A DNA stretch of 64,000 nucleotides, from positions 124,001 to 188,000 of the forward strand of contig NZ_BJVA01000002.1 in the NCBI RefSeq assembly GCF_007988905.1, in the 5' to 3' direction. Of the stretch, positions 1 to 64,000 are shown in pieces; position 1 is the stretch's first letter; each line of letters starts with the position of its first letter. The notes beneath the pieces were generated by a model, which ran no database searches, had not been told where the DNA came from, and saw nothing but the letters and a program-made list of their open reading frames with translations. The translations under genes and the position numbers were made by a program. The stretch is from Gluconobacter kanchanaburiensis NBRC 103587 (GTDB lineage Bacteria; Pseudomonadota; Alphaproteobacteria; Acetobacterales; Acetobacteraceae).

Positions 1-756
1 TCCGTGATGTCCCCCGAACTGAGCGGACGGGAAGAAATAATCTCGTGCCCCGCCGTAGATCGAGACGTCGCCACCGGCATCGGAATAACCGTTCTTCGTT
101 GTAATATCGATCACACCAGCCTGAAGGAAACCATACTCGCTCGGAAGGGCACCCGTCGTCAGCGACATGGAATGGGCGAAACGCGTCATGAGCGTCTGTC
201 CGAAAACGCTCATACCTTCTGGAAGCGCCACACCGTCGAGGCGGAACTGAACTTCGTTATGGTCGCCACGGATATGGATCTGGCCATAGCTGTCCTGGGC
301 AACACCGGGTGCCTGAAGCAGCAGACTGTTCATACCCGCGTTGTCGCCGCCCGGATTGGTCTCGATAGCCTGCCGCGAGAAGTTGTATGTCGTGGCACCA
401 GTGGAGGGCTGGAGCGCGGCGCGCGCGCGTTCGAGATGGGCGTTGACACTGACATTGTCCTCACCGAGACGGCTGACTTCGGTGGTCGTCGTTCCATGTT
501 CGTTATCGGAATGACCAAATCCGGCGCGTCCGACGGTGCCGGCGCTGTCTTCGACCGGCCCTGAAACTGGCGTCGAAACTGGTGCCGAAACCAACCTGGC
601 GACCGCAGTGCGAACAGCGGGCTTGGCTGCCGTCGTTTTTGTCGGGGATGCGGACGTGGTCATCTCCGTCATGGTCTGGGCAAACGCCGGACCGGCCAGG
701 GCTGTAGTGCACCCCAGAAGCAAAACAAAGGAACGCGCGGACACGAAGGATGGCAT
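1..756 (-). CDS. TonB-dependent receptor, N-terminal part (cut by window edge)
   Basis: This reading frame is open from an ATG at 756 to the left window edge (252 codons). It begins with a signal peptide (RSFVLLLGCTTALAG...AFAQ, about residues 8-27). A low-complexity Ala/Thr/Val/Pro linker follows to about residue 70. A TonB plug domain then runs from about residue 118, with the typical features LLLQAPGV, IHIRG, FRLDGV and ASP-like GALPSEYG. The beta-barrel lies outside the window. Such receptors import siderophores or other large ligands across the outer membrane using TonB energy. The gene diverges from another receptor at 967. The ligand cannot be told from this part. Confidence 0.85.
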   Translation of the reverse strand, partial: MPSFVSARSFVLLLGCTTALAGPAFAQTMTEMTTSASPTKTTAAKPAVRTAVARLVSAPVSTPVSGPVEDSAGTVGRAGFGHSDNEHGTTTTEVSRLGEDNVSVNAHLERARAALQPSTGATTYNFSRQAIETNPGGDNAGMNSLLLQAPGVAQDSYGQIHIRGDHNEVQFRLDGVALPEGMSVFGQTLMTRFAHSMSLTTGALPSEYGFLQAGVIDITTKNGYSDAGGDVSIYGGARDYFFPSAQFGGHHG

Positions 757-838
757 GAAACCCCCGGTTAAGGATGAAATCTGGCGATGAAAAGAGATCG
801 GACGGAGTGGCATCCGGATCGGGTCGATCTTTTAGGAT

Positions 839-851
839 GTTATATCATAAC
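839..851. promoter_or_regulatory. 13-bp palindrome between two divergent receptor genes
   Basis: GTTAT and ATAAC arms flank ATC in the 210-bp gap between the divergent TonB-receptor genes. The gap is otherwise unremarkable. The element is AT-rich and could be an operator or part of a -10 region. Function is inference. Confidence 0.3.
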
Positions 852-966
852 AATTCAAGGGGTTTTACGCCTTAGGGCAGCTCTATTATAAGCACGCCTG
901 TCCCAATCGGTTTGCGGTGTGTCTTTCCGGCACGATTCCGCTTTTTGTTTCTTTCTGGAATCTCCT

Positions 967-3333
967 GTGACCCTGCCGCTTCGCAAGGCGCTTTTCCTGA
1001 GCGCCACCCTCCTTGGGCCCTCCCTTTCCGCCGTATCCGGCGCCTGTGCGGCACCTCATGCAAAACAGACGGGCGCGCAAACCGGACATTCCGTGCCGCC
1101 AAAACACTCCTTTCCGTCTGCCCGGCCAGTTCTGCACGAGGCAGCCCCACACAGACCGGCGCGCACGCCTGCTCCACAAAACCTTCAGTCGCATAACGCC
1201 GAAACGATTGCCGTCACGGCCCGACGGACGGACTTCGCCTTTGCCGCAGCACAGCATAGCCCGGACGCCGACACGCGCCTGACTGCCGACCGCCTGACCC
1301 AGCGCGGTGTCGTGACCCTGCGCGATCTGGAGCGCGTAGCCCCGAACCTGACGATCCAGTCCATCAACGGCACAGCCTCGACCAATTTCTACCTGCGCGG
1401 CGTCGGCTTCAACGACTTCACGATGAACAATATCCCGACCGTCATGACCTATTTCGATGACGTGCCATTCGCATTCTCAACCATGTCGAGCGGCCTGATG
1501 TTCGATCTGGCAGACGCCACCGTCACCCCGGGCCCGGTCGGCACCACACACGGCCAGTCCGACACAGGCGGCGAAGTCCGCCTCCGCACAGCCGACCCGA
1601 CCAGCACCCTGCATTACGGCGTCAGTCAGGACATCGCCTCCTACGCCCGCAGCCGGAGCGAGGCCTATATTTCCGGCCCGATCGCCAAGGGGCTGGATTT
1701 CCGTCTGGCCGGGCAGATCCGACAGGGCGGCGGCTGGCAGACCGACCCGCAGAACGGCGCCCATCTTGGAGACGCGGATTCCTATGCCCTTCGCGGCAAA
1801 CTACGCTGGCACTCGGACGACAACCGCACCACGATCCTGCTTTCCGGCCATTTCGTGCAGGACAACAGTCAGGTCGTCACCAGTCAGGCCGTCCACCGCC
1901 TGATCGGTACAGCCGCTCTCCCGCATCTTGACCAGACACAGGCCGAATGGTCCTCCCGTTCGCAATTCGACAAACTGATCGGACGCCCCGAAGGCCTCAA
2001 ACCCAGCGAGCACAACCAGTTCTGGGGCTGGGACCTGCATATGGACCATGATTTCGGCTTCGCGAAAGTCACGTCCGTCACGGCTTTCGAAACCGAGCGG
2101 CAGGGCGAATATACCGATCAGGACGGTACGTCCCGCTCCGAAGCCGACACCTACCGTACCATCAGCGCCAATGCCTTCACGCAGGAACTGCGTCTGGGTT
2201 CCAGCAATCCCGACAGCCGCCTGCAATGGGTGGTCGGGGCGTTCTATCAGCGCAGCCGCATGAAACAGCGCTTCTTTTTCGATTACACGGACTATGCAGC
2301 CCGCGGTTACATGATGGCCACGTCCTTCTCCATGAATCAGGAGAGCACGTCCGAATTCGGCCATATCAGCTATCGCCTGCCACATAACATAACGCTGTTC
2401 GCAGGCCTGCTGCACGAAATCGACGACCGCAGCCTCCCCGGCCTGACGTCAGAAATCTTCGGCGGCAGAACCAGATCCTTTCACGGGGAGAGCACGGCCG
2501 CAGCCCAGTTTGCGGGACAGGTTGGCGTGTCATGGCAAGCCACGAAAAACACGCTCGTCTATTACAAGATGAGCAAGGGCTTCAAACCCGGCGGCTTCAG
2601 CGCCAACAACACCCAGATCCAGGCCCAGCTCGACCCGTTCGGCCCCGAAACGGTTCTGACCTATGAACTCGGCTTCAAGAGCGACCCAATCCCGAACGTC
2701 CTCCGCCTGAACGGAGCCGCTTTCTACAACGACTTCCACAACCAGCAGGTCGTGGGCACGGTGCTGATCCCGAATTACGGCCCGCTTAGCGAAATCACGA
2801 ACGTCCCAAAATCCGAAAGCTGGGGCTTCGAAGGCACAATCGAACTGCACCCGGTGCGGCATGTGTTCGTCACGCAGAATATCGGCTGGCAGCGCGGCAA
2901 TTATCAGGACTTCCTGAACGTCAATCGTGCCGCGACCAATGCCGCCTATGCCAAGACAGGCGTCTGGCGGGCCGTGAACAGCAATTTCGCGGGCGTGGAT
3001 AATGGTCAGCCCAAGCTGACACTCAACGGGCAGGCCGAATGGCGGCAGGCGCTGACGCCGGGACTGGGCTTCGATATCGGGCCGGACTGGTCCTATCGCG
3101 GTAGCCAGGCCATCGCGGTCGGCGGCACAGGCTTTTATCGCCTGCCGCCCTATTTCCTGCTTGGCGCCCATGCGACCCTGCGTCCCTCATCGGGAAAGTG
3201 GGAAGTCACGGTCTACGCCTCAAACCTGCTCAACCGCAGCTTTTTCGAAAGCGGCGGTATGGCAACAACAACCTATTTCTATATCCCCGGTCCGCCGCGC
3301 TTCATCGGCGGTCGTGTTTCATACGGCTTCTGA
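967..3333 (+). CDS. TonB-dependent outer-membrane receptor
   Basis: A full-length receptor of about 788 residues. The GTG at 967 was chosen because a canonical signal peptide (TLPLRKALFLSATLLG...SGACA) starts exactly there and TGGA lies 7 nt upstream; an in-frame GTG at 919 has no visible ribosome binding site. The plug domain covers roughly residues 95-200 (LRDLERVAPNL, NFYLRGVGF, YFDDVPF). A beta-barrel follows, with many alternating aromatic strands and the expected terminal Phe (GRVSYGF). Sequence style is that of the Fe-siderophore/uncharacterised-ligand receptors common in sphingomonads and acetic acid bacteria. It converges on a TetR gene 15 bp downstream, which may or may not control it. 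Ligand unknown. Confidence 0.88.
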   Translation: MTLPLRKALFLSATLLGPSLSAVSGACAAPHAKQTGAQTGHSVPPKHSFPSARPVLHEAAPHRPARTPAPQNLQSHNAETIAVTARRTDFAFAAAQHSPDADTRLTADRLTQRGVVTLRDLERVAPNLTIQSINGTASTNFYLRGVGFNDFTMNNIPTVMTYFDDVPFAFSTMSSGLMFDLADATVTPGPVGTTHGQSDTGGEVRLRTADPTSTLHYGVSQDIASYARSRSEAYISGPIAKGLDFRLAGQIRQGGGWQTDPQNGAHLGDADSYALRGKLRWHSDDNRTTILLSGHFVQDNSQVVTSQAVHRLIGTAALPHLDQTQAEWSSRSQFDKLIGRPEGLKPSEHNQFWGWDLHMDHDFGFAKVTSVTAFETERQGEYTDQDGTSRSEADTYRTISANAFTQELRLGSSNPDSRLQWVVGAFYQRSRMKQRFFFDYTDYAARGYMMATSFSMNQESTSEFGHISYRLPHNITLFAGLLHEIDDRSLPGLTSEIFGGRTRSFHGESTAAAQFAGQVGVSWQATKNTLVYYKMSKGFKPGGFSANNTQIQAQLDPFGPETVLTYELGFKSDPIPNVLRLNGAAFYNDFHNQQVVGTVLIPNYGPLSEITNVPKSESWGFEGTIELHPVRHVFVTQNIGWQRGNYQDFLNVNRAATNAAYAKTGVWRAVNSNFAGVDNGQPKLTLNGQAEWRQALTPGLGFDIGPDWSYRGSQAIAVGGTGFYRLPPYFLLGAHATLRPSSGKWEVTVYASNLLNRSFFESGGMATTTYFYIPGPPRFIGGRVSYGF

Positions 3334-3347
3334 AGCGCGCCGGCGGA

Positions 3348-4001
3348 TCAGCAAGAAATCAGACAGTGCGCCAGCGACTGGATTTCCTGCACGTTCTTTT
3401 CAGGATTCATGGGCTCCCGTCCCAGCATGTTCATCGCCCGAAAATGGATTGTGCTGAGAAGCATGTCGAGAACCGTGTCCGGGTCCTGGCAGAAAACCCT
3501 TTCCCCCCGCCGGGTTGCGCGCTCAAAAAAGAGAGCCATCTGCGCCCGGGCTGGAGCCACGCTGGTTTCCCACAGGACCTGCCCGAATTCCTGGTCGTGA
3601 ACCGCTTCACCCAGCAGGGTCCCATAAGTCCGCCCTAGCGGAGTGGCGAGAAACCGGACGCGGGCGGCGATCAGAGCATCTACGTCTCCGGCGAAGCTCC
3701 CCGTATCGATCTGGGGCGTCAGGTCGTCACGCCACAGCCGGATGGCATCGAAGAACATTGCCTGTTTCGTCGGCCAGCGACGATAGACCGTTGCGGTCGA
3801 GACGCCTGCGGAGCGGGCGACGCGGCTGATGGTCAGGCCCTGATACCCTTCCTCCACCAGAACCTGCGCAATGGCTGCAAGGATATTGTCCTTGAGCTTC
3901 AGATTGACAGGCCGCCCCGGCGCACGGGGAGCAAGGCGTTCACGGCCGAGAACGCGAAAATTCTTTAGCGGTAAAGTTTGTGTCACTACAGTCTGCGACA
4001 T
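3348..4001 (-). CDS. TetR/AcrR family transcriptional regulator
   Basis: A 217-residue protein. The N-terminal TetR helix-turn-helix covers about residues 37-83 (ILAAIAQVLVEEGYQG, ISRVARSAGVSTATVYRRW), and an all-helical ligand-binding domain fills the rest. A basic, Pro-rich stretch (APRAPGRP) precedes the HTH, as is common in this family. It lies tail to tail with the TonB receptor (stop 3333). A 22-bp inverted repeat in its own upstream region (4043-4064) suggests autoregulation. The ligand is not predictable. Confidence 0.88.
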   Translation of the reverse strand: MSQTVVTQTLPLKNFRVLGRERLAPRAPGRPVNLKLKDNILAAIAQVLVEEGYQGLTISRVARSAGVSTATVYRRWPTKQAMFFDAIRLWRDDLTPQIDTGSFAGDVDALIAARVRFLATPLGRTYGTLLGEAVHDQEFGQVLWETSVAPARAQMALFFERATRRGERVFCQDPDTVLDMLLSTIHFRAMNMLGREPMNPEKNVQEIQSLAHCLISC

Positions 4002-4042
4002 GTGCTGTTTCCCCGACCGTTTTCAGTCAACTGTCATCATTC

Positions 4043-4064
4043 CTGAATACTAATAGCTATTCAG
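4043..4064. promoter_or_regulatory. Inverted repeat, candidate TetR operator
   Basis: CTGAATA (4043-4049) and TATTCAG (4058-4064) form perfect 7-bp arms around an 8-bp AT-rich spacer, 42 bp upstream of the TetR start. The size and place suit a TetR dimer site for autorepression; this is inferred from position and symmetry only. Confidence 0.45.
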
Positions 4065-4127
4065 ATATGGACTGAGCGTTACAAGACGCATTTGCGTTTA
4101 TAGGGTAACAAAATATGTCTGTTTTCT

Positions 4128-4628
4128 TCAGGGTAGTCCGTGAGATGCGACAAGGGCCTGTCTTTTCGCCCCGATAGCCGCCGCATCCATGGGCTGGGCT
4201 CTTGCAGACGCCACGTCAGACAGCGCAATACCCGTGGAAGCTGTTCCAAGACCTGCCGCGTAGGTTACGACAGCGGCAATCTCGTCATCGGACAGCATCC
4301 GGAACGCGGGCATGAACCCGTTATAGGATTGCCCGTTGGCCAGGATCGGCCCGTGCAGACCGTTCAGCAGCACAGCCGCCAGATAGGCTTTCCCTGCATC
4401 TGTCCTGGCGATCTGCCCGACGCGTCCGGCGAGGGGCGGGAAATTTCCCGTTCGCCCCGCACCCGAAGGCCCATGACACATCGCGCATTTGCCGCGATAG
4501 AGCGCCGCGCCGTCCACTCCCGTGTCCGCAGCCACACCGGATACCGGACCCGACGTCATGAGCGCCGATCCGAGAAGAATCCCCTGAAAGGCCGCAAGCA
4601 TGATCCTGAAACCGTAACACCTTGTCAT
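4128..4628 (-). CDS. Single-haem cytochrome c, periplasmic
   Basis: A 166-residue protein with a signal peptide (about residues 8-34) and one haem c site, CAMCH, at about residues 48-52. A likely axial Met lies in GFMPAFRML (about residue 106). It is a class I cytochrome c. It is transcribed divergently from the bc1 genes that start 177 bp away. This makes it a good candidate for the soluble electron acceptor of the bc1 complex, by context only. A short Ala-rich tail follows the haem domain. Confidence 0.85.
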   Translation of the reverse strand: MTRCYGFRIMLAAFQGILLGSALMTSGPVSGVAADTGVDGAALYRGKCAMCHGPSGAGRTGNFPPLAGRVGQIARTDAGKAYLAAVLLNGLHGPILANGQSYNGFMPAFRMLSDDEIAAVVTYAAGLGTASTGIALSDVASARAQPMDAAAIGAKRQALVASHGLP

Positions 4629-4804
4629 GGCCTGAAACCCTCCGGAATGTGCAGTACCCTAGCAGTAGAGAGGGATACTACCCCCCGACCACTCCAAAAG
4701 CCATCGGCACACTTGCCCTTGCGCGTCTTTCTCAATCTCGCAAACACGCCTATTCTGCCCATACTTTCCTGCCGGATATCCGGCGCAGCCGGCAGAGGTT
4801 CCGC

Positions 4805-5437
4805 ATGGCCCAGAGCGAAACACCCCCGTCCCCGGACGGCACAAAGCGACGGGACCTGCTTGCGACCGGAACCCTCGCCCTTGGGTGCGCCGGAGCGTGC
4901 GCCCTTGCCGTTCCCTTTCTTGAAAGCCTGAAAAATCCGGCCGCCTCCTTCCAGTCGGGCGGCATGCTGGACGTTGATTTATCCAGCCTCGCTCCTGGAC
5001 AGGACATGACCGTTCAATGGCGGGACTGGCCCGTTTTCATCCAGCGTCGGACTCACGAAATGCTGGCTGCGCTCCAGAAACCTACCCATCTCGCGACGCT
5101 TCGGGATGCGGACTCGAAAATCCGCCAGCAACCTGTGGACGCCGCGAACTGGCACCGCTCGGTGCGCCCGGACTATGGTGTTCTGATCGGGATCTGCACT
5201 CATCTGGGCTGTGTCCCGTCGTTTGAAAAACCCGGTTCGACGCCAGGGGCAACAGGCGGATATTTCTGTCCCTGCCACGGTTCGCATTTCGATGCCGCAG
5301 GCCGTGTCACGCAGCGCGCGCCCGCCCCGTACAATCTGCCCGTCCCCCCCGTGACTTTCCTGTCCGACACGAAAATCCGCATCGGCCGAAGCGCAGGCGA
5401 GCCGGGATTCAGCATGTCCGATATCCAGCAGATCTGA
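4805..5437 (+). CDS. petA: Ubiquinol-cytochrome c reductase, Rieske iron-sulfur subunit
   Basis: A 210-residue Rieske protein of the cytochrome bc1 complex, which moves electrons from ubiquinol to cytochrome c1. The ATG at 4805 has AGAGG 6 nt upstream and gives the normal family length. A basic, TAT-like N-terminus (RRDLLATG) leads into a membrane anchor (LALGCAGACALAVPFL). The 2Fe-2S ligands are visible as CTHLGC and CPCHGSHFD in the C-terminal half. It is the first gene of petABC, with 11 bp before petB. Confidence 0.96.
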   Translation: MAQSETPPSPDGTKRRDLLATGTLALGCAGACALAVPFLESLKNPAASFQSGGMLDVDLSSLAPGQDMTVQWRDWPVFIQRRTHEMLAALQKPTHLATLRDADSKIRQQPVDAANWHRSVRPDYGVLIGICTHLGCVPSFEKPGSTPGATGGYFCPCHGSHFDAAGRVTQRAPAPYNLPVPPVTFLSDTKIRIGRSAGEPGFSMSDIQQI

Positions 5438-5448
5438 GTTCCGAAGAC

Positions 5449-6624
5449 ATGCCCGCCCCCACCAGGAAACCCGCCCCATCTTCCAACTGGCTTGACCGGC
5501 GCTTTCCGATCAGAACGCTTCTCCATCGAGAATATGTCACCTTTCCGATGCCGCGGAACCTCAATGCGCTTTGGAGCTTCGGCGCCTTTCTGATCGTGAC
5601 GATAGGCTTTCTGATTGCCAGCGGCCTGTTCCTTGCCATCAACTATACGCCCGACATCGCCCAGGCCTTCGCCAGTGTTGAAGCCATCGACCGGCAGGTT
5701 CCCTCCGGCTGGTTTCTGCGCAGCCTGCACATGGGCGGTGTCACGATGCTCTTCGCCTGCCTGTACATCCATTTGGGGCGGGGACTGTGGTACGGGTCCT
5801 ACAAAGCTCCGCGTGAACTGCTCTGGCTGACGGGGCTTGGGCTGATGCTGATGGTAATGATTACGGCTTTCGCAGGCTATGTTTTGCCCTGGGGACAGAT
5901 GTCCTACTGGGGGGCGACCGTGATCGTGAACGCCATGCGCGCGGTTCCGCTGTTCGGCAGACCCGTGTCAGAACTCCTTCTGGGCGGTGAGGGCCTCGGC
6001 AATATCGCGCTGCACCGGCTGTTCGTCCTGCATTTCGCGATGGCTTTTGCAATTCTGGGCGCCATTGGCGTGCATGTCGCCACACTGCATGTCGTGAAGT
6101 CCAACAACCCGTCCGGCATCGATCCCGCCACACCCCGGCAGACCCTGCCATTCCATCCCTATTACACAAGCCGGGATGCCTTCGCTCTGTGCCTCTTTCT
6201 GATGGTGTACGCGGGGCTGGTCTTCTTCCTCCCTGATCTTCTGACTCTCGCGGACAACTACGTTCAGGCCAACCCGCTCGTGACACCTCGAGATATCCGT
6301 CCAGAATGGTATTTCGCGCCGTTCTACGCCATTCTTCGCGCCGTTCCGTCCCGTCTCAGTGGGCTGTTTCTAGCCTGCGGAAGCCTTGCGGTTCTGTTCG
6401 TACTTCCCGCACTCGACCGCTCTCCCGTCCGTCCGGCCACCCTTCGGCCGCTGGTAAGACTGTCGCTTCCTCTGGCCTTCCTGTCCTTCATTCTGCTGGG
6501 GATTGCCGGCATGCACCCACCCACCGAAACCTGGCTGATCGTCAGCCGGTTCGCGATGGCATGGTGGTTCATTCACTTTTTGGTCGTGATGCCCCTCGCA
6601 TCGGAACGGGAGATCACGTCATGA
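5449..6624 (+). CDS. petB: Cytochrome b subunit of the bc1 complex
   Basis: A 391-residue integral membrane protein that holds haems bL and bH and the two quinone sites. The haem ligand pairs are His94/His108 in helix B and His195/His209 in helix D, each 14 residues apart as required. The Qo-site PEW motif is at residues 285-287 (RPEWYFAPFY), and GGVTMLF and GYVLPWGQMSYWGA are typical. About eight transmembrane helices are present. The stop overlaps the petC start by 4 bp, indicating translational coupling. Confidence 0.97.
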   Translation: MPAPTRKPAPSSNWLDRRFPIRTLLHREYVTFPMPRNLNALWSFGAFLIVTIGFLIASGLFLAINYTPDIAQAFASVEAIDRQVPSGWFLRSLHMGGVTMLFACLYIHLGRGLWYGSYKAPRELLWLTGLGLMLMVMITAFAGYVLPWGQMSYWGATVIVNAMRAVPLFGRPVSELLLGGEGLGNIALHRLFVLHFAMAFAILGAIGVHVATLHVVKSNNPSGIDPATPRQTLPFHPYYTSRDAFALCLFLMVYAGLVFFLPDLLTLADNYVQANPLVTPRDIRPEWYFAPFYAILRAVPSRLSGLFLACGSLAVLFVLPALDRSPVRPATLRPLVRLSLPLAFLSFILLGIAGMHPPTETWLIVSRFAMAWWFIHFLVVMPLASEREITS

Positions 6625-7319
6625 TCCGCCGGGCCTTCATTTCCGCATCCGCTTTTGCGATCTTCTACGGACTGACTGTCGTCCCGGCCTCCGCCGAAAC
6701 ACCCGCCCAGCGCGGTTTCGCGGTTTTCCAACAGGTCTGTAGTGCCTGCCATGGTATGGAGCATGTACATTACGGTGATCTGACCGCGCTGGACATCTCC
6801 TCGGACACATTACGGAAATGGGCCGCGGATCAAGACTTCCCCGACGGCGTGGATGACAACGGCGATCCGAAAACGCGTCATGGCACGCTCTCGGACCCCA
6901 TTCTTGCACCCTACCCGAATGCCGCCGTAGGCCGCCTCGCCAATCATGGCCTCCTGCCACCCGATCTGTCCCGACTGGCCATGACACTTCCTGGCGGGGC
7001 GCACGGCATCCGGAACATCCTGCTGTCCTACGCCCCCACCCCGCCCGGCGTAAAACTGGATGAGGGCCGGTATTACAATACCGCTCTGAAATGGAAGCAT
7101 ATCGGTATGCCTCCGCCGCTTCAGGACAACATGCTGACATATGCGGACGGCACCCGCGCCACCACTAACCAGATGGCCAGCGACGTCTCGGTGTTTCTCG
7201 ACCGTATCGCGCATCCGCATGCCCTTCAGCGCAGGCGGATCGGCGTCTTTGTGCTCGCCTATCTTGCGGTCATGGCTGTTCTGACATTCCTGCTGCAACG
7301 ACGGATCTGGAAATCCTGA
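6621..7319 (+). CDS. petC: Cytochrome c1 subunit of the bc1 complex
   Basis: A 232-residue cytochrome c1. The ATG at 6621 overlaps the petB stop and is followed at once by a signal peptide (RAFISASAFAIFYGL...ASA). The haem site is CSACH at about residue 40, followed by the c1-typical GMEHVHY. The axial Met lies in HIGMPPPL. A single C-terminal membrane anchor (FVLAYLAVMAVLTFLL) ends in RRIWKS. It completes petABC; no cytochrome c oxidase gene is in the window. Confidence 0.96.
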   Translation: MIRRAFISASAFAIFYGLTVVPASAETPAQRGFAVFQQVCSACHGMEHVHYGDLTALDISSDTLRKWAADQDFPDGVDDNGDPKTRHGTLSDPILAPYPNAAVGRLANHGLLPPDLSRLAMTLPGGAHGIRNILLSYAPTPPGVKLDEGRYYNTALKWKHIGMPPPLQDNMLTYADGTRATTNQMASDVSVFLDRIAHPHALQRRRIGVFVLAYLAVMAVLTFLLQRRIWKS

Positions 7320-7343
7320 TCCTCCGTCCCTGTCCTGAGAGGC

Positions 7344-7799
7344 TTACATCCGCGAAGGATCATCCATGCGATGGGCGGCATGATAGGTCAGGGGCATGAC
7401 CGTAAGCCCCTGAACCGTCTCGATCACGTCGAGCTCCCGATTTCCCATCAACTGGATCAAAGCCTCTCCCGCAGTGTAGGTTCCCTCAACGAAAACGCTG
7501 CGCGCCCCCTGCAAAAGTGCTGCGTCAACCAGAACGGGACATTGCGTTCGCCGCGCCAGTTCCGCGACCGCCTGATCGAGAGATTTCGGCTCGATCCGCA
7601 CCATCGTCCTGCGGATGGGGCAGAGATCTTTCGTCCGCGTCACGTCATCGGCCAGACCCGCGCCCGTCGCAGACAGCAGGCACAGTAACGCTGCCACGGC
7701 AGGCCCCAGCCGCGAGAACCGGTCGACTACAGGACTCAGGACACGTCCTCTCTGATGCAGGCGATCCCGCATGGTTATGGCTCTCCGCGCTCTGCGCAT
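7344..7799 (-). CDS. Stand-alone STN-domain (secretin/TonB short N-terminal) protein
   Basis: A protein of about 151 residues. The ATG at 7799 is preferred over a GTG at 7808, since GGTGGA lies just upstream; an ATG at 7772 is also possible. A membrane or signal segment (AAVAALLCLLSATGAGLA) is followed by an STN-like domain (ARRTQCPVLVDAALL, VEGTYTAGEALIQLM, LDVIETVQGLTVMPL). This domain normally sits at the start of FecA-type receptors, where it contacts an anti-sigma factor. Here no barrel, secretin, FecR or sigma gene follows. It may be a relic or a free periplasmic signalling module. Confidence 0.6.
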   Translation of the reverse strand: MRRARRAITMRDRLHQRGRVLSPVVDRFSRLGPAVAALLCLLSATGAGLADDVTRTKDLCPIRRTMVRIEPKSLDQAVAELARRTQCPVLVDAALLQGARSVFVEGTYTAGEALIQLMGNRELDVIETVQGLTVMPLTYHAAHRMDDPSRM

Positions 7800-7891
7800 T
7801 CGTTCCACCCATCACATGGACGACTGCATCAGAACGGACAACGTCCCGTATAAGGGAAAGCCGGACTGCTCCCGTTCTTTTGACCAGACGG

Positions 7892-8434
7892 TTAGAAGGT
7901 TGGCGGCGTGCAGGCGCTGACGATTTCGCATCCCTCAGGACTTACACACCGGAAACGATGCGGCTGACGACTGTCAAAGTGATAGGCATCTCCCGGACCG
8001 AGAACTTCGCTCTTCTGACCGACGGTGATTTCCACCTCGCCGCGCACGATGAAACCGCCCTCTTCACCCTCATGGGCATAGACTGCCGTTCCCGTATCTG
8101 CCCCTGGCGCATAAATCTCCCGCAGGATCTGAAGACTGCTGCCGAACTGTGGAGCTCCGACCTGCCGAAAAGTCACCCCTCCCTGTTCAAACGCTACAAG
8201 ATCATCAGAACGGTGAAAGATCTTCTCCGCGCCTTCGGGCGCAATGCTGAAAAACTCCCCCAGCGTTACCGGAACGCCATCCAGAATCCGCTTGAGCGTG
8301 CCGACAGACGGGTTCATGTCCCCGGACTCGATAAGGGAAATGGTGGAGTTGGTGACGCCTGTGCGCTTGGCCAGTTCCCGCTGTGACAGGTTCCTGGCCA
8401 TACGGACAAACCGCAGGCGTGTTCCCAGATCCAT
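7892..8434 (-). CDS. XRE-family regulator with C-terminal cupin domain
   Basis: About 180 residues from an ATG at 8434, which has GGAAGG upstream with good spacing. The N-terminal HTH (RLRFVRMARNLSQREL, TGVTNSTISLIESG) covers about residues 5-60. A cupin-2 domain covers about residues 105-175 (AHEGEEGGFIVRGEVE, LGPGDAYHFDSRQPHRF). This layout is that of PuuR-like regulators that sense small metabolites such as amines or amino acids. Neighbours do not reveal the regulon. Confidence 0.87.
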   Translation of the reverse strand: MDLGTRLRFVRMARNLSQRELAKRTGVTNSTISLIESGDMNPSVGTLKRILDGVPVTLGEFFSIAPEGAEKIFHRSDDLVAFEQGGVTFRQVGAPQFGSSLQILREIYAPGADTGTAVYAHEGEEGGFIVRGEVEITVGQKSEVLGPGDAYHFDSRQPHRFRCVSPEGCEIVSACTPPTF

Positions 8435-8718
8435 TCCCTCGCCTTCCTTCCTGTCGCCACAGCAGTATGTCATATCGAAACAGAAAGGAAACCTGTAAAA
8501 TCGGTTCCTGACGGGGCATTAGGAAGCATCCTGCATACCCGTCTGCCATTTCGCACGAAGATCAGGGCGGAACGTCTGGCCGCAACAACCGTTCTGGAGT
8601 AAAGATCCTGCCGGAGCTAGCAGCTCCACAAGACCTGATAGATCTCTGGACTTTCCGGACATCCGATCAACACTCAGGGAATACACGCGGGAACACCAAA
8701 GGCCAGGAAGGATTACAG

Positions 8719-9069
8719 ATGCTTTACGCTTCGACAGGATGCTTCACCATTACGGTGGCCATGGGCATCTGGCTCGCCATCTTCGCGGCCCGTTACAAAC
8801 GACCTTTCAGCTTCCTTACCCCCGCACATGTCGGATCGGCTGTGGCGGGTGCGATCTTTCTGGTTATTGCCCTGACAAACGGTGACAGCCGTCTGATGCT
8901 GAATGTCGCACTGGCCGTGGCCATTACAGCCTTTGGCGTTCTGATGGCCTTTTTCCGCAGGCGTGGCGCCATGATCGCGCCACTTTACATGTGTCACATC
9001 CTGCTGGCGGTAATGTTCTATTTCTCAATGGTCTGCTTCACCATTTTTCCGAATTTTGGTCTTAACTGA
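8719..9069 (+). CDS. Small membrane protein of unknown function
   Basis: A 116-residue protein with about four predicted membrane helices (residues about 5-23, 36-52, 59-77 and 87-110) and short basic loops (AARYKRP, FFRRRG). A clear ribosome binding site, GGAAGGA, sits 7 nt before the ATG. It ends one base before the convergent exporter gene. I do not recognise a family. Confidence 0.65.
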   Translation: MLYASTGCFTITVAMGIWLAIFAARYKRPFSFLTPAHVGSAVAGAIFLVIALTNGDSRLMLNVALAVAITAFGVLMAFFRRRGAMIAPLYMCHILLAVMFYFSMVCFTIFPNFGLN

Positions 9070-9070
9070 C

Positions 9071-9838
9071 TTACAGAACCGTCAGGCTCATCCAGATCAT
9101 ATAGGCCGCAACCATGAAGATGACGCAGGCAAAGAACGTCGTCAGGGCCGCACCCGAACCAGACAGGCGCTTTGCCGCCCTGGTACCTAGGAAACTGCCG
9201 ATTACGCCGCCCGTCACGAACAGCGCGCCCATCACCCAGTCCACATAGCCTGAAAGCATATAGCTCAGCGCCGTACTGGCTCCCAACGCCGCCACAGCGA
9301 CCAGCGACGTGCCCACTGCGTTCAGGATAGGCATCCGCGTACAGGCGATCAGCGCGGGGACAATCAGAAAACCGCCTCCGATCCCGAAAAATCCGGACAG
9401 CACGCCTGTTCCAGCTCCCGCCATCATCACGCGCGGCATGTTCTGGCGGTTGCAGGCTGCCCCCGCCTCACCCTTGTTCCGCCGTCCGCGGATCATGAGG
9501 ATCCCCACGACGACCATCAGGATGGCAAAACAGAAAAGCAGTTTCTCGCCGTTAACCGCCTTACCTGCGGCAGCACCAATCAATGCGCCCACCACGCCGC
9601 AAGGCGCGAAAATCCCGGCACATTTCCATTTGACCGTTCCTGCCCGGGCATGGCCGACCAGCCCGGCCAGCGCATTAACCGCCACCGCCATGGCACTCGT
9701 TCCAATGGCAACATGGGCATTTTTCACGCCCACGACATAGACCATCAGGGGGACGGCCAGAATGGAGCCGCCTCCTCCGATCAATCCGAGCGTAAACCCG
9801 ATCAGAACGCCGCAGAGCAATTCAAGGGCAATATGCAC
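9071..9838 (-). CDS. TauE/SafE-family sulfite/sulfur-compound exporter
   Basis: A 255-residue protein with about eight membrane helices and the internal duplication typical of the family. The first half has GLIGGGGSILAVPLMVY and the second half GFFGIGGGFLIVPAL. It is the last gene of a sulfur operon on this strand, 7 bp after the SQR fusion. In comparable bigR-type clusters the TauE protein is thought to remove sulfite formed by persulfide dioxygenase. Substrate is inferred from context. Confidence 0.88.
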   Translation of the reverse strand: MHIALELLCGVLIGFTLGLIGGGGSILAVPLMVYVVGVKNAHVAIGTSAMAVAVNALAGLVGHARAGTVKWKCAGIFAPCGVVGALIGAAAGKAVNGEKLLFCFAILMVVVGILMIRGRRNKGEAGAACNRQNMPRVMMAGAGTGVLSGFFGIGGGFLIVPALIACTRMPILNAVGTSLVAVAALGASTALSYMLSGYVDWVMGALFVTGGVIGSFLGTRAAKRLSGSGAALTTFFACVIFMVAAYMIWMSLTVL

Positions 9839-9845
9839 AATCCGC

Positions 9846-11561
9846 TCAGCCGCCCTTTTTCGCAGTCAGCGGCTTGGGCGCAACCATGAGTTCGCGTCCT
9901 TTGAGCATCCCGTCCCAGTACATCAGGGGCATGACGTATTTCTTGAGCCACCATGCCAGACGGGTTGGTTTCTGCCCGTTCAGGAGCCATTTCGGCATCG
10001 TCGGCGCAAGCTTCCCGCCATACTGGAACTCGGCCAGCACAATCCGTCCGTTTTCCACAGTCAACGGGCAGGCGCCATAGCCTTCATATTCCGAAACCGG
10101 AGCCTGATGCTTCAGGAACGCCAGCACATTGGTCGCGACCACAGGCGCCTGCACCCGCGCCGCCGCGGCCGTCTTCGCGGAAGACGTTCCGATCACGTCC
10201 CCGATGGCGAAAACATCCGGGAAACGGACATGCTGAAGTGTCGCCGGATTAACTTCGACGAAGCCATCCGCCCCCGCCAGAGCGCTCTCGCGAATGATCT
10301 GCGGCGCGCTCTGCGGCGGCACGACATGCAGCATGTCGAAGCTCCGCTCGACCCGCTCCACCGTGTCCCCAACCTTACGCTCGAAAATGGCTTTGCGGTT
10401 TGGCCCGTCCACTTCCAACAGCTTCGATCCGGTCTGAAGGTCAACGTGATAGCGCCGGATGTATTCCATCAGCGGCGGCACGAAGTCCTTCACACCGAAC
10501 AGGCCCGGCGTGGCGGTATCGAATTCGACCGAAATACCGTCCAGAACGCCCCGGCGTTTCCACGCATCGCACGAGAGATACACGGCCTTCTGCGGCGCAC
10601 CCGCGCATTTGATCGGCATGGGCGGCTGGGTAAAGATCGCCGTGCCACCTTTGAGCTGCTGCACGAGCTGCCATGTATAAGGGGCCAGATCGAAGCGATA
10701 ATTCGACGTCACGCCGTTCTTACCCAGCGTTTCCGCCAGACCGGGGATGGCGTCCCAGTTCAACGTGATGCCCGTCGCCACGATCAGCGCGTCATAGGAT
10801 ACGACCGATCCGTCTCCAAGAACGACTTCATGCACATCCGGCCGGAACAGCTTCGCCGCCTGCTTCACCCAGACGACATCCTTCGGCATGACGTCAGCCT
10901 CCTTGCGGCGCGTCTGGGCGGCCCGGAAAACGCCACCCCCCACAAGCGTCCAGCCCGGCTGATAGAAATGTTCGTTCGACGGCTCGACCACACCGATCGA
11001 CAGAGTCCGGTTACGCCGAAGCAGGCTCCCCGCAACCGACAGTCCTCCTGCCCCGCCGCCGATAATCAGCACCTGAAAATGGGCAACATCCCTGCGCGGC
11101 ATTCCCGACCCCGCCGGGACAGAGACCGAAGGAGAAGAAGCCGCGAGTTCCTCAAGGCGCGGCCGCAGGGCGCGTACATCCACACCCGCCTTTTCCGCTG
11201 CGGCAACGATCTGTGCGACCGGGCGCTTTCCTGCTTCCGCCAGCGCCCAGATATGGGCCGCCCGCGTCCCCGACCGGCAATAGCCGACAACGGGACCGGG
11301 AAGCGTATCAAGGGCCTGCCGCGTTCTGGCGATCTGATCCGCATCCGGTACTGTTCCCGTTCTCACGGGGATTGCTGCAAACGCCATCCCGGCTTCCGTG
11401 GTGGCCTGTTCGATCGCCGTCATGTCCGACTGATCAGGAGCTTCCCCGTCCGGCCGGAAACACAGGATCGTCCGGAAGCCCTCCGCTCTGAGATCCGCCA
11501 CGTCTTTCACGGCGATCTGCGGGGAAATGGCATAGCTTTCAGTAAGGGAACGTGTCGGCAT
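9846..11561 (-). CDS. Fusion of DUF442-type phosphatase-like domain and sulfide:quinone oxidoreductase
   Basis: A 571-residue fusion. The ATG at 11561 starts directly at the first domain. Residues 1-115 form a dual-specificity-phosphatase-like (DUF442) domain with the CX5R loop CRSGTR at 95-100. An SQR of the human SQOR type follows from about residue 160, with FAD site IIGGGAGGLS. The redox Cys pair is visible in MPIKCAGAPQK and YGACPLTV. SQR oxidises sulfide to a persulfide and passes electrons to quinone. Neighbours (persulfide dioxygenase, exporter, ArsR regulator) support sulfide detoxification. The phosphatase-like half has no settled role. Confidence 0.9.
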   Translation of the reverse strand: MPTRSLTESYAISPQIAVKDVADLRAEGFRTILCFRPDGEAPDQSDMTAIEQATTEAGMAFAAIPVRTGTVPDADQIARTRQALDTLPGPVVGYCRSGTRAAHIWALAEAGKRPVAQIVAAAEKAGVDVRALRPRLEELAASSPSVSVPAGSGMPRRDVAHFQVLIIGGGAGGLSVAGSLLRRNRTLSIGVVEPSNEHFYQPGWTLVGGGVFRAAQTRRKEADVMPKDVVWVKQAAKLFRPDVHEVVLGDGSVVSYDALIVATGITLNWDAIPGLAETLGKNGVTSNYRFDLAPYTWQLVQQLKGGTAIFTQPPMPIKCAGAPQKAVYLSCDAWKRRGVLDGISVEFDTATPGLFGVKDFVPPLMEYIRRYHVDLQTGSKLLEVDGPNRKAIFERKVGDTVERVERSFDMLHVVPPQSAPQIIRESALAGADGFVEVNPATLQHVRFPDVFAIGDVIGTSSAKTAAAARVQAPVVATNVLAFLKHQAPVSEYEGYGACPLTVENGRIVLAEFQYGGKLAPTMPKWLLNGQKPTRLAWWLKKYVMPLMYWDGMLKGRELMVAPKPLTAKKGG

Positions 11562-11610
11562 GGGAACTCCACCAGGGGACGTGAAACAGGAAAACAGGCG
11601 CGTTTGCACA

Positions 11611-11646
11611 CCGTCTCTGACACCGCGGACGCAGTGTCAGAGACGG
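11611..11646 (-). other. Long intercistronic hairpin at the end of the dioxygenase gene
   Basis: Perfect 13-bp arms (CCGTCTCTGACAC at 11611-11623 and its complement at 11634-11646) enclose a 10-nt loop and include the stop codon of the upstream dioxygenase gene. No T-run follows on the minus strand, so it is more likely an mRNA processing or stabilising structure than a full terminator. Confidence 0.6.
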
Positions 11647-12563
11647 TTGACCGGGATCTTGATGTAGCTCACGCCATCGGCTTCCACCTCGGGCATGTGA
11701 CCGCCGCGCATGTTGACCTGAACGGATGGCATCAGCAGGCGTGGCATCGCCAGCGTGGCATCCCGGGCCGTCCGCATTTCGACGAATTCATCCTCGCCCG
11801 CACCATCATGGACATGAATATTATAAGCCCGCTCGTGGCCAACAGTCGTCAGCCACGCATATTCGTCCCGGCCCGGCGCCTTGTAGTCATGACACAGGAA
11901 CAGCCGCGTCTCGACCGGCAGGGACAGAAGCCGACGAATGGACCGGAAAAGCTGCCGCGGATCGCCACCTGGAAAATCAGCGCGGGCCGTTCCGAAATCC
12001 GGCATGAAGATTGTATCGCCCACGAAGGCCGTATTGCCGATCACGAAGGCCATGTCGGCTGGCGTATGCCCGGGGACATGCAGCACCGTGACCGGTAATT
12101 CGCCGATCCGGAACGTTTCTCCATCCGTGAACAGGTGATCGAACTGCGATCCGTCCCGCGCAAAACGCGTCCCGGCATTAAAGATCTTGCCGAACACCGC
12201 CTGAACACGAGTGATATCCGCACCGATACCCAGTTTCCCGCCAAGCTGCTCCTGAAGCCAGGGAGCCGCCGACAGGTGATCGGCATGCGCATGAGTTTCA
12301 AGCTGCCAGTCCACGAGCAGATCTTCGCGCACGACATAATCAACAATCGCCTGCGCCGATCCATGCGACGTACGCCCTGCCGCAGCGTCATAGTCGAGCA
12401 CGCTATCAATCACGGCGGCGTGCCGTGTTACGGGACAATGAACGACATGACTGGCAGTATTGGTGGCTTCATCAAAGAACGTACAGACGACCGGAGCAGG
12501 CGCCGCGCCTTCGTTGGTTCGCCCGATCTGAGCGGTCGCGGCCTGGATTGCTGCGTCCTGCAT
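11637..12563 (-). CDS. Metallo-beta-lactamase-fold persulfide dioxygenase-like hydrolase
   Basis: A 308-residue protein. The ATG at 12563 follows AAGGTGAG with good spacing. The metal motif HAHADH is at residues 91-96. Further metal ligands are in HVPGHTPADM and VGDTIFMPDFGTARAD, and a late His is in LCHDYKAPGRDE. These are features of the ETHE1/Blh branch, which oxidises glutathione persulfide to sulfite. It is first in the operon with the SQR fusion and the TauE exporter. Its promoter region holds the inverted repeat at 12599-12633. A role in sulfide detoxification follows from family and context. Confidence 0.9.
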   Translation of the reverse strand: MQDAAIQAATAQIGRTNEGAAPAPVVCTFFDEATNTASHVVHCPVTRHAAVIDSVLDYDAAAGRTSHGSAQAIVDYVVREDLLVDWQLETHAHADHLSAAPWLQEQLGGKLGIGADITRVQAVFGKIFNAGTRFARDGSQFDHLFTDGETFRIGELPVTVLHVPGHTPADMAFVIGNTAFVGDTIFMPDFGTARADFPGGDPRQLFRSIRRLLSLPVETRLFLCHDYKAPGRDEYAWLTTVGHERAYNIHVHDGAGEDEFVEMRTARDATLAMPRLLMPSVQVNMRGGHMPEVEADGVSYIKIPVNRL

Positions 12564-12598
12564 GGCGCTCACCTTCTGCCTGTGGAATAGCTTTACGA

Positions 12599-12633
12599 TA
12601 CTTTCATTAACTGTTAAGTTAATATTGTAAGTA
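12599..12633. promoter_or_regulatory. Nested inverted repeat, candidate ArsR/BigR-type operator
   Basis: ATTAAC (12606-12611) and GTTAAT (12618-12623) are perfect arms around 6 bp, and TACTT (12599-12603) and AAGTA (12629-12633) form an outer pair. It lies between the divergent dioxygenase and peroxiredoxin genes. On the minus strand a consensus -35 (TTGACA, 12639-12644) lies next to it, so a repressor here would block transcription. The likely binder is the ArsR protein at 13328. Confidence 0.6.
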
Positions 12634-12671
12634 TTGCATGTCAAGCGCCCTGATGCTTTTGGAACCGGATC

Positions 12672-13331
12672 ATGATCGCATCTTCCTCCGTCGAGACTTC
12701 CTCCCTCCCCAGATGCACCTCCCTGCGTATTGGCGACCGCGCTCCGGATTTCAGCGCCCGCACCACGCATGGCGAGTTCATCATGAGCGCCCTGCGCGGG
12801 CACTGGGTGCTGTTGTTCGCGCACCCAGCGGACTTCACGCCCGTCTGCACGAGTGAATTTATCGCCCTCGCCCGAAGCGCCGAAGAGTTCCAACAGCGCG
12901 ACTGTGCCCTGCTCGGGATTTCGGCTGACAGCCTTCCCGCCCACCTGGCCTGGGTCGAGGCCATTCATACGCAATTCGGAATCCAGATCCCCTTTCCCAT
13001 TATCGAGGACCCGTCCCTTGCCGTGGCCCGCGCCTATGGAATGATCGACGGAACAGCGCAGGACAGCGCAACAGTGCGTTCGGTTTTTATGATCGACCCC
13101 TCCGGCACAATCCGCTCCATCCTGAACTATCCCGCCACGGTCGGGCGCTCCGTACCCGAACTGCTGCGCCTGCTCTGCGCCCTTCAGGAAGTGGATCGTG
13201 CCGGCACCCTCACCCCCGAAAGCTGGCAGCCGGGCGACCGTACCGTGGCTCCACCACTCCAAACGCAAGCGGCCGTGGAAAAAGCGGGGGCAAAATGGTT
13301 CTTCCAGCCCGCGGGAAAAACACGCCCATGA
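12672..13331 (+). CDS. Peroxiredoxin (AhpC/TSA, 1-Cys Prx6-like)
   Basis: A 219-residue thiol peroxidase. The peroxidatic cysteine is Cys59 in PADFTPVCTSEF, the Prx6-type signature. The catalytic Arg and downstream parts (MIDPSGTIRSILNYP, VGRSVPELLRLL) also fit this longer subfamily. It reduces peroxides and possibly persulfides. It diverges from the sulfur-oxidation operon and overlaps the ArsR regulator by 4 bp. The two genes are therefore probably co-transcribed and share the operator with the dioxygenase operon. Confidence 0.9.
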   Translation: MIASSSVETSSLPRCTSLRIGDRAPDFSARTTHGEFIMSALRGHWVLLFAHPADFTPVCTSEFIALARSAEEFQQRDCALLGISADSLPAHLAWVEAIHTQFGIQIPFPIIEDPSLAVARAYGMIDGTAQDSATVRSVFMIDPSGTIRSILNYPATVGRSVPELLRLLCALQEVDRAGTLTPESWQPGDRTVAPPLQTQAAVEKAGAKWFFQPAGKTRP

Positions 13332-13717
13332 CGGTCCTGCTCCCGCTGGAAAAGAGCCGCGAACTGGCGGAATGGCTTCGGGTGCTAGCCCAGCCGCAAC
13401 GGTTGATGATCCTCTCGGCCCTGCTTGACAGCACCCATGCCGTCAGCGAACTCGAAACCATGACGGGGATCGGCCAGCCGACGCTGAGCCAGCATCTCGG
13501 CGCCTTGAGGCGCGCCGGCCTGATCGAATCCCAGCGCGAATCCCGTGCCATCCATTACTGCTGGAGCGATGGCGCAGACGCACGCCGGGCACGGGTTCTG
13601 TTGATGAGTCTGCAACCCGGCGCTCTTCCGCCAGAACTGCCCGCCCCCGCAAACACGACCGATACCCCGTCCGCACCGGCGGCAGCCGCACGGTTTGCAC
13701 GTATTCTTTATCCCTGA
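13328..13717 (+). CDS. ArsR-family regulator, likely sulfide/persulfide sensing
   Basis: A 129-residue protein. The ATG at 13328 overlaps the peroxiredoxin stop. It has a winged HTH with RVLAQPQRLMILSAL, IGQPTLSQHLGALRRAGL and ESQRESRAIHYCW. The helix 'QPTLSQHLGALRRAGL' is the usual ArsR recognition helix. Few cysteines are present (one near residue 79), so a BigR/SqrR-like dithiol switch is not obvious. A Pro/Ala-rich tail follows. Next to SQR, dioxygenase and exporter genes it is the natural repressor of the cluster, which is an inference. Confidence 0.87.
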   Translation: MTVLLPLEKSRELAEWLRVLAQPQRLMILSALLDSTHAVSELETMTGIGQPTLSQHLGALRRAGLIESQRESRAIHYCWSDGADARRARVLLMSLQPGALPPELPAPANTTDTPSAPAAAARFARILYP

Positions 13718-13845
13718 CAGTCCTCAAACAGGAATTCTACGGTCCATATTGGACAGATCACACGCAAAAGCAGTTGTGATAAAGTCTCGCCTGAGTGAAA
13801 CCGGGAAACCACCCACACGCTTACCTGAGGGTAAGGAGAATACAT

Positions 13846-14115
13846 ATGAGCCGTTATTTCATCGCCCTGACCGCTCTCACCGTCACCGTGGCCCTTGGGC
13901 CGGTTCAGGCAGCCTCCGCCGCAACCCGCGACCAGCAGAAGGCCGCCTGCCAGGGAGACGCCATCCGCCTGTGTACGTTCGCCATTCCCAATGAAGCGAA
14001 AATCACGGCCTGCATGAAAAAGAAGCTCGACCAGCTCTCCCCGAAATGCCGCGCCATGTTTGCGCCACTCCAGTCGTCCCAAAAAAAACCGGCCCCGAAG
14101 CCCAAACCGGTCTGA
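13846..14115 (+). CDS. Small secreted Cys-rich-repeat protein
   Basis: An 89-residue protein. The ATG at 13846 has TAAGGAGAA just upstream. A signal peptide (FIALTALTVTVALG...ASA, about residues 5-25) is followed by a cysteine-rich repeat with four Cys (CQGDAIRLC and CMKKKLDQLSPKC). A basic Pro/Lys tail ends the protein. This resembles bacterial Cys-rich-repeat (GLG1-like) periplasmic proteins whose role is unknown. Confidence 0.75.
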   Translation: MSRYFIALTALTVTVALGPVQAASAATRDQQKAACQGDAIRLCTFAIPNEAKITACMKKKLDQLSPKCRAMFAPLQSSQKKPAPKPKPV

Positions 14116-14311
14116 TTTCCCACCTTGCAGAAGGCATTAATACAGAATTTTATGTTTTCACAACTCCTCCCGCGCCCGTGACTGGTTCACACGCGGGAAA
14201 AACGCTATGACGATGGTAGTAATTTTTGAGAGAACACTGACACCCTATGGCGTGCGTCAGGGCAAGATCTGACATGACGGATCAGGTGTCATTACTGGAC
14301 AGACCGCAACA

Positions 14312-15382
14312 ATGACGCGACAACACGACCGCCGCAAAGTAACCCTCAAGGATGTCGCGGCGCAGGTTGGCGTCTCCCATACCACAGTCTCCAATGCCTA
14401 TATCCGCCCCGGCCAGCTCTCCGCCGCCCTGCGCGAGCGGATCCTCGCAGCGGCACAGGAGCTCGGCTATACTGGCCCTGACCCGGCCGCCAAACAGCTT
14501 GCTACCGGACGCGCTGGCGCACTGGGCTTCCTATTCAGCGAAGACCTTCCCTATGCCTTCTCCGATCCTGCCATCCTGAGCGTTCTGAATGGCGTTGCAA
14601 AATCCTGCGATGATCTTGAAACCGACCTCGCCCTGATTTCCGCTGGAAGCAACCTCCGCAACCGCGCCGCTCCCGTATCGCTCGGCAATGCAGCGGTAGA
14701 TGGCTACATTCTCTATTCCGTGGCGCCTGACAGCCGCTGCGTCCTGATGGCGCAGCAGCGCAATGTGCCCCTTGTGGTGGTGGACCAGCCACGCCTCAGC
14801 GGCGTGCCCTATGTCGGGATCGATGACCGGGATTCCGCACGTCGTGCCGCGAAGACCCTGCTTGATCTGGGGCATCGCCATTTCGGAATCCTCTCTCTCA
14901 AGACCGCTCATGATGGCTATTCCGGCCCGCTGACGGCCATGCGCCGCGCCAATATCGCCCACAGCACGATCGCCATGCGGCTTGAGGGCTATCTTCTGGC
15001 CCTGAAAGAGGCAGGGATTGCCCCCGAAGACGTGCCAACATGGGAAATCCCCATCAACTCCGAGGAAATGGGGGCGGAGGCTGTCCGTCACCTGCTGAAA
15101 CAACCACGCCGACCCACCGCGATCCTTGCCATGAGCGACCGCGTGGCTATTGGTGCGATGGGCGCCATCCGCTCACTCGGACTACGCGTTCCCAAGGACG
15201 TGTCGATTTTCGGCTTCGATGATATCCCCGCGGCCCAGACCCACGACCTGAGCACCATCCGCCAGCCTCACGAACGCAAGGGCAGCGAGGCCGTGCGTCT
15301 TCTCGGAGCAGGAAATGGCGGCGAAAACGTCATTCTAGAAACAGAATTAGTGCTGCGCGGCAGTATCGGTACGCCCGCCTGA
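14312..15382 (+). CDS. LacI-family transcriptional regulator
   Basis: A 356-residue repressor. The LacI HTH ([20 protein letters not shown]) is at about residues 10-29. A periplasmic-binding-protein-like sensor domain follows ([22 protein letters not shown] near the C-terminus). Such proteins usually sense sugars or nucleosides. The next gene on the strand is a glycosyltransferase 132 bp downstream, but no sugar catabolic genes adjoin it. The effector is unknown. An unrelated pair of 7-bp arms (TGACACC 14238-14244, GGTGTCA 14285-14291) lies just upstream and could be two half-sites. Confidence 0.9.
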
Positions 15383-15514
15383 CAGAAAATCCATATCTCG
15401 CAACCTGGGTCCGGAATAATCCGTCGCGTCCCGACAGATCACGGGATATCAGGCCAGCCCGGATATACAGACAGAGTCGGGCCTGATATCGTCCTGAAAG
15501 ATTTCAGCAGGACC

Positions 15515-17035
15515 ATGTCGGTAGCATTGCACGGGAAAGACAAAATCATGCAGCACGAGTTGCAGCGTTGCGCCCTGATTACACGCTGGGGAACCGTGGT
15601 GACCAGAGGCGATACTCCTGGCACCCTGAAACAGGCCCCCATCAACGCCAGCACACCTCTTGAAGACTGCTTTCCCGTCTATTCCGACGCCCTCAGGCTG
15701 AAGACCGATATTGAAGGTATCGGGCCTTTCATTCTCGAAACCGAGGCGGGTCATACTTATCTCAAGGCCCGGGATGGCTATCTCACAGCGCATGAGGACG
15801 GCTCGGTCAGGCTGTTTCAGGAACTTAAAAATCCCTGGGAGCAATTTCTGGTCCTGACCCGACAGGAATTCGAACGCTTCTATTTCTTCGTCACCAATAG
15901 CTGGATCGACGAAGATGGCCACATCATCAGACCGTCAGACATTGAATCCCTTGAATACATGCGCCTGCGTGTCGGGGAGAATTTCTTCAATATCGCGGAG
16001 ACATTCATCAACAATTCCGACGGCCTCGTCTGCCGGACCCGGGGAGACTACATCTCGGACATGGTCGTGTGGAACGACCTGTGGATGCCGCATCGCTACA
16101 GGCTCTATCGTCCACTGGTCTATCTCTGCGCTTTCGGGATCCGCTATCTCGACACGCTGGATCTCTGCCTGCGCTCACTATCCGAGTTCGGAAAACATAC
16201 CGGCGATATCCTGATTGTCAGCGATCTGGATGAAGAGACGCTCAAGGAACACTGCCCGGCGACAGCACTCTTCAACTGTCATGTTTGGACCCTGCATGGA
16301 CAGGCAGGTCTCGACTTCTACACCGCACGTTTCCGCATCGCGCAGTGGAAACCGATCTACCAGTTCAGCCCGCTGCTTTACATGGACACCGATGTCGTCG
16401 TGGACAACGATCTCAACGGCTTGTTCGAAGACATTTTCCGCAGCGACAAGATGTCTGCGCAGAAGGAGTTCTTCACGCGCCTTCAGACCAGCCCCTCGAT
16501 TGGCTCCCAGCTTTTCGAGAAAGACGAACGCTGCCACTCGCGGGATCTGAACGTTCCGGGTTTCAATTCTGGCATTCTATCCATTCCCCGGATTGAAGAG
16601 TTCGACTTTGTCCTCAACATGATCCAGTCCTGCATCTACCGTTTTTCGGAAAAAGTGCAGAACCGGCACGAACTCAGCCATTTCGATCAGAGCATCGCGA
16701 ACTATATCGCAGTGCTGACACAGAGCTTCGACCTCGACTTCCTGACGGAAAAAGTCAGCTACTACGCGACGGGCGCTATTCGTTCCAACGATTTCCATAC
16801 GCCCGAACGCGAACAGATGAATTATACTGGCTTCGTCCATTTCTGGGGCACGGGCGAACGGATAGAAGCCATGTCCACCTACATGCAGTCCATACGCGAT
16901 CACGTTCCTTTCGAAGGCTGGACTGTCGCAACGCCGGAAGATGTGGAAGACGAAACCGCCGCCGGAGAGGGGGACTTCGCCGGCGGCCTGATCACGCAGA
17001 ACGCGGCCTCCGAGCAAGAGGCTGCGCAGGACTGA
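15515..17035 (+). CDS. Glycosyltransferase (GT8-like) with N-terminal beta-trefoil-like domain
   Basis: A 506-residue protein; a start at ATG 15548 is also possible and has GGGAAAG upstream. Residues about 70-165 look like a beta-trefoil/fascin-like module (TYLKARDGYLTAHEDGSV, NPWEQFLVL). From about residue 200 it resembles GT8 glycosyltransferases, with the DxD motif MDTDVVVDNDLNGLFED at 291 onward and FNSGILSI at 350. No signal peptide or membrane helix is seen, so it acts in the cytoplasm. A surface or storage glycan is likely, but donor and acceptor are unknown. Confidence 0.75.
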   Translation: MSVALHGKDKIMQHELQRCALITRWGTVVTRGDTPGTLKQAPINASTPLEDCFPVYSDALRLKTDIEGIGPFILETEAGHTYLKARDGYLTAHEDGSVRLFQELKNPWEQFLVLTRQEFERFYFFVTNSWIDEDGHIIRPSDIESLEYMRLRVGENFFNIAETFINNSDGLVCRTRGDYISDMVVWNDLWMPHRYRLYRPLVYLCAFGIRYLDTLDLCLRSLSEFGKHTGDILIVSDLDEETLKEHCPATALFNCHVWTLHGQAGLDFYTARFRIAQWKPIYQFSPLLYMDTDVVVDNDLNGLFEDIFRSDKMSAQKEFFTRLQTSPSIGSQLFEKDERCHSRDLNVPGFNSGILSIPRIEEFDFVLNMIQSCIYRFSEKVQNRHELSHFDQSIANYIAVLTQSFDLDFLTEKVSYYATGAIRSNDFHTPEREQMNYTGFVHFWGTGERIEAMSTYMQSIRDHVPFEGWTVATPEDVEDETAAGEGDFAGGLITQNAASEQEAAQD

Positions 17036-17049
17036 CGCGAAAGCGTCAG
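17032..17049 (+). terminator. Short GAAA-loop hairpin at the glycosyltransferase stop codon
   Basis: CTGACGC and GCGTCAG (7-bp arms) enclose a GAAA tetraloop and overlap the stop codon. There is no T-run, so termination is doubtful; it may protect the 3' end. Confidence 0.3.
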
Positions 17050-17074
17050 CCCATCCTCTGTGCCAAGCCTGCTT

Positions 17075-17737
17075 TCAGAGAGGGATGTTCAGGATCCCGC
17101 TAAAGGCATCGATCCGCAGATCTGGCTGGAGCGCCTCGCATTGCGGCGCGCTTCCATGGCCGTAGCTGGCCCAGCATGATGCGATCCCGGCATTGCGGGC
17201 GAACTGGAGGTCGGCGGCCGTATCGCCGACCATCAGGAACTCCGAGCGCGACCTTTGGGGAAACAGCGGCAGAACGCGCTCCGCCATGACGCGGGGATCC
17301 GGCTTGTGCGGAAAATTCGGCTCCGAGCCGATGACGCCAGCGAAGAAGGATGTCAACCCGAACCGCGCGAGGCTCGCACAGACCGTGGGCGCATGTTTAT
17401 TGCTGAGAATGGCGAGGATTTTCCCCTTCTCCTTCAAAGCATTCAGGCTTTCCACGACACCGTCGAACAGGACGGTCTCTTCCGCGTCCGCCTTTGGATA
17501 AAAGGTGCGGTAATGCCGGACGAACGCAGCAGCATCGTCTTCGTCACTCTCCGGAACCATGGCCTGGAACAGCGTCTGGAGAGTGCCTCCGCGCGTCAGT
17601 TCCTGCCGAAGCGCTTCAGGAGACGGAGCGGCAATGCCACTGGCGCCGAACGCTTCTGTCAAGCTGCGAAGAATGGCTGGCTGCGTCTCCGCCAGCGTGC
17701 CGTCATAGTCGAGAAGGAGGATCGGAAAACGTGTCAT
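17075..17737 (-). CDS. HAD-superfamily hydrolase (phosphoglycolate phosphatase-like)
   Basis: About 220 residues from an ATG at 17737, preceded by GGAAGG. HAD motif I is LLLDYDGTLAET near the N-terminus. Motif II is LAILSNKH, and motif IV is FLMVGDTAADLQFARNAG. A helical cap lies between I and II, as in Gph-type phosphatases. It probably dephosphorylates a small phospho-ester such as phosphoglycolate. It is 76 bp downstream of the hexosaminidase gene on the same strand and may be transcribed with it. The exact substrate is not shown. Confidence 0.88.
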   Translation of the reverse strand: MTRFPILLLDYDGTLAETQPAILRSLTEAFGASGIAAPSPEALRQELTRGGTLQTLFQAMVPESDEDDAAAFVRHYRTFYPKADAEETVLFDGVVESLNALKEKGKILAILSNKHAPTVCASLARFGLTSFFAGVIGSEPNFPHKPDPRVMAERVLPLFPQRSRSEFLMVGDTAADLQFARNAGIASCWASYGHGSAPQCEALQPDLRIDAFSGILNIPL

Positions 17738-17813
17738 GCCTTCCTTTTCCCCTGCCGCGCAGTGAAAATCCATCCCCTGCGCCACAATCCGCAATGCTTG
17801 TCGGCCGCAACGC

Positions 17814-19979
17814 TTATCGGCCGTTCATTTCAAGGAGTGCCTTGATCCCCGGCAGAATCGCGATCAGCAATCCGCCCGGCGGTTGCGGAGCATGGAAAGA
17901 CGCCAGCATGCTGGCTGAATTTTCAAAGGCCGCTTCCTGCTCCTGAAGCAGACGGTTCGCGTCCATTCTCCAGGCCGAGCCGTTTCGTCCGTTGAGGACA
18001 TTCAGCCCGGCGCGGGACAACTGGCCTACGGCATGGGAGACAGGCACAACGGCCTCAAGAGCCGGAAGTCCTTTCGCACTGGTCACGAATGCTGCATCGT
18101 TATCGACCCAGCGCTGGAGCATCCGTTTCAGCGGCTCAGCCAGCGCCGTTTCACCCTGCGCATAACGCCCGGCCATCGTATTGAACTGTATCGCCCCGAA
18201 CGAATCCGGCTCAGCCACCGTCACGGGAGCCGACAGCATCGCCCCGTCACTGGCAGTTACGAGATGGTTGAGCGCATAATTGCGGACGGGAACCGTCACA
18301 TCCGTCAGAACCGCCAGAGGTCCGGAGTGCCCGGGCACCATGGCCTCACGCAAGGCATCGCGATGTTGCGTTGCCTGCAATCCTGTCACCTCAAGCTCCG
18401 CCATCACGACTGGAAGACGGCGCTCCAAATCGGGAATATCCCGCACGTCCTGCGCAGACCAGAACCGCTCGGCCAGCGCGGCCATCCGGGGCCACAGCCG
18501 CGACTCCAGCATCGGTTCGGTGACCATTTCCGCCCAGAGTGTCCCCTCCGCCCCCAGCACCAGTTTTTTCTGTCCGTCATCCAGAGACGATGCCTGAGGA
18601 TCCAGCGTGAAAGGGCGATAGAAATCCGGATTTTTGGGCGGAAATTTCGCAAGCTGCTCCGCCGTGATGCCGTCTGCCCGCGTATCAAACGGATCGACAG
18701 CGTAATGCGTTGCCGACGGGCGCAGCAGATCAAGATAATATCCTGCGGACACGACAACCGGATGTCCGGCGCGTGTGGCGGACCCTGTCCATTTCGACGC
18801 GCGCCAGGGTTCGACGACCACGTTTTTCGGGATGGGAGCTTCGCTGACTTCGTCCCACCCCATCATCACATGCCCCTGCGCCGCAATGATGGCGGCGACC
18901 TGACCCGTGAATGCGGCCTGAAGCGCCTGCGCCGTCTCATAGCCATGCGCTTTCATATAAGCTACGATCGCCGGGTTTTTCGTCCACTGGGAAGACACCA
19001 CCTCGTCGCCGCCCGCATGGATATAGCGATCGGGGAAAAGATGCCCCATCTCGCCATATAGCCCCCGCACAAAGCGCAGGGTCTGCGGATTGGTCGGGTC
19101 CAGCGCGGCGTTATTGAGGTTCAGCCCCTTATTGCTCATGTCCGGCAGCGGCTGCGCGCCAAGCTCCGGATAGGCCTGCACGATCGCCAGCGCATGTCCC
19201 GGCACGTCAAATTCCGGCACGACACGAATGCCGCGATCAGCCGCGTAGGCCACGACCTCGCGGATCTGCGCCTGCGTATAATACTGTCCCGCAGGCGCCT
19301 TGGTCTGAAGCTGGGGGTATATGCGGCTCTCGACCCGGAAGGCCGCCCCGTCACTCAGATGCCAGTGCAGCACGTTGAGTTTGACCAGTTCCATCGCGTC
19401 CAGCTGACGCTCGACCGTTTCAACCGTATCGAAATGTCGTGCCACGTCCATCAGCAGACCGCGCCATGCAAACCGGGGCGCATCCTCGATATGCAGACGC
19501 ACGAGGACCGCTCCGTCCGGCGTCGAGCGCACGAGTTGCAACAACGTTGCCAGCCCATGAAGCACGCCCGCAGGCCCGTCTGCCTCCAGCCTCGCGCCGG
19601 TTTCAGACGTCGTGAGGGCGTAACGCTCCTTTTCATCAACGCTCAGATACGCCCGGTCCTGCCCTGCGGAGATATGCAGCACATATGGCTCGCCTTTCTC
19701 CTCCGGCCCGATGGTCGCCGCAAGATGCGTCATAAATCGCGTGACCGCCCGTTGCAGCAGAGGCGACGGGCGCGTATCCCACACGACCTGCACTCCAGCC
19801 CCAATCGACGCTACGCCATTGGAAACCGAAACGCTCTGCGGAACCGGCAGCAGCGTCCCGTCCGCCCTGGCCTGAAAGGTTACAAAACCTGCCAGAACGC
19901 TTCCTGCAAGGAGCAGTCTCACCGCGCCGCGAACCCCACGGCGAATGACCTGGCCGCGCCGTGAAACTGTCTGCATCAT
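17814..19979 (-). CDS. Beta-N-acetylhexosaminidase, GH20 family
   Basis: A 721-residue secreted enzyme that removes terminal N-acetylhexosamine. It has a signal peptide (residues about 18-39), then a GH20b alpha/beta domain (about 45-165) and the catalytic (beta/alpha)8 barrel (about 168-530). The acid pair Asp325-Glu326 is in HAGGDEVV. MDVARHF and HWHLSDG are further family motifs. The C-terminal region of about 170 residues is helical and less conserved. It may act on chitin-like, peptidoglycan or glycan fragments. The start is one of two adjacent ATGs. Confidence 0.93.
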   Translation of the reverse strand: MMQTVSRRGQVIRRGVRGAVRLLLAGSVLAGFVTFQARADGTLLPVPQSVSVSNGVASIGAGVQVVWDTRPSPLLQRAVTRFMTHLAATIGPEEKGEPYVLHISAGQDRAYLSVDEKERYALTTSETGARLEADGPAGVLHGLATLLQLVRSTPDGAVLVRLHIEDAPRFAWRGLLMDVARHFDTVETVERQLDAMELVKLNVLHWHLSDGAAFRVESRIYPQLQTKAPAGQYYTQAQIREVVAYAADRGIRVVPEFDVPGHALAIVQAYPELGAQPLPDMSNKGLNLNNAALDPTNPQTLRFVRGLYGEMGHLFPDRYIHAGGDEVVSSQWTKNPAIVAYMKAHGYETAQALQAAFTGQVAAIIAAQGHVMMGWDEVSEAPIPKNVVVEPWRASKWTGSATRAGHPVVVSAGYYLDLLRPSATHYAVDPFDTRADGITAEQLAKFPPKNPDFYRPFTLDPQASSLDDGQKKLVLGAEGTLWAEMVTEPMLESRLWPRMAALAERFWSAQDVRDIPDLERRLPVVMAELEVTGLQATQHRDALREAMVPGHSGPLAVLTDVTVPVRNYALNHLVTASDGAMLSAPVTVAEPDSFGAIQFNTMAGRYAQGETALAEPLKRMLQRWVDNDAAFVTSAKGLPALEAVVPVSHAVGQLSRAGLNVLNGRNGSAWRMDANRLLQEQEAAFENSASMLASFHAPQPPGGLLIAILPGIKALLEMNGR

Positions 19980-20025
19980 CTGAAGCTGTTCCTGAGTCTG
20001 GATTCAGTAGGACTGGGTAGGTGTG

Positions 20026-21084
20026 TCAGGGCGTATCGGAGGGAGGAAGAGCCTCAAGCATGCGCTGCGCATCACGGGCTGAAAGCGCGATACCATAGAA
20101 TTCATGATAGAAAGACCGGATCGAGCGGATCATGGAGGGGACATCTACCTGTCCTGTCCGGACGATCTGCCTCGCCCAGATCACCTGCAGCAACAGTTCC
20201 GGCCCATAGCGGTCCCACGGGAACAGGCCTGCGGGGTTGCGGTAGACCCGGCCGGACTGAACTGCCTTCACCTTCGACCAGACAGGATCCTGCTTCAGGC
20301 CTGCCGGATCGCCTGTGTTTGCGCCAACGATGACGATGTCCGGATTCCACGCCAGAACCTGCTCTACGGATACGGGCTGCTTGTTGCCGTGAACACCCTG
20401 CGCGGCATTCCGGCCGCCCGCACTGCGGATCCACTGATCGATGATGCTGTCATCGCCATCGACCCGAAGCGGTTTGAGCGATTCAACATGCAGGACACGC
20501 GGCCCCTGCGGATCGGTTGGCGCCTGTGAGACCGCCTGAAGGAAGGCGATCCGATAGGCCTGGGCCCGTTTTGCTGCGATCGACGTCTGGAGCAGGGTGG
20601 CCGTACCGTCCACGCAATCGAGCATGGCATCGAAGCGGTCGAAGCCTTCGGGCGCCACGTTCAGTCCCGCCCGTTTCAGGGCATCGGCGGAATGACTGGA
20701 ACTGGTAACAAAGACCAGATCGGGATGAAGGGACAGAAGCTCCTCGGCGTTCAGATTCCCCGGGTCCAGCGTCTCGGCCTTAGCCAGAGACGGCACCAGC
20801 CGGAACATCCACGGCAGCATCGAGGGACGCGCGACCGTCCCTACGATGCGCTCCTGCGCCCCCAGCATGATGAGCGTCGCATTATGCGCGTACCACCCTT
20901 CCACGATCCTTGACGGGGGCGCGGCGCAAGCGTCCGACACGGGCAATCCCGCAAGCCCGAAACCGCACAGGGCGGCTCCGAGCCCCCCCCGAAGCAAAAC
21001 CTTGGGGAATACAGGAAGCAATGCCCTGAAGGATCTGCCGGAACGCAGTCTGTGGCGACACTTCAGGATGCCTGACACTGTCAT
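20026..21084 (-). CDS. ABC transporter substrate-binding protein (iron-chelate/cobalamin type)
   Basis: A 352-residue periplasmic binding protein of the BtuF/FepB fold. A signal peptide ends at about residue 54 (LPVSDACAAP). Typical features are IVGTVARPS, LHPDLVFVTSSSH, NPDIVIVGAN and FPWDRYGPELLLQVIWARQ. It overlaps the ATPase gene by 4 bp, making it the third gene of an importer operon. The ligand could be a ferric siderophore, haem or cobalamin. No cobalamin riboswitch was recognised upstream. Confidence 0.92.
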   Translation of the reverse strand: MTVSGILKCRHRLRSGRSFRALLPVFPKVLLRGGLGAALCGFGLAGLPVSDACAAPPSRIVEGWYAHNATLIMLGAQERIVGTVARPSMLPWMFRLVPSLAKAETLDPGNLNAEELLSLHPDLVFVTSSSHSADALKRAGLNVAPEGFDRFDAMLDCVDGTATLLQTSIAAKRAQAYRIAFLQAVSQAPTDPQGPRVLHVESLKPLRVDGDDSIIDQWIRSAGGRNAAQGVHGNKQPVSVEQVLAWNPDIVIVGANTGDPAGLKQDPVWSKVKAVQSGRVYRNPAGLFPWDRYGPELLLQVIWARQIVRTGQVDVPSMIRSIRSFYHEFYGIALSARDAQRMLEALPPSDTP

Positions 21085-21863
21085 TCGTCTTCCTCTCCCT
21101 GATGGAAAAAGCGGTTCCCGGCATGATCCGTCTGATGCAGAGGCACACCGTAAAGCGCCGTCATCCGCTGCGCCGTCACAACATCGCCCGGCACGCCGTC
21201 CGCCTCGATCCGCCCATGATCGAGGATCAAAACCCGGCTGGCGCGGACATACAGCTCCTCCGGCCGGTGTGAGGTGAGCATAACAAGACGCCCCTCACGT
21301 GCAAGCTCCGACAGCAGCGCCATGAGACGGATCTGATGCCCGTAATCCAGCCCCGCCATCGGCTCGTCCAGCAGCAGCCCTGCTGCATCCTGCGCCAGAG
21401 CCCGTGCCAGAACGACACGCTGGCGCTCTCCGCCCGAAAGCTCCGTTACTGGCCGTTCCGCCAGTCTCTCAAGACCCATACGCTCCAGCGCGGCCTCCAC
21501 CGCCCTGCGGTCTTCCGGCCCTGATCGCCCCGTCAGTCCGGAATGCGGTACCCGGCCAAGCTCCACCATCCGTCGTACCGTATAGGGAAACGTCGCGGCA
21601 TGGGACTGCGGCACATAGGCCAAATGACGCGCAATGGCGGAGGCGGAGCACGCCCGCAGGGACTTTCCCGCTAACAGAACCTCTCCGGCAGAAGGTTTCA
21701 GAAATCCCATCAACAGGCGCAACAGCGTGCTCTTCCCGGCCCCGTTCAGCCCCAGAAGCCCGACCAGTTCGCCGCGTTCCAGCGAAAGATCGATACCTTC
21801 AAGAACGGGATGCTTCCGCCCCGGCTGGGTGAACGTCAGATTCCGACAATACAGGAAGCTCAC
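21081..21863 (-). CDS. ABC transporter ATP-binding protein (FecE/BtuD type)
   Basis: A 260-residue ATPase that powers the importer. Walker A is GLNGAGKST, the signature motif is LSGGERQRV, Walker B is GLLLDEPMAGLD and the switch His is in MLTSHRPEEL. AYVPQSHAATFPYTV is the Q-loop region typical of iron-chelate/cobalamin importers. It overlaps the permease by 4 bp and the binding-protein gene by 4 bp. Confidence 0.95.
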   Translation of the reverse strand: MSFLYCRNLTFTQPGRKHPVLEGIDLSLERGELVGLLGLNGAGKSTLLRLLMGFLKPSAGEVLLAGKSLRACSASAIARHLAYVPQSHAATFPYTVRRMVELGRVPHSGLTGRSGPEDRRAVEAALERMGLERLAERPVTELSGGERQRVVLARALAQDAAGLLLDEPMAGLDYGHQIRLMALLSELAREGRLVMLTSHRPEELYVRASRVLILDHGRIEADGVPGDVVTAQRMTALYGVPLHQTDHAGNRFFHQGEEDE

Positions 21864-22933
21864 CCTACCCCCCGACGCAGACGTCTGAGAACGATGATGA
21901 AGGCCAGAGCCCCAAAAAGCTGGGTCACGATCCCCAGCGGAACTTCTCCGGCCGTCAGACTCCGGGCGCAGGTATCGGCCAGTACCAGCCCGGCCGCCCC
22001 CAGCAGCGCACAGACCGGCATCATGTTCCGGTGCTCTGCTCCCGCCACCAGCCGCGCAACATGCGGCACCAGCAACCCGATCCAGCCGATAATTCCTGCC
22101 ATCGAGATCGTCAGGGCGCAGGCGAACGTGGCGAGGACAATCACCATCGGGCGCATGACACGGACGGATACGCCCAGACTGCGTGCCTCGTCATCTCCCA
22201 GCGACAAAACATCCAAAACCGGGGCGCACAGGACCAGCGCTGCCGTCAACCCGATCAGGGGTCCCGACACCCAGGCCAGTTCCTGCCAGCCACTTGGCGC
22301 CAGACTGCCCAGAAGCCAATCCACGATGGCGGGAAGCTGATCCATCGGATCGGCAAGATATTTCACAAGCGACAGCAGAGCCGTGAAGATGGCATTGCCA
22401 ATCAGGCCACCGAGCAACAGGCTTAGGATTCCGCCCTCTGGGAGTGATCTGCCGATCAGCAGCCCGCATCCGACAGCCAGAAGGCCGCCGGCGAACGCCC
22501 CACCCTGCACGACCGATACCGCGCCCCCCAGAATAATGGCGACCGCAGCGCCAAATGCCGCCCCGCTCAAAACGCCAAGCAGGTCTGGTGAGACCAGTGG
22601 GTTGCGAAACACAGCCTGATAGGAGGCCCCTCCGCAAGACAGGGCACTTCCAACAAGAAGAGCTGCCAGAATACGTGGCAGCCGGGCCTGCATGACGACA
22701 GTCCGCGCCACCGGATCATCAGTGGATGACAGGTGCAGAAAATATCCAAAAACGCCCAGAACGCGTTGCGGCGACAAGGGAAAACGACCGAGACAGAGCG
22801 CACACAGCACGCTCAGCACCACCCCCGTCAGGGCAAGCCACCGGATCAGGACAGGGCTGGCGGAAATGGCGGTTCCTTTCGATCGAGACGACGGACAGAT
22901 CCGGCGCAGAGCGAGCATAGGCCATGCATCCAC
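21860..22933 (-). CDS. ABC transporter permease, FecCD/BtuC family
   Basis: A 357-residue permease with about ten membrane helices. LPRILAALLVGSALSCGGA, NPLVSPDLLGVLSGAAFG and GIIGWIGLLVPHVARL are typical family blocks. It is the first gene of the three-gene importer operon. The start is uncertain: a GTG at 22933 or an ATG at 22918, neither with a clear ribosome binding site. A single permease implies a homodimer, as in BtuC. Confidence 0.93.
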   Translation of the reverse strand: MDAWPMLALRRICPSSRSKGTAISASPVLIRWLALTGVVLSVLCALCLGRFPLSPQRVLGVFGYFLHLSSTDDPVARTVVMQARLPRILAALLVGSALSCGGASYQAVFRNPLVSPDLLGVLSGAAFGAAVAIILGGAVSVVQGGAFAGGLLAVGCGLLIGRSLPEGGILSLLLGGLIGNAIFTALLSLVKYLADPMDQLPAIVDWLLGSLAPSGWQELAWVSGPLIGLTAALVLCAPVLDVLSLGDDEARSLGVSVRVMRPMVIVLATFACALTISMAGIIGWIGLLVPHVARLVAGAEHRNMMPVCALLGAAGLVLADTCARSLTAGEVPLGIVTQLFGALAFIIVLRRLRRGVG

Positions 22934-23349
22934 GAGTCACCAGAAGCTGATCCGGCCTCTTCCGGACCGAAAACCTTCGACTCAAACAACCTCGGGCAAT
23001 CATTTAAAGAATAGGATTTTTATGGCACCCGGTGTCATTATATTCATAGCAAACCAGAGCGCTTACCGAGGCCAATGTAACAGCCTCAAGGATAAAACCT
23101 GCAATATCCTGACCGTAATCGGGGCGGATCGATACGTCGGAATACTGCAATCAGGACCGATAAACTCCCGAATTTATGCCTGATTCAATCAAAACCTGTG
23201 GTATTTTCATGACGGTGACTGCATTTATTGCAGGAGACATACGGTTTTGAGATAACGCAATCTTCCCTTTCACGGGCTCGTGCCCTAGGTTGCACGCAAC
23301 AGTCGCCTTTTGTGGCAAATGATTTCAACTCTGCCGGGACAGTTCTAGC
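22934..23349. other. 416-bp intergenic region between importer and aldehyde dehydrogenase operons
   Basis: No gene is supported here. It is the divergent promoter region of the ABC importer and the aldehyde dehydrogenase operon and is more AT-rich than its surroundings. A small inverted repeat CTGCA/TGCAG near 23218-23232 is present. No clear Fur-like box or riboswitch was recognised. Confidence 0.5.
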
Positions 23350-24684
23350 ATGCTCAAACGGATAGCTGCCGCCGTCATTGGCCTTGGCGCAGTGGGAGGC
23401 ATCGGCTTTCTTGCCTATGCTTGGTACCCCGCCATCGCCCCGATCCCGCGGCCTGCCGCGTCCTCCTTCTCCGCGGACGCCATCAGCCGGGGCGCCATCG
23501 TCGCCAATGGCGGCTATTGCGCGGAGTGTCATACCCGCGTGGATGGCAAGCCCGGCCCAGAACTAGCCGGCGACTTCAAGATGGCCACACCCTTCGGTGA
23601 CATCTTCTCGTCCAACATCACGCCTGATGAAGAATGGGGAATCGGCAACTGGTCGCTGGCTGCGTTCAAGCGCGCCATGAACAAGGGCATCGCCCGCGAC
23701 GGTTCGCAGCTCTACCCGGCCTTCCCATTCGACCACTTCACCAAGGTCAACGATCAGGACGTTTCGGATCTCTACGCCTATCTGATGACGCGCCCGGCCG
23801 TACATCTGAAGCCGCGTGACAACACGGTTCCCTTCCCGATCAACATCCGTCTGACCGGCCAGGGCTTCTGGAAGCTGCTGTTCTTCACTCCGGGCCGCTA
23901 TCAGAACGACCCGAAGCACGACGCACAATGGAACCGTGGTGCCTATCTCGCCGAGGGCAACGAACACTGTGGCGCCTGCCATACGCCGCGCAACCTTCTC
24001 GGCGCAGAGAAGATGAGCAACCTCTATGATGGTGCGGTCATCGACGGCTGGATCGCCCCTCCGCTGAACGACCACAACCCGACGCCGGTCGTCTGGACCG
24101 AAGACGAGCTGTTCCAGTATCTGCGCTTCGGCGTGGCGCCGCTGCATGGCTCCGCCGCAGGCCCGATGTCGCCCGTTCCGCACCGCTTCCTCTCCAAGAT
24201 CCCCGAGGCAGATGTGCGCGCCATCGCGCATTACTATGCGGACGTGGACAAGGCCGCTCAGCGCAGCAGTGGTGATCAGGCCGCGATTGCACGTGCCATG
24301 CAGATGTCGGGTCGCGACCTGACTGGTCCGCAGACACTGGACGCAGATGCCCGGCTGTATCAGGCCGCCTGTGGCGCCTGCCATTACAACTCCGGCCCGA
24401 ACCCCGTTTCGGGACGTCCGGAACTGGCGCTGAACAATGCTGTCTGGCTGGATGAGCCGAACAACCTCTATCAGGTCATGCTGCACGGCATTACCGCCGA
24501 GGAGGGTCAGGATCACATCTCGATGCCGAGCTTCTATACCGCCCTGTCGGATCACGACATGGCACGTATCGCAGCCTATCTGCGTCGTACACGCACCACG
24601 CTGCCCCCCTGGACGGATCTGGAGAAGAAGGCCGCAGCCGCGCGCGCCACGCTCGAAGCTCCGCCCGTCAACGCTTCGCACTGA
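23350..24684 (+). CDS. aldG: Membrane-bound aldehyde dehydrogenase, three-haem cytochrome c subunit
   Basis: A 444-residue cytochrome with an N-terminal membrane anchor (AAAVIGLGAVGGIGFLAYAW). Three haem c sites are present: CAECH at 57-61, CGACH at 207-211 and CGACH at 341-345. Cytochrome subunits of this kind take electrons from periplasmic dehydrogenases to ubiquinone. Followed directly by 2Fe-2S and molybdopterin subunits, it fits the acetic-acid-bacterial aldehyde dehydrogenase that makes acetic acid from acetaldehyde. The symbol follows the name used in acetic acid bacteria and is less certain than the function. Confidence 0.9.
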   Translation: MLKRIAAAVIGLGAVGGIGFLAYAWYPAIAPIPRPAASSFSADAISRGAIVANGGYCAECHTRVDGKPGPELAGDFKMATPFGDIFSSNITPDEEWGIGNWSLAAFKRAMNKGIARDGSQLYPAFPFDHFTKVNDQDVSDLYAYLMTRPAVHLKPRDNTVPFPINIRLTGQGFWKLLFFTPGRYQNDPKHDAQWNRGAYLAEGNEHCGACHTPRNLLGAEKMSNLYDGAVIDGWIAPPLNDHNPTPVVWTEDELFQYLRFGVAPLHGSAAGPMSPVPHRFLSKIPEADVRAIAHYYADVDKAAQRSSGDQAAIARAMQMSGRDLTGPQTLDADARLYQAACGACHYNSGPNPVSGRPELALNNAVWLDEPNNLYQVMLHGITAEEGQDHISMPSFYTALSDHDMARIAAYLRRTRTTLPPWTDLEKKAAAARATLEAPPVNASH

Positions 24685-24710
24685 TCCGGGCAGGACTGGG
24701 AAAACAGGAC

Positions 24711-25187
24711 ATGACCACGAAATTTGAACTCAACGGACAGCCCGTCACGGTCGACGCCCCGGCAGACACCCCCCTGCTCTGGGTCATCCGTGATGATCTG
24801 AACATGACCGGCACCAAGTTCGGTTGCGGCATCGGCGAATGCGGCGCCTGCACCGTCCATGTCGGCGGCCGCGCGACGCGCTCCTGCATCACACCGCTTT
24901 CCGCCGTCGAAGGTGCTTCGATCACGACGATCGAAGGTCTGGACCCGGCAGGAAACCACGTCGTGCAGGTCGCGTGGCGTGACCAGCAGGTGCCACAGTG
25001 CGGCTACTGCCAGTCCGGCCAGATCATGCAGGCTGCAAGCCTCCTGAAGGACTATCCGAACCCGACGGATGAGCAGATCGATGGTGTGATGGGCGGCAGC
25101 CTCTGCCGCTGCATGACCTATATCCGCATCCGCAAGGCCATCAAGGACGCTGCTTCGAAGCAGCAGGAAGGCGCCAACAATGGCTAA
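24711..25187 (+). CDS. aldF: Membrane-bound aldehyde dehydrogenase, 2Fe-2S subunit
   Basis: A 158-residue xanthine-oxidase-family small subunit with two 2Fe-2S clusters. Cluster I uses Cys39, Cys44, Cys47 and Cys59 (GCGIGECGACTVHVGG). Cluster II uses Cys97, Cys100, Cys132 and Cys134 (CGYCQSG and GGSLCRC). It passes electrons from the molybdopterin subunit to the cytochrome. Its end overlaps the start of the large subunit by 8 bp. No signal peptide is seen, so it is probably exported with its TAT-tagged partner. Confidence 0.95.
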   Translation: MTTKFELNGQPVTVDAPADTPLLWVIRDDLNMTGTKFGCGIGECGACTVHVGGRATRSCITPLSAVEGASITTIEGLDPAGNHVVQVAWRDQQVPQCGYCQSGQIMQAASLLKDYPNPTDEQIDGVMGGSLCRCMTYIRIRKAIKDAASKQQEGANNG

Positions 25188-27495
25188 AATCGAACAGATT
25201 GCGAAGAAGAGCGACGCCACGCGCCTCTCCCGCCGCAGCTTCCTGATGACGGCAGCCGGCAGCGGGCTGATGTTCGGTTTCGCCCGCAAAGCCAGCGCTG
25301 CCGTGACCTTGCCCACCGCCATGCCTCCCGAAGCTGCGTTCGAACCGAACGTCTGGTGTGCCATCGCGCCCGACGGGTCGATCAACGTCAATATCGTGCG
25401 CGCCGAAATGGGCCAGCATGTCGGCACCGCGCTCGCCCGCATCATCGCGGACGAAATGGATGCGAACTGGGACAATATACGGATCACCGAAGTCGACACC
25501 GCTCCGAAATGGGCCGGAAAATACGTCACCGGCGGGTCCTGGTCAGTCTGGGATACCTGGGACACGTTCCGTCAGGCCGGTGCCGCGGCCCGGACCGTGA
25601 TGCTGGAAGAAGGTGCAAAGCTCCTCGGCACCACACCGGAGCGCTGCACCGTCAGTGAAAGCGTCGTTGCTGCTGGCGGCAAGAGCGTATCCTTTGGCGA
25701 TATCGTCGCCCGCGCCAAGCCGACACGGAGCTTCACGCCGGATGAGATGGCGAAACTGCCGCTCAAACCGGTCACGAACCGTCGTCTCATCAGCAAACCT
25801 GTCCCGGCGCTCGACATCCCGGACAAGACGACCGGCAAGGCAATCTACGGCATCGACGTCAAACTCGACGGCATGGTCTATGGCCGCCCGAAGATGCCGC
25901 CGACACGCTACGCCGCAAAGGTCATTTCCGTTGACGACAGCGCGGCGAAAAAGATCCCGGGCTATGTCCGCTATGTCGTACTGGACGATCCCTCCGGCAT
26001 CGTTCCGGGCTGGGTCGTGGCTCTGGCCAAGACCTATCCCGCCGCGATCCGCGCCGCGGACGCCCTGAAGGTCCAGTGGACGCCCGGGCCCACGATCAAC
26101 GTCTCGGAAGCCGACATCATCGAACACGGGCGCAAGCTGACGCTCGATCCGAAGAACGGCACCCGCGTTTTCAACGACAAGGGCGTGGATGAGGCGCTCA
26201 CGATCCATCCGGCGCAGGTCTTCGAGCGCAGCTACACCTGTGCCTCGGTCGCGCATTACCAGCTTGAACCGGTCAATGCCGTGGCCCGTCACGTTGACGG
26301 GATGTGGGAAATCCACACCGGCAACCAGTGGCAGTCGCTGATCCTGCCGCAGCTCGCCAAGGCGCTTCAGGTCCCTGAAGAGCAGGTCGTCATGCGTACC
26401 TATATGCTCGGCGGTGGTTTCGGGCGTCGTCTGAATGGCGATTACTGCATCCCGGCCGCGCTCGCATCCAAGGCAATCGGTGGCGCACCGGTCAAGCTGA
26501 TCCTGACCCGCTCCGACGACATGGAACTGGACTCCATCCGCTCGCCGTCGCTCCAGACGATCAGGGTTTCGCTGGACAACGATCGCAAGAAGATCACGGC
26601 GATGGATTACGTTGCGGTAGCCGGCTGGCCGACGCAGGTCATGGCGCCTGCCTTCCTCGCCACGGGCGAAGACGGCAAAAAATATGATCCGTTCGCCATC
26701 GCGGGCGCGGATCACTGGTACGAGACGGGTCCCACCCGCGTCCGCGCCATCAGCAACGACCTCGCCAACGCCACGTTCCGTCCGGGCTGGCTGCGTTCGG
26801 TCAGTGCGGGCTGGACACCCTGGGCTCTGGAATGTTTCCTCGACGAACTGGCCCATTCCACGAAGCAGGACCCGCTGGCGTTCCGCCTGTCGATGTTCAC
26901 CGCACAGGGTCGCAATGCCGGTCAGGCTCCGAACTCCGTTGGCGGGGCCAAGCGTCAGGCTGCCGTACTCCAGCGTCTGGCCGACAAGATCGGTTACGCC
27001 AACAAACAACTCCCGGCTGATACCGGAATCGGTATCGCCACCAGCTTCGGCCAGGAACGCGGCATGCCGACCTGGACGGCCGGTGCGGCGCAGGTCCATG
27101 TCGACCGCAACACGGGCGTCATCACCTGCCAGAAGCTCTGGCTTGTGCTTGATGCTGGCACCATCGTCGATCCAGGCGGCGCTCTCGCCCAGACCGAGGG
27201 CGCGGCGCTATGGGGCCTGAGCATGGCCATGTTCGAGGGCACCGAGATCGTCAACGGTACGATCAAGGACCGCAACCTCAACACCTATACGCCCCTGCGT
27301 ATCCCCGATGTGCCCGACATGGACATCGAATTCATCCAGAACACCGAAAAGCCCACAGGGCTTGGTGAACCGGGCGTCACGGTCATCGCGCCCGCCATTG
27401 GTAACGCGGTCTTCAACGCCGTAGGTATCCGCCTGCGTCACATGCCGATGCGTCCCGCGGATGTTCTGAGCGAACTGAAGCAGCACAAAGGCTGA
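25180..27495 (+). CDS. aldH: Membrane-bound aldehyde dehydrogenase, molybdopterin large subunit
   Basis: A 771-residue catalytic subunit of the xanthine-oxidase family. A twin-arginine signal (LSRRSFLMTAAG...RKASA) is at about residues 17-40, showing folded export to the periplasm. Family motifs include GGGFGRRL in the molybdopterin region and GLGEPGV near the C-terminus with the expected catalytic Glu. Two copies of the Ald_Xan_dh_C2-type region are implied by length. It oxidises aldehydes to acids at the outer face of the inner membrane. A strong terminator follows at 27514. Confidence 0.95.
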   Translation: MAKIEQIAKKSDATRLSRRSFLMTAAGSGLMFGFARKASAAVTLPTAMPPEAAFEPNVWCAIAPDGSINVNIVRAEMGQHVGTALARIIADEMDANWDNIRITEVDTAPKWAGKYVTGGSWSVWDTWDTFRQAGAAARTVMLEEGAKLLGTTPERCTVSESVVAAGGKSVSFGDIVARAKPTRSFTPDEMAKLPLKPVTNRRLISKPVPALDIPDKTTGKAIYGIDVKLDGMVYGRPKMPPTRYAAKVISVDDSAAKKIPGYVRYVVLDDPSGIVPGWVVALAKTYPAAIRAADALKVQWTPGPTINVSEADIIEHGRKLTLDPKNGTRVFNDKGVDEALTIHPAQVFERSYTCASVAHYQLEPVNAVARHVDGMWEIHTGNQWQSLILPQLAKALQVPEEQVVMRTYMLGGGFGRRLNGDYCIPAALASKAIGGAPVKLILTRSDDMELDSIRSPSLQTIRVSLDNDRKKITAMDYVAVAGWPTQVMAPAFLATGEDGKKYDPFAIAGADHWYETGPTRVRAISNDLANATFRPGWLRSVSAGWTPWALECFLDELAHSTKQDPLAFRLSMFTAQGRNAGQAPNSVGGAKRQAAVLQRLADKIGYANKQLPADTGIGIATSFGQERGMPTWTAGAAQVHVDRNTGVITCQKLWLVLDAGTIVDPGGALAQTEGAALWGLSMAMFEGTEIVNGTIKDRNLNTYTPLRIPDVPDMDIEFIQNTEKPTGLGEPGVTVIAPAIGNAVFNAVGIRLRHMPMRPADVLSELKQHKG

Positions 27496-27513
27496 ATGCT
27501 CAGCATACCTTGC

Positions 27514-27551
27514 AAAAAGGCCGCAGTTCCGAACCGGACTGCGGCCTTTTT
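27514..27551 (+). terminator. Rho-independent terminator of the aldehyde dehydrogenase operon
   Basis: A GGCCGCAGTTC stem pairs with GGACTGCGGCC, flanked by AAAAA and TTTTT, 19 bp after the large-subunit stop. The A-run makes it bidirectional in principle. Confidence 0.92.
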
Positions 27552-27698
27552 CATGGACCTTTCCGATCTGGAAAATCCAGAGACAACAAGGATGGGTCTT
27601 GCCAAGCCTCCCAAAAATCGTGAGAGACTGACCCGTTCTGGAACTGGCACAGCAGCAGGAACCGGAACGACGATGCCCCGCCGGGAAGAGGACGAACT

Positions 27699-28292
27699 GT
27701 GAGCTGGTTTTACGAGGAGCATGGCGCCCGCAAGGGACCAGTAACCGCCGACGGCATGAAAGCCCTCGTCACGGAAGGGATCATCGGACATTCCACCCTG
27801 TGCTGGACTGAGAGTTTCGGTGGCGAGTGGCACCCTGCGGGAAGCTGCGTTTTCTGGCCGCCCCAGCCGGAGGGCGTTCCGCCGGCCCTTCCCACCAGCC
27901 TGATCTCGAACCGCTGGCTGTGGCTCAGCCTGATCGGCCCGTTTTTTGGCGGCATGGTGATTGGAATACTGGAAGGCTTCGGCCTTATTCCAGAATTCGC
28001 TAGCAATATCGGTTCCACGATCTTCCGTATCGGCATTTTCTACTGCGCGCTGATCATGGACCGTCGAAGCCTGCTCGCAGCGGGTTTCCGTCCTGGCACG
28101 ATGCTATGGATCCTTCTGCCGCCGCTTTATTTCTGGCGGCGCATCCAGATTGTCGGACACGGAATGCTGCTTTTCTTCCTGTCGGTTCTGCTCTTCCTAT
28201 GCGAATTTCTTCCGGCCCTGACCAATGTCTGGCACATTCTCCCCGATGGGGGACTGTCCAGCTATGTATCGCGGCGCTCCTACGACCTCTGA
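27699..28292 (+). CDS. GYF_2-domain membrane protein (DUF4339)
   Basis: A 197-residue protein starting at GTG 27699 behind GGGAAGAGGA. Residues about 1-48 form a GYF_2 domain (SWFYEEHGARKGPVT, LCWTESFGGEWHPAG), a fold that usually binds proline-rich peptides. About four membrane helices follow (residues about 74-95, 105-122, 128-148 and 151-175). It lies between a terminator and a convergent glycosyltransferase, so it is likely monocistronic. Function unknown. Confidence 0.75.
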   Translation: MSWFYEEHGARKGPVTADGMKALVTEGIIGHSTLCWTESFGGEWHPAGSCVFWPPQPEGVPPALPTSLISNRWLWLSLIGPFFGGMVIGILEGFGLIPEFASNIGSTIFRIGIFYCALIMDRRSLLAAGFRPGTMLWILLPPLYFWRRIQIVGHGMLLFFLSVLLFLCEFLPALTNVWHILPDGGLSSYVSRRSYDL

Positions 28293-28296
28293 GCCG

Positions 28297-29337
28297 TCAG
28301 CAGTAGCGGCGGTAAAACGCTTCCACGCGGGCTGCCGCAGTGGCGATCCGGTAACGCGACATATCCCATAGGCAAGCTGAAGACCCTTCCAGCCGTCGCA
28401 GCCCCTTCATCAGGTCTTCCAGACTGTCCGGAGCAAAAAGACAGTCCGGCATATCGCACAGGATGTCCTTCAGACCGCCGACCGCCGAAGCACAGACCGG
28501 AAGCCCCGCCTCCATCGCTTCCAGCAGCACCAGACCGAACGCCTCGTGACGCGACGGCACAACAAACGCGTCAAACGCCGCCAGCAGATCAGGCATATCC
28601 GTACGATACCCGGCGAAAACAATATCACGCCGTCCTGCTGCTTCCGCTTCCAGCGCCCTACGTTCCGGACCATCTCCCACCAGAACCAGCCGGGTGCCGG
28701 AACACAGAGCAGCCTGTTTCCAGGCCCGGATCAGAAACCCGAAGTTTTTCTCCGGCACCATGCGCCCTGCAGCCCCGATCACGACTGCTTCCGGGGAAAG
28801 ATTCCACTCCTGTCTCAGCTGTGTCCTGAGTTCAGCCCGCAGGAGGGGCGTGGACGAAGAAGGCAGTGTCCAGTTCGGAATGACCGCTGAAGCAGCACGT
28901 TGCCGTTCCGGCAGCCCTGCCTGCTGCCATGACGCCACACAAACAAGCCCGTCGTGAATACTGTAGCTGCGTCCGCGATAGTCTGTATGCAATGTGGCCA
29001 GAAGGGGAGCGCGCCCCGCCAGCCCCGCCCGTTTCAGCCAGCTTGCCCGGGCCGAGGCCCGCCCGAGATGGGTGTGGACGATATCATAGTGGCCGCTCCG
29101 CATCTCGCGCGCCAGTGTGCCCAGATATCCTGCGGCCCCTGCCCTGAGTATTCTTACACCCGGGCCGAGATAGCGGGTGATATCGCCACCCGTCCGAGGA
29201 TCGGCGGTCCTGCGTTCAAGCAGGAGCGTGACGTCATGAATCTGCGCCTGAATGGCTGTAAGTTCCGCAACATGACGCTCCGTCCCCGCGAATTCGCAGG
29301 TCGACAGACAGTGCAGAATTCTCAGTTGGGACGTCAC
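28297..29337 (-). CDS. Glycosyltransferase family 4 (GT-B)
   Basis: A protein of about 346 residues. The GTG at 29337 was chosen because it has AAGGA upstream and clears the previous gene; a GTG at 29424 would extend it. GT-B features include HVAELT, a nucleotide-sugar site VVIGAAGRMVPEKNFGFL and E-x7-E (SRHEAFGLVLLEAMEAGLP). It is probably cytoplasmic and acts on lipid-linked sugars or LPS. A membrane protein gene lies just upstream on the same strand. Donor and acceptor are unknown. Confidence 0.88.
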   Translation of the reverse strand: MTSQLRILHCLSTCEFAGTERHVAELTAIQAQIHDVTLLLERRTADPRTGGDITRYLGPGVRILRAGAAGYLGTLAREMRSGHYDIVHTHLGRASARASWLKRAGLAGRAPLLATLHTDYRGRSYSIHDGLVCVASWQQAGLPERQRAASAVIPNWTLPSSSTPLLRAELRTQLRQEWNLSPEAVVIGAAGRMVPEKNFGFLIRAWKQAALCSGTRLVLVGDGPERRALEAEAAGRRDIVFAGYRTDMPDLLAAFDAFVVPSRHEAFGLVLLEAMEAGLPVCASAVGGLKDILCDMPDCLFAPDSLEDLMKGLRRLEGSSACLWDMSRYRIATAAARVEAFYRRYC

Positions 29338-29371
29338 ACGCTGCGTTCCTTCCCGACGACGTGACGGGCCA

Positions 29372-29911
29372 TCAGGACCCGATCCGTCCCCCGGCACTCC
29401 ATACACCTTCGATAACAGTCCCACGACGGCCCGCCATGCGCTGACGAGGCGGGTGCGGCTGACAGGCCACGAGATAAAGCCCCACGGAGAACAGGATCAT
29501 GGAGATCGTGTTCAACTGATCGATCAGCCAGAAGGCGCCTGCCGGGGCGCCCATGTTCCGGAAGAACTGATAAGCCAGAAAACCAACGGAGAGCAGCCGC
29601 ATCGCCCGCAGCATGGGGCGGAGCGGGTTGAGCATTCCGGGGCGCACCATCGGCGCGGAGCGGCGCATCCCAAGAAAGAAGGCCAGACTGACGCCCCAGA
29701 TCAGGATGCCGTCAATCATCGTCCCGAGCGTGGCGCCGAACAACAGAACTGGCAGCAGGAGCGAAAGACCGTTCAGCATCAGCGCCCCAAGCTGACAACT
29801 CAGACCAAGATGCAAAGCCGTCAGGCGTTCGGGCAACCGGTCGGCCACGGACTGGAACAGATGATCGATCAGCCAGTCATCCATCCGGACAAGAGTTTGG
29901 GATAGGGTCAT
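29372..29911 (-). CDS. Predicted integral membrane protein, unknown function
   Basis: About 179 residues from an ATG at 29911. Three or four membrane helices are predicted: GLSLLLPVLLFGATLGTM, ILIWGVSLAFFLGM, LLSVGFLAYQFF and TISMILFSVGLYLVAC. It precedes the GT4 gene, 34 bp away, with which it is probably co-transcribed, so it may be part of the same envelope task. No family recognised. Confidence 0.65.
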   Translation of the reverse strand: MTLSQTLVRMDDWLIDHLFQSVADRLPERLTALHLGLSCQLGALMLNGLSLLLPVLLFGATLGTMIDGILIWGVSLAFFLGMRRSAPMVRPGMLNPLRPMLRAMRLLSVGFLAYQFFRNMGAPAGAFWLIDQLNTISMILFSVGLYLVACQPHPPRQRMAGRRGTVIEGVWSAGGRIGS

Positions 29912-30078
29912 TGCGGGAAGTCTAGCCAGCCCTCCGCTGCTCTGCACATATTTTTTTCTTCATGAAACGCCGGATGTGCGTCCAGAGAGCAGCCGTGAGA
30001 GGCCGATGCTGGACAGCGGCCGTTACAGACGGTTTACTTGCGACGACATCACGTTTTCCACTGGAAAGTCTCCGCTTC

Positions 30079-32793
30079 ATGTCCGCACTCTCCCGTCTGT
30101 CGCGCCCTTCCCTGCTGACCGCTTCCCTGCTGGCGGCCTCCATGCTGGCGCCGCCGGTGCTCGCGGAGGCCCACGCCGCCGCCACACCCGAAGCGGTCGC
30201 CAGCGCGGCTACAGCGACAGTGACACGGGCGACGCTCTCCAACGGTCTGCGGGTGATCGTGGTGCGTGATACGCTCGCTCCGGTCGTGCAGACCATGCTG
30301 AATTATGAGACCGGCTCGGTGAACGCGCCCAAGGGTTTTCCTGGCACCGCGCACGCCCTTGAACACATGATGTTCAACGGTTCGAAAACTCTTTCGCGCG
30401 ACCAGCTCTCCACCATCAGCGCGCAGCTCGGCAACAATGACAACGCCGACACGACGTCGGACGTCACCCAATATTACTTCAAGGCCCCGGCCAGCGACCT
30501 GGACGTCCTTCTGCGGATCGAGGCCGGACGCATGCGCGGCCTGAACATCACGGAAGCCGAATGGGCCCATGAAAAGGGGGCGATCGAACAGGAGGTTTCC
30601 CGCGACCTGTCCAGCCCGATCTACCGCTATCTGTCACAGATCCGCGCAGCCCTCTATGCCGGAACGCCTTACGAGCAGGACGCTCTCGGCACCCGCCCGT
30701 CCTTCGACGCTACAACCGCCCCGCTACTGAAAAAATTCTATGACTCCTGGTATGCGCCCAACAACGCCGTTCTGGTGATCACCGGTGACGTAGACCCGCA
30801 GGATACGCTGAAGAAGGTCGAGGCTGCTTTCGGCAGCATTCCCGCCTCCACCCTCCCCGCACGCGGGATCGTTTCCCCGACCCCGGCCAAGGCACAGAGC
30901 ATCGCACTCGATACCGATCTCCCGATTGGACTGGTGACGATGGCCTGGCGCATGCCGGGGCAACGTGATCCCGATTATGCCGCGACCACCCTGCTTGCCG
31001 ATGCCATCAGCAGCCAGCGCGCCGCCCTTTTCGACCTCGTGCCGTCCGGCAAGGCGCTCGATACGGGTTTCATGTATGACCCCGACGCACAGGCCGGTCT
31101 GGGCGTGGTCTATGCGGGCTTTCCCAAGGGCAGCAATCCCGGCGCGGTGCGGGCCAGCGTCGCCGCCATCATGGAGAATTTCCGCACCCACGGCATTCCG
31201 GCCGACTTGATCGAAGCGGCCCGCCGCAAGGAAATCGCGGCGCTGGAATTCAACGCCAACAGCATTTCCGGCCTTGCCGAAACCTGGTCCCAGGCTATCG
31301 CCATCCAGCATCTGAACGACCCGCAGGATATGCTGGCCGCTTTCCGCAACGTCACGAAAGATCAGGTCGATGCACTGGCGAAGAAACTGCTCGACCCGGC
31401 CCACGCCATCAGCGCGACCCTGACGCCTAGCGCCTCCGGCAAGCCGGTGGGTGAAAAAGGTTTCGGTGGCGCAGAATCCTTCAACACACCGCCTTCCGGC
31501 AAAGTGGCCCTCCCGGACTGGGCGCAGCAGGCCCTCGCACGCCTGACGATCCCTGCCGCGGCGCCGCTTCCCGCCGCCTATACACTGTCCAATGGACTGC
31601 ATCTTCTCGTCCAGCCCGAGCATGTGAGCCATACGATCGAACTGGTCGGCTCCATTCGGCAGAACGCGGATCTGGAACAGCCCGCCGGTCAGGAGGGTGT
31701 GGCCGATGTGACGCAGCAGATGTTCCTGTATGGCAGCAAAACGCATGACCGTCTGGCGCTTGCCCGCGCACTCGACGACCTGTCAGCAGATGAGGAAGCC
31801 GGTTCCTCCTTCTCACTGAGCACCCTGACGCCGAATTTCAGCAAAGGCCTCGCCCTGCTTGCGGATCATGAGCTGAACCCCGCTTTCCCGGAAAAAGCCT
31901 TCCGCGTCACCCAGATGCAGGCCGCGCAGGCACAGGCCGGCGAACTCCAGTCTCCGGGCTATCGTTTTGGCCGCGCGGCACGCAAAGCGCTCGTTCCCGC
32001 TCAGGATCCGACGCTGCGTGAAGCGACCCCTGCCACGATCGGAAAGCTGACCCTCGCCGACGTTCAGGCCTATTACGCCCACGCCTATCGTCCGGACCTG
32101 ACCACCATCGTCATCGTCGGCGACATTACGCCAGAGGCCGCACGGGCCGAAGTTGAAAAAGCCTTTGGAGGCTGGAAGGCCACAGGACCAAAGCCCGTGG
32201 TCGATCTGCCTGAAATTCCCCTCAGCCGTGCCTCCCATGCCGTGGTCGCCGATCCCGGGCGCTCCCAGGACGAAGTCAAGCTGGTTGAGACCATGGGCAT
32301 GAAAGTGACCGATCCGGACCGCCATGCGCTCGCCGTTGGCAACACCATTCTGGGAGATGGCTTTTCATCGCGCCTGATGCAGGATCTACGCGTCAAGACG
32401 GGGTATGTTTATGGCGCAGGAAGTGGTTTCAACTATTCCCGCACCCGGAGCGGCTTCGGCATCACCTTCGGCGCGGATCCGGACAAGGTCAGCAAGGCAC
32501 GGGCTCTTGCGGTCAAGGATGTCGAGGACATGCGCAATACACCTGTCTCACAGGAAAGCCTTGATCTTGCCAAGGCGTCCCTGCTGCGGAGCCAGCCGAT
32601 GTCGCGCGCAAGCTTCACCGCTCTGGCCGGCAGCTACCTGTCCCTGATTGCTTTGGACCTGCCGCTCGACAGCCCGGCAAAAGCTGCCCAGGCTATTTAT
32701 GACATGACCCCTCAGCAGGTTCAGACCGCTTTCCACAAATGGGTCCGTCCGGCAGATCTTGCCCAGGTCGTAATGGGCCCGCAGCCGAACTGA
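30079..32793 (+). CDS. M16-family zinc protease, two-domain, secreted
   Basis: A 904-residue protein. The ATG at 30079 has GGAAAG upstream and is followed by a signal peptide ([21 protein letters not shown]). The inverted zinc motif HxxEH is HALEH at residues 92-96, with the third ligand Glu in EKGAIEQE around 172. A second, inactive M16 half follows from about residue 500 ([17 protein letters not shown]). Pitrilysin/insulinase-type enzymes degrade peptides. A strong terminator follows. A single gene with both halves suggests a one-chain enzyme. Confidence 0.92.
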
Positions 32794-32815
32794 CAGGGCG
32801 CCAACCACCTCCAGC

Positions 32816-32849
32816 AAAAAAGGCCGCGGATTGCTCCGCGGCCTTTTTT
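32816..32849 (+). terminator. Rho-independent terminator after the M16 protease gene
   Basis: GGCCGCGGA and TCCGCGGCC pair around TTGC, flanked by AAAAAA and TTTTTT. It stands between the convergent protease and glycosyltransferase genes and can stop both strands. Confidence 0.92.
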
Positions 32850-32904
32850 CGTCTGTTTTCCCTAACCGGATCAGGGGCTCGCCCAACAGAAGCGAATCGG
32901 CTTT

Positions 32905-33933
32905 TCAGCCGATCAGCCCCTCGTCCTTCAGAACGCGCAACGCATACTGGATACGATGCTTGTACAGATGTTCGGACTGCGTCCGGGCCTGTGCCTTGCG
33001 CGCCATCGTGACGCGCAGATCATTGTTCTCAAGATAGGTACCGACCAGCCGTTCGAAATCCACACGGTTGGAGAACACCGGGATCTCGTCTGCGGAATAG
33101 TAGCGACGGATCTCGTGCGTATCCTCATGGAAAACCTGAAACGCCCCTGCCAGCGCGGCTTCGAACGTCCGGGGTCCCGGCGTGGACGGCGCGATGATGA
33201 AACGCTTGTTCTCGAAGCTCAGCGAACGGCCAAGGTTCAGCACCAGCTTGGAACGGCGATAGAGTTCCACAAGCTGGGACTTCTCGATCCGGGCATCGGA
33301 GAACCCGATGCCCAGTTCACCCCAGCCCGGTCCCACGATCTTGATGTTCAGGTCCCGCAGGACCGGGAGAAGATTGCGAACGATGTCCTTGCGGTTGGTG
33401 AACGCCACACCGCAGAACAGAACGTCGATCGTCTTTTCCGAGTTCGCATCAATTTCGCCGTAATGCAGCTTCGGGCTGGCTGCCAGCGGCAGATGAAAGA
33501 CGCGCTCACGCTGGTAGAAATTGTGCCCCCAGCGGTCGCAGGAGAAAATCACGTCGAAATCGTCAGCAATGCGGTAGTTCGCATCCTGCTCATAGGGATC
33601 TTCCGTCGCCCAGAAGACCGTCACGGCACCGATCTTCTTCGCTTCACGGCAGACCTCACCGAAATATGTGCTTTCCGGCAGATAGGAACCAATGGCGAAA
33701 ACGATCGTCGGCTTCAGGATCCTGATGGAACTGGCAGCGGCCGAAATATGAACCGCCGTGACATTATCCTCACCGAAACAGTCCGCCCAGCCATCCATAA
33801 TGGATTCACGGATCTGCGCATTGGCCTGGCTTTCGTACCTACCTCCGCTGCAGACAAGAACCCGGCCGGTCAGGCTGGCATTTTTGCTCCGGTCTTTTGC
33901 CGGCTTCACGGCCGTTTCATTCACTGCGTCCAT
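32905..33933 (-). CDS. CgeB-family glycosyltransferase-like protein
   Basis: A 342-residue protein. The ATG at 33933 has AGGA 5 nt upstream. It resembles CgeB/DUF3880 proteins with a GT-B C-terminal half (PGPRTFEAALAGAFQV). Marker blocks such as VFWATEDP and FHLPLAASP recur in the first 320 residues of the protein at 36998-40345, showing that the two are paralogues. It is the last gene of a three-gene glycosyltransferase operon on the minus strand, 49 bp after the upstream gene. No signal or membrane helix is seen. Substrates unknown. Confidence 0.8.
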   Translation of the reverse strand: MDAVNETAVKPAKDRSKNASLTGRVLVCSGGRYESQANAQIRESIMDGWADCFGEDNVTAVHISAAASSIRILKPTIVFAIGSYLPESTYFGEVCREAKKIGAVTVFWATEDPYEQDANYRIADDFDVIFSCDRWGHNFYQRERVFHLPLAASPKLHYGEIDANSEKTIDVLFCGVAFTNRKDIVRNLLPVLRDLNIKIVGPGWGELGIGFSDARIEKSQLVELYRRSKLVLNLGRSLSFENKRFIIAPSTPGPRTFEAALAGAFQVFHEDTHEIRRYYSADEIPVFSNRVDFERLVGTYLENNDLRVTMARKAQARTQSEHLYKHRIQYALRVLKDEGLIG

Positions 33934-33982
33934 AACGTTCCTGTTCTCCCCAACCCTTCTTGACCGTTTTTTACCGGTCATG

Positions 33983-36973
33983 TCATGCAATGCAGGTCTT
34001 GATGATATCCGAAAGTTGCTGCCGGAACCGGACCGGAGAGCAATCACGTTCGATCGCACCGAGCGCCCCCTGCCGCAGATTTTCCCACAGTTCCCTGTCC
34101 TGATAAAGCCGCTCCACCGCATTCGCGAACGCCACAGGGTCGTTCGCGGGTGCAGCGAGCACCTCCATACCGTCCGCCCAACCCACTTCTTCGCGAAGGA
34201 GCGTCGTTACCACCTGCGGCAGACCATAGGAGGCGGCTTCATGAACCTTGAAAGGAATTCCCCCCGCAAAGCGGGTCGGCGCCACGAAGACCCGATGCCG
34301 GTCGAACAGTTCCCGCGGATCTCCGACTGGCCCCATGATCTCGACCCGGCTGTTTCCGGAAAAAACAGTCATGTCCACATCGGGGCCGACATAGCCCGCA
34401 ATCGTGAAATGAATTTCCGGCGGCAGCATCTGGTCCAGTAGCGGGAGTACGTCCTCCACGAACCAGATCAGACTGTCATGATTGGGAGAGCCTTCATCAT
34501 GGATCGCGCCGAAAAAGAGAATGTTGTGACGCGCCTCAAACGGAGCCGGGGTCGGCTGTGAGAAGAGCTCGTGTCCCAGCACGGAGACATGATCATAACC
34601 CGCACGGCGCACAAGATCCGCATCATGAGCGGTCACCGCAACGATACGCTGGCAGAATCTGGCACAGTCCAGTTCCTGATGAAGCATGTCGTCCAGACTG
34701 ATATCGGCTTCCGGCAACCCAAGAACCCTGATGCGCTCCAGTGTCCGGGGAGTCGCGATCACCTCGGTATCCAGAACCGGCCCCGCTGCTGGCAGGTAGC
34801 GATTCGACTCATTCAAGAGTGGCAGCAGACGCGCCATGTTATGCGTCCGGCCGATCCACAGAAGATCGTAGTAGCCGACGCGTTCCTGTAGAAAGTCAGC
34901 AAAGTCAGACAGATCCTGATCGACGATCAGCTCGACCGTTTCAGGAAAATCTCCAAACAGGTCAATCGCGGTCTGGTCACGGCGCATGATCGGAAAAACC
35001 GTGACCTGATATCCCAGCGCCGTCATTTCACGGATGATGTCGTTGGAGCGGACATATCCCGACCCCAGACGACGCAGCGGGAGACGATCCTCAATGAAAA
35101 GGATCCTCTTGCGCTGACTGATCCGGTGTTCCCGTCCCAGAACGGCGTTCCGGATATGGGCAGGCTGTTGGTAACGCAGGAAATCCTGCTGGAGCCGCGC
35201 AAAGGTCTTGAGATTGCCCTGAATCAGGGCATGCGAACCGGCAGCCCCCGAACTGCCGAACTCCAGATGCTCAATCGCCACACCGGGATCATAGACGATC
35301 CGCATTCCGGCCCGAATGATGCGCACGCACAGATCCGCATCTTCGAAATAGGCCGGCATGTAACGGGTATCGTATCCCCCGAGACGCCGCAGCAGGGCCG
35401 TTCTGACCATAAGGAAAGCAGCGGAACAGTAATCGACGTCCCGGACAAAATTCGCTGTTGTCAGATTGGGGTCATCTTCCCGCAGATACCCGTAGGTCGC
35501 TCCATCGCGCCAGATGATCGAACCCGCTTCCTGAAGATGCATGTTGGTCCGGATGAGCTTGCCGCCCACGGCCCCGATCCCCGCATCAGAGCGCAGACGT
35601 GCGAGAGCATGGACAATGGCATCCGGATACAGGCGCACATCGTTGTTCAGATACAGGACAAAAGGCGCTTCCGCCTTTTCAAGAGCAAGATTGCACCCCT
35701 GCAGATAACCGATGTTATGCCGATATCGCAGGATCGTGGCGCCACGGACCATGCGCCCGATGTGACGCGTCTGGTCGTGGGAGCCCGAGTCCACCAGAAC
35801 AAGCTGGATGGCACCGGCGTAATTGGCCCGCAGGGACGCCAGCGCCTGCGCTGTCAGAGCGATCCGGTCATAAACGACCATCAGAACACTGACTTCTGGA
35901 ATGCCGTGGACCGTAAAATCCAGGGGATGCCGGACCAGCGACGGCAGAATGGCCTCGGCTTCACGCTCGAAAAGAATCCGGGAGTGTTCTTCCGGCAGTT
36001 CGGAAACTGAAGCAAGAGCAGCCATCCGTCCTTCGCCCAGCCCCGTCCGGCCCGCGACCAGATGCGCAAAAGCGCTGTCATACAAGCGATTGCGGACGTC
36101 GTTACGGACCTGTGTCTGCGCCAGATGCGCTGCCAGATCGACCCCTTCCTGGGGGATACGGCCTTCCTGCGCACCATAGCGCACGAAATGATCGTACCCG
36201 TTTCGGAAATAGCCATTCTCCAGAGACGGCACCATGTCGGGACTGGACTGGGCGTAATATTGCTCGGAGAAAAATTCCTGCGGATCGAAGAGCCTCGGCG
36301 TCTCGTTCGTCAGGTAGTGATGCAGGGCGCTCGAATACTGACCTGCGGCGATCTCCTGCCTGACTTCCGGATACCGCGTCAGATACCAGACCGGATCGAA
36401 ATACCATGATACGCGCCCCGCATCGGCGACATGCGCCGGCAGGCCGAGCCACGAGCTGAACAGGCCGATCCGGCTGTCAAAATGGTCGGGAAATGTCAGG
36501 GACAGTTCGCGGCAGAGTTCCTCATCAAAAAAGTGATGCCCGCGATAGTAATGGCTTTCCCCGGTTTCAAGGTAGTGATCGTAGCCATTACGAAAACCGT
36601 TTTCGTTGAAGAAACGCTGGGTCAGCTCGGGGTAGCGGCGGCGATAGCCGGGTTCGTCGAACAGCCAGTGCGGCGAATGGGTTTTGTACCCCGTCGCCAT
36701 GTAATGTTCGAACCCCGACGCCCAGTCCTCGCGGATCAGGCCCTGACGCACATCCTTATGGGCGTCCCGATACCACATTTCATCAAAGTAGCGGTTGGGA
36801 GAATGTCCGTAGCGCTGGCCCGTCTGCAGGTAGAACGCATACGGGTCTTCCTGCCCTTCCTCCCGCATCCAGTCCCGCACCTCGGGGTACCGCAACAGAT
36901 ACCACTGGGTATCGAAGCGGGACCACCGAGGCTCGCGGTTTTCCCTCACAGGCCTTGAAACACCATCGGACAT
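33983..36973 (-). CDS. Large modular glycosyltransferase: WYL-type repeats, GT2 and GT4-like domains
   Basis: A 996-residue protein with three parts. Residues about 18-275 hold about six repeats of FD..WYL..YPEVR...HYL..G type (FDTQWYLLRYPEVR and FDPVWYLTRYPEVR are the clearest). Residues about 358-600 form a GT2 domain (VSVLMVVYDRIALT, YLNNDVRLYPDA with the acidic motif). Residues about 650-996 form a GT-B domain (RILFIEDRLPLRRLGSGY, FFGAIHDEGSPNHDSL). Fused enzymes like this are found in glycan assembly loci. It is the middle gene of the operon. Acceptor unknown. Confidence 0.85.
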   Translation of the reverse strand: MSDGVSRPVRENREPRWSRFDTQWYLLRYPEVRDWMREEGQEDPYAFYLQTGQRYGHSPNRYFDEMWYRDAHKDVRQGLIREDWASGFEHYMATGYKTHSPHWLFDEPGYRRRYPELTQRFFNENGFRNGYDHYLETGESHYYRGHHFFDEELCRELSLTFPDHFDSRIGLFSSWLGLPAHVADAGRVSWYFDPVWYLTRYPEVRQEIAAGQYSSALHHYLTNETPRLFDPQEFFSEQYYAQSSPDMVPSLENGYFRNGYDHFVRYGAQEGRIPQEGVDLAAHLAQTQVRNDVRNRLYDSAFAHLVAGRTGLGEGRMAALASVSELPEEHSRILFEREAEAILPSLVRHPLDFTVHGIPEVSVLMVVYDRIALTAQALASLRANYAGAIQLVLVDSGSHDQTRHIGRMVRGATILRYRHNIGYLQGCNLALEKAEAPFVLYLNNDVRLYPDAIVHALARLRSDAGIGAVGGKLIRTNMHLQEAGSIIWRDGATYGYLREDDPNLTTANFVRDVDYCSAAFLMVRTALLRRLGGYDTRYMPAYFEDADLCVRIIRAGMRIVYDPGVAIEHLEFGSSGAAGSHALIQGNLKTFARLQQDFLRYQQPAHIRNAVLGREHRISQRKRILFIEDRLPLRRLGSGYVRSNDIIREMTALGYQVTVFPIMRRDQTAIDLFGDFPETVELIVDQDLSDFADFLQERVGYYDLLWIGRTHNMARLLPLLNESNRYLPAAGPVLDTEVIATPRTLERIRVLGLPEADISLDDMLHQELDCARFCQRIVAVTAHDADLVRRAGYDHVSVLGHELFSQPTPAPFEARHNILFFGAIHDEGSPNHDSLIWFVEDVLPLLDQMLPPEIHFTIAGYVGPDVDMTVFSGNSRVEIMGPVGDPRELFDRHRVFVAPTRFAGGIPFKVHEAASYGLPQVVTTLLREEVGWADGMEVLAAPANDPVAFANAVERLYQDRELWENLRQGALGAIERDCSPVRFRQQLSDIIKTCIA

Positions 36974-36997
36974 CAGGGCAAACCTCCCGCCTGCGGG

Positions 36998-39900
36998 TCA
37001 GGAAACGACTTTTTCCGCAAGCAGGCGCTCTGCCCGTTCGATGTTCCGGGATTGGACCTCCGCATGCTCCACGGACAGGACTGCGCCGTTGTCGAACGTC
37101 ACGGAAATATCCGTCATCCGCGACCCGAAAACATCTCCCACCACGTTGACGAGAACGAAGCGGTAGACGCCATCCAGCGGCCGCGCATAGCCTTCAAGCG
37201 GCATGAACTGACCGCTGAACCCCACACACAGAGGTGCATCGCGATGCACTGTGCCGACATCCATGCGTGAGACGCGCTCCATCGCAAAGAAGACGATGTC
37301 ATCACGGCTTTCCGAAACCAGGCCACCATAAATCTGTCCCGCACGGGACAAGTTCCGGAAGAACATCCAGCCACGAACCGACAGAGCCCCGTCCGGCTGC
37401 AGTTCGGATGGGGGATCACCAATCAGGCCACTAAAGCCATCAATGTAGTAATCGAGGCTTCCGGCCGTATAGGGATGCATCTGATGCTTACCGATCCCGG
37501 ACAGCTTGATACCGCGCATCAGACCATCACTGTGGGACACGCGCCGGAAATCGGAGAGGACGGTATCGTTGGACGGTGCAGAGCGGATGATCTTGTGAAT
37601 CTTACCGCCTTCGACCTCGATCTGCATAGGCGTGAGCTGGAACGCGCCCTGACCGTTGATCACGTTGATCAGGCCGATCCGGAAACGCCCTTCACACCAT
37701 TTACCGCGCAGAGCAACCTTGCCGGAGAAACCGGCACGACGAGGTGCATTGCCGAAAAGCTCCGCAATATCCGCACGGATCTCACGCTGGCATTCAAGGA
37801 AGATCATGGCGCTGTCAGCATCGTCGCCCAGCAACACCGCAAACATCTGCCCCGCGGAGCTGATGCCCGGAAGGATCATCCAGCCGCGAATATGGAATTC
37901 CGGCGCGCCCAGGAACGGCTCTTCCTCGATATCGGAAAAGACATGATGGCAGATGTCGTCAATGTAGCATTCCGCGCCTTGAACCGAGAACCAGTCGGTA
38001 ACGGGAACCGGCATTTCGACAGACAGGTCGCGAGCGGTCGGCGGATCGAAAATATGACGCGGCGGAGCCTGATGGCGCCAGGACGCATGCGGAAGCAAAT
38101 GGACCTGCCCGGCGTCAAGGCGGAGTTCCGACACGCCCATTTCCCGGCGGGGCGCCATATGGTGATAGAGGCTGAGCAGTTCGTCAGCGTAATCCCGGGC
38201 ATGCGTCCAGAGCGCCGGCGTGATGTTCTGCATGATGGTACGGCGGAGCGGTTCGGAGGAGCGCAGCAGTTCCAGACGCTCAAGCACCATGCTCGGACGG
38301 CTGATGGGTACCTTGAAGCCGTTGACGCCGTCCTCAACGCGATCCCCCAGTGCTCCCACATCGGTCACGATGGGGATCAGTCCGTTCTGCCAGGCTTCTG
38401 ACAGGGAGATGCAGTAGGTCTCGGGCCAGATGGAAAGGTTGAGTGCAACATCTGCGACCTTCAGCGCCTCGATATCACCCATATCGTAACGGCCATAGAT
38501 CTTGACATTCGGACGCGGGGTGGCGGTCAGAACGGCTTCATATTCCGGATGCACATATCCAAAAATATGAAAGACGAAATGATCCGGGTGGGCGATATCG
38601 ATCAGGTTCAGAATCGTATCGGCGCCTTTGGTCCGCAGGAAGTTCCCGACAATGGCGACGCCCAGCGGACGGTCCCCCAGCGGCTCGTAAGGCTTCATCA
38701 GAACCGGGACAGTGTTGTCCGGGCTCGGGATCCCCATCACCAGACTGCGCTTGGTATCGAGAACCGGATAGATCTCGTGCGTCAGATCCCGCGAATGGAC
38801 CGTGCCAAACAGGATGGCATCAACGGAATGCAGCATCTTGGCCACGAAGGCGCGTCGGGTCTGCTCGCCGCCGTGATCAACGTTTTCCGACGCCTTGAGC
38901 GTGATGTCGGCAGCGAGAACGGAGCGCACCTCGTCTTCGACGTAACGGAGTTCATGGTTGAGCAGGTTGTAGCGGGCCGAGAGCAGCCAGAAATCATGGG
39001 CTGAGAAAATGACGCCCGCACCATTAGCCTTCGCAATGATGGGCAGGGACAGCGCATGATGACCCAGATGCTGGAAATGAACGATGTCGATATTGTACTG
39101 GCTGATAACGCTCGAAAACGACATTTCCTCGGGCGAATCGCACAGAGCATCCTGCCAACCCACTTCCGGCACGTCGAAACGTTCAAGCTCCTGCCCGTTG
39201 GCCGTCGTGAGGCGGCAGAAATTGCCGCGACGCAGCCAGTAGAAATATTCCACATCCCGCGACAGAAGTGTGCACAGACCCTGCTGGTAGACTTCCACGC
39301 CACCCCATGCCTGTTCATGGATAGTGGAGTGCGTGCACATCAGAACCCGCAGTCGCCGACGGCGGCGCAGCGGAGCAGGCGGCTCGGCGTGACGTCCGAA
39401 ATCTGCACCCGTAATGTCACGCATCTTCTGGAGCCTGTGCTCATAGAGATGCTGGGACAGGACAGACTTCTGAGCAGCCAGTGCCGCGGTGCGACGCGCC
39501 CCCTTCTGCTGGAGAAGCTTAGCGATGGCGTCCACGACCTGATTGGCGTCACGCGCAAGGGCAATGCCATTTACGGTCTCGAAATGCTCGGCCCCCATGC
39601 TTTCCGGCGCCTCCACGACCTGTGCCGCACCCGCGAGTGCCAGTTCGAAAAAGCGCGGTCCCGGTGCGGTCGCCTGACTGACATCTCCATGACTGGCATA
39701 GTCGCGGAACATCGTCAGGGTGACGGCGCTGACATTCGCAAAATCGATGAAGGCTTCGTGGCTGATCGGGCGCTGGATGGCTAACGCAGCCAGATCTGCC
39801 GGAAGGGGCGGCAAGAACTCATTTGTGGGGCAAACAAGCTTCAGCCGGGCATCGGGAAATGCAGCGATGACCTTGCGCAGGGTATGGACCCGATTCGGCC

Positions 39901-40345
39901 ACATCGTTCCAGCGAAGAAAATATCATATTCCAGCTCGGCGGCAGGAAGAACGCTGCGCTCATGAATCGACGGACTGGCGGCGAGCGGGAGATAATGCCC
40001 CTTGCCGTGATAGTGCTCGGCGCAAGAGGGATCGTTGGTGAAGACGTAGTCGAAGAGTTCAGCATTCTCGACGTTGAAATCCCGCATGAACGGATCTTCG
40101 AACGTCCAGAGAACCATGGTCTTGAAGGCAGGGCGCACGCGACGAATCAGCGGCAGGTTGATTCTCTGGGCGTCCAGGCAGATCAGAACGTCATGCTCGC
40201 CAGCGGCTGCGATGCCTGCCAGGCTCATGTTGTCAGCGACAACGACCTGCTCCTTGCCGAAGAGCGTCTGAGCCGCCCTCTGGACGGCTAGCGTCAGATA
40301 GGAATTGGGATTGTGGGTATAATTCGTATTGTAAATGACCGCCAT
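36998..40345 (-). CDS. Large modular glycosyltransferase: CgeB-like, GT4 and tandem C-terminal domains
   Basis: An 1115-residue protein. The ATG at 40345 follows AGGAG and a short spacer. Residues 1-320 resemble CgeB (VLWTFEDP, PGPRFFELALAGAAQV). Residues about 333-720 are a GT4 domain (GGVEVYQQGLC, VGNFLRTKGADTIL, PETYCISLSEAWQNGLIP). Residues about 791-918 and 964-1091 are two copies of one domain with shared GWM, AGQ, GFSG and L(I/V)NV blocks, which I do not recognise. It is the first gene of the operon. It probably builds a surface or protein-linked glycan, which is inference. Confidence 0.83.
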   Translation of the reverse strand: MAVIYNTNYTHNPNSYLTLAVQRAAQTLFGKEQVVVADNMSLAGIAAAGEHDVLICLDAQRINLPLIRRVRPAFKTMVLWTFEDPFMRDFNVENAELFDYVFTNDPSCAEHYHGKGHYLPLAASPSIHERSVLPAAELEYDIFFAGTMWPNRVHTLRKVIAAFPDARLKLVCPTNEFLPPLPADLAALAIQRPISHEAFIDFANVSAVTLTMFRDYASHGDVSQATAPGPRFFELALAGAAQVVEAPESMGAEHFETVNGIALARDANQVVDAIAKLLQQKGARRTAALAAQKSVLSQHLYEHRLQKMRDITGADFGRHAEPPAPLRRRRRLRVLMCTHSTIHEQAWGGVEVYQQGLCTLLSRDVEYFYWLRRGNFCRLTTANGQELERFDVPEVGWQDALCDSPEEMSFSSVISQYNIDIVHFQHLGHHALSLPIIAKANGAGVIFSAHDFWLLSARYNLLNHELRYVEDEVRSVLAADITLKASENVDHGGEQTRRAFVAKMLHSVDAILFGTVHSRDLTHEIYPVLDTKRSLVMGIPSPDNTVPVLMKPYEPLGDRPLGVAIVGNFLRTKGADTILNLIDIAHPDHFVFHIFGYVHPEYEAVLTATPRPNVKIYGRYDMGDIEALKVADVALNLSIWPETYCISLSEAWQNGLIPIVTDVGALGDRVEDGVNGFKVPISRPSMVLERLELLRSSEPLRRTIMQNITPALWTHARDYADELLSLYHHMAPRREMGVSELRLDAGQVHLLPHASWRHQAPPRHIFDPPTARDLSVEMPVPVTDWFSVQGAECYIDDICHHVFSDIEEEPFLGAPEFHIRGWMILPGISSAGQMFAVLLGDDADSAMIFLECQREIRADIAELFGNAPRRAGFSGKVALRGKWCEGRFRIGLINVINGQGAFQLTPMQIEVEGGKIHKIIRSAPSNDTVLSDFRRVSHSDGLMRGIKLSGIGKHQMHPYTAGSLDYYIDGFSGLIGDPPSELQPDGALSVRGWMFFRNLSRAGQIYGGLVSESRDDIVFFAMERVSRMDVGTVHRDAPLCVGFSGQFMPLEGYARPLDGVYRFVLVNVVGDVFGSRMTDISVTFDNGAVLSVEHAEVQSRNIERAERLLAEKVVS

Positions 40346-40498
40346 CAATCTCCTGGGCGCGGACGCCCACTCCCATTTCTAACTGGACCGCCGTTTTCTT
40401 CCCGGGACATGCATCCTGTCGATGACATTAATATCCCGCATATTTTGTAGCTGATGACTTGAAATATCAAAAGCCCATCGTGAAAGATTAACGTCAAA

Positions 40499-40529
40499 CA
40501 AAAAAAGGGTCGCCGAAGCGACCCTTTTC
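40499..40529 (-). terminator. Rho-independent terminator of rpsA
   Basis: On the minus strand AAAAGGGTCGC pairs with GCGACCCTTTT around TTCG and runs into a T-tract, 50 bp after the rpsA stop. Confidence 0.93.
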
Positions 40530-40578
40530 ATATCTAGCCGAAGGAGCTTCCGTTCCCTCCGCCCACCGAAGCAAAAGC

Positions 40579-42291
40579 TCAGGCGTCCGTGTTACGACGG
40601 CGGATGGCGGCACCAAGGATATCGCCCAGGGACGCACCCGAGTCAGAAGACCCGTACTCGTTGATCGCAGCCTTGTCTTCCTCGACCTCGCGGCCACGGA
40701 TCGTCAGGGCCAGCTTGCGCGATGCGCGGTCAACGGAGACGACCTTGGCATCAACCTTCTCACCAACAGCGAAACGCTCCGGACGCTGCTCGGCCTTGTC
40801 GCGGGCCAGCTCGGCGCGACGGATGAAGCCGGTCAGGACGTCGTCCACCTTCACTTCGATGCCGTTGCTCTGGACAGCGGTCACGACGCAGGTAACGACA
40901 GCGCCCTTCTGAACGCGGGACAGCGTGTCAGCTGCCGGATCTTCCTGAAGCTGCTTGATGCCCAGGGAGATGCGCTCCTTCTCGGGATCCACATCGAGAA
41001 CCTTGGCCTTGACGACCTGGCCCTTCTCGTAGTGCGCCATGGCTGCTTCGCCCGGCTCGTCCCAGGACAGGTCGGACATGTGAACCATGCCGTCGATGTC
41101 TGCGGAAAGACCAACGAACAGACCGAATTCGGTGATGTTGCGGATCTCGCCTTCGATGATCGAACCGACCTTGTGCTCTTCCTCGAACTGCTCCCACGGG
41201 TTGCGCTGAACCTGCTTGAGACCGAGGGAGATGCGGCGCTTGGAGCTGTCCACATCCAGAACCATGACGTCGACTTCCTGCGAAGTAGCGACGATCTTGC
41301 CCGGATGGACGTTCTTCTTCGTCCAGGACATCTCGGAAACGTGTACCAGACCTTCGACGCCCGGCTCCAGCTCCACGAATGCACCGTAGTCGGTGATGTT
41401 CGTGACGCGGCCCGTGAAGCGTGCACCAGCCGGATACTTGATGGCGACGTTTTCCCACGGATCAGCTTCAAGCTGCTTCATGCCGAGGGAGATACGCTGC
41501 GTGTCCGGGTTGAAGCGGATGACCTGCACGCGAACCGGCTGACCGATCTGCAGGGCTTCGGACGGGTGGTTGATGCGCTTCCAGGCGATGTCAGTGACAT
41601 GCAGGAGGCCGTCAACGCCGCCAAGGTCAACGAACGCACCGTAATCGGTGATGTTCTTGACGACGCCGTCGAGGATCATGCCTTCCTTCAGGCCCTGAAT
41701 CAGCTCGGAACGCTGTTCCGCACGGGTCTCTTCGAGAACGGCACGACGCGAAACAACGATGTTGCCACGGGCGCGGTCCATCTTCAGGATCTGGAACGGC
41801 TGCGGCTGGCCCATCAGGGGTCCGACGTCACGAACCGGACGGATGTCGACCTGGCTGCCCGGAAGGAACGCCATGGCGCCGCCGAGATCAACCGTGAAGC
41901 CGCCCTTGACGCGACCATAGATCGTGCCGTTGACGCGCTGGTTGTTGGCGAATGCACGCTCCAGAGCGGTCCATGCCTCTTCGCGGCGAGCCTTCTCGCG
42001 CGACAGGACGATGGAGCCGTCACGGTCTTCGTAACGCTCGACATAAAGCTCGACAACGTCGCCCGGCTTCACATCCGGGGCAACGCCGACGGGGCCGAAT
42101 TCCTTAAGGGAAACGCGGCCTTCGCTCTTGAGGCCAACATCGACGATGGCAAATTCATCGGTCAGGCGGACGACGCGGCCCGTGACGACGGAGCCGTCAA
42201 AGCCGGTGTCGCGGCCCAGGGTCTCGTCGAGGAGAGCTGCAAAATCTTCGTGAGCGCGCTCGGTCGTGGGGGTCTGAGTGGCTGAAGCCAT
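40579..42291 (-). CDS. rpsA: 30S ribosomal protein S1
   Basis: A 570-residue S1 with six S1/OB-fold repeats. The ATG at 42291 (ASATQTPTTERAHEDF) gives the usual alphaproteobacterial length. Repeats 3-6 are the clearest, each with GAFVDLGGVDGLLHVTDI or GLFVGLSADIDGMVHMS-like blocks, plus ISLG[ML]KQ endings. S1 brings mRNAs to the 30S subunit. It lies downstream of aroA and cmk, a conserved alphaproteobacterial order, with a 253-bp leader. A terminator follows the stop. Confidence 0.98.
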   Translation of the reverse strand: MASATQTPTTERAHEDFAALLDETLGRDTGFDGSVVTGRVVRLTDEFAIVDVGLKSEGRVSLKEFGPVGVAPDVKPGDVVELYVERYEDRDGSIVLSREKARREEAWTALERAFANNQRVNGTIYGRVKGGFTVDLGGAMAFLPGSQVDIRPVRDVGPLMGQPQPFQILKMDRARGNIVVSRRAVLEETRAEQRSELIQGLKEGMILDGVVKNITDYGAFVDLGGVDGLLHVTDIAWKRINHPSEALQIGQPVRVQVIRFNPDTQRISLGMKQLEADPWENVAIKYPAGARFTGRVTNITDYGAFVELEPGVEGLVHVSEMSWTKKNVHPGKIVATSQEVDVMVLDVDSSKRRISLGLKQVQRNPWEQFEEEHKVGSIIEGEIRNITEFGLFVGLSADIDGMVHMSDLSWDEPGEAAMAHYEKGQVVKAKVLDVDPEKERISLGIKQLQEDPAADTLSRVQKGAVVTCVVTAVQSNGIEVKVDDVLTGFIRRAELARDKAEQRPERFAVGEKVDAKVVSVDRASRKLALTIRGREVEEDKAAINEYGSSDSGASLGDILGAAIRRRNTDA

Positions 42292-42544
42292 GTAGATACG
42301 ATATTCCCGGATGCCCGTTCCGCAGGCGGAGCAGATATCCACGTCTGCGCCAGATTCATGAAGAATCCGACGTCTCCCCGCTGCCGATGAACGGTCAGAT
42401 CGGGTTATTGGCTGTTCGATCCGCCTGCCAGACGCGGGACGGACCATCCCCCTCCCCTTCGGGGCGGGCGATACGGTGCACCAACACCGTGCGGGGGCGC
42501 GATGTCAATAAAAAAAGCCGTTTTTCAGGCGCTCCGGCGGCAGT
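42292..42544 (-). promoter_or_regulatory. Long rpsA leader with hairpins
   Basis: This 253-bp gap has no gene. On the minus strand it holds a candidate -35 hexamer TTGACA (42504-42509), a perfect hairpin with ACGGTG/CACCGT arms (42473-42490) and a GC-rich hairpin near 42449-42467. Such a leader suits S1 autoregulation, known for rpsA in other bacteria, but the structure here is only inferred. Confidence 0.45.
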
Positions 42545-43186
42545 TCAGCCTCGCGGCCGACGCAGGGCCACGATTTCGCACGCCTTATCAAGGACCTCAG
42601 CGGCGGACAGGCTGTCCGTCTCGATCAGGACCGCATCCGCCGCCTGAACCAAAGGCGCCGTTTCGCGCGTTGAGTCACGTTCGTCCCGCGCCACGATTTC
42701 CGCGACCGCAGCCTCCAGAGCCTTACCGTCTAGCGGAGTCCCGTCCGTCACCTGATGGTGGCGACGCAAAGCGCGGGTGCGCGGAGAGGCCGTGATGAAG
42801 AACTTCACATCGGCGTCCGGAAAAACGACGGTTCCGATATCGCGTCCGTCCACGACCGCGCCGGTTTCGGACGCGAAGACCCGCTGACGTTCCAGAAGCG
42901 CGGCCCTCACCGCGGGCTGCGCCGCCACGAGAGAAGCACCACGATCAATCTCGGGAACACGCAGATCCGTGCGGGCCAGGTCTTCCTGTTGCAGGGCCTG
43001 CGCTTCGCTGGAGGCATCGCCAGCCGGGTCCAGCCCGGCATTCACCACTCGGCGGGCGACAGCACGATACAGCAGGCCGGTATCGAGATAGGGAAGGCCC
43101 AGTTTCGCGGCCAGGGCTTTGGCAAGGGTGCCTTTCCCTGCCGCCGCAGGCCCGTCAACGGCGATGACGAGTGGGCGAGCCGTCAC
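42545..43186 (-). CDS. cmk: Cytidylate kinase
   Basis: A 213-residue kinase that phosphorylates CMP and dCMP to the diphosphates. The P-loop is GPAAAGKGTLAK near the N-terminus. YLDTGLLYRAVA, VDGRDIGTVVFPDADVKFF and ARDERDSTR are specific Cmk blocks. It overlaps aroA by 4 bp and lies upstream of rpsA, as in many alphaproteobacteria. Confidence 0.97.
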   Translation of the reverse strand: MTARPLVIAVDGPAAAGKGTLAKALAAKLGLPYLDTGLLYRAVARRVVNAGLDPAGDASSEAQALQQEDLARTDLRVPEIDRGASLVAAQPAVRAALLERQRVFASETGAVVDGRDIGTVVFPDADVKFFITASPRTRALRRHHQVTDGTPLDGKALEAAVAEIVARDERDSTRETAPLVQAADAVLIETDSLSAAEVLDKACEIVALRRPRG

Positions 43187-44511
43187 GCCGTCAGCCCCGC
43201 ACCCAAAGCGTTCATCAGGTCCACGAAACCGGGGAAGCTGGTTTCGATGAAGGCCGTGTCGTCCACCTTCACGGGCTTTGCAGCTGCCAGACCCAGCACC
43301 ACGGCGCTCATGGCAAGACGGTGATCCATATGGGTTTCGACCGTTCCGCCGCCGAGGGGCGCATGAGAGCCTTTCACGATGAGATCATCTCCGATCACTT
43401 CGGTCTCCGCGCCGTTCACGTTCAGCAGGGCGACAGTGGACGCCAGACGGTCACTTTCCTTCACGCGCAGCTCCTCCAGCCCCCGAAGACGGGACGAGCC
43501 CTCCGCGAAAGCGCAGGCCACAGCGAGGACCGGGTATTCGTCGATCATGGACGGCGCACGCTCCGGCGGAACCTCCACCGCTTTGAGCTGGCTGTGACGG
43601 ACGTGCAGATCCCCAACAGGCTCGCCCCCTTCCACGCGCTCGTTTTCGATAGAGAGCGAGGCCCCCATTTCGATCAGCGTCGTGAACAGCCCCGTCCTCA
43701 GCGGATTGAGGCCCACGCCTTCGATCCAGATATCCGACCCCGGCACCAGCAGGGCGGCAACAATCGGGAAAGCCGCCGATGACGGATCGCCCGGAACGAT
43801 AACATCGCGGGCCGTCAGCCTGACCGGCCCCGTCAGGGTGATCCTGCGTCCTCCGGCCTCGAAACGCGACACGTCCACATCGACGCCAAAATGACGCAGC
43901 ATGTTTTCAGTATGATCGCGGGTTGCGACGGGTTCTTCCACGATCGTAGTGCCCTGCGCATTCAGGCCGGCCAGCAGAATGGCGGACTTGACCTGCGCGG
44001 AGGCCACCGGCAGGCGGTATTCGATTGGTCGCGCCTCGCCTGTTCCCCGAATCGCCATGGGAAGGCGACCGCCCTCACGCGTCAGAAACTCCGAGCCGTT
44101 GGCAGCCAGAGGGGTCGTCACGCGCCGCATGGGGCGCGAACGCAGGGACGCGTCCCCCGTCATGACACTGTTGAAGGCGTGCGATGACAGGATCCCGGAC
44201 AGCAGACGGGCGGCCGTGCCGGAATTGCCCATGTCCAGTACGTCTGCGGGTTCATTCAGGGCTCCTACGCCGCGGCCATCGATGATCCACTCGGCACCGT
44301 CCCGAGTAATGATCGCGCCAAGCGCGCGCATGGCGTCAGCCGTCCGCAGCACATCTTCGCCCTCAAGCAGGCCACTGACATGCGTGCGGCCGGAAGCGAG
44401 GGCGGCGAGCATCAGTGAGCGATGACTGATGGATTTGTCACCCGGAACACGGGTGCGGCCGGAAAGTCCCTTGGGGGACGCGGAGACGGTCAGGGGGCGC
44501 GAGACTTGCAT
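43183..44511 (-). CDS. aroA: 3-phosphoshikimate 1-carboxyvinyltransferase (EPSP synthase)
   Basis: A 442-residue shikimate-pathway enzyme that joins PEP to shikimate-3-phosphate. The ATG at 44511 (MQVSRPLTV) was chosen. Signature blocks are VPGDKSISHR, GNSGTAARLL and RVKESDRLAST. The Gly-Asp-Ala region (AKGLSG... near the N-terminus) is like class II AroA of alphaproteobacteria. It leads the aroA-cmk-rpsA operon. Confidence 0.97.
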   Translation of the reverse strand: MQVSRPLTVSASPKGLSGRTRVPGDKSISHRSLMLAALASGRTHVSGLLEGEDVLRTADAMRALGAIITRDGAEWIIDGRGVGALNEPADVLDMGNSGTAARLLSGILSSHAFNSVMTGDASLRSRPMRRVTTPLAANGSEFLTREGGRLPMAIRGTGEARPIEYRLPVASAQVKSAILLAGLNAQGTTIVEEPVATRDHTENMLRHFGVDVDVSRFEAGGRRITLTGPVRLTARDVIVPGDPSSAAFPIVAALLVPGSDIWIEGVGLNPLRTGLFTTLIEMGASLSIENERVEGGEPVGDLHVRHSQLKAVEVPPERAPSMIDEYPVLAVACAFAEGSSRLRGLEELRVKESDRLASTVALLNVNGAETEVIGDDLIVKGSHAPLGGGTVETHMDHRLAMSAVVLGLAAAKPVKVDDTAFIETSFPGFVDLMNALGAGLTA

Positions 44512-44684
44512 GATGATGTTCTTGCTGGGGTGTCCCGCACCTGTCAATCACCTCGTGAATCATGCCACATCGGCGCAGTCATGCGCCAAAAAACCGTCAG
44601 GAATCATGCTGCAGGATTTGACAGGGCGCGCACAAGCTGGCATGGCCGCGTTCCTTATTCGAGGCATCAGCAGGTTCCCGCACA

Positions 44685-45011
44685 ATGGCAAAACCCGAAC
44701 TTGGTCTGAAACGGACATGCGTTGAGTGCAACGCCCGCTTCTATGACCTGAACCACGTCCCTGCGGTGTGCCCGAAATGCGGCACAACGCAGCCGGATGA
44801 TTCCCGTCTCAAGCGCAGCGAACTTCCCCTGCCGGAAGAGAAGGATCCGAAGCCCCAGGCCAACGAGCATGAGGACGACGTGGATCTGGAAGTCGCCGAT
44901 GACGAGGACGACGATGATGTGATCGCTCCGGACGACGATCTGGACGATGACGACGATCTCAGCAACGACATCGAAGTTCCGAACGACAAGGATGACCGCG
45001 ACGACAACTAA
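44685..45011 (+). CDS. FYDLN acid family protein (TIGR02300)
   Basis: A 108-residue protein. The N-terminus holds a zinc-ribbon-like part with two CxxC pairs (RTCVECNARFYDLN and AVCPKCG). The rest is an extreme acidic tail of Asp/Glu runs. This is a conserved alphaproteobacterial family of unknown role that diverges from aroA here as in relatives. Its last 20 bp overlap the next gene in another frame. Confidence 0.92.
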   Translation: MAKPELGLKRTCVECNARFYDLNHVPAVCPKCGTTQPDDSRLKRSELPLPEEKDPKPQANEHEDDVDLEVADDEDDDDVIAPDDDLDDDDDLSNDIEVPNDKDDRDDN

Positions 45012-45558
45012 GGTTGTCCTCAGAGTCTTCCACGCTGTCATTCTGGCAGCACTGATGGGCGGCTGCACTGATCCGGAAGGCGTTTTCGCTCCGGACAGCG
45101 CAGCCGTTCGCGCGTTCAGGGCCCGGCTCGACAGCCAGCCCAGCGCCACGGCCGTACTTCAGGCCGCCTGTGCGCTCCCGATCCGGGTCCAGCATCTCGG
45201 CGTGGACCGGCCGGTCACGGAAGACATCCTGACGCTTTTGCGCGTGACTGAAACCCATCAGGTTATGACACGTCACGTCCGCCTGCTCTGCGGCGATACA
45301 GTCCTGTCCGACGCCTGGAACTGGTATGTACCCGAGCGGCTGTCTCCCGCCATGAATACCCTGCTGGAGCAGACCGACACGCCTTTCGGGCGCGTGGTCC
45401 AGCAGACAGCCTTCAGACGGCAGAGACTCGAAACACTCTTTCCGGGACGGCATTCGGGAATCGTGTTGCAGAACCGTGCTCTTCTGCTGCGTGGGGCCGA
45501 TGACGCACCGATTTCCCTCGTCGTGGAAGATTATCTTCCCGCGGCCCTGCGTCCCTAA
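44992..45558 (+). CDS. UbiC-like (chorismate lyase-fold) predicted lipoprotein
   Basis: About 188 residues from an ATG at 44992, inside the end of the FYDLN gene. A lipobox (LAALMGGC) puts the mature protein on a membrane outside the cytoplasm. The C-terminal 100 residues resemble chorismate lyase, with HVRLLCGDTVLSDAWNWYVP, DTPFGRVVQQT and a conserved Glu in VVEDYLPAALRP that matches the UbiC catalytic Glu. A cytoplasmic chorismate lyase would not need a lipobox, so a different role is likely. The start has a weak ribosome binding site. Confidence 0.6.
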   Translation: MTATTTKVVLRVFHAVILAALMGGCTDPEGVFAPDSAAVRAFRARLDSQPSATAVLQAACALPIRVQHLGVDRPVTEDILTLLRVTETHQVMTRHVRLLCGDTVLSDAWNWYVPERLSPAMNTLLEQTDTPFGRVVQQTAFRRQRLETLFPGRHSGIVLQNRALLLRGADDAPISLVVEDYLPAALRP

Positions 45559-45562
45559 GACT

Positions 45563-46318
45563 TCAGGATGCGGGCGACCAGTTCAGATGCTGCCCGCTGT
45601 CGAGCGCCAGCATCTGTCCTGTTACGGAAGGAAGCGCGAACAAGGCCAGCACGGCATGAGCAATTTCTTCCGGAGAAGAGCCGTGCCGTAGAGGGGTGCG
45701 GGCGCACATCTCGTCGAAATGCTCCTGCGTCTGACGTGCGGCTGGCAGAACCGGGCCGGGACCGATGGCGTTGACCCGGACTCTTGGCGCCAGAGCAAGC
45801 GCCATGGTCTGCGTCAGGGTCCACAGCCCCGTGCGGGACACGGTATAGCTGACGAAATGCGGCGTCAGGTTCCATACCCGCTGATCCAGCATGTTCAGGA
45901 TCAGCCCTTCTGCTCCTTCAGGGAGCGCCTGCGCCATGGCCTGCGACAGGACAAAAGGCGCCCGAAGGTTGCTCTCCAGATGCAGGTCCCAGCTTTCACG
46001 GGTCACACTGCCCATCTCGTCGCGAACGAAAGCAGAGGCATTGTTGATGAGGATGCCCACCGGACCGAGCGCGGCTTGCGCACGGGGCAGAAGCGCTTCG
46101 ACCTCGTCCTCGCGCTGCAAATCCGCCTGAAGGACGCATCCTCTGCCCCCGATCCGGGCCAGCAGCGCTTCGGCATCGCTGCTGCTATCACGGCAATGAA
46201 TGGCGACGGCGAATCCCTGCTCCGCAAGCATGCCCACGAGCGCCGCGCCGATGCGCCGGGCACCGCCCGTCACCAGAGCGACACGGGGAACATGCGGCGA
46301 AATCCGGAACGGCATCAT
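45563..46318 (-). CDS. Short-chain dehydrogenase/reductase (FolM/pteridine-reductase-like)
   Basis: A protein of about 251 residues. The cofactor site is TGGARRIGAALV, and the Arg pair suggests NADPH. NNAS is the usual structural motif. The active-site motif reads YTVSR rather than YxxxK, so the catalytic Lys is replaced by Arg. LDQRVWNLTPHF and the VNAIGPGPVLPA region suit the FolM/pteridine reductase branch. Convergent with the lipoprotein gene (5 bp). The Arg may alter or abolish activity. Confidence 0.85.
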   Translation of the reverse strand: MMPFRISPHVPRVALVTGGARRIGAALVGMLAEQGFAVAIHCRDSSSDAEALLARIGGRGCVLQADLQREDEVEALLPRAQAALGPVGILINNASAFVRDEMGSVTRESWDLHLESNLRAPFVLSQAMAQALPEGAEGLILNMLDQRVWNLTPHFVSYTVSRTGLWTLTQTMALALAPRVRVNAIGPGPVLPAARQTQEHFDEMCARTPLRHGSSPEEIAHAVLALFALPSVTGQMLALDSGQHLNWSPAS

Positions 46319-46335
46319 GCTTGAAGAGTCCCTTC

Positions 46336-46932
46336 TCAAAGAGACCGACGGGCTGTCAGCGCGGCGGCGAGCGTACCGTCATCCAGCACGTCCAGCGCGC
46401 CTCCCATCGGCACACCATGGCCGACACGCGTGACGGTCACCCCGGTCGACAACAGGCGCTCCTGAAGCCAGTGCGCCGTGGTCGCACCTTCAACCGTGGC
46501 GCTCAGGGCAAGAATAACTTCCCTCACCCCGCCTTCTTCGATCCGTTCGAACAGGGGACGAACGTTCAGATCATCCGGGCCAAGACCCGCCAGCGCGGAC
46601 AGCGTTCCGCCCAGAACCTGATAGACACCCCGATGAACACCTGCGCGCTCCAGCGCCCAGAGATCCCCCACGGTCTCGACCACGCAGACCAAGCCCCGGT
46701 CCCGTCCTGAATCGGTACAGATATGACACGGATCTACGGTATCCAGATTACCACACAGGCTACAGGTTTTCACACTCGTCGCCGCACGCTCCATGAGATG
46801 GGCGAGCGGCAGCATCCGGCTTTCGGGCTGGCGCAGAAGTGCGAGCGCGGCCCGACGGGCGGAGCGCGGTCCCAGCCCTGGAAGACGGGCGAGCATGGTA
46901 ATCAACTGATCGATGTCGCCGTGACCCATCAT
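46336..46932 (-). CDS. recR: Recombination mediator protein RecR
   Basis: A 198-residue protein. A helix-hairpin-helix region (LARLPGLGPRSARR) is followed by a Cys4 zinc finger (CSLCGNLDTVDPCHIC) and a Toprim domain (LVCVVETVGDLWALE). RecR helps load RecA at gaps with RecF/RecO. It lies downstream of dnaX and ybaB, the classic order. Confidence 0.97.
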   Translation of the reverse strand: MMGHGDIDQLITMLARLPGLGPRSARRAALALLRQPESRMLPLAHLMERAATSVKTCSLCGNLDTVDPCHICTDSGRDRGLVCVVETVGDLWALERAGVHRGVYQVLGGTLSALAGLGPDDLNVRPLFERIEEGGVREVILALSATVEGATTAHWLQERLLSTGVTVTRVGHGVPMGGALDVLDDGTLAAALTARRSL

Positions 46933-46985
46933 GGGCGGGATATCTCCGTCAATCGGGTCAAAGACGCTGCGTCAGAAAGACCGGA

Positions 46986-47309
46986 TCAGAACGGCAGCTT
47001 CAGACCGGCCGGCAGATCGAGACCACCCGTGACGTCCCGCATGGCTTCGGCGCTTGCGGCTTCGGCCTTCGTCTTCGCATCCGTATAGGCGGCGACGATC
47101 AGGTCCTGAAGCGTTTCGATATCGCTCGGATCGGCAAGCTGGGGGTCGATTTTCAGATCGCGCATTTCGCCCTTCCCCGTCAGCCTGACCGTCACAAGAC
47201 CAGCACCCGCCGCCCCTTCGACGACCAGCGACGCCAGACTGCTCTGGGCCGCTTCCATCTTGGCCTGCATCTGGCTGGCCTGCTTCATCAATCCGGCAAG
47301 GTTCTTCAT
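46986..47309 (-). CDS. YbaB/EbfC family nucleoid-associated protein
   Basis: A 107-residue small DNA-binding protein. [17 protein letters not shown] starts the usual coiled, Met/Gln-rich helix, and [16 protein letters not shown] is the core. It binds DNA as a dimer. It sits between dnaX (14 bp) and recR (54 bp), a conserved arrangement. Confidence 0.95.
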
Positions 47310-47322
47310 TGTATCGTCCTGT

Positions 47323-49290
47323 TCAGTTCAGATCATCTTCATCAAGGAAATCGGCATCCAGTGGCGCGAATTCCAGATCGGGCGGTTCATCATCGGTCAG
47401 CGGCACCGTGATTTCCGGCGGCAAACCATATTCATCAAGGGAGTGATCCTGCACTTCGCCGATTTTCGCGCCCGGAAAGGTTCTCAGAATGGCCTGTACC
47501 AGCGGATGCTGCTCCACAGAGGCCTGATTGATCGCCACGACCTCGGCGCCCTGTTCGTCAAGCGTCGGCTCGCCCGCAGCGGTCGAGGCACTGACGCGCC
47601 ACTGGCCGGGATAGACACGATCCAGAAGTTTCTGGAGCTGACGTTCAATCCGCGCCTGCGGTTCTTCGGCCCGGATCTGCACATCTGGCGGCGAGAACCG
47701 CACAAGATGAACGGCATTGCGCAACAGACCATGCAGCACCGGCTCGCGTTCACGCGCCACCATCGCCACCATCTCGCGCCATGTGCGCGGTGCGGGTTCG
47801 GGCTGCGGTTCAGGTTCGGGTAACGGCTCGGCGTAACCAATGCCCGGCTCGATGATTTCGCCGCCGTTGGCAACCAGCCGGACATGCGCGCGCGGTGACG
47901 GACCACCGGATGTCTCACTAACACTGGCGCCTGCCAGACCCGCCGAAGACAGGCCGTCGGCGGAGGAGCGTGTCGTGGGAGAAAAGCCTTCTCCCGCGGA
48001 CGGGGATCCGGTTGACCGGGATACCGGCAGAGAGAGATCCTGCCCGCCTTCCGTCAGCTCACGAATCAGCCTGTCCGGCGTCGGCAGCAGGCTGGCGTGA
48101 CACAGACGGATCAGCAGCATCTCCGCCGCCTGACGGCGATCAGGCGCTGTCTCGACCTCCTGCACACCTTTGAGCAGGATCTGCCAGGCCCGCCCCAGAA
48201 CCGTATTGGATAGCCGATCCGCCAGCGCCATGCCCCGCGTACGTTCGGCTTCCGGCAGGTCCCGGCTCTCCCTGAGCGAAGGAATAGCCTTGAGGCGCGA
48301 AATCAGATGCAGCAGATCCAGCAGGTCCACCAGAAGGACACCCAGATCGGCACCCCTCGCATAGGCCTGATCGGTGAGGTCCAGCGCATCGGCGACCCTC
48401 CCCGCCATGAGAGCATCCAGCAGATCGAAAACCAGCCCCCGATCCGCCAGACCGAGCATGTCGGCCACGGCATTGGCATCGCTGGCCCCCTGCGCGATCG
48501 CCTGATCGAGCAGCGACAGCCCGTCACGCACCGAGCCGTCAGCCGCACGGGCGATCAGGGCCAGCGCGTCTTCCGAAAGGGTCGCCCCTTCCTTCAGCGC
48601 GATATTGTGGAAATGCCCCGCCAGAAGGGACTGCGGGACACGACGCAGATCGAATCGCTGACAACGCGACAGGACCGTGACCGGCACCTTGCGCAGTTCT
48701 GTCGTCGCGAAAATGAACGTGACCTGCGGTGGCGGCTCTTCGAGGGTTTTGAGCAGCGCATTGAAGGCGTTGCGCGACAGCATGTGGACTTCATCGATGA
48801 TGAAGACTTTCATCCGCGCCTGCATCGGACGAAAACGCGTTGCCTCGATGATTTCGCGCACGTCATCCACACCGGTGCGGGAGGCAGCATCCATTTCCAG
48901 GACGTCTGGATGACGGTCCGCCAGGATGGCCGTGCAGTTGGCGCAGACGCCGCACGGATCCGCGGTTGGACCACCCGTGCCGTCCGGACCAATGCAGTTC
49001 AGGGCACGCGCAATGATGCGGGCCGTCGTCGTTTTGCCGACGCCACGCACGCCGGTCAGCATGAAGGCATGCGCCACACGCTCAAGCTCGAAAGCCCGGC
49101 GCAGAATCCGGACCAGCGAGTCCTGCCCGATCAGATCATCGAAAGTCTGCGGACGATATTTGCGGGCGAGAACGCGATAGGGCGTCGCTTCGGCAACCGG
49201 AGTCGTGGCGATTTCCTCTGCTGGCGCGTCTCCGAAAAAGCCGCCGCCACTTTCGGGCGGCAGGGGGAGATCATCGTTTTCATCAGTCAT
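47323..49290 (-). CDS. dnaX: DNA polymerase III subunits gamma/tau
   Basis: A 655-residue clamp loader ATPase. The ATG at 49290 ([12 protein letters not shown]) was chosen. Walker A is [12 protein letters not shown]. The zinc site is in CIGPDGTGG...CGVCANC. Sensor and Walker B parts are [18 protein letters not shown] and ATTELRKVP. The C-terminal third (tau part) is Pro/Ser-rich and then conserved. The SRP RNA gene lies just upstream. Confidence 0.97.
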
Positions 49291-49378
49291 GGAAATGTCG
49301 GACCCTCGACACGGAGGACGGGACCGCATGGGAGCGGTCGGGACGCTGCACAAAAGGCGCATCCAGTAACTGTGTGAG

Positions 49379-49478
49379 GTAGGAGGCCGGACATTCAACC
49401 CGGATAAAACTCACTGCGGCTGCTTCCTTCCGGACCTGACCGGGTTGGCAAGGTATCCGTCCAAAGCCGACCTCCCGG
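49379..49478 (-). ncRNA. ffs: Signal recognition particle RNA (4.5S type)
   Basis: The minus strand carries the SRP core GGTCAGGTCCGGAAGGAAGC (49418-49441 region). Flanking arms pair: CGGATA with TATCCG and, further out, GAGGTCGG (49467-49474) with CCGGCCTC (49383-49390, one G-U pair). This gives about 100 nt, the small bacterial SRP RNA. It lies upstream of dnaX, the usual place in alphaproteobacteria. Ends are approximate. Confidence 0.93.
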
Positions 49479-49498
49479 CGCTCTCCTAACACGGAGAT

Positions 49499-49518
49499 GG
49501 GGGTGTCTGACAACCCCC
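49499..49518 (-). terminator. GC-rich hairpin between ggt and ffs
   Basis: GGGGGT and ACCCCC arms (6 bp) enclose an 8-nt loop, 31 bp after the ggt stop. No T-run follows, so it is at most a weak terminator. Confidence 0.4.
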
Positions 49519-49549
49519 AATCATCAGGCTGCGCCCTCATGCTCACGCC

Positions 49550-51364
49550 TTACTCTCCGACAGCCGCACCGCCCATGTGGCGCGGGTCGGCCGCACCGTA
49601 GATCAGACCAGTCTTCGCGGCGGACAGGCTCGGATGATCGGCAAGAATACCTTCGGCCACACCCCAGGGACGATGGGGCGACAGCGCATAGCCTTCGGCA
49701 CGAAGGGTCTGCATGGTCTGGTCGGTCAGGGCACCCGGCTCGATCTCGACCGCGGACGGCTCCCACTGCTCGTGGATCCGCGGCAGATCCACGGCCTGGC
49801 GGATATCCAGACCGTAATCGAGAACACCCAGAATAACGGACAGGGTAATCGTTGGAATCCGTGAACCGCCGGGGCTTCCGATCACCATCACCGTCTTGCC
49901 GTCACGCGAAACAATGGACGGCGACATCGAGGAGAGGGGCGTTTTGCCCGGTGCGATGGCATTGGCTTCCGAACCGACAATCCCGAACATGTTAGGGGCG
50001 CCCGGCTTGGACGAGAAATCATCCATCTCGTCATTCATCCAGATGCCGGTATGCCCACCCATCACACCTGCACCGAACCAGCCATTGAGCGTGTAGGTCG
50101 CGGACACCGCCATGCCGTTGTGATCGAGAACGGAGAACTGCGTCGTCTCATGTTTTTCCTGCGTATCCGGAGCGGCCTGTTCAACGGGTACTGGAAGGGG
50201 CTCCCCTGCCCGCAGCGTGCTGGACGAGAGGGCGCGATCCGTCGGAATCCCCTGCCGAATCTGAGAGGCATAGGCCGGATCGATCAGGTGTTCGACGGGA
50301 TTATGGACGAAATCCGGATCGCCGAGATCGCGTCGGTCGGAATAGGCATGCCGCATTGCCTCGACCTCCCGCTGAACCGCGGGCGCGGTATGCAGGCCGA
50401 GCGCATGCATATCGTAGCCGGACAGAATGTTCAGGATTTCACACAGCGCAACACCCCCACCGCTCGGCGGCGGGGCAGTGTCGATCGTGTAGCCGCGATA
50501 GGTACAGCGGATCGGTTCGAGATGACGAACATGATACGCCCTGAAATCGGAAAGCTGGAGAATTCCGCCTCCTTCCGTGCTAGCCCGCACGATTTCCTGC
50601 GCGATCGGACCTTCATAAAAGGCTTTCGGGCCGTCTTTTGCGATCAGCGCAAGAGACGCCGCAAGATTTTTCTGGATCAGGCGGTCTCCAGCCTGAAGCG
50701 GAGTGCCGTCAGGACGCAGATAGAAGCTTCGGGCATAGGAGTCGCTCTGGAAATAACGGGTCGACGTGTGCAGGAGGTCTGCGTCGCCCTCGTTCAGCAC
50801 AAAACCGTCGCGGGCAAGCGCAATGGCGGGCGCCATGACCTTTGCGCGCGACAGTTTCCCCCATTTCTGAAGAATGGAGTCCAGACCTGCAACCGTGCCT
50901 GGAATGGCAACTGCCTTCCAGCCCTCAGTTGACAGTCCTGGAATGACCTTGCCGGAAGCATCCTGATACATGGCGGCGGTCGCGGCACCGGGCGCGTGCT
51001 CCCGGAAGTCGATGAAGACCGTCTGACCAGTTGCAAGCCGCAGGGTCATGAACCCGCCACCCCCAATATTGCCGGCTGCGGGATAGACCACCGCCAGCGC
51101 ATATCCGACGGCCACTGCAGCATCGACGGCATTACCACCCTGCGCGAGGATCTTTGCTCCCGCATCGGAGGCCAGATGCTGGGCGGAAACCACCATGCCA
51201 TGCCGACCTGATGCCAGAATGCCAGCGCTGACATGGTCCGGACCGAACGCCAGCGGATCATGTGCGGAACTGAGAGTTTCCGTCGCCGCCCTCGCCAGAG
51301 GCGTGCTATCCAGCGTCGTGGAACCGAGGACGAGGGCGGCGAAAAGAAGCGGGAACGCTCTCAT
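49550..51364 (-). CDS. ggt: Gamma-glutamyltransferase
   Basis: A 604-residue periplasmic enzyme made as a proenzyme. The ATG at 51364 overlaps the map stop by 4 bp. A signal peptide (FPLLFAALVLGS...ARA) opens it. GMVVSAQHLASDAGAKIL and GGNAVDAAVAVGYALAV are typical of the large subunit. The processing Thr, which becomes the nucleophile, is the first Thr of ETTQFSVLD; the usual third residue His is Gln here. GSPGGSRIP is the other family block. It uses glutathione and related gamma-glutamyl compounds. Confidence 0.96.
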   Translation of the reverse strand: MRAFPLLFAALVLGSTTLDSTPLARAATETLSSAHDPLAFGPDHVSAGILASGRHGMVVSAQHLASDAGAKILAQGGNAVDAAVAVGYALAVVYPAAGNIGGGGFMTLRLATGQTVFIDFREHAPGAATAAMYQDASGKVIPGLSTEGWKAVAIPGTVAGLDSILQKWGKLSRAKVMAPAIALARDGFVLNEGDADLLHTSTRYFQSDSYARSFYLRPDGTPLQAGDRLIQKNLAASLALIAKDGPKAFYEGPIAQEIVRASTEGGGILQLSDFRAYHVRHLEPIRCTYRGYTIDTAPPPSGGGVALCEILNILSGYDMHALGLHTAPAVQREVEAMRHAYSDRRDLGDPDFVHNPVEHLIDPAYASQIRQGIPTDRALSSSTLRAGEPLPVPVEQAAPDTQEKHETTQFSVLDHNGMAVSATYTLNGWFGAGVMGGHTGIWMNDEMDDFSSKPGAPNMFGIVGSEANAIAPGKTPLSSMSPSIVSRDGKTVMVIGSPGGSRIPTITLSVILGVLDYGLDIRQAVDLPRIHEQWEPSAVEIEPGALTDQTMQTLRAEGYALSPHRPWGVAEGILADHPSLSAAKTGLIYGAADPRHMGGAAVGE

Positions 51365-52161
51365 GCGCTCTCTCCATAAGGGGGTTTGGTATAACCTTTG
51401 GGGGACAGGGTAAAAATCTCGCACCCATCTGCCGTTACACCGATCTGGTGCTCGAACTGGGCGGACAGAGTGCGGTCGCGGGTAACGGCCGTCCAGCCGT
51501 CATCAAGAATTTTCACGTCGGGGCGACCGATATTAAGCATGGGCTCGATCGTGAAAACCATGCCTTCCACGAGCTTCACACCCTCTCCCGGGCGTCCGTA
51601 ATGCAGGACATTCGGTTCTGCATGAAAATCGCGACCAATCCCGTGACCACAAAAGTCCCGCACAATGGAGAAGCGGTTGGCTTCCGCGTATTCCTGAATG
51701 GCATGACCGATATCGCCTAGCGTGTTGCCGGGCCGGACCTGAGCGATGCCTCGCATCAGGGACTCATAGGTAACATCGACCAGCTTCTCGGCCTTTTTGG
51801 GGGCCTTGCCCACAATATACATGCGCGAACTATCGCCGTACCAGCCATCCAGAATGGACGTTACGTCGATATTGACGATGTCTCCGTTGGCGAGTTTTTT
51901 GCTCCCGGGAATGCCGTGGCAGACGACATGATTGATCGAGATGCAGCAAGATTTGGGATAACCGCGATAATTCAGCGGTGCGGGCGTTGCACCGTGAGAG
52001 ATCGTGAAATCATGAATGAGACGATTAAGCTCTTCCGTGGTGACACCTGGCTGCACATGGGGCGTGATCATATCCAGCGTCTCTGCCGTCAAACGGCCGA
52101 CGCGATGCAGATGTCTGAAATCGTCCTGATCGTAAAGAACGATACCCCGTGCGTTGTCCAT
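51361..52161 (-). CDS. map: Methionine aminopeptidase, type I
   Basis: A 266-residue enzyme that removes the start Met from new proteins. The ATG at 52161 (MDNARGIVLYD) was chosen over an upstream TTG. Metal ligands sit in INIDVTSILDGWYGD, FCGHGIGRDFH, FTIEPML and a late Glu in SAQFEHQIGV. It overlaps ggt by 4 bp and is likely its operon partner. Confidence 0.97.
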   Translation of the reverse strand: MDNARGIVLYDQDDFRHLHRVGRLTAETLDMITPHVQPGVTTEELNRLIHDFTISHGATPAPLNYRGYPKSCCISINHVVCHGIPGSKKLANGDIVNIDVTSILDGWYGDSSRMYIVGKAPKKAEKLVDVTYESLMRGIAQVRPGNTLGDIGHAIQEYAEANRFSIVRDFCGHGIGRDFHAEPNVLHYGRPGEGVKLVEGMVFTIEPMLNIGRPDVKILDDGWTAVTRDRTLSAQFEHQIGVTADGCEIFTLSPKGYTKPPYGESA

Positions 52162-52193
52162 ACCTGCTGCCCGATCCTTCAATCTTCATTAAA

Positions 52194-52220
52194 GCCCGGA
52201 CAAAATGCGTCTGTCCGGGC
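52194..52220 (-). terminator. Terminator-like hairpin after the carboxypeptidase gene
   Basis: GCCCGGACA and TGTCCGGGC (9-bp perfect arms) enclose 9 nt, 35 bp after the carboxypeptidase stop. On the minus strand it is followed by TTTAAT, so termination is plausible. Confidence 0.65.
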
Positions 52221-52254
52221 CGGATCGCAAGGCAGCAGGTCAGATTTATCAGTT

Positions 52255-53313
52255 CTAGCTGTGACGGGAGCGCTTTCTGTGAGCGACGACATGCCGGGCG
52301 CTAACCATGCGGACGGCGGCTCCATGACGGGTAATTCTACCATAACGTCGCGGTGATGACGGCGCGTCTGCAACTTCCATCGGCCGGGAAGCGGCGAGCA
52401 TGATCCCGTGACGGAAATGACCGCGGCGACGGGCAGACGCCATGAGCACACCCGAAGGTCCTGCCGGATGAAGAAGCGGCTGAGGTGCAACACCTTCATC
52501 CGCGAACCCTTTATCGAGCAGCGCCACCATTTCCATGGAACGACGCGCGTTGCTGGAAGACCCCATGACCACACCGATCAACCGGACATTCCCGCGCTGA
52601 GCGGACGTAATGAGGTTATGTCCGGCGAGATCCGTATATCCGGTCTTGAGACCGTCCGCACCCGCGTAGATCTTCAGCATCGGATCGTGGTTTGGCACGA
52701 TGCGCCGGTGAAAAGCGAAGGATGGAACATTGAAATAGTGATAATACTGAGGGAAATCAGCAATCAGATGCTGTGAAAGCAGGGCAAGATCATGAGCGGT
52801 CGTGACCTGATCCGGATCGGGCAGACCCGATGCGTTGCGAAAGGTTGTATTTGCCATTCCAAGCGCACGGGCCTGCTGAGTCATGAGCTGTGCGAAGCGG
52901 ACTTCGTCACCGCCGCCCAGAAACTCGCCCAATGCACATGCAGCATCATTCGCGGATTTCGTAACAAGCCCCAGAATTCCCTGCTCGACCGTAAGCCGCG
53001 TTCCCGGGACCAATCCAAGCTTCGACGGCGCCTGAATGGAGGCATGAATGGACACCGGGACCTGCTCATCCAGCGTAATCTGATGCGCTTCGAGGGCACG
53101 GAACGTCAGATAGAGCGTCATAAGTTTGGTGAGGGAGGCCGGATAGCGCTGCAAATCAGCATCTGCTTGGGAGAGGACCGCGCCGGTTCGGGCATCCATC
53201 ACATAACTCGAGACATGCCCCGCATACTGTGCCCGGGCCGACCCCAGTCCCATGACTGTCCCCATGGCTGTCATGGCGCAGAACAGAAAAGCTTTCTGAA
53301 ACGGGAAACGCAT
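52255..53313 (-). CDS. Serine D-alanyl-D-alanine carboxypeptidase (low-mass PBP)
   Basis: A 352-residue S11 peptidase that trims peptidoglycan pentapeptides. A signal peptide ends at ARA (about residue 28). The three penicillin-binding motifs are SLTK (about residue 60), SAN (about 119) and KTG (about 223). The C-terminus is an unusual Arg/His-rich tail (AHRKRSRHS) with no membrane anchor helix visible. Divergent from clpS. Confidence 0.93.
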   Translation of the reverse strand: MRFPFQKAFLFCAMTAMGTVMGLGSARAQYAGHVSSYVMDARTGAVLSQADADLQRYPASLTKLMTLYLTFRALEAHQITLDEQVPVSIHASIQAPSKLGLVPGTRLTVEQGILGLVTKSANDAACALGEFLGGGDEVRFAQLMTQQARALGMANTTFRNASGLPDPDQVTTAHDLALLSQHLIADFPQYYHYFNVPSFAFHRRIVPNHDPMLKIYAGADGLKTGYTDLAGHNLITSAQRGNVRLIGVVMGSSSNARRSMEMVALLDKGFADEGVAPQPLLHPAGPSGVLMASARRRGHFRHGIMLAASRPMEVADAPSSPRRYGRITRHGAAVRMVSARHVVAHRKRSRHS

Positions 53314-53556
53314 GTGTCTGACAGCCTCTGAACGGAACGTCGTCGCGGAAAGGAAGCGTGGCGTCTGAGCCCCCTGATATTGAAGTACTCTAGGCTCAAT
53401 AAAAACTTCCCGTCCACCAGCTTTGGCGGACTTTGCTTAATTTTTCGTAAGCAACAGCGAAACGAGGCATCATCATGGCAAAAGGCGCATAAAAACCTTA
53501 TTTCTACGGGTTCCGACCCTTCTCAAGACTGGAAGTCGCACCATATCATACCGGTC

Positions 53557-53970
53557 ATGTCTTCTTATGATCCCTTTTCCCGGCTGAACAGTCACTCCGA
53601 TGTCGCATCTCCGCGTCTGGGGCCGGATTCGCCCGACTCCATTCCACCCATTGGTCCCGGAGACGAGGATCATGACCTTGAAATCAGTGTTGTGGTGCGC
53701 CCCCGGACACGGACACGCAAACCTGCGATGTACAAGGTTCTGATGCTCAATGACGACTACACGCCCATGGAGTTTGTCGTGCATGTCCTCGAACGGTTCT
53801 TTGCAAAGAACCGGGATGAGGCAACAGCGGTCATGCTCCAGGTACATCAACGGGGTGTCGGAGTCTGTGGGGTGTTCACCTATGAAGTTGCTGAGAGCAA
53901 AGTCACGCAGGTGATGGATCTGGCCCGCCAGAACCAGCACCCGCTTCAGTGCACGATCGAGAAAGACTGA
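53557..53970 (+). CDS. clpS: ATP-dependent Clp protease adaptor ClpS
   Basis: A 137-residue N-end-rule adaptor that brings substrates to ClpA. The ClpS core runs from about residue 50 ([20 protein letters not shown], with the N-degron pocket in it, then [18 protein letters not shown]). The ATG at 53557 gives a long N-terminal, Ser/Pro/Asp-rich extension. It has no clear ribosome binding site, so the start is uncertain. It lies 129 bp upstream of clpA. Confidence 0.92.
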
Positions 53971-54099
53971 TCCGTCTGACAGGCAGAAAAGCCATCACGC
54001 AGGATAATTTGTTGTTTCCTGCTGCGTTTCTGACTGGCGTTACACGTTACTCCGCGACAAGATACCTTTCCTACGAGAGGTCGAGAGGAGCGCCATCCC

Positions 54100-56415
54100 A
54101 TGCTGTCCCGTACGCTCGAACAGACGCTCCACCGCGCCCTGACATTCGCAGGTGACCGGCGTCATGAATATGCAACCCTCGAACACCTTCTGCTCGCGCT
54201 GACGGAAGATGACGACGCCCTGACGGTTTTCCGGGCGTGCGGCATCGATCTGGACAAGCTACGCTCTGACCTGAAGGATTTTCTGGATAAGGATCTGGCA
54301 GGACTTGCGGCGGAACGTCCGACGGAACCCAAGCCAACTGCGGCCTTCCAGCGTGTTATCCAGCGTGCAGCAATTCACGTCCAGAGCACGGGACGCGACG
54401 AAGTCACGGGGGCAAATGTTCTCGTAGCGCTCTTTGCCGAGCGCGAGAGCCATGCGGTCTATTTCCTGCAATTGCAGGACATGACACGACTCGACGCTGT
54501 CAACTTCATTTCTCACGGCATCGCCAAGGCTCCGGACCGTGGCGCGGGACGGCGTCCGGCCGCGGCTTCCAAGGACACGTCCGAGCGCGAGGAGCGCAAG
54601 GACAGTGCCAAGGAAGGTGCACTGGCGACCTATTGCGTCGATCTGAACGAGCGGGCGCGTGAAGGGCGGATTGATCCGCTCATCGGCCGCGATCAGGAAA
54701 TCGAACGAACGATCCAGATCCTGTGCCGCCGCACCAAGAACAACCCGCTTTATGTGGGTGATCCGGGCGTCGGCAAGACAGCTATTGCCGAAGGTCTGGC
54801 CAAGCGGATCGTGGAAGGCGAAGTGCCTGAAGTTCTGCTGAACAGCACGATCTATTCGCTCGACATGGGCTCGCTTCTGGCGGGCACACGTTACCGTGGC
54901 GATTTCGAGGAGCGGCTGAAGGCTGTCGTGACAGAGATGGACCAAACTCCTGGTGCCATCCTGTTCATCGACGAAATCCATACGGTCATCGGCGCGGGAG
55001 CGACATCGGGTGGGGCAATGGACGCCTCCAACCTGCTCAAGCCTGCCCTGGCCGCAGGGACCCTGCGCTGCATCGGTTCCACGACCTACAAGGAGTTCCG
55101 TCAGCACTTCGAGAAGGATCGGGCGCTCGTACGCCGGTTCCAAAAAATCGACGTGCCGGAGCCTTCGATCGAGGATGCGATCAAGATCCTGCGCGGCCTG
55201 AAGGGCAGCTACGAGAAGCATCACAAGGTTCGCTACACCGACGAAGCCCTGCGCGGCGCCGTCGAACTGGCGGCCAAGTATGTCCATGACCGCAAACTGC
55301 CAGACAAGGCGATCGACGTGATCGACGAAGTCGGCGCGGCGCGGATGCTCGTACCCGAAAACAAGCGCCGCAAGACCGTGACGCTGAAGGACGTGGAAGA
55401 GGCCATCGCCAAAATCGCCCGCATCCCGCCCAAAAGCGTCTCGGCCGATGATCGTGAGACCCTGCGCCATCTGGAGCGGGATCTCCGCAACATGGTCTTT
55501 GGGCAGGACAAAGCGATTGACGCACTGGCGGCAGCGATCAAGCTGTCCCGTGCGGGTCTGCGGGATGCGGAAAAGCCGATTGGCAACTATCTGTTCTCTG
55601 GCCCAACGGGCGTCGGCAAGACAGAAGTGGCGAAGCAGCTTTCCAACTCACTTGGGATTGAGCTGATCCGCTTCGACATGTCCGAATACATGGAGCGTCA
55701 TTCGATCTCCCGTCTGATCGGTGCACCTCCGGGTTATGTCGGTTTCGATCAGGGCGGTCTGCTGACGGATGCGATCGACCAGCATCCTCATGCAGTCCTG
55801 CTTCTGGACGAAATTGAAAAAGCCCATCCGGACCTTTTCAATGTCCTGCTTCAGGTCATGGATCATGGTCGCCTGACGGATCACAACGGCAAGGTCGTTG
55901 ATTTCCGCAACGTGATCCTGATCATGACCACGAATGCGGGCGCGGCGGACCTGTCCAAGGAGACGATTGGGTTTGGCCGGACCGTGCGCAGCGGTGAAGA
56001 CGAAGAGGCGATCAAGCGCCTGTTCACGCCGGAATTCCGCAACCGTCTGGATGCAATCATTCCGTTCGCCAACCTGACGCCGGAAACGGTGGGCCGTGTG
56101 GTCGAGAAGTTCGTGCTGCAGCTTGAAGCCCAGCTGGCCGACCGCCATGTCACGATCGAGATCTCCTCGGCCGCCAAGGAATGGCTGGCAGAACGTGGCT
56201 ATGACCGCCTGTATGGTGCGCGTCCTCTGGGACGCGTCATTCAGGAGCATATCAAGAAGCCACTGGCCGAAGAGTTACTCTTCGGGCGGCTGGCGCAGGG
56301 CGGCGCGGTCCGGATCGGACTGAAGAACGGCGCACTCGACTTCGACATCATCGAAGGACGGAACGAGCCGAAAGGCGAAGATGGCGCTTCGAAAAAGGAT
56401 GAAGCCACAAGCTGA
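54100..56415 (+). CDS. clpA: ATP-dependent Clp protease ATP-binding subunit ClpA
   Basis: A 771-residue Hsp100 unfoldase that feeds ClpP. The start has GAGAGGAG upstream. An N-domain ([15 protein letters not shown]) is followed by two AAA+ domains: Walker [14 protein letters not shown] (first) and [13 protein letters not shown] (second). [18 protein letters not shown] and [19 protein letters not shown] mark the second. A strong terminator follows. Upstream clpS fits the usual clpS-clpA pair. Confidence 0.98.
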
Positions 56416-56431
56416 CGCCGTGGCACATCCG

Positions 56432-56469
56432 AAAAGGCCCGGAAGACAAGTGTCTTCCGGGCCTTTTTT
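56432..56469 (+). terminator. Bidirectional terminator between clpA and the DUF3465 gene
   Basis: AAGGCCCGGAAGACA pairs with TGTCTTCCGGGCCTT around AG, with T-runs both ways. It ends clpA and the convergent DUF3465 gene. Confidence 0.94.
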
Positions 56470-56966
56470 TACTGGTAGCGATTACCGTTCACGACGACAT
56501 AGCCGGGCCATTGCCATTTGCGCCCGGTCCCGTGGTGGGTCCAGTCCACACCCTGGCGGCGAAGACTATCGTAATAATACCGTCCCTGCACCTCGACCTG
56601 ATCGCCTTTGCTGACCCACGGCCATTGCGGCGCACTCATCTGGTCCAGATCAGAGACGATCCGGATGGAAACGCCCTGCCCGACCGACATATAAAAATAT
56701 CCATGCCAGCCACTACGTGTCCTCTTCGCGCGTGGAGATACGGCAATCACCTGCCCGCACAAATGTTCGGGCAGATCGATGCCGGTGGGGCCAGTCTGTT
56801 CAAGCCCCTGCTGATCCGCGAGGAAGCGGCCGTTGTCACACGCTACAGGCATATCGTGGCTCTGAGCTGAGCGGTCACGACCGAACAGACCCTGCGCGGA
56901 TACCGACAGAGGCATGCACAGCGCCGCGGCGGCAATAACGGGTAGCAGACGGAACGTCATGAACAT
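56469..56966 (-). CDS. DUF3465-domain secreted protein
   Basis: A 165-residue protein with a signal peptide (LLPVIAAAALCMPLSVSA). A DUF3465 domain covers about residues 85-165 (SGWHGYFYMSVGQGVS, WTHHGTGRKWQWPGYVVVNG), a small OB-like, nuclease-type fold of unknown role. Two Cys (CDNG and LCGQ, about 27 apart) may form a disulfide. An ATG two codons later (56960) is equally possible. The stop overlaps the terminator of clpA. Confidence 0.8.
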   Translation of the reverse strand: MFMTFRLLPVIAAAALCMPLSVSAQGLFGRDRSAQSHDMPVACDNGRFLADQQGLEQTGPTGIDLPEHLCGQVIAVSPRAKRTRSGWHGYFYMSVGQGVSIRIVSDLDQMSAPQWPWVSKGDQVEVQGRYYYDSLRRQGVDWTHHGTGRKWQWPGYVVVNGNRYQ

Positions 56967-57027
56967 TTTCTCCTATACGGGCGAAACTGGCGGGTTCTCA
57001 TGTGGACCAGCCCCACGCATCGGGTAC

Positions 57028-57064
57028 AAAAAAAGGCCCGCTCCAGATGAGAGCGGGCCTTTTG
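57028..57064 (-). terminator. Rho-independent terminator of the bactofilin gene
   Basis: GGCCCGCTC and GAGCGGGCC pair around TCATCTG, followed by a T-run on the minus strand, 14 bp after the bactofilin stop. Confidence 0.92.
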
Positions 57065-57078
57065 AGTCCTGAAAAAGA

Positions 57079-57831
57079 TCAGGGCGCTTCGCTGGCGCCT
57101 TCGCCTGCGGCAGGTTCAGCCTTGACAGCGTCGCTGGCGACCGGGCGAACAGCCACGCCATCCGTGATCATTTCAAGCTGACCCGTGATCTGACCACCAT
57201 CCTCAACCTGCAGGCGACGACATTTGACCTTGCCGATCAGACGGCCGGTGGCGCGGATGGTCAGGCTGCCGTTCACGGTCAGGGTACCGTCGATCGTGCC
57301 TGCCAGTTCCGCGTCTTCAACTTCGACGCCACCACGGAAAACACCGCCATGGGCAACCTGAAGTTCGCTAGCATGAATCAGGCTGGATTCGACCGTCCCC
57401 TCAACAACAAGGCGCTCAGCGTCCTGGACCGAGCCTTGAACGCTGATGCCACGTCCTACAACGAGCGTGCGACGCTCCGGGCCGGTCTGGCGCGGTGCGC
57501 CCGGTACGGCAGCCGCGCCGGGGCGCGGTGCCCCTGCCGGCATCGTGCCCGTCGGAGAATTGGAAGACGGCGGCGCCGGGAAAGGGGTACGACCCATGGG
57601 AGCGGGGTCCTTCTGCTGGTTGGGCTGCTGACTGAACGGCTGTGAACTGGCGGCGGATCCAGATTCCGACGTGGAGGCCGGCTGACTGGGCGCCTCGGGC
57701 CGGTTAGGGAAAATGGGCTGGCCTGCGAGCTTGCTGTTCTCTGCAGGTTTGGAGTCATCCTCCGGTTTGCGTCTTCTGAACAAGGAAACCCCGCTGCGGA
57801 TCTGAAAAAGAACACCTTCTGTCTCGGGCAT
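57079..57831 (-). CDS. Bactofilin family cytoskeletal protein
   Basis: A 250-residue protein. The bactofilin beta-helix core is at about residues 117-220 (RTLVVGRGISVQGSV, ERLVVEGTVESSLI, VEDAELAGTIDGTLTVNG, SLTIRATGRLIGKVKC), with hydrophobic beta turns repeating about every 17-18 residues. An 85-residue Ser/Pro/Gln-rich N-terminal linker precedes it, and a Glu/Ala-rich tail follows. Bactofilins form filaments for cell shape. The ATG at 57831 has AGGGAG directly adjacent, so a TTG at residue 17 is an alternative start. A strong terminator follows. Confidence 0.93.
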   Translation of the reverse strand: MPETEGVLFQIRSGVSLFRRRKPEDDSKPAENSKLAGQPIFPNRPEAPSQPASTSESGSAASSQPFSQQPNQQKDPAPMGRTPFPAPPSSNSPTGTMPAGAPRPGAAAVPGAPRQTGPERRTLVVGRGISVQGSVQDAERLVVEGTVESSLIHASELQVAHGGVFRGGVEVEDAELAGTIDGTLTVNGSLTIRATGRLIGKVKCRRLQVEDGGQITGQLEMITDGVAVRPVASDAVKAEPAAGEGASEAP

Positions 57832-58078
57832 CTCCCTAAAGCCCCGTCATTAAGAGGGAACTGTCGGGCGGGCCTGTCGACAACGCTACACGCTGATCGC
57901 CGGACGGGACAAGACGCGCATTTCCATAAATGTGACGAAAGATCACCTATGGAAATGGCCTCTGACCATCGCGGAGTTGGCGTGGACCTACAGGGGACCT
58001 ATGATCGTGTTGATTTAATGGCGCTGACTGTCCGTTAGATGTTTTTTCCTTGCTTCCAGCCTTCTGTCCGGAGTTCCA

Positions 58079-59059
58079 ATGTCCGTACCAAAACATGACC
58101 TTCTGTGCATCGGCAATGCGATTGTCGATGTTCTCGCGCCTGTAAACAAGGATCTGATCGAAGGTCTCGGCGCCGCAGCCGGCAGCATGACCCTGATCGA
58201 CGCAGCGACGGCGCATGCCATCGAGAGCCGCGTTGACATCGAAAACGTGACCGGCGGCGGGTCCGGCGCGAACACGGCCGTTGTGGCGGCACGCATGGGC
58301 GCAACGGTCGCCTATCTGGGCAAAGTGGCGGCAGACGAAGCGGGCGACCACTTCAGCCGCGATATCCGCGAACAAGGCATCACCTTCCCGTCCACCCCCC
58401 TCCCGGTAGCCGATGGCACACCGACCGCACGTTGCATCGTTCTGGTCACGCCTGAGGGCCAGCGCACCATGTTCACCTATCTCGGCGCCTGCACGGAATT
58501 CACGCCCGAGGACGTACATGAATCCATCGTGGCCGATGCAGCCATCACCTATCTGGAAGGCTATCTCTACGACAAGCCACAGGCCCAGGAAGCGTTCGAG
58601 CACGCAGCACGCCTGGCCCGCAAGGCCAACCGTCAGGTTGCTCTGACTCTGTCCGACACGTTCTGTGTGGAGCGCCACCGCGCTGCCTTCCATGAACTGG
58701 TGGCAGGCCATGTGGACATCCTGTTCGCCAACGAAGCCGAACTTCTGGCCCTTTACGAAGTCACGGATTTTGAAGAGGCCGTGGCTCAGGTTTCCGATGA
58801 AACGAAGCTGGCGGTCATAACGCGTGGTGAAAAAGGCGCGGTCGTGATCAGCGAGGGTGAGCGCCATGACGTGCCGACCACAGAAGTAAAAGTCGTGGAC
58901 ACTACGGGCGCGGGCGATGCGTTCGCAGCGGGCTTCCTGGCCGGTCTGAGCAAGAAGCACGACCTCGTCACCTGCGCGAAGCTGGGCAATCAGGCTGCCG
59001 GTGAGATCATCACCCGTTACGGCGCCCGCCCGACTGAGGCGTTCACGCTGACGGCCTGA
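58079..59059 (+). CDS. PfkB-family kinase, probably adenosine kinase
   Basis: A 326-residue ribokinase-fold enzyme. The N-terminal substrate block is CIGNAIVDVLAP and the Gly-Gly motif is GGGSGANTAVV. The catalytic base motif DTTGAGDAFAAGFLAG is at about residues 279-294. The fold has a lid in the first half (VAYLGKVAADEAG). The adenosine kinase assignment follows PfkB orthologues in alphaproteobacteria, but a sugar kinase is not excluded. It converges on hpnK, 20 bp away. Confidence 0.85.
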   Translation: MSVPKHDLLCIGNAIVDVLAPVNKDLIEGLGAAAGSMTLIDAATAHAIESRVDIENVTGGGSGANTAVVAARMGATVAYLGKVAADEAGDHFSRDIREQGITFPSTPLPVADGTPTARCIVLVTPEGQRTMFTYLGACTEFTPEDVHESIVADAAITYLEGYLYDKPQAQEAFEHAARLARKANRQVALTLSDTFCVERHRAAFHELVAGHVDILFANEAELLALYEVTDFEEAVAQVSDETKLAVITRGEKGAVVISEGERHDVPTTEVKVVDTTGAGDAFAAGFLAGLSKKHDLVTCAKLGNQAAGEIITRYGARPTEAFTLTA

Positions 59060-59079
59060 GACGTGTCGCTGGACCGGTC

Positions 59080-59916
59080 TTACAGATCGGCCCAGCCGAT
59101 GCGGGCGACCCCATACCGGTCGAATGCCTCCCGCACAGCCGGGTCCAGAAGGGCGGCCAGTTCGCCCTCCTGCTCATAGCCCGGCATGAAACGCTTCATC
59201 ATGGCGTCCTGAGCCGTGGCGGGGTGAAAGTAGATTTCGCTCGTGCCCGTGGGCAGGCGCGGAACAAGACTGCGGATATGGTCCGGCGTCATATGGCCGG
59301 ACCAGCGCAGCCCGAAACACCAGTCATTGGTTTTCAGCCCCGCTTTGCGAATCTGATGCCGCAGCACGCCGATCCAGTGGCGTAGGGCGCGGTCTCCCAA
59401 CGTATCGTTGGCCTCGACAGGCTCCGGCGGCTCGAAGGGCGAGCGGACAGCCCGTAATCCATGCTCCAGGCCGGACTCGATCAGGAATCGTCCCACCGTC
59501 GGATGCAAATGCATGTGTTTATGGGCGTTGGCGTGATCGAGCGCTAACCCGCTTGCGACAAAATTACGGAACTGGGCTTCGATTTCGCGCCGCAGGGCAC
59601 TCCGAGCCTGCGGGCTGAAGAAATACTCCACGCCAAGGCGCAATTGGTTGCGCCCAAACCAGCCCTGCTCGTCCGTAATGGCAGGCAGATCGAGGACGGA
59701 CTTGCCCTCGATCGCCACCACATGCAATCCGACTCTCAGATCCGGCATCGTCTTCGCACGTCGGATGGCATCCTCGGCCGCATCTCCGGCAACCATCAGA
59801 CTGGCCGTGGACAGGATCCCGTTTCGATGGGCCTGTTCAATGGCCTCGTTGACTTCAAAACTCATACCGAAATCGTCGGCGGACACGATGGCGCGGCGCA
59901 GGGAGCTGGATGTCAT
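59080..59916 (-). CDS. hpnK: Hopanoid biosynthesis protein HpnK (YdjC-like deacetylase fold)
   Basis: A 278-residue protein of the YdjC/polysaccharide-deacetylase-like fold. Metal residues are in IVSADDFGMS and in DHANAHKHMHLHP, the usual HpnK motif. HpnK acts in hopanoid side-chain modification, probably deacetylating the N-acetylglucosaminyl-hopane made by HpnI, before HpnJ makes the cyclitol ether. The start ATG is 59916, with ATG 59928 also possible. A terminator-like hairpin sits just upstream. Confidence 0.92.
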   Translation of the reverse strand: MTSSSLRRAIVSADDFGMSFEVNEAIEQAHRNGILSTASLMVAGDAAEDAIRRAKTMPDLRVGLHVVAIEGKSVLDLPAITDEQGWFGRNQLRLGVEYFFSPQARSALRREIEAQFRNFVASGLALDHANAHKHMHLHPTVGRFLIESGLEHGLRAVRSPFEPPEPVEANDTLGDRALRHWIGVLRHQIRKAGLKTNDWCFGLRWSGHMTPDHIRSLVPRLPTGTSEIYFHPATAQDAMMKRFMPGYEQEGELAALLDPAVREAFDRYGVARIGWADL

Positions 59917-59929
59917 GGCAGGTCTCATG

Positions 59930-59960
59930 AAAAAGGGGCCATGACATGCGCCATGGCCCC
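59930..59960 (-). terminator. Intercistronic terminator-like hairpin between hpnJ and hpnK
   Basis: GGGGCCATG and CATGGCCCC (9-bp perfect arms) enclose 8 nt and are followed on the minus strand by TTTTT. It lies 13-44 bp before the hpnK start, after hpnJ. It can act as a partial terminator that lowers hpnK relative to hpnIJ. Confidence 0.75.
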
Positions 59961-59989
59961 TAGGTAGCAATTCGTCAGGCGCGCACCGT

Positions 59990-61414
59990 TCAGGCGGCGT
60001 GACGGTCCTTGAGGAACTGGAAGAACTCCACACCTTCGCGCAGACGACGCTTCATCATCTGCGGGCTGCGGATCATCTCGTTGACGATGGAGGCGATCTT
60101 GGAACCGCGGAAGTAGAACTTGCGATAGAATTCCTCGACGCTCTCGAAGATTTCCGTATGCGACAGGTGCGGGTAATGCAGCGGTGCGATCTGCACGCCG
60201 CTCTCGTCGATCAGTTCGGCTTCCGCTTCGTTCAGCCAGCCATTTTCCGTCGCCTGCTTGTGCAGGAAGGTGCCCGGATAAGGCGCAGCCAGCGAAACCT
60301 GCAGGGTATGCGGGTTGATTTCCTTGGCGAACTGGATCGTCTCCTGGATGGTCTCCTTCGTCTCGCCCGGCAGGCCGACGATGAAGGTTCCATGGATCTT
60401 GATGCCCAGCTTGTGACAGTTGCGCGTAAACTCCTTGGCCGTCTCGACCAGCATACCCTTCTTGATGTTGTGAAGGATCTGCTGGTTGCCGCTTTCGTAA
60501 CCGACCAGCAGCAGGCGCAGACCGTTTTCCTTGAGAACCTTCAGGGTCTCGTAAGGAACATTGGCCTTGGCATTGCAGGACCATGTAACGCCGAGCTTGC
60601 CCATTTCGCGGGCAATGGCTTCGGCGCGCGGCAGGTCGTCCGTGAAGGTATCATCATCGAACATGAATTCCTGCACTTCGGGGAAGTACTGCTTGGCCAG
60701 ACGCACTTCAGCGGCCACGTGCTCGGGGCTGCGGGTCCGGTAGCGATGGCCGCCAACCGTCTGCGGCCACAGGCAGAACGTGCAGCGCGACTTACAGCCA
60801 CGGCCCGTATAGATCGAGATGTAGGGGTGCTTCAGATAACCGATGAAGTAATCGTTGATGTTGAGGTCACGCTTGTAGACCTCGGTTACGAACGGCAGGC
60901 TATCCATATCCTCGATCATCGCGCGATCCTTGTTCGCGACGATCTCGCCCTTCTCGTTCCGCCAGGTGATGCCGTCCACTTCCGCAAGCGGCTTGCCTTC
61001 GGCGATTTCCTTGATGGTGAAGTCGAACTCGTTGCGGGCCACGAAGTCGATCGGGCTACCCTTCTCCATGCTCTCGGTCGGCTGAACAGCCACCTTCGCA
61101 CCGACCATGCCAATCATGATCTTCGGATTGGCATCCTTGATCATCTGCGCCACGCGAACATCGGAAGCGAAGGACGGCGTGGACGTGTGGATCACGACGA
61201 GGTCGCGATTCTTCACATCCTCAAGGATGGGGTCCATGCCCATCTTGGCCGGCGGCGCATCAATCAGGCGCGATCCGGGAACAAGAGCGGCCGGCTGGGC
61301 CAGCCATGTCGGAAACCAGAAGGACTTGATCTCGCGCTTCGCCTGATAGCGGGAGCCAGCGCCACCATCGAAGCCGTCGAAGGAAGGAGGCTGGAGAAAA
61401 AGGGTTCTCATCAT
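59990..61414 (-). CDS. hpnJ: Hopanoid biosynthesis B12-type radical SAM protein HpnJ
   Basis: A 474-residue enzyme. The ATG at 61414 has AGGAG upstream and overlaps the hpnI stop. A B12-binding-like N-terminal half ends with HTSTPSFASDV and GMVGAKVAVQPT. The radical SAM 4Fe-4S motif CKSRCTFC is near residue 213, followed by the HpnJ features FDDDTFTDDLPRAEAIA. HpnJ contracts the glucosamine ring to make the bacteriohopanetetrol cyclitol ether. It completes hpnI-hpnJ-hpnK. Confidence 0.96.
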   Translation of the reverse strand: MMRTLFLQPPSFDGFDGGAGSRYQAKREIKSFWFPTWLAQPAALVPGSRLIDAPPAKMGMDPILEDVKNRDLVVIHTSTPSFASDVRVAQMIKDANPKIMIGMVGAKVAVQPTESMEKGSPIDFVARNEFDFTIKEIAEGKPLAEVDGITWRNEKGEIVANKDRAMIEDMDSLPFVTEVYKRDLNINDYFIGYLKHPYISIYTGRGCKSRCTFCLWPQTVGGHRYRTRSPEHVAAEVRLAKQYFPEVQEFMFDDDTFTDDLPRAEAIAREMGKLGVTWSCNAKANVPYETLKVLKENGLRLLLVGYESGNQQILHNIKKGMLVETAKEFTRNCHKLGIKIHGTFIVGLPGETKETIQETIQFAKEINPHTLQVSLAAPYPGTFLHKQATENGWLNEAEAELIDESGVQIAPLHYPHLSHTEIFESVEEFYRKFYFRGSKIASIVNEMIRSPQMMKRRLREGVEFFQFLKDRHAA

Positions 61415-62622
61415 GATCGAACACTCCTGTGGGTGGCGTCGGCCTGGAGCGAGGTGGCGCCGGACGCGGAATTTCGTTTTCTTCGGGCGATATGGACCGT
61501 TCTGCCCCGCCATGCAACGCGTGATCCGCGCGCACTGCCGACCATGATGGCTGCGGACAACCAATCACGAACAGGCAGAAGAAGGATCGCAGCAGGCAGC
61601 GGGCAGGACGTCGCACGGTCGACAATGCTACTGCCAAAAGCCCGCACAAGCCATGTGAGAGCCAGCAGAAACCATGTCCACCAGGCATTGGGACGGAAAA
61701 GAACAGCCGTAACAGCCCAGAACAGCGGAAGCTGGATCGCGGACAGCCCGTAACCGACGGGCGCGACGTTCTTGACCGTCCTGCCCCAGCGCAACTCATG
61801 CGCGAGGAGATCACTGAGCGTATGTTCGCCAACGGTCGTATGCGTCAGGCTGGGAGCAATGGCGATCGTCTCACCCCTCGCCCGGACAAGCTGCCCCAGT
61901 TCGGCGTCGTCGGCCACGTGATGGACAAGCGCCTCAAGCCCCCCAATCTCTTCGAGAACCTGTCGACGCAGGGCCATAGTGGCTCCCAGACAGTCCTGAC
62001 GCCCCAGAAAACGGGACATCATAACGCCTGGAAGGAAGTTGTGATTGATCTGGCAGGCCCCGATCTGCTGCACGAGACTCCCTTCCGCAGGTCGACCCGC
62101 GTAAAGGGTGGTGACCAGTCCTGTTCCGGGCTCTTCAAGGCTTGTCACGACATGCTTCAGATATCCGGGGCTGACATGAATATCCGAGTCGGAAATAACG
62201 AGAACATCGTGTCGGGCTTTCCCGTACATGTTCAACAGGTTGCCGACCTTGCGATTGGGACCATGTTCCCTCGGGTCAATGACTACGCTGACCGGAACAT
62301 GCGGATAACGGGTCCGCAGCCGCTCGATGACCGGCAGAGCGGTATCATCCGCATCCTGAACGCCGAAGACAATCTGGAAGTCGGGGTAGTCCTGCGTGAA
62401 GACGCTATCCAGCGCCTCCTCCAACAACGGCTCGTTACCGTGCAGAGGCTTCAGCACGGTAACCGGAGGCCATGATCTGTCAGACAGTTTCAGGCCGTCC
62501 TCGGCATTCCGCTCCGTACGGCGAAAACGGGCGAGAAGGGCAGCACCTGCCAGCGCCTGCAGGTTACCAGCGGCGGAGACACAGGCGCAGAAACCGGCCG
62601 CAATCGAGAGAGGTATGGACAC
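61411..62622 (-). CDS. hpnI: Hopanoid biosynthesis glycosyltransferase HpnI
   Basis: A 403-residue GT2-family membrane enzyme that adds a sugar to bacteriohopanetetrol. It starts with GTG at 62622. Membrane helices lie near residues 5-25 and in the last 100 residues (AIQLPLFWAVTAVLF and WTWFLLALTWLVRAF). GT2 motifs are PVTVLKPLHGNEPLLEEAL, FGVQDADDTALPVI, VISDSDIHVSPGYL and AELGQLVRARG. Its stop overlaps the hpnJ start. The last 45 residues are Arg-rich. Confidence 0.93.
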   Translation of the reverse strand: MSIPLSIAAGFCACVSAAGNLQALAGAALLARFRRTERNAEDGLKLSDRSWPPVTVLKPLHGNEPLLEEALDSVFTQDYPDFQIVFGVQDADDTALPVIERLRTRYPHVPVSVVIDPREHGPNRKVGNLLNMYGKARHDVLVISDSDIHVSPGYLKHVVTSLEEPGTGLVTTLYAGRPAEGSLVQQIGACQINHNFLPGVMMSRFLGRQDCLGATMALRRQVLEEIGGLEALVHHVADDAELGQLVRARGETIAIAPSLTHTTVGEHTLSDLLAHELRWGRTVKNVAPVGYGLSAIQLPLFWAVTAVLFRPNAWWTWFLLALTWLVRAFGSSIVDRATSCPLPAAILLLPVRDWLSAAIMVGSARGSRVAWRGRTVHIARRKRNSASGATSLQADATHRSVRS

Positions 62623-62680
62623 GACGGCTTTCTAACCTTCCCCAACACTTTTAGGAAAGGCTTCTGTCGCAGGGACACAC

Positions 62681-63358
62681 TCAGTCATGAAGGAAGTGTG
62701 CTGTCTTGCTGTCCAGATGATCGGCCAGTCCGCTGGCACCACCCTGACTCAGAGCACCACCGAAATCAGCACGCTGGGCAGCAACCTGACTGATATGCGC
62801 ATTCAGCAGGATGTCTGTAATGCGCCATCCCGAAGCACCATTGGTCATGATATAATCGATCGGCGTGACATCTCCACCATCAGTACCGCCAATGGTGGTA
62901 TCCACAATCTGCCCTCCTGTTGGATTGGGGCGGGTCTGCGGTAACACCGTGAAGACCACCTGCGATTCCGGCTTGAAAGACGACGCGTAGCGGGCGATCG
63001 TGAACTGGCGGAAAGAGCCAAGAAGCCGAGTGCGATCAGCCGGGCTGAGGCTATTATAGCGCACGCCGACCGACCGACGAAGAATCGTCTCAAGATCGAA
63101 GGCGTGGTCCACGGCGGGTGCAATCATCGTGGCGCGCTGCTGGGCCGTCTTGCCCGCCTTCTGGGCCGATTTCAGCGCTTCATACAGAGCAGCCACGGGG
63201 GCCGCAGCAGACGTCGTTTCGGCAGATGTCGCAGCGTTAGAAGCTGTCTGTGCAATGGCTTCCGGGAAAACCGCCTTCAGGGAAACCGGCGCCGCAAGAA
63301 GGCACACGGAAAGAAGGGACAATGTCACTTTCGGGGAAAAACGGCAAATCATGATCAC
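62681..63358 (-). CDS. hpnM: Hopanoid-associated lipid-binding protein HpnM (MlaC/Ttg2D-like)
   Basis: A 225-residue periplasmic protein of the MlaC family. The GTG at 63358 is favoured by AGGA 7 nt upstream; an ATG at 63352 is the alternative. A signal peptide (VTLSLLSVCLLAAPVSL) opens it. The mature part has the MlaC-type helices (DLETILRRSVGVRYNSL, LLGSFRQFTIARYASSF) and a strand with GWRITDILLN. It is thought to carry hopanoids or related lipids between membranes. It is the first gene of hpnM-hpnI-hpnJ-hpnK. Confidence 0.92.
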   Translation of the reverse strand: MIMICRFSPKVTLSLLSVCLLAAPVSLKAVFPEAIAQTASNAATSAETTSAAAPVAALYEALKSAQKAGKTAQQRATMIAPAVDHAFDLETILRRSVGVRYNSLSPADRTRLLGSFRQFTIARYASSFKPESQVVFTVLPQTRPNPTGGQIVDTTIGGTDGGDVTPIDYIMTNGASGWRITDILLNAHISQVAAQRADFGGALSQGGASGLADHLDSKTAHFLHD

Positions 63359-63676
63359 GCTTTCGTCCTGTAGGCGGTTCTTGGCACAGAGATCGTGTTC
63401 ATGACACACTGTATCAAGTTCCGAAGATCAAGTTCTGGCTTCCATAGATCCATCTGTGCTCGATTAGCCACAGGGCTGACGCGAATTATGCAGCCTGACA
63501 TTGAGGCGAACACGACAATGGGTCTATAGGCAGTCAATCCAATGCTCGATGGTCCTTCGTTTTTCCCGGTTTTTTTAGGACCGGGACAGGGAAGACAGCC
63601 ACGGGCCATCCAAGATGTAAAAGGCTCCGGGTGCCCTTACGGGCGCCGCACCGGAAACTAGAACCAGAGGATTATA
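63359..63676. promoter_or_regulatory. Divergent hpnM/hpnH control region with two hairpins
   Basis: This 318-bp gap has no gene. It holds an inverted repeat with CCCGGT/ACCGGG arms (63565-63570 and 63580-63585) around 9 nt. Nearer hpnH there is a longer stem with CCGG at 63627-63630 and CCGG at 63651-63654, containing GCCC-TTAC-GGGC. The second is in the hpnH leader, ending 22 nt before its start. Both could affect hpnH or hpnM; roles are inference. Confidence 0.5.
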
Positions 63677-64000
63677 ATGGCCGTTCCTTTGATGCAGGCT
63701 GTCCGAGTCGGACGGTACGTTGTCAAGCAGCACCTCACGGGCCGCAAGCGCTATCCGCTGGTACTGATGCTCGAACCGCTGTTCCGCTGCAACCTGGCCT
63801 GCGCCGGCTGCGGCAAGATCGACTATCCTGCACAAATCCTGAACCAGCGTCTCAGCCTTCAGGAATGCCTGGATGCCGACACGGAAGCCGATGCCCCCGT
63901 CATTGCAATCGCCGGTGGTGAACCCCTCCTGCACAAGGAAATGCCCCAGATCGTCAAAGGTTTGATCGGGCGCAAAAAATACGTCTACCTGTGCACCAAC
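63677..64000 (+). CDS. hpnH: Hopanoid biosynthesis radical SAM protein HpnH, N-terminal part (cut by window edge)
   Basis: The first 108 codons of a radical SAM enzyme. An AGAGG stands 8 nt before the ATG. The 4Fe-4S ligands Cys38, Cys42 and Cys45 are in RCNLACAGCGK. YPLVLMLEP, IAIAGGEPLLHKE and KKYVYLCTN are HpnH features. HpnH adds the 5'-deoxyadenosyl group to diploptene, the first step of the C35 hopanoid side chain. It diverges from hpnM. Confidence 0.95.
   Translation, partial: MAVPLMQAVRVGRYVVKQHLTGRKRYPLVLMLEPLFRCNLACAGCGKIDYPAQILNQRLSLQECLDADTEADAPVIAIAGGEPLLHKEMPQIVKGLIGRKKYVYLCTN

Follow-up and report, generated by a model that had tools for sequence, protein, structure and literature searches.

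An operon of three glycosyltransferase genes (gC, gB, and gA) in Gluconobacter kanchanaburiensis NBRC 103587 appears to be undescribed, and sequence comparisons indicate that it really consists of two obligate partners, gA and gC, and an exchangeable gB. With a probability of roughly 0.45, its products assemble a short glycan of the envelope stepwise in the cytoplasm, the acceptor being most likely the LPS core. The operon is most likely a variant, specific to its lineage, of a type of envelope glycan cluster that is already familiar.

The operon lies on the minus strand of the window, the 64,000-nucleotide stretch of contig NZ_BJVA01000002.1 that was analyzed. It is transcribed in the order gC (36998..40345, 1115 aa from an ATG at 40345), gB (33983..36973, 996 aa), and gA (32905..33933, 342 aa from an ATG), with gaps of 24 bp between gC and gB and 49 bp between gB and gA; the open reading frames, lengths, and coordinates all match the original prediction. 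On its flanks are rpsA and a convergent gene encoding an M16 peptidase. A strong minus-strand terminator hairpin follows rpsA, between this gene and gC (40502..40529), and a second strong one, an inverted repeat with A/T tails and no strand assigned, separates gA from the M16 gene (32816..32849). The dN/dS values of gA, gB, and gC (0.035-0.10) reveal strong purifying selection, and the three are therefore selected genes rather than chance open reading frames. The closest named loci to gC are those of Gluconobacter species (91-92% protein identity).

The neighbors of the operon are aroA, cmk, rpsA, and the M16 peptidase gene. Both in the window, as had been predicted, and in the syntenic loci that were read, genes for a polymerase, a flippase, or export are absent beside it. 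All three proteins lack hydrophobic stretches suggestive of a membrane span, and such a stretch is present in the neighboring protein encoded at 29372-29947. The latter is a 191-aa probable membrane protein without a Pfam match, encoded with a GT4 gene after the M16 gene (28297-29947), and this pair is kept beside the M16 gene in Gluconobacter and Neokomagataea. Further along the window (59080-63409), there are open reading frames that resemble, by eye only, the hopanoid genes HpnK and HpnI and a secreted HpnM-like protein. A role of the operon in defense was rejected, since PADLOC gave no match.

The domain types proposed for the three proteins (CgeB-like, WYL-GT2-GT-B, and CgeB-GT4 with tandem domains) are supported by Pfam matches and by predicted models. 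According to Pfam, gA consists of DUF3880 and Glyco_trans_1_2, gB of GT2 and Glyco_trans_1_4, and gC of Glyco_trans_1_2 and Glycos_transf_1. The parts of gC are a CgeB-type GT-B domain (residues 1-314), a GT4 domain (330-733) with an EX7E motif (642-650), and two repeats (783-925 and 960-1096); those of gB are helical WYL-type repeats (about 20-310), a GT2 domain (360-570), and a GT4 domain (620-996). Judged by sequence, residues of catalytic type are kept in these enzymes: E642 and E650 of the EX7E motif are invariant in 23 orthologues of gC, and N443 N444 D445, E544, and D547 are invariant in the GT2 domain of gB (PF00535, 45 bits).

The protein gA and the N-terminal domain of gC are paralogues (BLASTP, 27% over 244 aa, E 4e-23), as originally proposed on the basis of three motif blocks. 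Two of these blocks, WxxEDP and PGPRxFExALAGAxQV, are indeed common to both proteins, but the third, given as HLPLAASP, had to be corrected to LPLAASP, with gC reading HYLPLAASP. In a comparison with the CgeB/WaaS-CpsH type (PF13524, NF053598), gA and the gC N-terminal domain score above the curated cutoff of 25 bits for PF13524 (Glyco_trans_1_2; 94.7 and 58.2 bits, respectively) and are only weakly similar to NF053598 (18 and 26 bits, for a cutoff of 60). Moreover, gC differs from this type in adding a GT4 domain and two unclassified repeats.

In the predicted models of gC (mean pLDDT of 78) and gB (83), GT-B folds were found where expected. The closest matches to residues 330-733 of the gC model were the GT4 structures of WlaC, PglA, and BshA (Z of 25-26); among the matches of the GT4 folds, WaaG ranked lower than these. 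For residues 1-314 of gC, the best listed neighbor among solved structures was the alpha-glucosyltransferase AGT of phage T4 (Z of about 22, 304 residues, 3.3 A, 10% identity), a likeness of fold only, with no sign of a DNA acceptor. Residues 620-996 of the gB model matched GT4 enzymes with Z values up to 32, and residues 20-310 are predicted to be all helical. The C-terminal domains of gC, described as tandem in the original prediction, are repeats of one another (28% identity; hhalign 99.8%, E 1e-28). They are predicted to be beta-rich and beta-sandwich-like, are without a Pfam match throughout the 23 orthologues, and are covered by no match listed in the whole-model fold search.

In our survey of 200 evenly sampled Acetobacteraceae genomes, 32 from 19 genera carried gC, and the genomes carrying gA were precisely these 32 (Fisher test, P near 1e-37, taking genomes as independent; their relatedness makes this figure too strong). 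The two genes are linked in all 32 carriers, with a spacing of 2 to 96 bp in three genomes and of about 3.1-5.5 kb, with gB-sized DNA in between, in the remainder. Hence, the search for the three-gene order revealed homologues that are linked, not scattered singly. The order rpsA-gC-gB-gA(-M16) is found in Gluconobacter, Neokomagataea, Tanticharoenia, Saccharibacter, Bombella, Asaia, Acidomonas, and others, and in some of these lineages the gene after gA is not the M16 gene. In Acetobacter, the operon is at a different place and has the order gA-gB-gC, and in three species a GT32-like gene comes directly after gC. When 289 genomes from across the class were searched, gA-like genes (E < 1e-15) outside the family came from just two genomes, both belonging to one other family (G354 and G454); each lies beside a second CgeB-type gene, a paired arrangement with no telling neighbor. 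Genes of the operon are broken in genome G165 (L101), and gA is broken in G174 (C1:220774-221768). We rejected decay of the operon in G165, where the breaks are likely to be assembly errors because a neighboring gene, intact in the relative G086, is broken too; the broken copies of this genome do not enter the evidence.

The original prediction treated the three genes as one unit. They are conserved and linked, but gB is variable and only the gA-gC pair is constant. Across 22 loci, the correlation of protein distances is 0.964 between gA and gC, compared with 0.83-0.85 for each of them with aroA and 0.78-0.84 with gB. The mean distance is 0.28 for both gA and aroA and 0.45 for gB; thus, gA is as conserved as aroA across genera and gB much less so. 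The unit is best described as a pair, gA and gC, accompanied by a third enzyme that varies, because gB is missing, replaced, or enlarged in some lineages: it was not recovered beside the pair in G125, a distant GT2-GT4 homologue takes its place in G169, and it reaches 1690-1757 aa in G080 and G161. The gB of the Acetobacter operon groups with plasmid-borne relatives (support of 93/100). Plasmids of Komagataeibacter saccharivorans, Gluconobacter oxydans, and Acetobacter aceti carry gB-like genes (L091-L093; 38-41% identity over 98%), and no match to gA or gC was found with these genes. The gB of G053 has at its N terminus a copy of the C-terminal repeat of gC, a swap between the two partners.

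How might these enzymes work together? A soluble cytoplasmic set with up to five glycosyltransferase domains would add sugars one after another to an acceptor on the cytoplasmic side, giving a single short heteroglycan of fixed structure. The constant part of this glycan would be made by gA and gC, which would depend on each other in function and together have two paralogous CgeB-type domains and one GT4; gB, with its GT2 and GT4 domains, would add the part that varies from lineage to lineage. The likeliest acceptor would be the Ko/Kdo-lipid A core, and the product, an LPS core or outer core, would leave by the ordinary LPS route without a dedicated exporter. We infer all three elements, namely the sequential action of the enzymes, the gA-gC complex, and the LPS acceptor.

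The LPS core is the best single reading because KdtA is present throughout, because there is a precedent in Acinetobacter baumannii, and because relatives of gB occur in dTDP-rhamnose clusters. KdtA (PF04413), the Kdo transferase of LPS synthesis, was found in 28 of the 28 genomes searched. A product assembled directly on lipid A-core inside the cytoplasm needs none of the parts that are missing from some carriers. Among 27 carriers, the Wzy/WaaL/PglL-type family PF04932 was undetected in 5 (a ligase may be present even where no match is seen), ABC-2 (PF01061) in 5, and the Wzx-like PF01943 in 2. None of the three families was therefore found in every carrier, though divergent members could be missed. 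Several points weigh on the other side: no LPS-specific gene lies beside the operon, which is not near kdtA, and the LPS genes of the kdtA region in Gluconobacter and G157 showed no link to it. An LPS core common to the whole family is excluded because 168 of the 200 Acetobacteraceae lack gA and gC. These data agree with the original proposal of a self-standing cytoplasmic system for protein or lipid glycosylation as regards the lack of a membrane span, of an adjoining export gene, and of a universal export or ligase family, but not as regards a system of three genes, as the constant core is gA-gC with an exchangeable gB.

The precedent is the LOS outer-core locus (OCL) of A. baumannii, where GtrOC21 combines Glyco_trans_1_2 with DUF3880 and other enzymes belong to Gly_transf_sug, GT2, and GT4 (PMC10327509). 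This mix of families is like that of the operon, GtrOC21 has the architecture of gA, and a lipid-linked core glycan is made there without a linked polymerase or flippase, neighbors that the operon also lacks. However, the OCL is a variable locus of single-domain enzymes in another class, whereas the enzymes here are fused and multidomain, they are encoded in a single operon that is near invariant, and their LPS acceptor is putative. The dTDP-rhamnose clusters are carried by plasmids of Azospirillum argentinense and Roseomonas gilardii. Their gB-like glycosyltransferases have 29-38% identity to gB, over 96% in the Azospirillum relative and over the GT2 and GT4 part only in that of Roseomonas. 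Both loci contain nucleotide-sugar genes and that of Azospirillum also ABC transporter genes, all lacking in the operon, and neither showed a gA or gC match. No named polysaccharide locus matching the operon was found, and with its homologues linked, the view that it is undescribed survives both of the refuting conditions set in the original prediction.

Somewhat unlikely, in our assessment, is that gA, gC, and gB glycosylate a protein in the cytoplasm before its export, most plausibly a substrate of a conserved type I secretion system. A protein acceptor deserves consideration because all the carriers read (20 of 20) have a type I secretion locus that is syntenic and includes its own glycosyltransferases. 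In the G. kanchanaburiensis genome, this locus (L104; contig C12, about 19.6-30.7 kb) encodes HlyB, HlyD, a Sel1-repeat protein, a 987-aa TPR-GT2-GT4 protein, a 344-aa protein with only a ChW match (P344), and a GT4. P344 is present in 31 of the 32 gC carriers and in 106 of the 168 noncarriers (Fisher test, P = 4e-5, uncorrected for phylogeny). Yet this means that the type I locus is common without the operon (P344 in 137 of the 200 family genomes), and type I secretion as a specific partner, striking at first, became only a weak lead. A GT32-like gene adjoins the type I locus in Gluconobacter, and the gene directly after gC in Acetobacter species is a 42% identical relative of it; the operon and the type I locus themselves are never adjacent. 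No secretion or substrate gene adjoins the operon, with which the type I locus co-occurs unlinked, and the surroundings of both yielded no conserved substrate protein. Elsewhere in the same genome (L105; C3, 10942-18463), a 460-aa RTX-repeat protein is encoded between two glycosyltransferase-like open reading frames (906 and 1066 aa).

Protein O-GlcNAc transferases such as GtfA are also among the fold matches of the predicted gC model, which may point to a protein acceptor. In streptococci, GtfA and GtfB are O-GlcNAc transferases acting as a cytoplasmic pair. Their domains differ from those of gA and gC, the operon has no serine-rich repeat adhesin or SecA2 locus, and the corresponding gA-gC complex is putative. 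The broadest version of this explanation is an undescribed system in which the gA-gC pair, the exchangeable gB, and the GT32-like enzyme decorate the proteins exported by the glycosyltransferase-bearing type I locus; we consider it decidedly improbable.

It is also unlikely that the operon serves an exported polysaccharide (O-antigen, capsule, or pellicle) by making its chains or repeat units, with a flippase or ABC exporter encoded elsewhere. Such a role would be in line with the dTDP-rhamnose clusters holding gB relatives, one of them with ABC transporter genes, and with the presence of some Wzx-like, ABC-2, or Wzy-like gene in most carriers. Nevertheless, in no lineage read is a priming transferase or an exporter linked to the operon, which survives in genomes of 1.9-2.2 Mb without detectable PF04932, and the incomplete occurrence of all three export and ligase families argues in the same direction. 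Flagellin glycosylation, performed elsewhere by multidomain glycosyltransferases encoded near flagellar genes, is extremely improbable and was rejected, since 11 of the 27 carriers searched keep the operon without a flagellin gene. In these searches, the operon thus behaves as independent of flagellin and of every family for polysaccharide export or ligation that was sought.

Fruit, vinegar, and insect guts are habitats of acetic acid bacteria. Adhesion and immune recognition in these places are decided by the cell surface, and the genes for surface glycans are poorly assigned in these bacteria. A transposon collection exists in a tractable host (PMC8602642, PMC12041372), and the operon provides a ready set of knockout targets there; the main texts of the G. 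oxydans knockout papers do not mention CgeB-type genes. Bombella and its relatives, bee symbionts with small genomes, keep the operon. Because it is retained in genomes of 1.9 Mb and is conserved like aroA, its product is likely to be a surface glycan that is important in the niche of these bacteria.
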